Assembly: GCF_001591405.1 (NCBI RefSeq)
Contig: NZ_BCUV01000009.1
Coordinates: 1-33,072 of the forward strand
From: Janibacter terrae NBRC 107853
GTDB lineage: Bacteria; Actinomycetota; Actinomycetes; Actinomycetales; Dermatophilaceae
Length of the DNA: 33,072 nucleotides
Direction: 5' to 3'
The position numbers and the translations under genes are program-made. Position 1 is the first letter of the stretch, and the number at the start of each line of letters is the position of its first letter. Shown in pieces: positions 1-33,072 of this stretch. The notes beneath the pieces were generated by a model. It was not told the DNA's origin. It was given only the letters and a program-made list of their open reading frames with translations, and did no database searches.

Positions 1-1
1 C

Positions 2-811
2 GCCGGGCCCGGCGCCGGACCCGCGCTGGAGGCGCTCGCGGTGGGACGGCCCAGCCGTCTCGCGCTGCTGGGCGACCAGGCGCGGTGGGCCACCCAGTCG
101 GCGCTGCACGACACCTCGTGGGTGTTCTTCGCCATCGCCTTCCCACTCGCGCAGTACCTGTTCACCGCCGCGATCCTGGGCGACGCGACGACGGGTACCC
201 AGTCCTCGCCGCCGTACGGGCTGCAGTCCGCCACCGGGATGATCGCCTGGGGGGCGATCGTGACCGCGACCGTGATGGTGCCCGACGCCATCGTCCGGGC
301 TCGCGACGAGGGGATCCTCAAGCGCTTGCGAGGGACCCCGCTGGAGCTCGGGATCTACTTCGTGGGTCGGTTCGCCTCCGCGTTCCTGCTGGTGCTCGCC
401 ACCGCGGGCCTGATCCTCCTGGCCGGGACGCTGTTGTTCGACCTGGAGGTCGCCTGGCGTGGGGTGCCGCTGGCCGCCGCCCTCCTGGTCCTGGGTACCG
501 CGGCGCTGGCCGCGTGCGGTGTGCTGCTGGTCTCCGTGCTGTCGAGCGGCAAGGCGGTCACGGCCGTCGGGCTCGCTCTGACGATCCCGCTGGCGTTCTT
601 CTCCGACGTGTTCGTCATCGGGGCGGTGCCCGAGTGGATGAGCACCGTGGGGGCGTTCTTCCCGCTCAAGCACCTGGCCAACTCGATGTCAGGTGCCCTC
701 GACCCCGCGGGCCCGGCGATCAGCTGGGTGGGGATCGCGGTGATGGCCGCGTGGCTGACGGGCGGCGGGCTGCTCGGGGCGCGGCTCTTCCGCTGGAGCG
801 CCCGCAGCTGA
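2..811 (+). CDS. ABC-2 type transporter permease (5' end outside window)
   Basis: Membrane subunit of an ABC-2 family exporter of the DrrB/NodJ kind, which would pair with a separate ATPase to export a drug, lipid or polymer. About six hydrophobic segments are visible: one begins near the DTSWVFF motif, and others precede and follow the charged loop IVRARDEGILKRLRGTP, which is the usual cytoplasmic coupling loop of this family. The core is full length for the family (about 250 residues). A GTG at 41 could be a start, but the frame stays open to the window edge with an Ala/Pro-rich stretch and no Shine-Dalgarno sequence is visible before 41, so the true start probably lies upstream. The ATPase partner is presumably to the left. 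The substrate cannot be told. The gene converges on the hydrolase remnant, leaving 13 bases between the two stops. Confidence 0.8.
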   Translation, partial: AGPGAGPALEALAVGRPSRLALLGDQARWATQSALHDTSWVFFAIAFPLAQYLFTAAILGDATTGTQSSPPYGLQSATGMIAWGAIVTATVMVPDAIVRARDEGILKRLRGTPLELGIYFVGRFASAFLLVLATAGLILLAGTLLFDLEVAWRGVPLAAALLVLGTAALAACGVLLVSVLSSGKAVTAVGLALTIPLAFFSDVFVIGAVPEWMSTVGAFFPLKHLANSMSGALDPAGPAISWVGIAVMAAWLTGGGLLGARLFRWSARS

Positions 812-824
812 GGCCGGGAGCAGG

Positions 825-1570
825 TCAGTCGGTGACCCCACCGCGCAGGTGGGTGTCGAAGAACCCGATGATCCTGCGTCGGGCGTCCTCGGTGGCGGCC
901 TGGTCGTACTTCGTGCCCGAGATGCGGGCCAGGAACCGCAGCACCAGGGTGGCGTCGGCCGGGTCGTGGTCGTTCATGAAGCCGTGCCCGACGCCCGGGT
1001 AGATCTTCACGTCGTGAGGCACCTGGTGTTGATCGAGCAGCCGGTCCAGGCGCTTGCCGGCCTCCCTGCCCAGGGGCGAGCCGTCGGCACCGCCGAAGCT
1101 GCCGACGATGGGGCACGCCGCGCAAGCCAGTCCTCGGCGTCGGAGGGGCATCCGCCGTAGTTCACGCTGGCGGCCGAGTACCCGCTGTCGGGGGCCAGTG
1201 CCAGCGCGTACCCGCCACCCATGCAGAAGCCGATCACCCCGATCCGTCCACTGCAGCCGGCGTGCTCACCGAGCCAGGTCCGGGCGGCCTCGATGTCATC
1301 GAAGCTGCGTCCCGCCCGCTTGCCGAGGTCGCGCATGATCGTGCGGAGACAGCCCAGTCGACTGCTCCAGTAGTACAGGTCCGGCGCCACCGCCAGGAAC
1401 CCTTGTCCGGCCAGCCAGTCCGCCTGGGCGCGGAGGTCATGACTCATCCCGGTGATGTCATGGATCACCACCACACCCGGCCACGGGGGCGGTGTCGTCG
1501 GCACGGCGCAGTAGGCCGGCATCTCTCCTCGCCCCGTCGAGATGCGCACCTCTGCCTGCGAAGCGGCCAT
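825..1570 (-). pseudogene. dienelactone hydrolase family protein, frameshifted
   Basis: An alpha/beta hydrolase of the dienelactone hydrolase family, which hydrolyses cyclic dienelactones and related esters with a Cys-Asp-His triad. The N-terminal part, read from ATG at 1570, carries the nucleophile elbow GFCMGG. The C-terminal part, in another frame, carries GSFGGADG (acid) and GVGHGF (histidine). The two frames fit together at about 1114-1125: the N-terminal part reads to DAEDWLA and the C-terminal part resumes at CPIVGSFGG. One missing base there would restore a single product of about 248 residues, the normal family length. All three catalytic residues survive, so this is a recent lesion or a sequencing error. 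A longer start at 1603 is possible, but the ATG at 1570 better matches family N-termini. Confidence 0.8.
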
Positions 1571-1669
1571 CACAGCAGTATGGAGTCGGACGGCGTCACG
1601 CACCGGACCCGCGCCGCCGGGTGCCCGGGAGCCGCTGCAGGTCCTGCGGGCGTCTGGTTGTCTGGACCC

Positions 1670-2014
1670 ATGCGTCGCCCCACCCGCGCCCTCGTCGCCG
1701 CCTCGTTCGTGACCACCCTGGCGGCCTGCGAGAGCAACAGCTTCAGCTCGTCCTGCTCGGGGCAGGAGTGCAGCGTCGCGATCGAGGGGGACGCGTGGAA
1801 CGACTTCCCGCTGCCCTACAGCAAGGACGGCACGAGCCGGGACAAGACGACGATCACCCTCGTCTCGGCGGCCCCGGGTGGCGAGGCGGTCATCGAGACC
1901 AACGGCGTCGAGAACCGCTGCACGCAGGGTGCCAGCTTCGTCGTCGCCGACACGACGATCACGTGCGACGTCGTCGGCGACCGCAAGGTCGAGCTGAGCT
2001 CGGTCCGACGGTGA
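1670..2014 (+). CDS. small putative lipoprotein
   Basis: A 114-residue protein with a lipoprotein signal: two arginines after the start, a hydrophobic stretch, and a lipobox ending LAAC with the acceptor cysteine at residue 20. The mature part contains CSGQEC and two further cysteines, near residues 84 and 104, so one or two disulfides outside the membrane are likely. I recognise no domain. Similar short Cys-containing lipoproteins of unknown function are common in actinobacteria. It is transcribed away from the broken hydrolase, and its stop lies 3 bases from the stop of the convergent LytR_C gene. The ATG at 1670 is chosen because it places the lipobox at a normal distance; the open frame upstream has no signal sequence. 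Confidence 0.7.
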   Translation: MRRPTRALVAASFVTTLAACESNSFSSSCSGQECSVAIEGDAWNDFPLPYSKDGTSRDKTTITLVSAAPGGEAVIETNGVENRCTQGASFVVADTTITCDVVGDRKVELSSVRR

Positions 2015-2017
2015 CCC

Positions 2018-2494
2018 TCAGCAGGTCTCGATCCGCGACTCGCTCGCGAGCCGCGTGAAGTCCGGCCCGAGGACGACGTCGACGGTCGTGCGCGCCCGGC
2101 TGTCCGCGAGCTTCTCGAAGTGGCCGACGTGCAGGGCGACGAGCTTGGCGCCCTTCGCCCCGGCGGAGCCGTAGCGCAGCTGGCCCCGGCCGGTGACCTT
2201 GCGCTTCTTCGGGTCGTTGGCGACGGTCTTGACGGTGAAGCCGCGGGCCTTGAGGTCCGACGCGACGCGGGCGGCGAGGCCGTCGCGGTTGGTCGCGTTG
2301 TAGACGTTGACCTCGACCTGCTTGGGCGAGGTGGTGCACGTGACCGACCGCGTGACCGGCGCTGCCTGCTGCCTGCTCACGGTGTCGGCGCGGATGTAGG
2401 ACAGCGCGTACCAGGCGGCGTAGAAGATCAGGAGCAGCACGAGCAGGATCGTCACGACGGCACGTCGGCGACGGCCACGCGCCTCGTTGCTCAT
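2018..2494 (-). CDS. LytR C-terminal domain membrane protein
   Basis: A 158-residue single-pass membrane protein: an Arg-rich cytoplasmic N-terminus, a transmembrane segment at about residues 14-35, and an external LytR_C domain (PF13399 type) with the typical VEVNVYNATNRDGLA start and a VDVVLGPDF end. LytR_C domains occur alone or behind LCP ligase domains in cell-wall glycopolymer attachment; the job of the free form is not established. The start ATGAGCAAC at 2494 is preceded by GGAGG at 8 bases; an ATG at 2515 with a weaker GAGG is the alternative. It follows the VapB-like gene closely, so the two are probably one transcript. A larger tandem LytR_C protein lies at 13797-14705. Confidence 0.8.
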   Translation of the reverse strand: MSNEARGRRRRAVVTILLVLLLIFYAAWYALSYIRADTVSRQQAAPVTRSVTCTTSPKQVEVNVYNATNRDGLAARVASDLKARGFTVKTVANDPKKRKVTGRGQLRYGSAGAKGAKLVALHVGHFEKLADSRARTTVDVVLGPDFTRLASESRIETC

Positions 2495-2521
2495 GCCGTA
2501 GTCCTCCGGTGCCATGACGCC

Positions 2522-2821
2522 TCAGTCGGCCAGCTCGAGCACGCGGGCGTGCAGGGTCGAGCGCTGCTGCAGCGCCGCGCGCAGGGCGCGGTGGAGCCCG
2601 TCCTCGAGGTAGTGCCGTCCGCGCCAGAGCACGACGTGGGGGAAGAGGTCACCGTAGAAGGTCGAGTCGTCCGCCAGCAGGTCATGCAGGTTGAGCGAGC
2701 TCTTGGTCGTCGTCAGCTGCTCGAGACGCAGGGCCCGTGGAGGGACGTCGGCCCAGTCGCGGGGGCTGCGGAGCCCGTGGTCGGGGTAGGGGCGGGAGTC
2801 GCCCACGGACTGGAAGATCAC
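2522..2821 (-). CDS. conserved actinobacterial protein, VapB-antitoxin-like by name only
   Basis: A 99-residue soluble protein beginning VIFQSVGDSRPYPDHG and containing LLADDSTFYGDLFPHVVLWRG and YLEDGLHRALRAALQQR. I recognise it as a family widely conserved in actinobacteria and often auto-annotated as a type II VapB antitoxin. No PIN-domain toxin or any other small partner is adjacent, and the downstream gene encodes a LytR_C membrane protein, so the toxin-antitoxin label is doubtful. The GTG at 2821 gives the conserved MIF-type N-terminus. It lies 6 bases after TATCGT (complement of 2828-2833), so the transcript is likely leaderless. It diverges from the HerA-like gene. Confidence 0.75.
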   Translation of the reverse strand: MIFQSVGDSRPYPDHGLRSPRDWADVPPRALRLEQLTTTKSSLNLHDLLADDSTFYGDLFPHVVLWRGRHYLEDGLHRALRAALQQRSTLHARVLELAD

Positions 2822-2871
2822 CCCGACACGATAAGAGGGGGGCTCTGCGCGGACCGCACTAGTGTCGGGGT
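2820..2871. promoter_or_regulatory. divergent leaderless promoters within a 10-bp inverted repeat
   Basis: ACCCCGACAC at 2820-2829 is perfectly inverted as GTGTCGGGGT at 2862-2871. Each arm overlaps a -10-like hexamer followed by a start codon: TATCGT (minus strand, 2828-2833) then 6 bases then GTG at 2821, and TAGTGT (2860-2865) then 7 bases then GTG at 2873. That spacing puts transcription starts at or next to the start codons. The symmetry may simply reflect two similar promoter and start sequences facing outward, or one bound dimer. Confidence 0.5.
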
Positions 2872-2872
2872 C

Positions 2873-4432
2873 GTGACCGACTCTTCACACCTGGACTCCA
2901 TCCGCGCCGGCTACACGTTCGCGGCGCCGGCGATCGACCTCGGTGCAGCGGTCGTCGACGGCCGACCGCACGCCGACACCCCGGTGCGCGTCCCGCTCGC
3001 GAGCCTGACCAAGCACGGTCTCGTCGCGGGAGCGACCGGCACGGGCAAGACCAAGAGCCTGCAGCTCATGGCCGAGCAGCTCTCCGCCGCGGGTGTGCCC
3101 GTGTTCCTCGCGGACATCAAGGGTGGCCTCTCGGGCATCGCGACCCCCGGCGAAGGGGGTGAGAAGCTCACCTCGCGCACGGCCTCCATCGGCCAGGACT
3201 GGCAGGCCACCGGTTTCCCGACCGAGTTCCTCTCGCTCGGCGGCCAGGGCATCGGGGTGCCGATCCGCACGACGATGACCAGCTTCGGCCCGACGCTGCT
3301 GAGCAAGGTCCTGGGGCTCAACGCCACGCAGGAGTCGAGCCTGGGCCTGGTCTTCCACTACGCCGACAAGCGGGGGTTGGCGCTGCTGGACCTCAAGGAC
3401 CTGCGCGCCGTCATCCAGCACCTCGTCTCCGACGACGGCAAGGCCGAGCTCAGGGCGCTCGGTGGCCTCTCGAGCGCGACCGCCGGTGTCATCCTGCGCG
3501 AGCTCATCGCCTTCGAGGACCAGGGCGCCGACGTCTTCTTCGGGGAGCCGGAGTTCGACACCGCCGACCTGCTGCGCGTCACCGACGACGGGCGGGGGAT
3601 CGTCAGCTGCCTCGAGCTGCCGGCCGTGCAGGGGCGGCCCGAGCTCTTCTCGACCTTCCTCATGTGGCTGCTCGCGGACCTCTTCCACGACCTTCCCGAG
3701 GTCGGCGACGTCGAGGTGCCGAAGCTCGTCTTCTTCTTCGACGAGGCGCACCTGCTCTTCGACGAGGCGAGCAAGGACTTCCATGACGCGATCGAGCAGA
3801 CCGTGCGGCTCATCCGGTCCAAGGGTGTCGGGGTCTTCTTCGTGACCCAGAGCCCGAAGGACGTGCCGAGGGATGTCCTCGCGCAGCTCGGCAACCGCGT
3901 GCAGCACCAGCTGCGCGCCTTCACCCCCGAGGACTCCAAGGCGATCCGGGCGGCGGTCTCGACCTACCCGCACACGGAGTACGACCTGGAGGAGCTGCTC
4001 ACCCAGCTCGGCACCGGCGAGGCGGTCGTCACCGTGCTCTCCGAGAAGGGCACCCCGACGCCCGTCGCGCACACGATGATGAGGGCGCCGCAGTCGCTCA
4101 TGTCCCCCTCGACCCAGGAGCTCCTCGAGCAGATCGTCGCCGCCTCGCCGCTCGCGCCCAGGTACTCCGAGGCGCTCGACCGCGAGTCCGCCTACGAGCA
4201 GCTCTCGGCCCGGCTCGAGGCCGCGCCGACCCGCGAGGAGGCGCCGGTCGGGACGAAGGGGGGAGCGGAGCGCCCTTCGTCCCCACCGAAGGCCGACGAG
4301 GACGAGCCCGGCATGGTGGAGCAGGTGGTCGCCAGCTCGGCCTTCCGGTCCGCGCTGCGCTCGGCCGGCACCGTGATCGGCCGCGAGATCACCCGCTCGC
4401 TCTTCGGCACCTCGCGTCGTCGACGGCGCTGA
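2873..4432 (+). CDS. HerA-like ATPase of the DUF853/YjgR family
   Basis: A 519-residue soluble P-loop ATPase of the helicase HerA-like DUF853 family. Walker A is GATGTGKT at residues 53-60 and Walker B is LVFFFDEAH with D290/E291. A downstream FVTQSPKDVP is the typical sensor region and GNRVQHQLRAFTP follows. The C-terminal 100 residues hold a charged Pro/Glu linker and a basic tail (SRRRRR). The family is widespread; its biochemical role is not settled and it is not the HerA-NurA repair helicase itself. The GTG at 2873 is chosen because it sits 7 bases after TAGTGT and gives the family N-terminus; the open frame upstream is antisense to other genes. Confidence 0.85.
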   Translation: MTDSSHLDSIRAGYTFAAPAIDLGAAVVDGRPHADTPVRVPLASLTKHGLVAGATGTGKTKSLQLMAEQLSAAGVPVFLADIKGGLSGIATPGEGGEKLTSRTASIGQDWQATGFPTEFLSLGGQGIGVPIRTTMTSFGPTLLSKVLGLNATQESSLGLVFHYADKRGLALLDLKDLRAVIQHLVSDDGKAELRALGGLSSATAGVILRELIAFEDQGADVFFGEPEFDTADLLRVTDDGRGIVSCLELPAVQGRPELFSTFLMWLLADLFHDLPEVGDVEVPKLVFFFDEAHLLFDEASKDFHDAIEQTVRLIRSKGVGVFFVTQSPKDVPRDVLAQLGNRVQHQLRAFTPEDSKAIRAAVSTYPHTEYDLEELLTQLGTGEAVVTVLSEKGTPTPVAHTMMRAPQSLMSPSTQELLEQIVAASPLAPRYSEALDRESAYEQLSARLEAAPTREEAPVGTKGGAERPSSPPKADEDEPGMVEQVVASSAFRSALRSAGTVIGREITRSLFGTSRRRRR

Positions 4433-4444
4433 CGCTCGCCCGAC

Positions 4445-5368
4445 TCACCCCAGCAGCAGGGCGATGACGAGGATCACCGGGACCGATCCCATGGTCGTCG
4501 ACAGGATCGTGTCGCGCGCCATCACCTGACCGCGGCCGTAGCGGGTGGCGTGGACGAAGATGTTCTGCGCGGTCGGCAGCGCCGAGGTGACGACGACCGC
4601 GAAGAGCGCCGTGCCGTCGAGCCCGAGCACCCAGTGCGCGACGACCCACGCGACGAACGGCTGCACGAGCAGCTTGAGCGCGCTGGCGACGAAGACCTCG
4701 CTGCCGGTCCCACCGTCGCCGAAGCCCGGCCCGAGGCGCAGCGCGATGCCGTACGCGATGAGCATCGCGGGCACCGCCATGTCACCGACGAGACCCAGCG
4801 GGTCGGCGACGAAGGGCGGCAGCGTCCAGCCGCCGAGGGAGAGCACGAGGCCGATGAGGGCACCCACGGTCAGCGGGTTGGAGATGATCCCGCGCACCGT
4901 GCTCAGCAGGCCCGCAGGTGAGTCCCTGGTGTGGCGGTCGAGGATGCTCAGCGCGATCGGCTGCAGGACGAGGAGCTGCAGCAGGAGCGTGGGGGCGACG
5001 AGTGCCGCGTCGCCGAGGACGTACGCGGCGATCGGGATGCCGAGGTTGCCGGCGTTGACGTACGCCGAGCTCAGGGCACCGATGACGGCCTCGGGTGCCC
5101 GGTGGTGCCAGACCCACCTCGCCCCGGCGAGGTAGAGACCCGCGGTGACGACGACCGCCGCCGCGGTCGCGACGAGGTTGCCGGAGAACGCGTCGACGAC
5201 GTGCGCCTCACCGATCGTCGTGACCATGAGGGCGGGCGTGGCGACGAAGAACGCCAGCCGGGAGAGCAGGACCTGCGCGGAGACGTCGACGACGCCGCGG
5301 TGCGCGAGCAGGGCCCCGAGGCCGATGACGGCCGCGATCGTGGAGAAGCCGAGCAGCACCCCGCCCAT
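4445..5368 (-). CDS. AEC family transporter
   Basis: A 307-residue integral membrane protein of the auxin efflux carrier (Mem_trans, PF03547) family, with about ten hydrophobic segments. Family hallmarks include AYVNAGNLGIPIAAYVLG in the first half, IISNPLTVGALIGL in the middle and ALPTAQNIFVHATRYG near the end. Bacterial members export or import small organic acids such as malate, but specificity cannot be read from sequence. It sits 3 bases after the DUF3817 gene on the same strand, so the two are likely co-transcribed. Its stop lies 12 bases from that of the convergent HerA-like gene, with no hairpin between. Confidence 0.85.
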   Translation of the reverse strand: MGGVLLGFSTIAAVIGLGALLAHRGVVDVSAQVLLSRLAFFVATPALMVTTIGEAHVVDAFSGNLVATAAAVVVTAGLYLAGARWVWHHRAPEAVIGALSSAYVNAGNLGIPIAAYVLGDAALVAPTLLLQLLVLQPIALSILDRHTRDSPAGLLSTVRGIISNPLTVGALIGLVLSLGGWTLPPFVADPLGLVGDMAVPAMLIAYGIALRLGPGFGDGGTGSEVFVASALKLLVQPFVAWVVAHWVLGLDGTALFAVVVTSALPTAQNIFVHATRYGRGQVMARDTILSTTMGSVPVILVIALLLG

Positions 5369-5371
5369 GCG

Positions 5372-5839
5372 TCAGCCGACCGGCGGACCGACGGCCAGGG
5401 CGACCGTGGTGAGCACGGCGACGGCCACGACGAGCCCGAGCGCGAAGAGCGCCGGGCGGCGCAGCGCGCCGGACACGGCCTGCTCGACCGGGGTGCGGGC
5501 GACCCCCTTCGTCCGCAGCTGCCACGTGCCGGCGAGGAGGCCGGCCCGGTCGAGCCGGCGCTCGGCCCACAGCGTCAGGAGCGGCGGCACCGCGGAGGCC
5601 AGCGCGAGGAGCCCCTGTCGGGCGGGCCACCGCTGGTCCACCCACACGAGGATCGTCACGAGCACGTAGGCGATGAAGACGACGCCGTGCAGCATCCCGC
5701 CGATCCGCACCCCGAGCTCGGTGGTCTCGGTGACGTACTTGAGGAACATCCCGACGAGCAGCAGGGACCACGTCACCGCCTCCGCGGTCGCGACGGTCAT
5801 GAAGAGGCGGCGAGGGGAGGGGAAGGGCATGGGCCCCAT
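5372..5839 (-). CDS. DUF3817 domain membrane protein
   Basis: A 155-residue protein with three or four hydrophobic segments. The N-terminal 100 residues match the DUF3817 pattern: VATAEAVTWSLLLVGMFLKY, then GVRIGGMLHGVVFIAYVL and VDQRW. The C-terminal part adds a basic loop and one more transmembrane helix. Function is unknown; members are widespread in actinobacteria as small membrane proteins. ATG at 5839 and a second ATG at 5830 are both possible starts. It is the first gene of a two-gene unit with the AEC transporter, and its 5' end faces tRNA-Ser. Confidence 0.75.
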   Translation of the reverse strand: MGPMPFPSPRRLFMTVATAEAVTWSLLLVGMFLKYVTETTELGVRIGGMLHGVVFIAYVLVTILVWVDQRWPARQGLLALASAVPPLLTLWAERRLDRAGLLAGTWQLRTKGVARTPVEQAVSGALRRPALFALGLVVAVAVLTTVALAVGPPVG

Positions 5840-5914
5840 GGTCGCCGACGGGTGACGAAGGGGTGAAATCCGCCCGATTTCGAGGTAGCGAGGTGCTCGG
5901 GTAATCTCTCCCGC

Positions 5915-6002
5915 GGAGGATTCGCATAGTGGCCTAGTGCGCGCGCTTGGAAAGCGCGTTGAGTGAAAGCTCTCAGGGGTTCGAATCCCCTATCCTCCGC
6001 CA
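5915..6002 (+). tRNA. tRNA-Ser(GGA)
   Basis: An 88-base class II tRNA with encoded CCA. The acceptor stem GGAGGAT (5915-5921) pairs with ATCCTCC (5992-5998), and G is the discriminator. Anticodon stem CGCGC/GCGCG flanks loop TTGGAAA with anticodon GGA at 5949-5951. The long variable arm expected of serine tRNAs follows, and the T arm is GGGGTTCGAATCCCC. It reads UCC and UCU serine codons. Confidence 0.97.
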
Positions 6003-6009
6003 GAGCGAG

Positions 6010-6032
6010 GCCCCGGTCGTCACGACCGGGGC
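6010..6032 (+). terminator. intrinsic terminator after tRNA-Ser
   Basis: GCCCCGGTCG and CGACCGGGGC form a perfect 10-bp stem around a TCA loop, 8 bases after the tRNA, followed by TTCTCT. The tail is only moderately T-rich, as is common in high-GC actinobacteria. Confidence 0.75.
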
Positions 6033-6057
6033 TTCTCTGCTCCCCTCGGGCCCCGCT

Positions 6058-6087
6058 TTGGCCCCTGGCTGCGAGGCCACGTAGACT
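6058..6087 (+). promoter_or_regulatory. promoter of the SRP RNA
   Basis: TTGGCC (6058-6063), an 18-base spacer, then TAGACT (6082-6087). The -10 ends 8 bases before the G at 6096 where the SRP RNA helix begins, a normal distance to a transcription start. Confidence 0.55.
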
Positions 6088-6095
6088 CGGCGATC

Positions 6096-6184
6096 GGCAC
6101 CCCGCGTGGTGGTACCTCACCGAACTCCCCCAGGGCAGGAATGCAGCAAGGGTAGGCGAGCTCTTCCAGGTACGCGGGGTGTCC
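6096..6184 (+). ncRNA. ffs: signal recognition particle RNA (small bacterial type)
   Basis: RNA component of the signal recognition particle, which binds Ffh and directs nascent membrane proteins to FtsY. The diagnostic domain IV hairpin is CAGGGCAGGAATGCAGCAAG at 6131-6150: GCA-GGAA-TGC closes the GGAA tetraloop and is flanked by the CAGG/AGCA asymmetric loop. The ends pair as CACCCCGCGT (6098-6107) with ACGCGGGGTG (6172-6181), extended by a G-T and a G-C pair. The length of about 90 bases fits the short Alu-less type. As in other actinobacteria it lies near dnaX. Exact ends are inferred from the helix. Confidence 0.93.
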
Positions 6185-6258
6185 TCGTCTGTCCCCGCGA
6201 TGCGAGCGGTCGCCGGGATCAGCGGCCTCCCCCGGGTGGCGTGGAGGGGAAATACGCC

Positions 6259-6264
6259 TAGGTT
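6259..6264 (+). promoter_or_regulatory. candidate -10 box for the coiled-coil protein gene
   Basis: TAGGTT at 6259-6264 would start a transcript near 6271, giving a leader of about 50 bases that carries the strong AGGAGG before the ATG at 6321. No clear -35 element is visible. The rest of 6185-6258 shows nothing I can name. Confidence 0.3.
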
Positions 6265-6320
6265 GGACCCGAGAGCGGTCGTGTCCCGCGGCCGCGTGCC
6301 CCACCCCTAGGAGGCGGACC

Positions 6321-7112
6321 ATGGACACCTGGATCTGGATCATCATCGGCATCATCGTCCTGCTCATCATCATCGGGCTGGTCGTGGCGTTGTCGCGCGG
6401 CTCGAAGGCCAAGCGCCTCGAGCGCGAACGCGCGGAGGCCGAGCAGCTGAGGGTCGAGGCAGCAGAGCGCGAGCGCCGCACCCGCGAGAGCCAGGCGGCC
6501 GCGGCCGCCACCGACGCCGACGCCCGTGCGGCCGAGGCCGACGCGCAGCGCCAGGCCGCAGAGGCCGACCGGCAGGCCGCGGAGGCCGAGCAGCGCCGCG
6601 TCGAGGCCGAGCGCCTGCAGCAGGAGGCGCAGGCCAAGGCGGACGTCGCGCACCAGGACCGCGAGGCCCACGACGAGGCCCGTCGCCAGGCCGACCTCAA
6701 GGACCCTGACGTGCGGACCGACGAGCACGGCAACCGGCTGGACGACGGCGACCGGCTCGGCGACGGCGACCGGGTCGACGACGGCGTGGCGCGTCACGGC
6801 CGGGACCCGCAGCACGACGTCGACGCCGACCGCGACGGCTACCGCGACGGCGTCATCGAGTCCGAGGACCCCTACGACGAGCAGCGCCGCGACCACGACG
6901 AGCAGCCCCGCGCCTACGACGAGCGCGGTGCCCACCGTCGGGACCAGGGGTACACCGAGGAGCAGGGCGTGCGCGACCGTGACGTCGACATGCCGGGCAC
7001 CGGGGTGGCGTCCGCCGGCTCGACCCACCCGGAGCACGGCAGGCCGGGCTTCATGGACAAGCTGCGCGGTAAGGTCGACGGCGGCCGCGGCGACGACCGT
7101 CCCCGCGGCTGA
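6321..7112 (+). CDS. membrane-anchored coiled-coil protein with acidic tail
   Basis: A 263-residue protein in three parts. Residues 4-24 form one very hydrophobic helix (WIWIIIGIIVLLIIIGLVVA). Residues 28-125 are an Ala/Glu/Arg/Gln-rich heptad region, almost certainly a long coiled coil. Residues 126-263 are charged and disordered, with repeats such as LDDGDRLGDGDRVDDG and a calcium-loop-like DADRDGYRDG. The tail contains no transmembrane segment. I do not recognise the family beyond this architecture, which recurs in actinobacteria as uncharacterised proteins. AGGAGG lies 8 bases before the ATG. The gene stands alone between the SRP RNA and a terminator hairpin. Confidence 0.75.
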   Translation: MDTWIWIIIGIIVLLIIIGLVVALSRGSKAKRLERERAEAEQLRVEAAERERRTRESQAAAAATDADARAAEADAQRQAAEADRQAAEAEQRRVEAERLQQEAQAKADVAHQDREAHDEARRQADLKDPDVRTDEHGNRLDDGDRLGDGDRVDDGVARHGRDPQHDVDADRDGYRDGVIESEDPYDEQRRDHDEQPRAYDERGAHRRDQGYTEEQGVRDRDVDMPGTGVASAGSTHPEHGRPGFMDKLRGKVDGGRGDDRPRG

Positions 7113-7126
7113 GCAGACCGACGGTG

Positions 7127-7154
7127 GGGCCCGTCACCTCCGGGTGGCGGGCCC
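7127..7154 (+). terminator. terminator hairpin after the coiled-coil gene
   Basis: GGGCCCGTCACC (7127-7138) pairs with GGTGGCGGGCCC (7143-7154) with one G-T pair and a TCCG loop, 14 bases after the stop. No T tract follows. Confidence 0.65.
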
Positions 7155-7182
7155 TCCCCGTGCCCCGACCCCAAGGAGTCAC

Positions 7183-7752
7183 GTGAAGATCGCCATCATC
7201 CTCGGCAGCACCCGCCCCGGCCGCCTCGGCGCGCAGGCCGCCGACTGGGTCATGACGCAGGTCGCCGATCGCGACGACGCCGAGTACGAGCTCGTGGACC
7301 TCGCCGAGTACGACCTCGACCTGCTCAACGAGCCCACCGTCCCCGGTGCCGCCAAGCGGCAGTACGACAACCCCAAGACGCGGCGCTGGAGCGCCAGGAT
7401 CGACGAGTTCGACGGCTACGTCTTCGTCACGCCGGAGTACAACCACGGCGTCCCCGCCGCGCTGAAGAACGCCTTCGACGTCCTCTACCCCGAATGGCTG
7501 CACAAGGGTGCTGCACTCGTCTCCTACGGCGCCGACGGCGGGGTCCGGGCCGTCGAGCACTGGCGCACGATCCTGGCCAACCCGCAGATGCACGTCGTGC
7601 GCGGCCAGGTCTCCTTCTCGACGATGCTCGAGGTGAGCGAGGGTGCCGACGGTGTCGTCTTCGCCCCGGCCGAGCGGCGCGCCAAGGAGCTCGGCAACGT
7701 CCTGCGGCAGCTGACCCGGCTGACCGAGGCGACCGCCTCCCTCCGCTCCTGA
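7183..7752 (+). CDS. NADPH-dependent FMN reductase family protein
   Basis: A 189-residue flavodoxin-fold reductase of the NADPH-dependent FMN reductase family (PF03358), which passes hydride from NAD(P)H to FMN, or via bound FMN to quinones, azo or metal substrates. The phosphate-binding loop is GSTRPGRLG near residues 8-16 and the family signature TPEYNHGVPAALKNAFD lies near residues 85-101. The physiological acceptor is unknown. The GTG at 7183 has AAGGAG at 6 bases and gives the usual short N-terminus. The gene lies between two hairpins, so it is probably monocistronic. Confidence 0.9.
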   Translation: MKIAIILGSTRPGRLGAQAADWVMTQVADRDDAEYELVDLAEYDLDLLNEPTVPGAAKRQYDNPKTRRWSARIDEFDGYVFVTPEYNHGVPAALKNAFDVLYPEWLHKGAALVSYGADGGVRAVEHWRTILANPQMHVVRGQVSFSTMLEVSEGADGVVFAPAERRAKELGNVLRQLTRLTEATASLRS

Positions 7753-7764
7753 CCAGGCGCGTCC

Positions 7765-7795
7765 ACAGCGGCCTCCCGGCGGGGGAGGCCGCTGT
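7765..7795 (+). terminator. strong hairpin between the FMN reductase and dnaX
   Basis: ACAGCGGCCTCCC (7765-7777) is perfectly complementary to GGGAGGCCGCTGT (7783-7795) with a 5-base loop, 12 bases after the stop codon. It ends 13 bases before the dnaX -10 box, so it also insulates dnaX from read-through. Confidence 0.8.
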
Positions 7796-7808
7796 CGCCG
7801 TCCGCACG

Positions 7809-7814
7809 TAGAGT
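7809..7814 (+). promoter_or_regulatory. leaderless -10 box of dnaX
   Basis: TAGAGT is followed by 7 bases and then the GTG start of dnaX, with no Shine-Dalgarno sequence between. This fits transcription starting at or near the G of the start codon. Confidence 0.55.
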
Positions 7815-7821
7815 CGGGCCT

Positions 7822-9897
7822 GTGAGCACCGCGCTGTACCGCCGCTACCGACCCGAGTCCTTCGCCGACGTCATCGGGCAGGAGCACGTGACCGAGCCGC
7901 TCATGCAGGCTCTGCGCTCGGGGCGCGTCAACCACGCCTACCTCTTCTCGGGGCCACGCGGCTGCGGCAAGACGACGAGTGCACGCATCCTGGCCCGCTG
8001 CCTCAACTGCGAGCAGGGGCCGACACCCACGCCGTGCGGCGAGTGCGACTCGTGCACCGCGCTGGCCCGCGGGGGCGCCGGCACGATCGACGTCATCGAG
8101 ATCGACGCCGCCAGCCACGGAGGCGTCGACGACGCCCGGGACCTGCGTGAGCGGGCGTCCTTCGGCCCGGCCCAGAGCCGCTACAAGATCTACATCATCG
8201 ACGAGGCGCACATGGTGACGCCGCAGGGCTTCAACGCCCTGCTGAAGATCGTCGAGGAACCGCCGGAGCACGTGAAGTTCGTCTTCGCGACGACCGAGCC
8301 CGAGAAGGTCATCGGCACGATCCGCTCCCGCACCCACCACTACCCCTTCCGGCTCGTCCCGCCGGCCCGCCTGACGGACTACCTGCAGCAGCTGTGCGAT
8401 GCCGAGGGTGTCCAGGTCGCGCCGGGGGTGCTGTCCTTCGTCGTGCGCGCGGGCGGCGGCTCGGTCCGCGACTCGCTGTCCGTGCTCGACCAGCTCATGG
8501 CCGGCAGCGACGAGCAGGGCCTGACCTACGAGCGCGCCGCCGCGCTCCTCGGGTTCACCGACGCCGAGCTGCTCGACTCCGCGGTCACCTCCTTCGGCGC
8601 CGGTGACGCCGCGGGCGTCTTCAAGGTCATCGACTCGGTCATCGAGACCGGCCTGGACCCGCGGCGCTTCGTCGAGGACCTCCTCGAGCGCTTCCGTGAC
8701 CTCATCGTCGTCTCGGCGGCCCCCGACGGGGCCGGCGCGATCCTGCGCGGTCTGCCCGCGGACCAGATCGACCGGATGCTGCAGCAGGCCAGCGTCTTCG
8801 GGCCCGCGTCGCTGTCCCGCGCCGCCGACATCGTCAACGCCGGCCTGACCGAGATGACGGGTGCGACCTCGCCCCGCGTCCAGCTCGAGATCATCGCTGC
8901 CCGCGTCCTCCTGCCCGCCGCGGCGGGCGAGTCCGGCTATGCCGCGCGCCTGGACCGGATCGAGCGTCGTCTCGAGGTCGGGGGTGTGCCCACGGCCGAA
9001 GGGGATCCCCGTCCCGCCCCCCAGGTGGCGGCACCCGTGCAGCAGCCACCTGTGCAGCCGCCGGCGCTCGTGCAGCCGACACCCGTTCAAGCTGCGCCGG
9101 CGCCGCCGGCGCCGGAGCGCGAGGCGGCCCCTGCCCCGGAGCCCGAGCCCACGGCGGGACCGACCGCCGAGCCCGCGGTAGCGGTACCGTCGACGGGTGG
9201 CATCGACGTCGAGGCGCTGCGTCGTAGCTGGCCCGACGTCCTCGGACGGATCTACCAGATGCGCCGGGCGACCTGGACCTTCCTGTCCGAGCACGCGCAG
9301 GTGCTCAGCTACGACGGGCAGCGGCTCGTGCTCGGGATCGCGACGGTCGGTCTGGCCAACGCCTTCCGCAACGGCTCGCATGCCGAGGTCGTGCGGCAGG
9401 CGCTCATCGACTCGCTCGGTGTCGACGCCCGGGTCGAGGGTGTGCCCCACGACACCGGGACGATGCCGACCGGCGGCGGCGCCCAGGCCACGACGACTCG
9501 TTCGGCACCCGCCGGTGACCCCGTCGGTGCTCCCGCGCCCTCAGGCCCCTCGGGTGGAGCAGCCTCAGGAGGGGCACCCTCCGACGTCGGCGTCCCGGCA
9601 CCTGCCGGCGGTCCGTCCGGCCCGGACTGGGGGAGCGCGCCCTCGAGCGCGGCCTCGGCGCCGGCTTGGGCGACCGCCGCCCCCGGCGGGGCGGACGGTC
9701 CCACGGCCACCCCGTCCGCGACGGGCGGGCCGGCGTCGGGCGCCGGGGCGCCCCCCTTCGTCCCGGAGTCGACGCCCCGGGCCGAGCCCGATGACTCGTC
9801 CGTCAGCGACGACGACGAGGACATCGTCGACGCCGGCGCGGCCGGCCCGGCGGTCATCGAGCGCATCCTCGGGGGCACCGTCATCCGCGAGGAGTGA
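7822..9897 (+). CDS. dnaX: DNA polymerase III subunit gamma/tau
   Basis: Clamp-loader ATPase of the replicative polymerase, 691 residues. Walker A is GPRGCGKT at 44-51, the zinc module uses C63, C72, C75 and C78, Walker B is YIIDEAH with D127/E128, and the sensor 1 region reads FATTEPEKV followed by IRSRTHHYPFR. Domain III (about 180-370) is the collar. A Pro/Ala-rich linker (about 390-455) leads to a conserved C-terminal module (GGIDVEALRRSWPDVLG to about residue 545), then a second long Pro/Gly/Ala-rich region and an acidic end. No slippery heptamer for a gamma frameshift stands out. The GTG at 7822 gives the universal STALYRRYRP start. Unlike many actinobacteria, no ybaB follows before recR. 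Confidence 0.97.
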   Translation: MSTALYRRYRPESFADVIGQEHVTEPLMQALRSGRVNHAYLFSGPRGCGKTTSARILARCLNCEQGPTPTPCGECDSCTALARGGAGTIDVIEIDAASHGGVDDARDLRERASFGPAQSRYKIYIIDEAHMVTPQGFNALLKIVEEPPEHVKFVFATTEPEKVIGTIRSRTHHYPFRLVPPARLTDYLQQLCDAEGVQVAPGVLSFVVRAGGGSVRDSLSVLDQLMAGSDEQGLTYERAAALLGFTDAELLDSAVTSFGAGDAAGVFKVIDSVIETGLDPRRFVEDLLERFRDLIVVSAAPDGAGAILRGLPADQIDRMLQQASVFGPASLSRAADIVNAGLTEMTGATSPRVQLEIIAARVLLPAAAGESGYAARLDRIERRLEVGGVPTAEGDPRPAPQVAAPVQQPPVQPPALVQPTPVQAAPAPPAPEREAAPAPEPEPTAGPTAEPAVAVPSTGGIDVEALRRSWPDVLGRIYQMRRATWTFLSEHAQVLSYDGQRLVLGIATVGLANAFRNGSHAEVVRQALIDSLGVDARVEGVPHDTGTMPTGGGAQATTTRSAPAGDPVGAPAPSGPSGGAASGGAPSDVGVPAPAGGPSGPDWGSAPSSAASAPAWATAAPGGADGPTATPSATGGPASGAGAPPFVPESTPRAEPDDSSVSDDDEDIVDAGAAGPAVIERILGGTVIREE

Positions 9898-9955
9898 CGA
9901 ACGGCCTCGCGGCGTACAGCCCGCGCCGGTGTCCCGCGCCGACGGTGCCGGGGCG

Positions 9956-9961
9956 TAGGGT
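9956..9961 (+). promoter_or_regulatory. leaderless -10 box of recR
   Basis: TAGGGT, 6 bases, then the GTG start of recR. There is no Shine-Dalgarno match in the 6-base gap. Confidence 0.55.
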
Positions 9962-9967
9962 TCAAGG

Positions 9968-10567
9968 GTGTACGAAGGCGTGGTCCAGGACCTGATCGAC
10001 GAGCTCGGGCGACTCCCCGGGGTCGGTCCCAAGAGTGCCCAGCGCATCGCCTTCCACCTCCTGCAGGCCGACCCGCAGGACGTGCAACGACTCGTCCACA
10101 CCCTCAGCGAGGTCAAGGACAAGGTGACCTTCTGCGAGACCTGCGGCAACGTCGCCGAGGGCCCCCAGTGCCGCATCTGCGCCGACCCGCGCCGCGACGC
10201 CACCGCGATCTGTCTCGTCGAGGAGCCCAAGGACGTCGTCGCGATCGAGCGCACCCGCGAGTTCCGCGGTCGCTACCACGTGCTCGGTGGCGCGATCAGC
10301 CCGATGGACGGCATCGGCCCCGACGACCTGCGGTTCACCGAGCTCATGTCGCGCCTGTCCGACGGCACCGTCACCGAGGTCATCATCGCGACCGACCCCA
10401 ACCTCGAGGGCGAGGCCACGGCCTCCTACACGGCCCGGCTGCTCATCCCCTTCGACATCACTGTGACCCGACTGGCTTCGGGCCTGCCCGTCGGCGGTGA
10501 CCTGGAGTACGCCGACGAGGTGACCCTCGGCCGGGCCTTCGAGGGAAGGAAGCTGCTCAATGCCTGA
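9968..10567 (+). CDS. recR: recombination mediator RecR
   Basis: A 199-residue RecR, which acts with RecF and RecO to load RecA on gapped DNA. The helix-hairpin-helix [14 protein letters not shown] is at residues 16-29, the four-cysteine zinc finger uses C56, C59, C68 and C71, and the Toprim domain contains VEEPKDV and the [12 protein letters not shown] loop. It ends with the conserved [14 protein letters not shown]. Length and motifs are complete. The DUF5063 gene begins inside its last codons with an 8-base overlap. Confidence 0.97.
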
Positions 10568-11114
10568 CGAGACCACGCTGCTCGCGGACGAGTGCGCGGC
10601 CGAGGCCCGGGCCTGGCTGACGACCGTCGCCGACATCGCCTCCGGCGTCGCCCCCGAGAGCGCCATCCCGCTCCTGCTCCTCACGACGAGCCAGATCCAG
10701 CTCGTGGGGGCACGCCTGGGCGCCATCGCCGACGTCGTGCTCGAGCAGCGCTTCGAGGACGATCCCGGTCCCGACACCGAGATCGACCCGCTGCGCACCG
10801 GACTGGCCCACCTGCTCGACGGCGTCGACGAGTACGTCGACCTCGTCGACCCCGTCACCTCGCCGGAGACCGCGGGGGGTGCCCTGAGCAACGACCTCGC
10901 GATCATCGCCGCCGCTCTGGCGCACGGGCTCGCCCACCACGACGCGGGCCGGGCGACGGAGGCCCTGTGGTGGTGGCAGTACAGCTATCTCGCCGACTGG
11001 GGCGACCGGGCGGCGATGGCCGTGCGCGTCCTGCAGACACTGCTCGCCCACCTGCGGCTCGACGCCGACGCCGACGTCGTCGGCGAGGCCGAGTTCGACG
11101 CGCTGAACTCCTGA
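10560..11114 (+). CDS. DUF5063 domain protein
   Basis: A 184-residue soluble, acidic, mostly helical protein of the DUF5063 family, which regularly follows recR in actinobacteria. Recognisable parts are [32 protein letters not shown] and [17 protein letters not shown]. Function is unknown; the constant place after recR suggests a link to recombination or simply co-expression. The ATG at 10560 overlaps recR by 8 bases, with GGAAGGAA at a good distance upstream. No terminator is visible between its stop and lysC. Confidence 0.85.
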
Positions 11115-11208
11115 GCGGCTCGTCTCGGGCGATCGCCGTCGCGCCCAACGGATAGCGGTCGTGACATCTGCAGGGTGGACGCGAATGGGTCGTGGGACCG
11201 ACGGTCGT

Positions 11209-11214
11209 TATCCT
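11209..11214 (+). promoter_or_regulatory. candidate -10 box of lysC
   Basis: TATCCT lies in the 159-base gap before lysC, about 60 bases from its start. No good -35 element is seen, and I see no lysine riboswitch: the leader is far too short. Confidence 0.3.
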
Positions 11215-11273
11215 CAAGAGGTCGTGCCGGTCCGTGCCCGGGCCGGACCCGCGAGATTCCACGGAGTTCTCCC

Positions 11274-12545
11274 TTGAGCCTGGTTGTCCAGAAGTACGGC
11301 GGTTCGTCGCTCGCAGATGCCGAGAGCATCAAGCGCGTGGCCCACCGCATCGTCGAGACGAAGAAGGCGGGGAACGACGTCTGTGTCGTCGTCTCCGCGA
11401 TGGGTGACACGACCGATGAGCTGCTCGACCTGGCCGAGCAGGTCAGCCCCGTGCCCCCACCGCGCGAGATGGACATGCTCCTCACCGCAGGTGAGCGCAT
11501 GTCCATGGCCCTGGTCGCCATGGCCATCGCCGACCTCGGGCACAGCGTGCGTTCCTTCACCGGCAGCCAGGCGGGCGTCATCACCGACGCCGCCCACGGC
11601 AAGGCGAAGATCATCGACGTGACGCCCGGCCGGATCACCTCCGCGCTCGGCGACCGGCACATCGTCATCGTCGCCGGGTTCCAGGGCGTCAGCCAGGGGA
11701 CCAAGGAGATCACCACGCTCGGGCGCGGTGGCTCCGACACCACGGCGGTGGCGCTCGCGGCGGCCCTCGAGGCCGACGTGTGCGAGATCTACACGGATGT
11801 CGACGGCATCTTCACGGCCGACCCGCGCGTCGTCCCCTCGGCGCGCAAGATCGACAGCATCTCGCACGACGAGATGCTGGAGATGGCGGCCAGCGGCGCC
11901 AAGATCCTCCACCTGCGGTGCGTCGAGTACGCGCGCCGCTTCAACATGCCCATCCACGTGCGTTCGTCCTTCTCCTCGAAGGAGGGCACGTGGGTGGTGA
12001 CCGCCGATCCCGAAGGGACCCAGGACATGGAAGAACCGATCATCGCGGGTGTCGCGCACGACCGCAGCGAGGCCAAGATCACCGTCGTCGGCGTGCCGGA
12101 CGAGCCCGGCCGCGCCGGGCAGATCTTCACGACCGTCGCGAAGGCCCAGGTCAACATCGACATGATCGTGCAGAACGTGTCCGAGGCCGACACCGGCCGC
12201 ACCGACATCTCCTTCACCCTCCCGATGAGTGACGGCCAGCGTGCGGTCGAGGCGCTCATGGGCACCAAGGACGAGGTCGGGTTCGCGTCGATCCAGTACG
12301 ACGACCAGATCGGCAAGCTCTCCCTCGTCGGCGCCGGGATGCGGACCAACCCCGGTGTCTCCGCCACCTTCTTCAGCGCGCTCGCCGGCGCCGGCATCAA
12401 CATCGAGATGATCTCGACCTCCGAGATCCGCATCTCGGTCGTCACCCGCATCGACCAGCTCGACGAGGCGCTGCGCGCCGTGCACACCGCGTTCGACCTC
12501 GACACCGAGGGCGAGGCCGTCGTCTACGGGGGCACCGGTCGGTGA
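11274..12545 (+). CDS. lysC: aspartate kinase
   Basis: Phosphorylates aspartate, the first step to lysine, threonine, methionine and diaminopimelate; 423 residues. The amino acid kinase domain has VVQKYGGSS at 4-12 and GRGGSDTTA near residue 150; two ACT domains occupy about 265-420 and would mediate feedback inhibition. The start is TTG at 11274, with GGAG 7 bases upstream, giving the conserved [13 protein letters not shown]-terminus; an ATG at 11175 in the same frame would add 33 unrelated residues. An internal start at 12027 probably makes a separate beta subunit. The Asd-like gene overlaps the stop by 4 bases (GTGA). Confidence 0.96.
12027..12545 (+). other. internal start of the aspartate kinase beta subunit
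   Basis: An ATG inside lysC, in frame, opens a 172-residue product beginning [20 protein letters not shown], that is, both ACT domains. Corynebacterium glutamicum and Bacillus make such a beta chain from an internal start, the corynebacterial one having the same length and a very similar MEEAVLTGVATDKSEAK start. GAAGGGA lies about 10 bases upstream as a possible ribosome binding site. Use in this organism is inferred. Confidence 0.6.
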
Positions 12546-13618
12546 CCGCCTTCCCGTCGTCCTCCGCCCGGCCCACGTTGGCCCTGGTGGGGGCGACGGG
12601 ACGCTTCGCGGAGGCGATCGCCTCCGCGCTCGCCCTGCGGGATGACGCCTGGGGTGAGATCCACCTGCTCGCCCCGGGCGTCTCCACCCGGACCCTGAGC
12701 GTCCGGGGCCGGGAGCAGGTCATCGAGCCGCTGCGCGAGGACTCCTTCGAGGGGGTCGACGTCGCCCTGTTCAACCTCGCCCCCGAGATCACCCCTGAGT
12801 GGGCGCGACGGGCGGTCGCCGCGGGCGCCGTCGTCGTCGACGCCAGTGCCGCGCACCGTCTTGACCCCGACGTGCCCCTCGTCGTCCCCGGCATCAACTC
12901 CGTCCTCGTCGCCGACCGCCCCAAGGGGATCGTCGCGCTGCCCGGCCCGGTGACCTGGGGGCTCATCGACGCCGCCCATGTCCTGCACCAGGGCTGGGAG
13001 CTGCAGCACCTCGTCGTCACCGGCCTCATCGCGGCCGTCTCCAAGTCCGACCGCGGCGTCGCCCGCCTGCGCGAGGAGCTGCACACCGTGGCTGCCGAGC
13101 CCTCGATCGGCCAGCACCCCGGCGACGTCCGCGCCGCGGTCTCGGACCTGCCGATCGGCTCGCCCTTCCCGGCCCCGTTGGCGCTCAACGTCATCCCGTG
13201 GGTCGGGCAGCCCGACGAAGGGGGATACACCACCGCCGAGCTGGCGGTCGCCGACGAGGTGCGCAAGATCCTGCGCCTGGGTCCGCAGGTGCCCGTCGTC
13301 GCCACGCTCGTGCAGGTTCCCGTCGTGCTCGCGCACTCGATGGCGCTGCACGCCCGCTGTGCCCGCCCCGTCGCGATCGACAAGGTGCGCCAAGCCTGCG
13401 TCGCCGCCCCCTCGCTCGTCCACCTCGACGAGCAGGACGGCGAGGTCCCGACCCCGGTCGACAGCGTGGGCATCGACCCGCGGTTCGTCGGCCGCATCCG
13501 CCAGCCCAAGGGGGCCGGGCACCACGTCGACATGTTCGTCAGCTCCGACACCACGCGCCGCGGGGCGAGCGCGATGCTCGCCGTGGCCGAGATGGTCGGT
13601 GCCGAGTCCCGACGGTGA
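12542..13618 (+). CDS. aspartate-semialdehyde dehydrogenase-like protein lacking the catalytic cysteine
   Basis: A 358-residue protein with the fold and length of aspartate-semialdehyde dehydrogenase: GATG near 17-20, VDVALF, a [20 protein letters not shown] block, [21 protein letters not shown] and a C-terminal [17 protein letters not shown]. The residues that make the enzyme work are replaced. The NPNC motif reads LPGP, with Pro136 in place of the nucleophile Cys; the YQAVSG region reads IAAVSK, losing the substrate Gln; CVRVPV reads LVQVPV, losing the Arg (Q258); and GATGxVG and SAGG are altered at the cofactor site. His265 is kept. The frame is intact and coupled to lysC by GTGA, so it looks maintained. 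A true Asd must be encoded elsewhere, or the fold has a regulatory or new role. Confidence 0.85.
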
Positions 13619-13720
13619 CCGGGAGGCAACCCTTCCGACACCCGAGTCGTCGACCATGGGGAGCGGCACGCACAGGTCTCGTTCGGAGCACGATCGAGAT
13701 GTGGGGCTTGTGTGACTGGT

Positions 13721-13753
13721 GTGGTCACTGTGAATGATGTGACCACCTATACT
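13721..13753 (+). promoter_or_regulatory. promoter with inverted repeat before the tandem LytR_C gene
   Basis: TATACT at 13748-13753 is a near-ideal -10 box. Directly upstream, GTGGTCAC (13721-13728) is perfectly inverted as GTGACCAC (13739-13746) with a 10-base spacer, within an AT-richer stretch that repeats TGTGAC several times. The repeat would cover the -35 region, as expected for a repressor or activator site. The halves are everted relative to a Crp site (TGTGA-N6-TCACA), so I do not assign it to Crp. Confidence 0.5.
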
Positions 13754-13796
13754 CGACCGTGGGGACGGACACCGCATGAGGGACCAGGAGGGCGAC

Positions 13797-14705
13797 GTGG
13801 ATCTGCAGCCTGACGAGGAGCGCGCCTCGTATCGCGTCGTGGGCTTCGACGAGCTCGACGGCTCGGCCGCGGAGCACTACCGCCGGCAGCGTCGGCGCCG
13901 GCTCCTGCTCTTCGTCACCCTGCCCGGTCTGATGCTCGGCACCGCGACGGTGGCCACGGCCTACGGCACCGGTCTCATCGGCACCGAGGCGACGGTCTGC
14001 GAGCCCATCAGCGAGCCCGCCCCTGAGCGCGACTCCTTCGAGATCCAGCTGCTCAACAGCAACGACACCAACGGCCTCGGCAGCGAGGTCGCCCGCGAGC
14101 TGACGCTGCGCGACTTCGACGTCGCCTCCGTCGGCAACGCCGACAGCTCGGTCTACGTCAAGGGTTCGGCGACGATCTACTACGGCGAGGAGGGGCGCGA
14201 CAACGCGCTGCTGCTGCAGAAGCAGATCCCCGGCGCGAAGATCTGGAACGACGCCCGGCCCGGCGACAGCGTGCAGCTGGTCCTCGGCTACGGCTACGAC
14301 AAGCTGGTCAAGGAGCCCGAGCCGCCGCTGCCCGCCCCCTCGGAGATCACCCTCAACGTCTACAACACGACGTGGAAGGAAGGTCTGGCCTCGGAGGTCG
14401 CCGATGACCTCAGGGACCGCGGGTTCAAGATCAAGGCCACGGGCAACGACCCGCAGATGAGCTTCCTCGAGAAGGAGGTCGCGATCATCCGCTTCGGGCC
14501 CGAGGGCCAGCGCTCGGCCAAGCGGCTCGCGCAGCAGATCGAGGGAGCCCAGCTGCAGAAGGACGACCGGACGAGCCGCAAGGTCGACCTCGTGCTCGGC
14601 AACAAGTTCGAGCGGCTCAAGCCCGAGTCCCGGGTGCCGCAGGTCAAGCCGTACGTGCGTCCGGCCGAGACGATCCAGAAGCCCTGCGTGCCCGAGGGCT
14701 CGTGA
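13797..14705 (+). CDS. membrane protein with two tandem LytR_C domains
   Basis: A 302-residue protein: a basic cytoplasmic segment (YRRQRRRR), a transmembrane helix at about residues 36-58, then two consecutive LytR_C domains, the first starting FEIQLLNSNDTNGLGSEVAR and ending VQLVLGYGYD, the second starting ITLNVYNTTWKEGLASEVA and ending VDLVLGNKFERL. Cysteines just after the membrane and near the C-terminus could form a disulfide. The role is unknown, probably at the envelope. The GTG at 13797 has AGGAGG at 5 bases and is preferred; an in-frame ATG at 13776 adds 7 residues without a good ribosome site. The PFK gene overlaps its stop by 4 bases (GTGA). Confidence 0.85.
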   Translation: MDLQPDEERASYRVVGFDELDGSAAEHYRRQRRRRLLLFVTLPGLMLGTATVATAYGTGLIGTEATVCEPISEPAPERDSFEIQLLNSNDTNGLGSEVARELTLRDFDVASVGNADSSVYVKGSATIYYGEEGRDNALLLQKQIPGAKIWNDARPGDSVQLVLGYGYDKLVKEPEPPLPAPSEITLNVYNTTWKEGLASEVADDLRDRGFKIKATGNDPQMSFLEKEVAIIRFGPEGQRSAKRLAQQIEGAQLQKDDRTSRKVDLVLGNKFERLKPESRVPQVKPYVRPAETIQKPCVPEGS

Positions 14706-15925
14706 CCGTCCGCACGGTGGGCCTCCTCACGGCCGGGGGCATCGCGCCCTGTCTCTCCTCGGCGGTCGGCGGGCTCATCGAGCGCTACACGCAGGTCGCT
14801 CCCGAGGTGCGGATCGTCGGCTACCTCGACGGGTACGCCGGGCTGCTCACCGGCCGCAGCGTCGAGGTCACCGACGAGGTGCGCTCCCAGGCCTCCCGCC
14901 TCCACGACTTCGGTGGCTCCCCGCTCGGCAACTCGCGGGTCAAGCTGACCAACGCGGCCGACTGCGAGCGACGCGGCCTCGTGCGGGCGGGGGAGGACCC
15001 CCTTCGCACCGCTGCGGCACAGCTGGCCGCCGACGGCGTCGACGTGCTCCACACGATCGGCGGCGACGACACCAACACGACGGCCGCGGACCTGGCCGCC
15101 CACCTGGCGGCGGAGGGCCACGCGATGCGCGTCGTCGGCCTGCCGAAGACCATCGACAACGACATCGTCCCGATCCTGCAGAGCCTCGGCGCCTGGACGG
15201 CGGCCGAGCAGGGTGCGCTCTTCGCCCGCAACATCATCGGTGAGCACTCCTCCAACCCCCGGATGCTCGTCGTCCACGAGGTCATGGGCCGGCACAGCGG
15301 GTGGCTCACCGCGGAGACCGCACGGCGCTACCGCGCAGACCTGGCCACGCGGCGCTTCGTCCCCGGCATCGGCAACGACCCGCGACGCTGGGACGTCCAC
15401 GGCGTGTACGTGCCGGAGCTGCCCCTCGACCTCGCGGGTGAGGGCCGGCGCCTTCGGGCGGTCATGGACGAGATCGGGTGCGTCAACCTCTTCGTCGCCG
15501 AGGGGGCGGGTGTCGCGGACGTCGTCGCCTCGATGGAGGCCTCCGGCCACGAGGTGCCCCGTGACCCCTTCGGTCACGTGCAGCTCGACCTGGTCAACCC
15601 GGGTGAGTACCTCGCCTCGACCTTCGCCGAGGCGCTCGGCGCCGAGAAGGCGAAGGTGTGGAAGTCCGGCTACTTCGCGCGCGCGGCCGCTCCCAACCAG
15701 GAGGACCTCGAGCTCATCCGGCGCTGCACCGAGCTGGCCGTCACCGCGGCCCTCGACGGCCGCTCGGGCGTCGTCGGGCAGGACGAGGAGCGTGGCGACG
15801 AGCTGCGCGTCGTCGAGTTCGACCGGATCGCCGGCGGCGGGGCCTTCGACCCGGGCGTCGACTGGTTCGCCGACCTCCTCTCCGACATCGGTCAGCACCC
15901 CCACAACCGGAGCGATTCGAGGTAA
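14702..15925 (+). CDS. pyrophosphate-type 6-phosphofructokinase
   Basis: Phosphorylates fructose 6-phosphate to fructose 1,6-bisphosphate, or the reverse when pyrophosphate-linked; 407 residues. Two signatures argue for pyrophosphate as donor: GGDD at 120-123, where ATP enzymes have GGDG, and PKTIDND at 148-154 with Lys149, where ATP enzymes have PGTIDND. The catalytic Asp152 is in TIDND and MGRHSGWL (195-202) binds the sugar phosphate. The N-terminal loop reads LTAGGIAPC, typical of the longer PPi-type group. The GTG start lies inside the stop of the LytR_C gene, so the two are translationally coupled. Donor specificity is inferred from these residues. Confidence 0.9.
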   Translation: MTVRTVGLLTAGGIAPCLSSAVGGLIERYTQVAPEVRIVGYLDGYAGLLTGRSVEVTDEVRSQASRLHDFGGSPLGNSRVKLTNAADCERRGLVRAGEDPLRTAAAQLAADGVDVLHTIGGDDTNTTAADLAAHLAAEGHAMRVVGLPKTIDNDIVPILQSLGAWTAAEQGALFARNIIGEHSSNPRMLVVHEVMGRHSGWLTAETARRYRADLATRRFVPGIGNDPRRWDVHGVYVPELPLDLAGEGRRLRAVMDEIGCVNLFVAEGAGVADVVASMEASGHEVPRDPFGHVQLDLVNPGEYLASTFAEALGAEKAKVWKSGYFARAAAPNQEDLELIRRCTELAVTAALDGRSGVVGQDEERGDELRVVEFDRIAGGGAFDPGVDWFADLLSDIGQHPHNRSDSR

Positions 15926-15927
15926 TC

Positions 15928-15947
15928 GCGACCGGCTATCCGGTCGC
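15928..15947. terminator. bidirectional hairpin between PFK and the crotonase gene
   Basis: GCGACCGG (15928-15935) and CCGGTCGC (15940-15947) form a perfect 8-bp stem with a CTAT loop, 2 bases after the PFK stop and 17 bases from the convergent crotonase stop. It can serve both strands. Confidence 0.6.
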
Positions 15948-15964
15948 TGGCCCTTCGACCCGTA

Positions 15965-16705
15965 CTACCTCGACCCGTGCTTGCGCCGCAGCGACCACAT
16001 CTGGGGCGAGCGCTCGACCTCGACGGCGACGTCCCAGGGCAAGGTGGCGGGTGCGGTCTCGCGGCGGAAGCTGCGCACGAGCCGACGGGCCAGCTCGGGG
16101 TCCGCGGCCACGCGGGCGGCCACGTCCCGGGCGGCCTGCTCGACGTCCTCGTCCTCGTGCGCGGACCACGCCATGCCGAGGCGGACGGCGTCCTCGCCGC
16201 TGACCTCCTCGCCGAAGAGCCCCATCCCCGCGGCGCTCTCCCGCCCGCCGACCCGGGCGAGCAGCGACAGGTGCCCGCCGCCGGGGTGGATCCCGATCTG
16301 GGCGAAGCCGGGCAGCAGGCGGGCCGTGCGCGAGACGACGCGCAGGTCGGTCGCCAGGGCGAGGTTGAGGCCAGCCCCTACGGCGGCCCCGCGCACGGCG
16401 GCGATCGTCGGCAGCTCGATCGAGCCGATCGTGGTGAAGGCGGAGTAGACCGTCTCCAGGCCGCGGTAGGCCTCGTCCTCGACCGGGTCGGCACCGACGC
16501 CGGCGAGGACGTCACGGACCGCACCGGCGCAGAAGTGGCCCCCACCCGTCACGACGACGGCGCCCACCGCTGCATCGGCCTCGGCCGTGCGCGCGGCGTC
16601 CACGAGCTGGCGCGACATCTCCACGGACAGCGCGTTGCGCCGGTCCGGGGCGTCGAGGGTGATGGTCGCGATGTGGTCGGCGACCTCGTAGCGGACCTCG
16701 GTCAT
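15965..16705 (-). CDS. enoyl-CoA hydratase/isomerase (crotonase) family protein without the catalytic glutamates
   Basis: A 246-residue crotonase-fold protein. The two oxyanion-hole segments are present: HFCAGA at 57-62 and RGAAVGAG at 105-112. The two glutamates used by true enoyl-CoA hydratases are not: the first position is Asn114 (GAGLNLALATD) and the second falls at Phe134 (LPGFAQIGIHPGGG, where hydratases have PE). It may bind an acyl-CoA and do another crotonase-type reaction, or only bind. The ATG at 16705 overlaps the stop of ychJ by 4 bases (ATGA), so the two are coupled. The substrate is unknown. Confidence 0.85.
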   Translation of the reverse strand: MTEVRYEVADHIATITLDAPDRRNALSVEMSRQLVDAARTAEADAAVGAVVVTGGGHFCAGAVRDVLAGVGADPVEDEAYRGLETVYSAFTTIGSIELPTIAAVRGAAVGAGLNLALATDLRVVSRTARLLPGFAQIGIHPGGGHLSLLARVGGRESAAGMGLFGEEVSGEDAVRLGMAWSAHEDEDVEQAARDVAARVAADPELARRLVRSFRRETAPATLPWDVAVEVERSPQMWSLRRKHGSR

Positions 16706-17067
16706 GGTTTTCCCTTCGTGTAGAACCAACGCCCGCCGCGTCGGGTGAACTCGCTGCGCTCGGCCAGCTCGCCGTCCGCGTGCCTGGCGACGAAGTCGAC
16801 GACGCCGGTCGGGTCGTCGGGTCCCCCGTCGACGACCTCCCGCACCTCGAGCCCGAGCCAGCGGGTGTCGTCCAGGTGGACCTGGGCCGGTCGGGTCCGG
16901 CCGTCCCAGGTGCGCCACAGGTGCTCGGCGTTGCCGTAGACGTGGGCTGTGTAGCGGCTGCGCATCAGCTCCTCGGCCGTGCTCGCCTGGCGCTCGCTCG
17001 CCAGGAGCGGGCCGCAGCATGCCGCGAGGTCGGCTCCGGAGCCACAGGGGCAGAGGTCGGTGCTCAT
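16702..17067 (-). CDS. YchJ family SEC-C motif protein
   Basis: A 121-residue YchJ-family protein. It opens with the zinc-binding SEC-C-like motif CPCGSG plus ACCGPLL (C6, C8, C17, C18), followed by the NTF2-like part with AEELMRSRYTAHV and VDFVARHADG, and ends RRGGRWFYTKG. The family is widespread and its function is unknown. The ATG at 17067 is chosen because it starts directly before the zinc motif; the upstream extension in frame is antisense to nothing useful and poorly protein-like. It sits 13 bases after DUF1275 on the same strand and overlaps the crotonase gene. Confidence 0.88.
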   Translation of the reverse strand: MSTDLCPCGSGADLAACCGPLLASERQASTAEELMRSRYTAHVYGNAEHLWRTWDGRTRPAQVHLDDTRWLGLEVREVVDGGPDDPTGVVDFVARHADGELAERSEFTRRGGRWFYTKGKP

Positions 17068-17080
17068 GGCAGCAGGGTAG

Positions 17081-17827
17081 TCAGGCCTGCTCGGACCGAC
17101 GCTCGGCCAGGTCGGCGGCCAGCGGGCGGACGGAGACGGCGACGAGGGCGAGGGCGCACGGTACGAGGACCGCGAAGCCGAGGCTGAGGTAGCCTCCTGC
17201 GCCGATGACGCCGCCGAGGACGAAGAGCAGGACGAGCGAGCCGAGCATCCGCAGCTTGGGCCAGTCACCCTGCACAGGCTCCAGGTCGGTGCGTCGGCTG
17301 CGGTAGCTGAGCTTGCCCAGCTCGATGCCGATGTCGGTCACCATGCCCGTGATGTGCGTCGTGCGGATCTGGGCGCCGGAGATCTTCGTGATGATCGCGT
17401 TCTGCAGGCCCATCGTGAAGCACAGGACCGGGACGAAGACGAGCTCGCGCCAGGACACCGTCAGCTCCTCCGCGAGCAGGCCGAAGACGAGCATCAGCGT
17501 CCCCTCGACGAGCAGGACGTTGGCGTAGCGGCTGCGCAGGCCACGACGGCGCCCCCAGTTGAAGATCACCGCGCAGGCCATCGCGCCGGTGACGAAGCTC
17601 GCGATCGAGAGCAGGCCGATGCCGACGAGGTAGTAGTCGCCGAGGACGAGGTGATCGGCGACCTGCGCGCCCACGCCCGTCATGTGCGAGGTGTAGAAGG
17701 CGACGGCGACGAAGCCGACCGAGTTGAGCACGCCGGCGACGAGGGCGAGGAGGGTCGCCAGCTGGTGGTTGAGCTCCGGGGTCCGCTCGGCGCCCGCGAT
17801 GCGCGTGAGGAAGCCGGGGCGCGCCAT
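17081..17827 (-). CDS. DUF1275 (YoaK family) membrane protein
   Basis: A 248-residue membrane protein of the YoaK/DUF1275 family with about six hydrophobic segments. Family marks are ALVAGVLNSVGFVAVAFYTSHMTG near the N-terminus, LCFTMGLQNAIITKISGAQIRTTHITG in the middle and GIELGKL after it. The role is unknown; a transport function is often guessed from the topology. The ATG at 17827 lies 7 bases after TAACCT (complement of 17835-17840), which argues for a leaderless start there rather than at 17848. It is probably the first gene of DUF1275-ychJ-crotonase. Confidence 0.85.
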   Translation of the reverse strand: MARPGFLTRIAGAERTPELNHQLATLLALVAGVLNSVGFVAVAFYTSHMTGVGAQVADHLVLGDYYLVGIGLLSIASFVTGAMACAVIFNWGRRRGLRSRYANVLLVEGTLMLVFGLLAEELTVSWRELVFVPVLCFTMGLQNAIITKISGAQIRTTHITGMVTDIGIELGKLSYRSRRTDLEPVQGDWPKLRMLGSLVLLFVLGGVIGAGGYLSLGFAVLVPCALALVAVSVRPLAADLAERRSEQA

Positions 17828-17834
17828 GGCACGG

Positions 17835-17840
17835 AGGTTA
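17835..17840 (-). promoter_or_regulatory. leaderless -10 box of the DUF1275 gene
   Basis: On the minus strand TAACCT is followed by 7 bases and the ATG at 17827. The box begins 4 bases after the stop of the FadR-type regulator, so a new transcript seems to start within this very short gap. Confidence 0.5.
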
Positions 17841-17844
17841 TCCC

Positions 17845-18480
17845 TCACGCACGAGGTGCCGTGGAGCGGATGTGCTGGGTGAGCGTCGTCCTGAGGGTCG
17901 CGGCGTCGCGGGCCTCGAGGAGGTCGACGAGCTGGTCGTGCTCCCGGGCGAGCGCGAGCATGTGCCGCTGCGGCGTCGGCTCACCGAGACGGGCGAGCCG
18001 GACGAAGGCGCCGAGCTGGTCGAGCAGCTGCAGGAGAGTGGGCATGCCCGCGACCTGCGCCAGCGCGCGGTGGAAGGCCTCGTCGCTGCCGAGGAAGGCT
18101 GCTGCGTCGCCCCCCTTCGCCTCCCGCCGCTGCCGGGCGACGAGGAGCCGCAGCCGGTCGACGTCCTCGTCGGTGCGGCGCTCGCAGGCCGCCTCCACTG
18201 CGGCACCTTCCAGTGCGGTGCGAAGGGAGGCGACCTCGCGCCGGTGGTCCTCGGAGACGTCGACGACGTGCAGCTGGCGTCGGGCGCCGGGCACGAGCAG
18301 CCCCTCGCTCGTGAGGGCGCGCAGCGCCTCGCGCACGGGGGTGCGCGAGACGCCGTGGGCCGTGGCCATCGCGGCCTCGTCGACCGCCTCGCCGGGGGCG
18401 AGGGAGCCGTCGAGGATCGCGGCGCGCAGCGCGGCGTGGACCTGTCCGGCCTTGGTCGTCGCCGAGGGCGCGGTGCTCAC
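17845..18480 (-). CDS. GntR family regulator, FadR/FCD subfamily
   Basis: A 211-residue transcription factor. The winged helix at about 10-75 contains LAPGEAVDEAAMATAHGVSR and the GntR signature TPVREALRALTSEGLL. The FCD ligand domain (about 80-205) has the metal or ligand set D133, H137, H181 and H203. FCD regulators usually repress genes for organic-acid, sugar-acid or aromatic catabolism and release DNA on binding a pathway acid. The GTG at 18480 overlaps the stop of the VOC gene (GTGA), so the two form one unit. Two TGTATACA palindromes lie before that unit, suggesting autoregulation. The inducer is unknown. Confidence 0.9.
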   Translation of the reverse strand: MSTAPSATTKAGQVHAALRAAILDGSLAPGEAVDEAAMATAHGVSRTPVREALRALTSEGLLVPGARRQLHVVDVSEDHRREVASLRTALEGAAVEAACERRTDEDVDRLRLLVARQRREAKGGDAAAFLGSDEAFHRALAQVAGMPTLLQLLDQLGAFVRLARLGEPTPQRHMLALAREHDQLVDLLEARDAATLRTTLTQHIRSTAPRA

Positions 18481-18902
18481 CTGGCGAAGATCATCGACTC
18501 GTCGGCAAAGGCCTTGAACTCCATGGCGTTGCCGGCCGGGTCGAGGAAGAACATCGTCCACTGCTCGCCTGCCTGGCCCTCGAACCGCAGGTAGGGCTCG
18601 ATGACGAACTCGGCGCCCGCGGCCTGCATCTTGCCGGCGAGGTCGTGGAAGTCGTCGTACGAGAGGACCGCGCCGAAGTGCGGGACCGGCACCTGGTGGT
18701 CGTCGACGGGGTTGTGCCCGGCGGGCCCGGGCGAGCCGTCCGCGGTCTGGTGCGTCACGACCTGGTGGCCGTAGAAGTTCCAGTCGACCCACAGGGTGTC
18801 CGAGCGCCCCTCCTCGAGGCCGAGGACGCCGCCGTAGAAGGCACGGGCTGCGGCGATGTCGTCGACGGGGATGGCCAGGTGGAAGCAGGGGCGGTGGGTC
18901 AC
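18477..18902 (-). CDS. VOC family (glyoxalase/extradiol-like) protein
   Basis: A 141-residue vicinal-oxygen-chelate protein with two beta-alpha-beta-beta-beta halves. Likely metal ligands are H8 (FHLAIPV), H75 (VPHFGAVL) and E128 (GNAMEFK). The pattern RFEGQAGEQWTMFFLDPAGNAMEFK is shared by a group of uncharacterised bacterial VOC proteins. Possible reactions include lyase, dioxygenase or isomerase steps on a small acid; none can be chosen. The GTG at 18902 has AGGAGG 5 bases upstream. The downstream FadR-type regulator probably controls it. Confidence 0.85.
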   Translation of the reverse strand: MTHRPCFHLAIPVDDIAAARAFYGGVLGLEEGRSDTLWVDWNFYGHQVVTHQTADGSPGPAGHNPVDDHQVPVPHFGAVLSYDDFHDLAGKMQAAGAEFVIEPYLRFEGQAGEQWTMFFLDPAGNAMEFKAFADESMIFAR

Positions 18903-18923
18903 GGGTCCTCCTCGGTACAGATG

Positions 18924-18953
18924 ATGTATACAACGCTACCCAATGTATACAAC
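18924..18953 (-). promoter_or_regulatory. two operator palindromes and promoter of the VOC-regulator unit
   Basis: The 11-mer ATGTATACAAC occurs twice, at 18924-18934 and 18943-18953, 19 bases apart; each contains the perfect palindrome TGTATACA. Read on the minus strand they supply TTGTAT as -35 and TATACA as -10 with 16 bases between, so operator and promoter coincide. FCD-type GntR proteins commonly bind such TTGTATACAA-like palindromes. Binding by the neighbouring regulator is inferred. Confidence 0.65.
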
Positions 18954-18976
18954 CGGCGCCAAGGTCGGGCACGAAA

Positions 18977-19012
18977 GAACCGGCCCCGATCCTGGAGGAC
19001 CGGAGCCGGTTC
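18977..19012 (-). terminator. terminator of tRNA-Pro
   Basis: GAACCGGC (18977-18984) pairs with GCCGGTTC (19005-19012), and the inside continues to pair (CCGATCCT with AGGACCGG, one mismatch). Read on the minus strand the hairpin starts 6 bases after the tRNA and is followed by TTTCG. Confidence 0.75.
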
Positions 19013-19018
19013 AGCGGG

Positions 19019-19092
<74 letters not shown>

Positions 19093-19127
19093 AAGCGTGC
19101 ACCACCTGCTCGAGGCGGCGACAAGGA

Positions 19128-19133
19128 AGGATA
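19128..19133 (-). promoter_or_regulatory. candidate -10 box of tRNA-Pro
   Basis: TATCCT on the minus strand lies 35 bases before the tRNA 5' end, which would give a leader of about 30 bases removed by RNase P. No clear -35 element is seen. Confidence 0.3.
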
Positions 19134-19164
19134 ACCCAGTCCCCGGCCCGAGCCACAATCGGGG

Positions 19165-19707
19165 TCAGCGCCCGGTCCGCCGCGGACCCGGGGCGGTGGG
19201 CGCGAGCCGCTCCGTCACCGTGTCGGTCAGGCCGGTCTCGCTCGGCCCGGTCGGCTCGGTCGGTTCGGTCGTCTCGCCCGTCCCGGTGCCGGTGGGGTCC
19301 GGGCCCGGGACGGTCGTCGTCGACTCGGTCGCGGGGGGCGTGTACGGAGGCGTGTACTCCGGCGTCGGCGGCGGGGTCCACGTCTCGGTGGGCGGCGGCG
19401 TCCAGGTGTCGGTCGGCGGCGGGGTCCACTCGCTGGTCGTCGTCGGCTCGGGCTCGGGCGCCTGGGTGGTGGTCGGCTCCGGGGCCGTCGTCTCCACGGT
19501 GCTCGCGGAGGAAGACGTCGATGTCGACGTCGTCGAGCTCTTCCTCGTCCTCGTGGACGAGCTCGACGAGGTGGAGGGCTGGCTCGTCGACAGGTTGGGT
19601 GCCGGGGGCAGGTCCGCGACGGGCGCGGCCCCGGCGAGGGCCCAGGCGGAGGACCCGCAGGCGAAGACCGCCGCGACCGCCAGGACGGTCACCTCGCGTG
19701 CGTTCAT
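19165..19707 (-). CDS. exported Thr/Ser/Pro-rich protein
   Basis: A 180-residue protein with an N-terminal hydrophobic segment (about residues 5-28, ending ALAGAAPVA) that acts as a signal peptide or anchor. The rest is low complexity: a Ser/Thr run with STSTSSSAST, then PEPTTTQ-type units, then near-repeats of TWTPPPT (three copies, followed by PEYTPPYTPP), then TGTGTGETTEPTEPTG. Such regions in actinobacteria are often O-mannosylated wall spacers; that is inferred. I recognise no folded domain. GGAAGGA precedes the ATG at 19707. The start overlaps the stop of the metallophosphoesterase (ATGA), so the two are made together. Confidence 0.7.
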   Translation of the reverse strand: MNAREVTVLAVAAVFACGSSAWALAGAAPVADLPPAPNLSTSQPSTSSSSSTRTRKSSTTSTSTSSSASTVETTAPEPTTTQAPEPEPTTTSEWTPPPTDTWTPPPTETWTPPPTPEYTPPYTPPATESTTTVPGPDPTGTGTGETTEPTEPTGPSETGLTDTVTERLAPTAPGPRRTGR

Positions 19708-20645
19708 CGATCGAGTCCTTCCGGGACGAGGGTCATGAGCGTGGCCTCTGGTCGGCAGGCGAAGCGTACAGGCGCGAAGCGCGACGCCCCGAGGCCCGCG
19801 GACACGTGCAACCACGCCGCGTCGTCCGGCCCGCTGCCCGCGCGACCGGCACCCGGCCACCAGCGCGAGACCCCCTTCGCCCGACGTCGGTCGAGGTCGC
19901 AGTTGGTGACGAGCGCGCCGTACCCCGGTACGCACAGCTGGCCGCCGTGGGTGTGGCCGGCGATGACGAGCCGCGCGCCGTCGCCCGTCATCGCGTCGAG
20001 GACGCGCCGGTACGGCGCGTGCGTGACGCCGATCGTGGTCGTCGCGGTCGGGTCGGCGGGCGCGCTCACCGCGGCGTAGTCGTCCCGATGGATGTGCGGG
20101 TCGTCGACGCCCACGAGGTCCAGGCGATCGGCACCGACGGTGATGCTCGTGCGCGCGTTGTCGAGGTCGACCCACCCGCGCTCGGTCATGCCGGAGCGCA
20201 GCTCGTCGGTCGGCAGCGCGATCCTGCGGCCGACGATCTCGGCGTGGTTCGTGGTGAGGTAGCGGGCCGGGTTCTTCAGGACCGGCGCGTGGTAGTCGTT
20301 GGAGCCCATGACGAAGACCCCCGGGCGCTCGAGCAGCGGCCCCATCGCGGCGAGCGCGGCGGGGACGGCCTCGAGGTGACTGAGGTTGTCGCCCGTGTTG
20401 ACGACGAGGTCCGGCTCGAGCGCGGCGAGCGATCGGATCCACTCGGCCTTGGCGCGCTGACCGGGGACCATGTGGATGTCACTGAGCTGCAGGACCCGCA
20501 CGGGCAGCGAGCCGGCGCGCAGCACCGGCAGCGTGTAACGGCGCAAGGCGAAGAGCCGCGGCTCGACGAGCGTCCCCCAGGCCAGGACGGCGGCTCCGGT
20601 GGCGGCGATCCCGGCCACGGACCGGACGAAGGGGGAGGAGGTCAC
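19704..20645 (-). CDS. membrane-anchored metallophosphoesterase
   Basis: A 313-residue calcineurin-like phosphoesterase with an N-terminal transmembrane helix (about 8-27). All metal motifs are present: SDIH (D56, H58), NTGDN, GSNDYH, THAPYRR and AGHTHGGQ. The YkuE/YaeI-type architecture suggests action on a lipid-linked phosphate such as a lipid A-like, isoprenoid or phospholipid substrate at the membrane; the true substrate is unknown. The GTG at 20645 lies 6 bases after CAAGAT (complement of 20652-20657) and gives a normal N-terminus; the ATG at 20744 would be antisense to yqeY. It diverges from yqeY and is coupled to the Thr/Pro-rich gene. Confidence 0.9.
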   Translation of the reverse strand: MTSSPFVRSVAGIAATGAAVLAWGTLVEPRLFALRRYTLPVLRAGSLPVRVLQLSDIHMVPGQRAKAEWIRSLAALEPDLVVNTGDNLSHLEAVPAALAAMGPLLERPGVFVMGSNDYHAPVLKNPARYLTTNHAEIVGRRIALPTDELRSGMTERGWVDLDNARTSITVGADRLDLVGVDDPHIHRDDYAAVSAPADPTATTTIGVTHAPYRRVLDAMTGDGARLVIAGHTHGGQLCVPGYGALVTNCDLDRRRAKGVSRWWPGAGRAGSGPDDAAWLHVSAGLGASRFAPVRFACRPEATLMTLVPEGLDR

Positions 20646-20651
20646 CGCCCC

Positions 20652-20696
20652 ATCTTGGCAAAGTCGGCGGACGCCGCGTGCCGACACTGCGACAAT
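20652..20696. promoter_or_regulatory. divergent leaderless promoters of the phosphoesterase and yqeY
   Basis: Within a 57-base gap, the minus strand has CAAGAT (20652-20657) 6 bases before GTG at 20645, and the plus strand has GACAAT (20691-20696) 6 bases before ATG at 20703. The plus-strand promoter may use TTGGCA (20655-20660) only with an over-long spacer, so the -35 is uncertain. Confidence 0.45.
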
Positions 20697-20702
20697 CGGG
20701 TC

Positions 20703-21161
20703 ATGACCGACACTCTCAAGGACACCCTCCAGCACGACCTCCACACGGCGATGCGCGCCCGTGAGCAGGTCCGGGTCGCCACGCTGCGCATGGTGCTCAC
20801 CGGCATCAGCAACGAAGAGGTTTCCGGCACCGAGGCCAAGCAGCTCACCGACGCGGAGACGCTCAAGGTCGTCGCCAAGGAGGCCAAGAAGCGCAAGGAG
20901 TCGGCCACCGCCTTCCGTGACGCCGGTCGCCCCGAGCTAGCCGAGCGCGAGGAGGCCGAGCTCGCCGTCCTCGCGGAGTACCTGCCCGAGCAGCTCGGTG
21001 ACGACGAGCTCACCGCCATCGTCGACCGCGCCATCGCGCAGGTCGGCGCGACCTCGATGGCGCAGATGGGCCAGGTCATGGGGGTGGCCCAGGCCGAGGC
21101 TGCCGGTCGCGCCGACGGTGGCGCCATCGCGGCCAAGGTCAAGGCGCGCCTGGCCGGCTAG
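20703..21161 (+). CDS. GatB/YqeY domain protein
   Basis: A 152-residue free-standing YqeY protein, the domain that binds tRNA at the C-terminus of GatB. Motifs are LKDTLQHDLHTAMRAREQVR, a central VVAKEAKKRKESATAFRDAGR, the conserved LAEYLPEQL, and the end AQAEAAGRADGGAIAAKVKA. It is complete. A role with tRNA is assumed from the domain; no activity is established for lone copies. It is probably transcribed without a leader from GACAAT 6 bases before the ATG. Its stop codon shares the tetramer CTAG with the stop of the convergent PBP gene. Confidence 0.92.
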   Translation: MTDTLKDTLQHDLHTAMRAREQVRVATLRMVLTGISNEEVSGTEAKQLTDAETLKVVAKEAKKRKESATAFRDAGRPELAEREEAELAVLAEYLPEQLGDDELTAIVDRAIAQVGATSMAQMGQVMGVAQAEAAGRADGGAIAAKVKARLAG

Positions 21162-23689
21162 TTGCCGCCCGACGGCTTGGCGGTCTTCTTGGGCTTCGTC
21201 GGCCTGGGCTTGGACGTCGTCGTGGGGGCAGAGGTCGTGGTCGGCGCCGGTGTCGAGGTCGTGCTCGGCCTCTGCGTCGTCGTGGGGGCCGGCTGCTGGG
21301 TCGTCGTGACCGGCGGCGGCGGTGTGAACGTCGTGCTCGGCGGCGGCGGCGGGGTGTAGGGCGGGATGCCGTTGGAGATGTACATCGTCAGGGTCGCACC
21401 CTTGAGTGCCTTGCCGCTCGGCTGCGTGTAAGCGATGGCGCCGGCCTGGACGCTGCTGTTGACCTGGCCGCCCTCCTTGACCTTGAAGCCGGCCTTCTCC
21501 AGGGCGGCCCGGGCCTGGGTCGGCCCCTGGCCGGTGACGTCGGGAATGGTGCGCAGGTCGCCGTTGACGACCTTCTTGCTCGGCTTGGCGAAGCGCTTCT
21601 TCGCCATCCCCTCCGAGGCCTCGTTCATGATCTCCTGCCAGATCGGCGCCGCGATCGTGCCGCCGAAGACCTGGTCGTAGTACCGGCCGCCGAGGGTGAT
21701 GCCGTCCATGTCGTACTCGCGGATCGGGGAGCCGACCCAGATCGCGGTGGACAGCTGCGGGGTGTACCCGGCGAACCAGGACTGCTTGTGGTTGTCCGTC
21801 GTGCCGGTCTTGCCCGCGGCCTGGCGCCCGTTGGCGAGGTCGAGGCCCGCGGCGGTGCCGCCGGCTTCGAGGGGTCCGAGGAGCAGCTGGGTCACGCCCC
21901 TGGCGACGTCCTTGTCGAGGACCTGCTTGCACGGGCGGGGGGTGATCTTCAGCTTCTTGCCGGTCGCCGTCGTGATCGACTCGATCGGGTTGGGCGGGCA
22001 GTACTTGCCGTCCGCCGCCAGGGTGGCGTAGCTGGACGCGAGCTGGAGGGGGGAGGTCGAGTCCGAGCCGAGGACGAGGTTGGAGATGGCGTAGTCGCCC
22101 TTGACCTTCTTGCCGCCCGCGTAGGTCAGGCCGTAGGGGAGGCCGTAGCCGTCCACCAGGCCCATCTTCGACATGACCTTGGGGATGTTGCACGAGCCGA
22201 CATCGGAGGCGAGCTGCGCGAAGGCGGTGTTGATCGACTTCTTGGTCATCTCGGCGAGGGTCATCCTGCCGCCGATCTGGTAGTCGTTCGACACGGCCCA
22301 CGTCGGGTCGTTGGTCGTGCAGCCCTTCTGGAAGTCGCCCGGGGAGAATTCGTGCGGGTTCTTCACGCCGGCCGGGGGAGCGTTGACGGTCGACTTGAGC
22401 GGCTTGCCCTTCTCGAGCGCGGCGACGAGGGCGTACATCTTGGCCGTGGAGCCGATGGCGAAGCCGTTGGTGCCGCCGTACTGGGCCGGGACGCTCCACG
22501 CCTGCTCGGAGTAGCGGGTCGAGGCCTTCTTGAGGCCGATCTTGTACGTCGAGGTCTGGGCGATCGCCCGGACCTTGCCGGTGCCCGGCTCGACGAGGGC
22601 GCCGGCCGCGCCGAACCGCTCCGTGCCGGTGGGGACGCGCTCGGTGAGGTCGTCCTTGAGCTTCTTCTGCCAGTCGCGACGCAGCGTGGTCCTGATCTTC
22701 AGACCGCCGGTGTTGACGGCGAGCATGCGTGCGTCGGGGTCGGGCCCGAGCTCGGGCATCGTGCGCAGGTACTGGATGACGTAGTTGCAGAAGTACGGGT
22801 CGGCGGCCTTGGAGCAGGTGCCGCCCTCGTTCTTCTTGATCTTCAGCATGTCCTCGACGTCCTTGGCCTTGGCCGCGTCCGCCTGGGCCGGGGTCACCAT
22901 GCCGAGCTGCTGCATCCGGGTGATGACGAGGTCACGGCGCTCCTGGACCTCGTCGGGGTTGGTGCGCATGTTGAGGCGGCTCGGGGACTGGACCACGCCG
23001 GCCAGGGTCGCCGACTCGGCGAGGCCGAGGTCCTTGGCGGGCTTGCTGAAGAAGTGCTGCGCCGCCGCCTCGACCCCGTAGGCCTGGTCGCCGTAGAGGG
23101 CCAGGTTGAGGTAGCCGGCGAGGATCTGGTCCTTGGTGTGAGTCTTCTCGACGTTGAGCGCGTACTTGAGCTCCTGCAGCTTGCGGCTGTAGGTCTGCTC
23201 CGTCGCCGCCGTGACGCCGGCCTCGTCGCCCTCGGCGCGGGCCTTCTCGACGAGCATGAGTTTCACGTACTGCTGGGTGATCGAGGAACCACCCTGGGTC
23301 TCGCCGTCCGAGGCGTTGGACACGAGCGCACGGGTCGTGCCGCGCACGTCGATGCCGCCGTGCTCGTAGAAGCGGCTGTCCTCGATGGCGATCTGCGCCT
23401 TGCGCATCGTCGGCGAGATCTTGCTCAGCGGGACGACGACGCGGTTGTCGGCGTAGGGGGTGGCGAGCAGCTTGTCGTCGGCCGAGTAGATCTTCGACTG
23501 CTGCGACAAAGCGCTGGCCGTGAACTCGTCATCGAGCTCGTTGAAGGCGGTGGCCGTGGACTTGGCCGCGCCGCCGGTCGCCCCGGCGATCGGGATGACG
23601 ATGCCCGCACCGACGAGGCCGAGACCCACCGCCACGGCCAGGAAGGCGCCGAGCAGGCGGAAGAGGTGCGGCATCCCTGAGTCAGACAT
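21158..23689 (-). CDS. bifunctional penicillin-binding protein with PASTA domain
   Basis: An 843-residue class A PBP that polymerises and cross-links peptidoglycan outside the membrane. A transmembrane helix (about 10-36) precedes the glycosyltransferase with EDSRFYEHGG (E103) and GGSSITQQ (133-140). The transpeptidase has STAK (S414-K417), SIN (485-487) and KTG (627-629). A PASTA domain occupies about 715-782 (PDVTGQGPTQARAALEKAGF). The last 60 residues are Thr/Pro-rich and then basic (KPRPTKPKKTAKPSGGN). It corresponds in place to M. tuberculosis ponA2. The ATG at 23689 lies 7 bases after TACCCT, again a leaderless pattern. The whiB gene usual next to it is missing. Confidence 0.96.
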   Translation of the reverse strand: MSDSGMPHLFRLLGAFLAVAVGLGLVGAGIVIPIAGATGGAAKSTATAFNELDDEFTASALSQQSKIYSADDKLLATPYADNRVVVPLSKISPTMRKAQIAIEDSRFYEHGGIDVRGTTRALVSNASDGETQGGSSITQQYVKLMLVEKARAEGDEAGVTAATEQTYSRKLQELKYALNVEKTHTKDQILAGYLNLALYGDQAYGVEAAAQHFFSKPAKDLGLAESATLAGVVQSPSRLNMRTNPDEVQERRDLVITRMQQLGMVTPAQADAAKAKDVEDMLKIKKNEGGTCSKAADPYFCNYVIQYLRTMPELGPDPDARMLAVNTGGLKIRTTLRRDWQKKLKDDLTERVPTGTERFGAAGALVEPGTGKVRAIAQTSTYKIGLKKASTRYSEQAWSVPAQYGGTNGFAIGSTAKMYALVAALEKGKPLKSTVNAPPAGVKNPHEFSPGDFQKGCTTNDPTWAVSNDYQIGGRMTLAEMTKKSINTAFAQLASDVGSCNIPKVMSKMGLVDGYGLPYGLTYAGGKKVKGDYAISNLVLGSDSTSPLQLASSYATLAADGKYCPPNPIESITTATGKKLKITPRPCKQVLDKDVARGVTQLLLGPLEAGGTAAGLDLANGRQAAGKTGTTDNHKQSWFAGYTPQLSTAIWVGSPIREYDMDGITLGGRYYDQVFGGTIAAPIWQEIMNEASEGMAKKRFAKPSKKVVNGDLRTIPDVTGQGPTQARAALEKAGFKVKEGGQVNSSVQAGAIAYTQPSGKALKGATLTMYISNGIPPYTPPPPPSTTFTPPPPVTTTQQPAPTTTQRPSTTSTPAPTTTSAPTTTSKPRPTKPKKTAKPSGGN

Positions 23690-23696
23690 GCGGCAC

Positions 23697-23702
23697 AGGG
23701 TA
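23697..23702 (-). promoter_or_regulatory. leaderless -10 box of the PBP gene
   Basis: On the minus strand TACCCT is followed by 7 bases and the ATG at 23689, in the 53-base gap after the ArsA-like gene. Confidence 0.5.
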
Positions 23703-23742
23703 ACGAAGCAACCTGTGCGGGTCGGGGACCCCGTGCAGCCGG

Positions 23743-24897
23743 TCAGCGCCCGGCGAGCGCCTCACCGATCTCGCGCAGGCCCTCGAGGTCGTGGATGTCG
23801 AGCGGGTGCGCGGGGACGGTGCCCAGGGGGACGCCCGGGTGGCTGGTGCGGAAGCGGGTGATCACCTGCCGGTGGCGGGCGGCGGTCTCGGCGACCTCCG
23901 TGTGCACCCGCAGCAGGGCGGCCGCGAGCTCGTGGCCCCCGGTCTCCTCGAGCTGCACGGCGGCGTCCTCGGCGCGGCCCGCGCCGAGCTGCTTGGCCGA
24001 GGCGACCTGCACGCGGTTGACGACGACGCCGGCCAGCGGCATCCGGTCGCTCGCGAGCCGCTCGATGAAGAAGCCGGCCTCGCGGATGGCGTCCCGCTCC
24101 GGGGAGGCCACGACCACGAAGGCCGTCTCCGGGCGGGCGAGGAGGGCGTAGGTCTGGTCGGCCCGCTGGCGGAACCCGCCGAACATCGTGTCCATCGCGG
24201 CGACGAAGGTCTGCACGTCCCGCAGGAACTCGCCTCCGAGCAGCTTGCTCATGATCCCGCCCGCGACCGAGACGCCGGCGGTGAAGACCTTGAGCGAGGC
24301 GCGCCCGCCGACCTTGGCCGGACCGGTGAGCAGGCGGATGAAGCGCCCGTCGAGGAAGGACCCGAGCCGCTTGGGGGCGTCGAGGAAGTCCAGGGCCGAG
24401 CGCGACGGCGGGGTGTCGACGATGACCAGGTCCCAGTCACGCGAGCCGTCGGCCATCTGCGCGCGCAGCTGGCCCAGCTTTTCCATCGCCATGTACTCCT
24501 GCGTGCCGGCGAAGGAGCTCGACACAGCGATGTAGAAGGGGTTGGTGAGGATCTGCGCGGCCTTGTCGGGGCTGGCGTGGGACTCGACGACCTCGTCGAA
24601 GGTCCGTTTCATGTCGAGCATCATCGCGTCGAGCGAGCCACCGGCCGAGGTGTCGATGTCGGCGACGGGCCGCGGGGTGTTGTCGAGCTCCTCGAGCCCG
24701 AGCGACTGGGCGAGCCGACGGGCCGGGTCGATCGTCAGCACGACGACCCGCCGCCCCTGCTCAGCCGCCCGCACGGCGAGGGCCGCGGCGGTCGTGGTCT
24801 TGCCGACCCCTCCGGAGCCGCAGCAGACGATGATCCGCCGCCCCGGGTCGCCGATGACGGCGTCGAGGTCGAGCACGGGGCCCTGACGGGTCGCCAT
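23743..24897 (-). CDS. ArsA/Get3-like ATPase, second of a pair
   Basis: A 384-residue P-loop ATPase of the ArsA/Get3 family. The deviant Walker A is CCGSGGVGKTTT near residue 26-37, switch I contains TIDPARRLAQSLG, and the family motif VDTPPSRSALDFLDAP is near the middle. It corresponds in place to Rv3680 of M. tuberculosis; with its partner it probably forms a heteromer. Arsenite export is not implied, since no ArsB or arsenic gene is nearby. The start is ATG at 24897 (TGATG overlap with the upstream gene) or GTG at 24900 (GTGA overlap). It ends 53 bases before the PBP start, where a whiB gene would be expected. Confidence 0.9.
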   Translation of the reverse strand: MATRQGPVLDLDAVIGDPGRRIIVCCGSGGVGKTTTAAALAVRAAEQGRRVVVLTIDPARRLAQSLGLEELDNTPRPVADIDTSAGGSLDAMMLDMKRTFDEVVESHASPDKAAQILTNPFYIAVSSSFAGTQEYMAMEKLGQLRAQMADGSRDWDLVIVDTPPSRSALDFLDAPKRLGSFLDGRFIRLLTGPAKVGGRASLKVFTAGVSVAGGIMSKLLGGEFLRDVQTFVAAMDTMFGGFRQRADQTYALLARPETAFVVVASPERDAIREAGFFIERLASDRMPLAGVVVNRVQVASAKQLGAGRAEDAAVQLEETGGHELAAALLRVHTEVAETAARHRQVITRFRTSHPGVPLGTVPAHPLDIHDLEGLREIGEALAGR

Positions 24898-25892
24898 CAC
24901 ACACCGCCCTGCTCGTCGAGGACCTCGGCGAGCACGCGCAGGTCGCCGGACTCGACCCCGTCGGTGAGGTGGGGCAGCACCCGCAGCGGCACCGGCAGAG
25001 CGCCGAGCACCTCGCGCTGCTCGGCCTGGAGCCGTGAGCGGTGGACGTGGTCGGCGCCCTCCCGCAGCAACCCGCTGACGAGCGCAGGTCCCGCCGTGAT
25101 GTCGACCAGCGCCAGCGCCTCCTCGAGTGCGGTCTGCACCTCCGGTTCGCCCGAGGCGATGGCCTCGGCGTCCTCGTCGGCCACGAGCGGCTGTCGCACG
25201 TCGTTGGCGATGACCGAGCCGACCCGCAGGGACAGCTCACCCAGCTCCTCGATGGCGTCGAGCGTCTCCTGCACGGGCATCTCCTCGAGCAGCGTCACGA
25301 GGTGCACCGCGGTCGTCGGGCTCTGGAGCATCCGGGTGATCGAGTCGGCCTGGTTGCGGATCGGTCCGACCCTCGCGACCTCGGACACCTCCGAGTTCAC
25401 TGCGAGGAAGCGGCCGATGCGTCCCGTCGGGGGCGCGTCGAGGATGACGGAGTCGAAGACGGGACGCTTCTTCGCCCCCTTCGTCACCCGCCCGACGGCC
25501 TCGTAGACGCGACCGATGAGCAGGACGTCGCGCACGCCGGGGGCGATCGTCGTCGCGAAGTCCACCGCGCCGACCCGCTCGAGCACGGAGCCCGCGCGAC
25601 CGAGCTTGTAGAACTTCTGCAGGTACTCCAGCAGCGCGGTCTTGGCGTCGACCGACAGGCCGACGACCTCACCGCCCGAGGGGTCGGTCACCAGGGTGCG
25701 CTCCTCGGTGCCGAGCGGGGCCACGTCCAGGACCTGGGCCAGACCCTGCCGCCCCTCGACCTCGGCGAGCAGGACGCGCTGGCCACGGGCGGCGAGCGCG
25801 AGCGCCATGGCGGTCGCGACGGTCGTCTTGCCCGTGCCGCCCTTGCCGGAGACGACGTGCAACCGCACGGGGGAGGTGGAGGGACCGGTCAC
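24897..25892 (-). CDS. ArsA/Get3-like ATPase, first of a pair
   Basis: A 331-residue ArsA/Get3-family ATPase. Walker A is SGKGGTGKTTVA near residues 15-26, the family motif is LDAPPTGRIGRFL, and a helical region follows with LVTLLEEMPVQETLDAIEEL and VIANDVRQPL. It corresponds in place to Rv3679. The second ATPase gene overlaps its stop, so a 1:1 complex is likely. The GTG at 25892 lies 6 bases after TAGGGT on the minus strand, arguing for a leaderless message. It diverges from the DUF4177 gene across only 28 bases. Confidence 0.9.
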   Translation of the reverse strand: MTGPSTSPVRLHVVSGKGGTGKTTVATAMALALAARGQRVLLAEVEGRQGLAQVLDVAPLGTEERTLVTDPSGGEVVGLSVDAKTALLEYLQKFYKLGRAGSVLERVGAVDFATTIAPGVRDVLLIGRVYEAVGRVTKGAKKRPVFDSVILDAPPTGRIGRFLAVNSEVSEVARVGPIRNQADSITRMLQSPTTAVHLVTLLEEMPVQETLDAIEELGELSLRVGSVIANDVRQPLVADEDAEAIASGEPEVQTALEEALALVDITAGPALVSGLLREGADHVHRSRLQAEQREVLGALPVPLRVLPHLTDGVESGDLRVLAEVLDEQGGV

Positions 25893-25898
25893 GTGATC

Positions 25899-25914
25899 AC
25901 CCTACGAGTAGGGT
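25899..25914. promoter_or_regulatory. palindromic divergent promoter, -10 boxes back to back
   Basis: ACCCTACGAGTAGGGT is a near-perfect palindrome with 7-bp arms. It is two copies of TAGGGT facing outward: the minus-strand copy lies 6 bases before GTG at 25892, the plus-strand copy (25909-25914) 6 bases before ATG at 25921. With 4 bases between the hexamers, two RNA polymerases could not occupy both at once. Confidence 0.6.
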
Positions 25915-25920
25915 GCGGCC

Positions 25921-26076
25921 ATGACCCAGTGGGAGTACGCAACCGTGCCGCTCATCGTCCACGCGACCAAGCAGATCCTCGACCAGTGGGGCGAGGACGG
26001 CTGGGAGCTCGTCCAGGTCCTGCAGGGCGACGGGGGCAACCTCGTGGCCTACCTCAAGCGACCCAGGGCCGCCTGA
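25921..26076 (+). CDS. DUF4177 domain protein
   Basis: A 51-residue protein, MTQWEYATVPLIVHATKQ at the start, then ILDQWGEDGWELVQVLQ and VAYLKRP. The pattern EYxxVPL plus LDxxGxxGWELV is that of DUF4177 and matches the small gene Rv3678A of the same neighbourhood in M. tuberculosis. Function is unknown. It starts 6 bases after TAGGGT, probably without a leader, and its stop shares one base with the RidA start (TGATG). Confidence 0.88.
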   Translation: MTQWEYATVPLIVHATKQILDQWGEDGWELVQVLQGDGGNLVAYLKRPRAA

Positions 26077-26540
26077 TGGGACGCATCGACGAGCGCCTCG
26101 CAGAGCTGTCCATCACCCTGACCGACCCGCCCGCTCCGGCCGGCGCCTACGTCCCGGCCGTCGTCGACGGTGACCACGTCCTCACCTCGGGCCAGCTGCC
26201 GCTCGTCGACGGGTCGCTCCCCGCGACCGGTCACGTCGGCGCGGAGGTCGACCCGGAGACCGCGAAGGACCTGGCCCGGACCTGCGCGATCAACGCGCTC
26301 GCCGCGATCCGCCAGGCCGTGGGCGACCTCGACCGGGTCGAGCAGGTCGTCAAGGTCGTCGGCTTCGTCTCCAGCGCCCCCGACTTCACGGGGCAGCCGG
26401 GGGTCATCAACGGCGCCAGCGAGCTGCTCGGCGAGGTCTTCGGCACCGCGGGTGAGCACGCCCGTTCGGCGGTCGGCGTGGCGGCCCTGCCGCTCGGCTC
26501 GCCCGTCGAGGTCGAGGTGACCGTCCGGGTCCGTCACTGA
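26076..26540 (+). CDS. RidA family protein
   Basis: A 154-residue member of the RidA/YjgF family, trimeric proteins that hydrolyse reactive enamines or imines from amino acid metabolism. Visible are VVDGDHVLTSGQLPLVDG, ARTCAINALAAIRQAVGDLDRV and VGFVSSAPDFTGQPGVINGAS, ending ARSAVGVAALPLGSPVEVEVTV. In the standard RidA an Arg precedes the substrate pocket; here ARSAVGV keeps it. This is the longer actinobacterial subgroup corresponding to Rv3678c. The start overlaps the DUF4177 stop and its own stop overlaps the NUDIX start, both as TGATG. Confidence 0.92.
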   Translation: MGRIDERLAELSITLTDPPAPAGAYVPAVVDGDHVLTSGQLPLVDGSLPATGHVGAEVDPETAKDLARTCAINALAAIRQAVGDLDRVEQVVKVVGFVSSAPDFTGQPGVINGASELLGEVFGTAGEHARSAVGVAALPLGSPVEVEVTVRVRH

Positions 26541-27370
26541 TGGCCCAGCGCGACTTCCTGCTGGGAGCCCGGGCCCAGCAGGTCCTCGGGCTCGACGTCG
26601 AGCCCTCCGGTGATGGGCCGGTGCGGGCCAAGCTCGCCTCCACCGTCATGCTCCTGCGCGACGACGAGGGCCCGCTCGAGGTCTTCATGCTGCGCCGGGC
26701 GGGGTCGATGGCCTTCGCGGCATCGATGCACGTCTTCCCCGGCGGGGGCGTCGACCAGCGCGATGCCGAGGACGAGCTGCCGTGGGCCGGGCCGAGCGTG
26801 GCCGAGTGGGCCGAGGAGCTCAGCACCGACGAGGCCAGTGCGCGCATGCTCGTCGCCGCGGCGGTCCGCGAGATCTTCGAGGAGACCGGCGTGCTCCTCG
26901 CCTCTCCGGTCGATGACGAAGGGGGCGTCCCCCACCTCGACCCAGCCCTCGCGGCCGTGCTGCGCGCCCGCCTCGTGCGGCGCGAGATCGGTTTCGGCGA
27001 CGTGCTCCTCGACCAGCACCTCGTCCTGCGCAGCGACCTGCTGCGCTACCGGGCCCACTGGATCACCCCGGAGGTCGAGCCGCGTCGCTACGACACCCGC
27101 TTCTTCGTCGCGGCGGTGCCGGAGGGGCAGGACCCCGACGGCGACACGAGCGAGGCCGACCTGTCCGAGTGGGTGCGCCCCTCGGGGGTGCTCGACGCCT
27201 TCGCCGACGGCGACCTGCTCCTCATGCCGCCCACGATCGTCTGCCTCGAGCAGCTCGCCGAGGTCAGCACGGTGCGGGCCGCCCTCGACCAGGACGTCGA
27301 CGTCGCCCCGGTCATGCCGCACCCGGTCCTCACCGAGGCCGGTCCGGCGATGCGGGCCGACCTGCCGTGA
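26540..27370 (+). CDS. NUDIX hydrolase with split Nudix box (NUDT19-like)
   Basis: A 276-residue NUDIX protein. The box is interrupted: FPGGGVD at 66-72 and REIFEETGV at 110-118 are about 37 residues apart instead of about 10, as in the NUDT19/RP2-like group. The insert (ELPWAGPSVAEWAEEL) is probably helical. The catalytic Glu pair of REIFEETG is present. Later parts include WITPEVEPRRYDTRFFVAAVP and LMPPTIVCLEQLA. Members hydrolyse CoA derivatives or capped nucleotides; the substrate here is unknown. TGATG links it to ridA, and GTGA links its stop to the MBL gene, so the four genes are one translationally coupled string. Confidence 0.88.
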   Translation: MAQRDFLLGARAQQVLGLDVEPSGDGPVRAKLASTVMLLRDDEGPLEVFMLRRAGSMAFAASMHVFPGGGVDQRDAEDELPWAGPSVAEWAEELSTDEASARMLVAAAVREIFEETGVLLASPVDDEGGVPHLDPALAAVLRARLVRREIGFGDVLLDQHLVLRSDLLRYRAHWITPEVEPRRYDTRFFVAAVPEGQDPDGDTSEADLSEWVRPSGVLDAFADGDLLLMPPTIVCLEQLAEVSTVRAALDQDVDVAPVMPHPVLTEAGPAMRADLP

Positions 27371-28182
27371 GCGCAGCGGTCGCGCCGGAGCCCTCTGCCC
27401 CCTTCGGCTCGTGGGCGGGAGGAGCGGTGACCCCGCACGCCTACTGCCTCCTCCAGGGCAACCCCGGGCCGATGACCCTCGACGGGACCAACACGTGGGT
27501 CCTCCTCGAGCCCGGTGGCACCGAGGCAATCGTCATCGACCCCGGTGAGGACGAGGCCGCCCATCAGCAGCGGGTCGTCGACCACGTCGCCGCGCTCGGT
27601 GCCCGCGTGTCGCGGATCGTGCTCACCCACGGGCACCTCGACCACAGCCAGGGCGCTCCGCGCCTCGCCGACCTGACCCGTGCTCCCGTGCAGGCGGTCG
27701 GTCGGGGTCACGACGACCTCGTCGACGGCGACGTGCTGCGGGCCGGCAGCCTCGAGGTGCGGGTCGTGGCGACGCCCGGGCACACGTCCGACTCGGTCTC
27801 CTTCGCGCTGACCGCCGACCACGCCCTGCTCACCGGCGACACGATCCTCGGGCGCGGGACGACGGTCGTGGCCCACCCGGACGGCGAGCTCGCGGCCTAC
27901 CTCGACTCGCTCGAGCGCATCCGCGGGCTCACCGGTGACGGCGAGGTGACCGCGATCCTGCCCGGCCACGGCCCCACGGTCCCCGACGCGGCTGCGATGG
28001 TGGACTTCTACCGGAGGCACCGCCGCGAGCGGCTCGAGCAGGTGCGGGCGGCGCTCGCCGACGGGGCCGGCGACGCCGACGCCGTCGTGGCGCGCGTGTA
28101 CGCCGACGTCGACCGCTCGGTCTGGCCCGCGGCGAGGATGTCCGTCCTCGCCCAGATGGCCCACCTCGAGCAGGTCGGCTGA
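27367..28182 (+). CDS. MBL fold metallo-hydrolase (LACTB2-like)
   Basis: A 271-residue metallo-beta-lactamase-fold hydrolase. The zinc motif THGHLDHS (H88, H90, D92, H93) is complete, followed by ATPGHTSDSVSF and LLTGDTILGRG, and ILPGHGPTV supplies the last histidine. A C-terminal winged-helix-like part (RRERLEQVRAALADG and beyond) resembles LACTB2, an RNase; other members hydrolyse thioesters. It corresponds to Rv3677c. The GTG at 27367 overlaps the NUDIX stop by 4 bases. A very strong hairpin follows the stop. Confidence 0.92.
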   Translation: MSAAVAPEPSAPFGSWAGGAVTPHAYCLLQGNPGPMTLDGTNTWVLLEPGGTEAIVIDPGEDEAAHQQRVVDHVAALGARVSRIVLTHGHLDHSQGAPRLADLTRAPVQAVGRGHDDLVDGDVLRAGSLEVRVVATPGHTSDSVSFALTADHALLTGDTILGRGTTVVAHPDGELAAYLDSLERIRGLTGDGEVTAILPGHGPTVPDAAAMVDFYRRHRRERLEQVRAALADGAGDADAVVARVYADVDRSVWPAARMSVLAQMAHLEQVG

Positions 28183-28194
28183 CCGGTACCCCGC

Positions 28195-28240
28195 GCACGA
28201 CGAGGGCCCGGATGCTCGTGCATCCGGGCCCTCGTCGTGC
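28195..28240. terminator. 21-bp perfect hairpin shared by the MBL and Crp genes
   Basis: The arms 28195-28215 and 28220-28240 are perfectly complementary over 21 bp around a TCGT loop. It sits 12 bases after the MBL stop and 6 bases after the convergent Crp stop, so it can end both transcripts. It is much longer than the other terminators of the window. Confidence 0.85.
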
Positions 28241-28246
28241 CAGGGG

Positions 28247-28924
28247 TCAGCGTGCGCGACGCTGCAGGCGCTCGACGTCGGTGAGCAGGACCGCGCGGGC
28301 CTCGAGGCGCAGCCAGCCGCGCGAGGCGAAGTCGGCCAGCGCCTTGTTGACCGTCTCGCGGGAGGCGCCGACGAGCTGGGCGAGCTCCTCCTGGGTGAGG
28401 TCGTGGGCGACCATGACGCCCTCCTCGACCGGGCGGCCGAAGCGCTGGCTCAGCTCGAGCAGCGCCTTCGCGACGCGACCGGGGACGTCGGTGAAGACGA
28501 GGTCGGCGAGGTTCTCGTTGGTGCGGCGCAGGCGGCGGGCCAGCGCGGCGAGCAGCGTGCCGGCGATGCGTGGGTGCGCCCCGAGGAGCTGCGTGAGCTG
28601 CTCGTTGCCGAGCCCGATGAGCTGCGTCTCGGCGACGGCGGTGGCGGTCGCGGTGCGCGTCCCGGGGTCGAAGAGGCTGAGCTCGCCGAGCATCTCGGAC
28701 GGACCGAGGATCGCCAGCAGGTTCTCCCGGCCGTCGGTCGAGGTGCGGCCGAGCTTGATCTTGCCCTCGGTGATCACGTACAACCGGTCGCCCTGGTCGC
28801 CCTCGTTGAAGAGGACGTCCCCACGCTCCATGCGCACGGGGGTCATGGTCGCCATCACCTCGGCGGCGGAGTCGTCGTCAAGGGTCGCGAAGAGCGGGGC
28901 GCGGCGTACGACATCGAGGTTCAC
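28247..28924 (-). CDS. Crp/Fnr family transcriptional regulator
   Basis: A 225-residue cAMP-receptor-type regulator, the size of actinobacterial Crp/GlxR (Rv3676 in M. tuberculosis). The cyclic-nucleotide-binding domain has GDVLFNEGDQGDRLYVI and the phosphate-binding cassette GELSLFDPGTRTATA, whose Arg-Thr fits cAMP binding. A long dimer helix follows, then the HTH with LTQEELAQLVGASRETVNKAL. No iron-sulfur cysteines are present, so it is not Fnr. The GTG at 28924 gives the conserved NLDVVRRAPLF N-terminus; only a weak ribosome site precedes it. It diverges from nth across 51 bases. Confidence 0.95.
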   Translation of the reverse strand: MNLDVVRRAPLFATLDDDSAAEVMATMTPVRMERGDVLFNEGDQGDRLYVITEGKIKLGRTSTDGRENLLAILGPSEMLGELSLFDPGTRTATATAVAETQLIGLGNEQLTQLLGAHPRIAGTLLAALARRLRRTNENLADLVFTDVPGRVAKALLELSQRFGRPVEEGVMVAHDLTQEELAQLVGASRETVNKALADFASRGWLRLEARAVLLTDVERLQRRAR

Positions 28925-28963
28925 AGAGGGCAGTGTGCCACGGGGCACCTGCCGTAGGGGGCC

Positions 28964-28969
28964 TAGGCT
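28964..28969 (+). promoter_or_regulatory. leaderless -10 box of nth
   Basis: TAGGCT, 6 bases, then the GTG start of nth; the gap GCGGGG contains no proper ribosome site. Confidence 0.5.
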
Positions 28970-28975
28970 GCGGGG

Positions 28976-29707
28976 GTGTCTGCCGAACGCGTCGAGTCCC
29001 CGCTCGCCCTGGTCCGCCGTGCCCGCAGGATGTACCGGATGCTGCACGAGCGCTACCCGTACGCCCACTGCGAGCTCGACTTCGACACCCCGCTGCAGCT
29101 GCTCGTCGCGACGGTGCTGTCCGCGCAGACGACCGATCTCACGGTCAACAAGGTGACCCCGCTCCTCTTCTCCCGGTGGCCGACGGCTGCCGACCTCGCC
29201 GCCGCTGAGCGCACGGAGATGGAGGAGGTCCTGCGGCCCACGGGCTTCTTCCGGGCCAAGACCGCCTCCGTCCTCGCACTGGGCGCCGCGATCGTCGAGC
29301 GGCACGAAGGGGAGGTCCCGCCCCGCCTCGCCGACCTCGTCAAGCTGCCCGGCGTGGGCCGCAAGACCGCCAACGTCGTCCTGGGCAATGCCTTCGGGGT
29401 CCCGGGGATCACCGTCGACACGCACTTCGGCCGGCTCGCCCGTCGCATGGGCTGGACGGACGAGGAGGACCCGGTCAAGGTCGAGCACGCGGTCGGTGAG
29501 CTCTTCCCCCGCAAGGACTGGACGATGCTCAGCCACGTCCTGATCTTCCACGGCCGACGCACCTGCCACGCCCGCCGCCCCGCGTGCGGCGCCTGCCCGG
29601 TCGCCCGGCTGTGCCCCTCCTACGGTGTGGGGGAGACCGACCCGGACAAGGCCGCCAAGCTCCTCAGGTACGAGCTCGCTCCCGGTGCGCAGGCGGCGAC
29701 GCGATGA
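28976..29707 (+). CDS. nth: endonuclease III
   Basis: A 243-residue base-excision-repair glycosylase/AP lyase acting on oxidised pyrimidines. The helix-hairpin-helix [12 protein letters not shown] contains the catalytic Lys130, the catalytic Asp is D148 in VDTHFGR, and the [4Fe-4S] cluster ligands are C197, C204, C207 and C213 (C-X6-C-X2-C-X5-C). It is complete. The CoA-type NUDIX gene overlaps its stop by 4 bases (ATGA); in M. tuberculosis a tlpA-like gene lies between the two. Confidence 0.97.
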
Positions 29708-30390
29708 CGGCGCTCGTGCGTCCCCCGGAGTGGCTGCTGCGGGCGGAGGAGAACCTGCGGGCCGACCAGCCCGCCTGGTTCAGGGACTTCGCGCCCCCGC
29801 AGGACGTCGCCCGTCGGTCCGCGGTCCTCATGCTCGTGGCGCAGGGGGAACGGGGGCACGACATCGTGCTCACCGAGCGCTCGCACGCGCTGCGCAGCCA
29901 CGCGGGCCAGGTCTCCTTCCCGGGAGGTCGGCTCGACCCCGGCGAGGGGCCGGTCGAGGCCGCCCTGCGCGAGACGTGGGAGGAGGTCGGGGTCGACCCG
30001 CAGGGCGTGGAGGTCGTCGGGTCCTTCCCCGACCTGTGGCTCAGCCCCTCGCAGAACGCCGTGACGCCGGTCCTCGGCTGGTGGGGTGCGCCCGGCCCGC
30101 TGCGGGTCGTCGACCCGGGCGAGGTCGCCCGCGTCGAACGGATCCCCGTGGACGACCTCGTGGACCCGGCCAACCGCTTCACGGTGAAGGGACCGAGCGG
30201 TTACGTCGGGCCGGGTTTCGAGGTGGCCGACCTCTTCGTGTGGGGCTTCACCGCCCAGCTGCTCTCGGTGCTGCTCGACGCCTCGGGACTCACCCGGCCC
30301 TGGGACGACGGCAGACGGCGCCGCCTCCCGTTGCGCTTCGTGCGCCAGTACGTCAGTGCGTCGGGTGGGCGATGGCCAACCACTCGATGA
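29704..30390 (+). CDS. NUDIX hydrolase, CoA pyrophosphatase type
   Basis: A 228-residue NUDIX protein. The stretch [20 protein letters not shown] directly before the box is the UPF0035/CoA pyrophosphatase motif, and the box itself (GGRLDPGE to RETWEEVGV, residues 74-96) is intact. Such enzymes split CoA or its derivatives into 4'-phosphopantetheine and 3',5'-ADP. It corresponds to Rv3672c. The ATG at 29704 overlaps the nth stop. Its last 38 bases overlap, on the opposite strand, the end of the EphE-like gene. Confidence 0.92.
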
Positions 30391-31264
30391 GGGCCGAGGT
30401 GGTCTCCGTGGGAGCCTCCTCAGGGACGAAGGCCCCCGCGCCGGCCATGGTCCGCACGGTGAGCGGGCCGGAGACATGGCGTTCGCACTCGGCGGCCATC
30501 GTCGTCAGGGAGGTGGGGTCCTCGGAGCCGTGCAGGTGCAGGACCGGGACCTCGATGCGGGCCTTGACCCGCTGCAGGTAGCGGACCCCCTGCGGGGTGA
30601 GCCGGCAGCGGTAGAACCAGCGGTGGTACTCCGCGGCGGCCACCCCGGCGAAGGGGAAGGACATCGCCTCGGTGTAGCGCTCGACGACCTCGTCGGTGAT
30701 CCACGCATGGTCCGGCCCGGACCACGCGCGCAACCGTCGGGCCACGCTCGGTGACTGGCGCTCGGAGGCGAAGGGGGTCTGCATCGCCCGCAGGTACCGG
30801 TTGGCGCGCCACTGGACCGGGTGGCGCCACATCGCGTGGTGGAAGACCGCCGGGTGGGGCATGCCGATCGGGGCGATCGCCGCGGTCACCTCGGGATGGT
30901 GCGTGGGCATGCTCCACACGAAGGTCGCGCCGAGCCCGAGCCCGACGAAGGCGACCCTCTCGGCGCCCAGGCTGCGCACGATCGCCGCGAGGTCGTCGCA
31001 CGCCGTCGGCGCGTCGTACCCGCTCGGCGGCTTGTCGCTCGCCCCGAAGCCGCGCAGGTCGACGGCCACGGCGCGGTAGCCGGCGGCGGCGACGGCCGGC
31101 AGCTGCGCACGCCAGGCCCACCAGAACTGCGGGTAGCCGTGCACGAAGAGGACGACGGGCCCGGTCCCCGTCGTGGTGACGTGGAACCGGGCCCCGTTGG
31201 CGGAGATGAAGCGGTGCTCCCACGGACCCTCGACGAGGGCGGCCGCGGCGTCGGGCGGGTTCAG
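30353..31264 (-). CDS. EphE-like alpha/beta hydrolase without nucleophile and catalytic histidine; CTG start
   Basis: A 303-residue alpha/beta hydrolase-fold protein of the epoxide hydrolase/haloalkane dehalogenase group. The oxyanion part FVHGYPQFWWAW and the strand AVDLRGFGASDKP are typical. The nucleophile elbow, normally GHDWGA, reads GLGLGA, with Gly110 in place of Asp or Ser. The catalytic histidine, normally in GAGHF, is Ala278 in GAGAFVPEEAP. The acid in GSEDP remains. It is therefore unlikely to be a normal hydrolase. No ATG, GTG or TTG precedes the domain in frame; CTG at 31264 sits in a CTGA overlap with the Holin-X stop, the same geometry as the ATGA and GTGA overlaps nearby, and is the likely start. 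It corresponds in place to ephE (Rv3670). Confidence 0.8.
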   Translation of the reverse strand: MNPPDAAAALVEGPWEHRFISANGARFHVTTTGTGPVVLFVHGYPQFWWAWRAQLPAVAAAGYRAVAVDLRGFGASDKPPSGYDAPTACDDLAAIVRSLGAERVAFVGLGLGATFVWSMPTHHPEVTAAIAPIGMPHPAVFHHAMWRHPVQWRANRYLRAMQTPFASERQSPSVARRLRAWSGPDHAWITDEVVERYTEAMSFPFAGVAAAEYHRWFYRCRLTPQGVRYLQRVKARIEVPVLHLHGSEDPTSLTTMAAECERHVSGPLTVRTMAGAGAFVPEEAPTETTSALIEWLAIAHPTH

Positions 31265-31725
31265 CTGCCCGGCTTGATCGCGGCAACCGTCTCCTGCGCG
31301 TTGCGGATCGCCTTCTGCGGGACGGTGTTCTCCTTGGCCTTCTTGAGGGCCTTCAGGCCGATGAGGCCGAGCACCGCGGCGATCGCGAGGAGCACGACGG
31401 TGACGATGAGGTAGCCGGCCCACAGGGGCAGCCAGATCGCGATGACCTGGGCGAGGGTGTGGAAGAGGAAGATCAGCCCGAGGAGCCCGAGGAAGGCGGC
31501 GCCGCCGAGCAGGGCGGCCCCCTTGCCGCCGAAGGACAGGCCCTTGGTGACCTCCGCCTTGGCGAGCTTGATCTCGCTCTGGACCAGGGCCGAGATGTCG
31601 TGCGAGGCGTCGGCGACGAGTTGGCCGACGGTGCGCTCGGTCTCCCCGGGCGCGGGCTGACCGATCCGCCGACGCGTGGCGGGATCGCTGCTGCCGGTGG
31701 TGGTGCGGGGCTGGTCGTTGCTCAT
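31261..31725 (-). CDS. Holin-X (phage holin family) membrane protein
   Basis: A 154-residue protein with a disordered polar N-terminus, an amphipathic segment (TVGQLVADASHDISALVQSE), and two hydrophobic helices at about 70-92 and 98-124, then a basic end (KALKKAKENT). This is the pattern of PF07332, named phage holin family but encoded at fixed chromosomal places in actinobacteria (compare Rv3669), so it is not evidence of a prophage. AGGAG precedes the ATG at 31725. It is probably first in a two-gene unit with the EphE-like gene, overlapping by 4 bases. Confidence 0.88.
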   Translation of the reverse strand: MSNDQPRTTTGSSDPATRRRIGQPAPGETERTVGQLVADASHDISALVQSEIKLAKAEVTKGLSFGGKGAALLGGAAFLGLLGLIFLFHTLAQVIAIWLPLWAGYLIVTVVLLAIAAVLGLIGLKALKKAKENTVPQKAIRNAQETVAAIKPGS

Positions 31726-31782
31726 GCTGCTCCTGGTCCCAGTGGATCGGGTGCCACAACCGGGGTGGCCTGTGCATGAGCC

Positions 31783-31788
31783 AGCCTA
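31783..31788 (-). promoter_or_regulatory. candidate -10 box of the Holin-X gene
   Basis: TAGGCT on the minus strand, about 58 bases before the ATG at 31725, would give a leader of about 50 bases carrying AGGAG. The remaining bases to 31954 contain two CGAAGGGG motifs and no other feature I can name. Confidence 0.3.
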
Positions 31789-31954
31789 CCCACGAGTCGG
31801 CTGGGTTCGCGGTCACAGCAGTGCGGCCCGCCAGGCGGCCTGTCGGTGCCCGAGGGCGAAGGGGGAGGAACAGGACGACGAAGTCCGGGTGAACCTTCCC
31901 GCGCCACACCCGGGATCGGCGACCCCGGCGGGCGAAGGGGGGGACCATCGAGAC

Positions 31955-32776
31955 ATGACCTACGGCGAGGAGACGGAGCCTCTCGCGATCGCGCACCGCG
32001 GTGGCGCGCACCTCGCGCCCGAGAACACCCTGGCGGCCTTCTCGATGTCGACGGCGCTGGGGCTGCGCTACCTGGAGTCGGACATCAGGCTCACCGCCGA
32101 TGGAGAGCTCGTCTGCTTCCACGACGAGGTGCTCGACCGGTGCACGACGGGCACGGGTCGGATCGGCGCGCGCACCCTGGCGGACCTGCGCCGCACCGTG
32201 CGCGTCGGGGGGACGGAGCCGATCCCCACGCTCGAGGAGGCGCTGACGACCTTCCCGGACGCGTGCTTCACCGTCGACCTGAAGAACCGGGCGGCCATCG
32301 CGCCCATGGCCCGCCTCCTCCAGCGCCGTGACTTCGCCGAGCGGGTGTGCGTCGCCGGTGCGTGGGACGGGTGGCTGCAGCTGCTCGCCTCCCAGGCGAC
32401 CCACCTGCGCACCGCGCTCGGGTGGCGATCGCTCGTCGCCCTGATCTCCGCGTCCAAGGCGGGTGTGCAGCCACCGTCGTCGGTGGTGCGGGGTCGGTTC
32501 GCCCACGTCCCCGTCCGTCTCGGGCGGCTGCCCATCCACTCGCCCTCCCTCGTGCGGCGGGCACACCGGCTGGGCGTGCGGGTGGTGGTGTGGACCGTCG
32601 ACGAGCCGGGGCTGATGCACGAGCTCCTCGACATGGGTGTGGACGGGATCATCACCGACCGGCCGGACGTCCTGCGCACGGTGATGATCAGCCGCGGGAC
32701 GTGGACCCCCATGCGGGGAGACACCCAGAACCCCGGAATACCGGCCGATTTGGCAACCTCGGGATCGGTGTCCTAA
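31955..32776 (+). CDS. glycerophosphodiester phosphodiesterase family protein
   Basis: A 273-residue TIM-barrel phosphodiesterase that splits glycerophosphodiesters into glycerol 3-phosphate and an alcohol. Family motifs are complete: IAHRGGAHLAPENT at the N-terminus, LESDIRLTADG with the Glu and Asp metal ligands, CFHDEVLDRCT, VDLKNR, and VVVWTVDEPG followed by GVDGIITDRPDVL. No signal peptide is visible, so it is cytoplasmic. The ATG at 31955 starts just before the first motif. The gene stands alone; its 3' side is the promoter region at the window edge. Confidence 0.92.
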   Translation: MTYGEETEPLAIAHRGGAHLAPENTLAAFSMSTALGLRYLESDIRLTADGELVCFHDEVLDRCTTGTGRIGARTLADLRRTVRVGGTEPIPTLEEALTTFPDACFTVDLKNRAAIAPMARLLQRRDFAERVCVAGAWDGWLQLLASQATHLRTALGWRSLVALISASKAGVQPPSSVVRGRFAHVPVRLGRLPIHSPSLVRRAHRLGVRVVVWTVDEPGLMHELLDMGVDGIITDRPDVLRTVMISRGTWTPMRGDTQNPGIPADLATSGSVS

Positions 32777-33072
32777 TGTTCTCGATGTCAGCCCGACAGG
32801 GAGGAACGGACACCAAGCGGTGACTCGCTGAAGTCGCCCCAGGCAGGCCGGTCCCACGAGTTGACAGCCCCCATCCGATGTACGCGGATCAGGTCGGCGG
32901 CCACCCAGGTGGTCGCGGACAGACCAAGATCCGGGGATTTGGAACCGAGCAGCTGCGCTGCTACGGTGGGCCACCGCTGAAGATCCAAGCGCGATCAGCG
33001 TCGGCCGCTCCGAGAGCGGATCACGAAGTTGACGCCCAAGCGTGGACAGCGGTAAGTTTGAGAAGTTGCCCT
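32777..33072 (+). promoter_or_regulatory. non-coding region with tandem promoters, possible rRNA operon leader
   Basis: No coding gene is seen in these 296 bases. Two promoter-like pairs face right: TTGGAA (32939-32944), 17 bases, TACGGT (32962-32967); and TTGACG (33029-33034), 18 bases, TAAGTT (33053-33058). A small hairpin CCGCTC/GAGCGG lies between them at 33005-33019. After the second -10 comes GAGAAGTTGCCC; a GTTGCCC element also follows the -10 in mycobacterial rrn promoters. Tandem promoters, low protein-coding character and this element suggest the start of a 16S rRNA operon just beyond the window. A lone TTGACA at 32861 has no good -10. Confidence 0.45.

Follow-up and report, generated by a model that had tools for sequence, protein, structure and literature searches.

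A lysC-linked homolog of aspartate-semialdehyde dehydrogenase in Janibacter, apparently maintained without its catalytic residues

The lysC locus of Janibacter terrae

The window, by which is meant the whole stretch of 33,072 nucleotides analyzed from Janibacter terrae NBRC 107853, carries the gene order dnaX, recR, a DUF5063 gene, lysC, a gene resembling that of aspartate-semialdehyde dehydrogenase (Asd), a LytR_C gene, and a phosphofructokinase (PFK) gene (Table 1). The GTG start of the Asd-like open reading frame sits inside the stop codon of lysC, and the sequence-only reading of this DNA, which had described an intact frame overlapping lysC by GTGA, was correct on this point. A search of the genome returned a single full-length LysC match, the other match scoring 18.8 bits. 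The Asd-like gene was found in 15 same-genus genomes of the search at 67-89% identity, and the eight matches that carry titles (75-89% identity) come from Janibacter hoylei, J. indicus, J. anophelis, J. corallicola, J. limosus, and others. The genus is filed under Intrasporangiaceae by NCBI. The window holds two LytR_C genes, one at 13776-14705 (+), directly downstream of the Asd-like gene and carrying two LytR_C stretches, and one at 2018-2515 (-).

Table 1. Features of the lysC-asd-like region in the window, and lysC loci of relatives in which the downstream gene is absent.
Feature	Position or locus	Strand	Remarks
lysC, aspartate kinase	11274..12545	+	TTG taken as start codon; carries AA_kinase (Pfam, 182.9 bits) plus ACT domains
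Asd-like gene without the catalytic Cys (predicted clade A pseudoenzyme)	12542..13618	+	
Altered nucleotide loop, codons 14-24	12581..12613	+	Mostly GATGAVG in active clade A
LPGP replacing NPNC, codons 133-136	12938..12949	+	Catalytic Cys position 136 is Pro
Ile replacing the substrate Gln, codon 163	13028..13030	+	
Gln replacing the substrate Arg, codon 258	13313..13315	+	
lysC loci without clade A	L244, L246, L247, L249, L252-L259, L261		13 related genomes

Active site and fold of the Asd-like protein

The protein has the length and fold of an Asd. The two-domain fold is complete and predicted with confidence, and the dimerisation domain is intact. The earlier claim of a full-length Asd fold without the catalytic Cys and the substrate Gln and Arg, and with changed loops, is upheld by the LPGP motif, Ile163, Gln258, and the predicted fold. 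Among 20 aligned proteins of the Janibacter group, position 136 is Pro in 19 and Ala in one, Asn135 has become Gly and Arg258 has become Gln in all 20, and Gln163 has become Ile in 18 and Val in two. Residues of the NADP loop are altered in the same alignment. A further member of the group, read later (G488), has the motif LPGD with Val at the Gln position and His at the Arg position. His265, Glu239, Lys242, and Arg106 are retained in 20 of 20, and, given the roles that these residues presumably have, the kept set would suit a phosphorylated ligand. The protein falls below the NCBIfam Asd equivalog cut-offs, just under for NF011456 (221.3 vs. 223) and further for TIGR01296 (189.4 vs. 324.2).

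In a few relatives the Cys is displaced one position earlier (MPCG, SPCA), as would be expected if the protein had kept Asd activity with a shifted nucleophile. For the window protein, however, this is scarcely credible. No Cys or Ser occurs at positions 133-137 of the Janibacter-group proteins read, the Gln, the Arg, and the nucleotide loop are altered as well, and the genome contains a normal Asd. On this sequence evidence the gene encodes a putative pseudoenzyme that is maintained, in which the catalytic residue is gone while the predicted fold and purifying selection are kept.

Two lineages of Asd

A second, normal asd, for which the sequence-only reading had called for a search, lies in the same genome at C3:209647-210675 and has NPNC, YQAVSG, RVPV, and the His all present. 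The Asd dimerisation domain has three matches in this genome, namely the canonical Asd, the window gene, and a third at 82.8 bits that is taken for ArgC. The window protein shares just 32-36% identity with the aligned sequences of the second type of Asd, here called B. Trees place clades A and B in separate groups, which rules out that the active Asd was recently duplicated to give the window gene; also opposed to this reading are 51 genomes where the sole Asd found is a clade A protein that retains PNC, Gln, and Arg. These comparisons place the window gene in "clade A," an Asd lineage that is old and linked to lysC. The gene had been called a maintained dead copy. That it is maintained without catalytic residues holds, but "copy" has to be corrected because the intact clade A relatives are the sole Asd found in those 51 genomes; rather than duplicating the organism's own active Asd, the gene represents a separate lysC-linked lineage. 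A frameshift or assembly error was also considered and is ruled out, as the Cys is absent in all 16 genomes of the genus that were read.

The B gene has one of two locations: in some genomes it separates lysC from clade A, and in others it lies away from this locus. These two kinds of B fall in different parts of the B group. The alignment of B comprises 53 of 55 rows, G026 and G043 being left out, and the Cys, Gln, and Arg are present in all 53.

Loss of the cysteine and presence of a second Asd

A first search gave a match in 137 of 147 genomes, and the 78 clade A copies listed (over 215 bits) were read together with the 55 B rows. Two further searches, of 396 and 186 genomes and overlapping with the first, brought 57 more clade A copies, so that 135 were read in all. 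This total refers to copies read; further clade A copies listed in the 396- and 186-genome searches stay outside it, and ten loci refetched with larger flanks (L195-L204) are counted once only. The presence of B was scored as the number of matches per genome, not by reading each B gene.

Where no B was found (55 genomes), the Cys is kept in 51, all with PNC, Gln, and Arg. The four Cys-less exceptions, G015, G045, G080, and G098, are 79, 84, 95, and 91% complete, respectively, and are split into 210-550 contigs; some of the 51 Cys-keeping genomes are also incomplete. For G080, one search counts an unlisted second match, while two others show no second Asd. Where B is present (80 genomes), the Cys is lost in 72 and kept in eight. 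The Cys is thus lacking in orthologs beside lysC too, a comparison that the sequence-only reading had proposed. Five of the eight Cys-keepers (G021, G055, G438, G469, and G481) retain PNC, Gln, and Arg despite the presence of B, and the assemblies of G469 and G481 have 5% contamination. When Cys loss is tabulated against B, Fisher's exact test returns 9.7e-24 on the raw counts, a value that treats genomes as independent when they are not. The raw association between Cys loss and a second Asd is strong, but the sequence trees supply too small a number of independent contrasts to test it formally. Among the 76 Cys-less clade A copies, the Arg position holds Gln in 34, Arg in 38, and another residue in four.

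That Cys loss accompanies the presence of B, together with the intact dimerisation domain, is what would be expected if the clade A protein formed mixed oligomers with the active Asd and so tuned B. Such a partnership is improbable, however, in view of the identity of only 32-36% to the B rows and the position of B beside clade A in only 18 of the 80 two-gene genomes.

Parsimony on the clade A trees, two of which were built with the active-site columns left out, gives five changes of Cys state, and the starred (well-supported) branches force three. The figure of five is only an estimate because the placement of the group with tandem genes differs among trees and the Cys-less branches, which are long, may attract each other. 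On starred branches, only one to three pairs contrast Cys loss with B, and such numbers cannot reach significance. From these contrasts G015, G045, G080, and G098 were left out in a second run, and then also G469 and G481, because the assemblies are incomplete or possibly mixed; all six remain in the counts of 135 copies.

A scan of contigs gave 71 loci, eight of them from Janibacter. In the other 63 the Cys is kept in 62 (as PNC, not always NPNC) and is missing in L104. When sequences from other phyla, almost all of which have the Cys, were added to the tree as outgroups, Usg of Escherichia coli and the acidobacterial L104, both long rows, fell outside the actinobacterial group. The acidobacterial gene (L104:3968-4996) has no PNC motif and has VQAPV at the Arg position, and no lysC was seen by eye among the open reading frames listed around it. 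A genus from a different family of the order (G252 and G265; loci L278 and L279) has two Asd matches per genome, and its lysC-linked copy keeps a Cys with the NPN and Arg positions altered. This copy may represent the process at an early point.

Selection and remodelling of the pocket

Purifying selection, which the sequence-only reading had proposed to look for, is evident in the dN/dS values, which are rough because the NG86 method disregards base bias. Ten genomes of the genus gave 45 pairs, whose median is 0.22 in clade A, compared with 0.27 in the active B and 0.11 in LysC. In 120 pairs from 16 genomes, clade A has a median of 0.20 and a maximum of 0.61; G001 is outlying, with its nine pairs in the 10-genome set at 0.42-0.61. 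Elsewhere, the group medians are 0.09-0.33 in 12 Cys-less groups (single pairs up to 0.35) and 0.09-0.22 in eight active groups. In one genome, G527 (L322), the start region of clade A is broken by an in-frame stop near the expected start, and the other copies read from its genus are intact. No other broken frame was seen among the 135 clade A copies, the stops flagged in single copies falling at the ends of matches.

These values bear on whether the gene is a slowly decaying relic, or a frame kept just for the translation of lysC or the stability of its message. Outright losses in several lineages, the broken start region of G527, and the long Cys-less branches would all fit a relic. Nevertheless, a median dN/dS of 0.09-0.33 in 12 Cys-less groups is not neutral, only one broken frame was seen in 135 copies, and a spacer would not conserve amino acids, so that this explanation has little to commend it.

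The pattern of conservation differs within clade A. When the 20 Janibacter-group proteins are compared with 23 active proteins at cut-offs of 95% and 70%, 96 sites are fixed alike and 21 differ in the residue that is fixed, while fixation is relaxed at 28 sites and new at 13. By its residues, the pocket of the Janibacter group is remodelled and constrained, not shaped by drift alone. Another 35 aligned clade A proteins lack an intact site (33 are Cys-less), and they have the Gly of the third loop in 35, the Gln in 30, the Arg in 21, the His in 34, and the Glu in 35. Their state resembles an earlier step of the process, with the nucleophile as the main loss.

Comparison with known systems

Among known proteins, Usg (E. 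coli b2319; Pseudomonas aeruginosa Usg-1, PDB 2hjs) is the best parallel: like the window protein, it has the Asd fold and no catalytic Cys. The Cys position is Ser in E. coli and Ala in 2hjs, the Gln position is Ile and Leu, respectively, and the Arg position is Gln in both. Unlike the window protein, 2hjs has Asp at the His position. The closest solved relative of Usg, Asd II of Vibrio cholerae (2qz9), retains NPNC, so that Usg likewise gives the impression of a second Asd whose catalytic function has gone. The window protein is 30% identical to E. coli Usg and scores 129.1 against the Usg model NF005957/PRK08040, whose cut-off is 273 and to which E. coli Usg itself scores 683.5. Moreover, E. 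coli usg sits between pdxB and truA, whereas the window gene has no such neighbourhood and adjoins lysC instead. The window gene does not belong to the Usg family and is apparently of separate origin, and bacteria appear to have kept an Asd after loss of catalysis on more than one occasion. The available text of PMC6358828 gives no tested activity for Usg. E. coli usg (L271:4637-5650, -), although Cys-less, scores above the Asd cut-off in NCBIfam equivalog models.

The main rival to a function in the aspartate kinase step is a new job apart from LysC, with the remodelled pocket serving as a ligand-binding sensor or in a non-thioester activity. A new pocket predicts what is seen in the Janibacter group, where 21 sites are fixed to a different residue and 13 formerly variable sites are newly fixed, and E. 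coli Usg, which has no lysC linkage, matches at the positions of the Cys (Ser), Gln (Ile), and Arg (Gln). In contrast, the 35 other clade A copies retain much of the old pocket and all copies read adjoin lysC, which leaves this rival doubtful, though the strongest of the alternatives.

The actinobacterial Asd (EC 1.2.1.11; Mycobacterium tuberculosis 3tz6) shares its fold and length with the window protein and, in relatives, the linkage to lysC; unlike that enzyme, the window protein is without the catalytic Cys and the substrate Gln and Arg, and its nucleotide loop is changed. Vibrio natriegens likewise has two Asd genes in its genome, but there both are active, Asd activity being reported for Asd1 and Asd2 in the text available of PMC12925634. 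A literature search, which covered PMC6358828, PMC12925634, and PMC1885841 as excerpts, gave no description of a lysC-linked Cys-less Asd.

Linkage to lysC and a proposed role

Clade A lies downstream of lysC in all 135 genomes, within 200 bases in 115, with B in between in 18, and at 305 and 586 bases in the remaining two. Among 24 lysC loci from genomes picked mostly for a seeming absence of clade A, 13 have no clade A downstream (Table 1). The gene is lost outright in these 13 genomes, across several lineages, and the label of clade A absence changes five times on the LysC tree, four of the changes being forced. Downstream of lysC in these genomes, a search for remnants of clade A gave weak matches only, with E values of 0.001 or higher. 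A comparison of LysC from 59 genomes with clade A and 13 without (five lineages), six with B next to lysC being set aside, revealed no signature of clade A absence, with 0-4 changed conserved sites per lineage vs. 0-5 in controls. Because 13 of the 24 lysC loci do without the downstream gene, any role as a regulatory partner or scaffold of LysC, such as the sequence-only reading suggested, would be dispensable at the scale of the family.

Kinase-reductase assemblies occur in the fungal arginine pathway, where a kinase that makes an acyl phosphate is joined with a reductase of the Asd superfamily. Unlike the window protein, the reductase of those assemblies is catalytic.

The preferred explanation, with a probability of about 40%, is that the window gene descends from an old lysC-linked Asd that lost catalysis with B present and persisted as a non-catalytic component of the aspartate kinase step. 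The second Asd would have taken over the chemistry, presumably before the Cys was lost. Clade A would then have lost the catalytic Cys, with the substrate Gln, the Arg, and the nucleotide loop lost as well in the Janibacter group. The active ancestor may have bound LysC to hand over the unstable aspartyl phosphate, and the present protein would still bind LysC, holding or tuning the kinase. We infer this action on LysC from the linkage to lysC in 135 of 135 genomes and from the instability of the acyl phosphate, which favours an assembly of kinase and reductase in general. However, an old operon alone would give the adjacency to lysC, and B separates lysC from clade A in 18 of the 135 genomes. 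The lack of a LysC signature, the outright losses of clade A, and the five B-bearing genomes with PNC, Gln, and Arg intact also weigh against the proposal.

A more general form of the proposal, that within one bacterial order the resident enzyme was repeatedly retired after a second version arrived and was kept as a dedicated non-catalytic subunit of LysC, is unlikely. If it were true, LysC and Asd would work as an assembly in these bacteria. The Asd of lysine, threonine, and methionine synthesis is well studied, and here a lysC-linked form without catalytic residues is preserved in numerous genomes of a single actinobacterial family. Its relatives offer a natural series, in which the gene is active alone, is active beside a second Asd, has lost the Cys with the pocket kept, has a remodelled pocket, or is lost. 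Such a series lends itself to asking by what steps a pseudoenzyme arises from an enzyme, and whether LysC acts jointly with Asd.

For annotation, Cys-less proteins that score above the curated Asd cut-offs are called Asd automatically, and metabolic models could assign the activity wrongly. One such Cys-less copy, at L107:1998-3071 (+), reaches 365.4 bits against 223 and 333 against 324.2 in the two Asd equivalog models.
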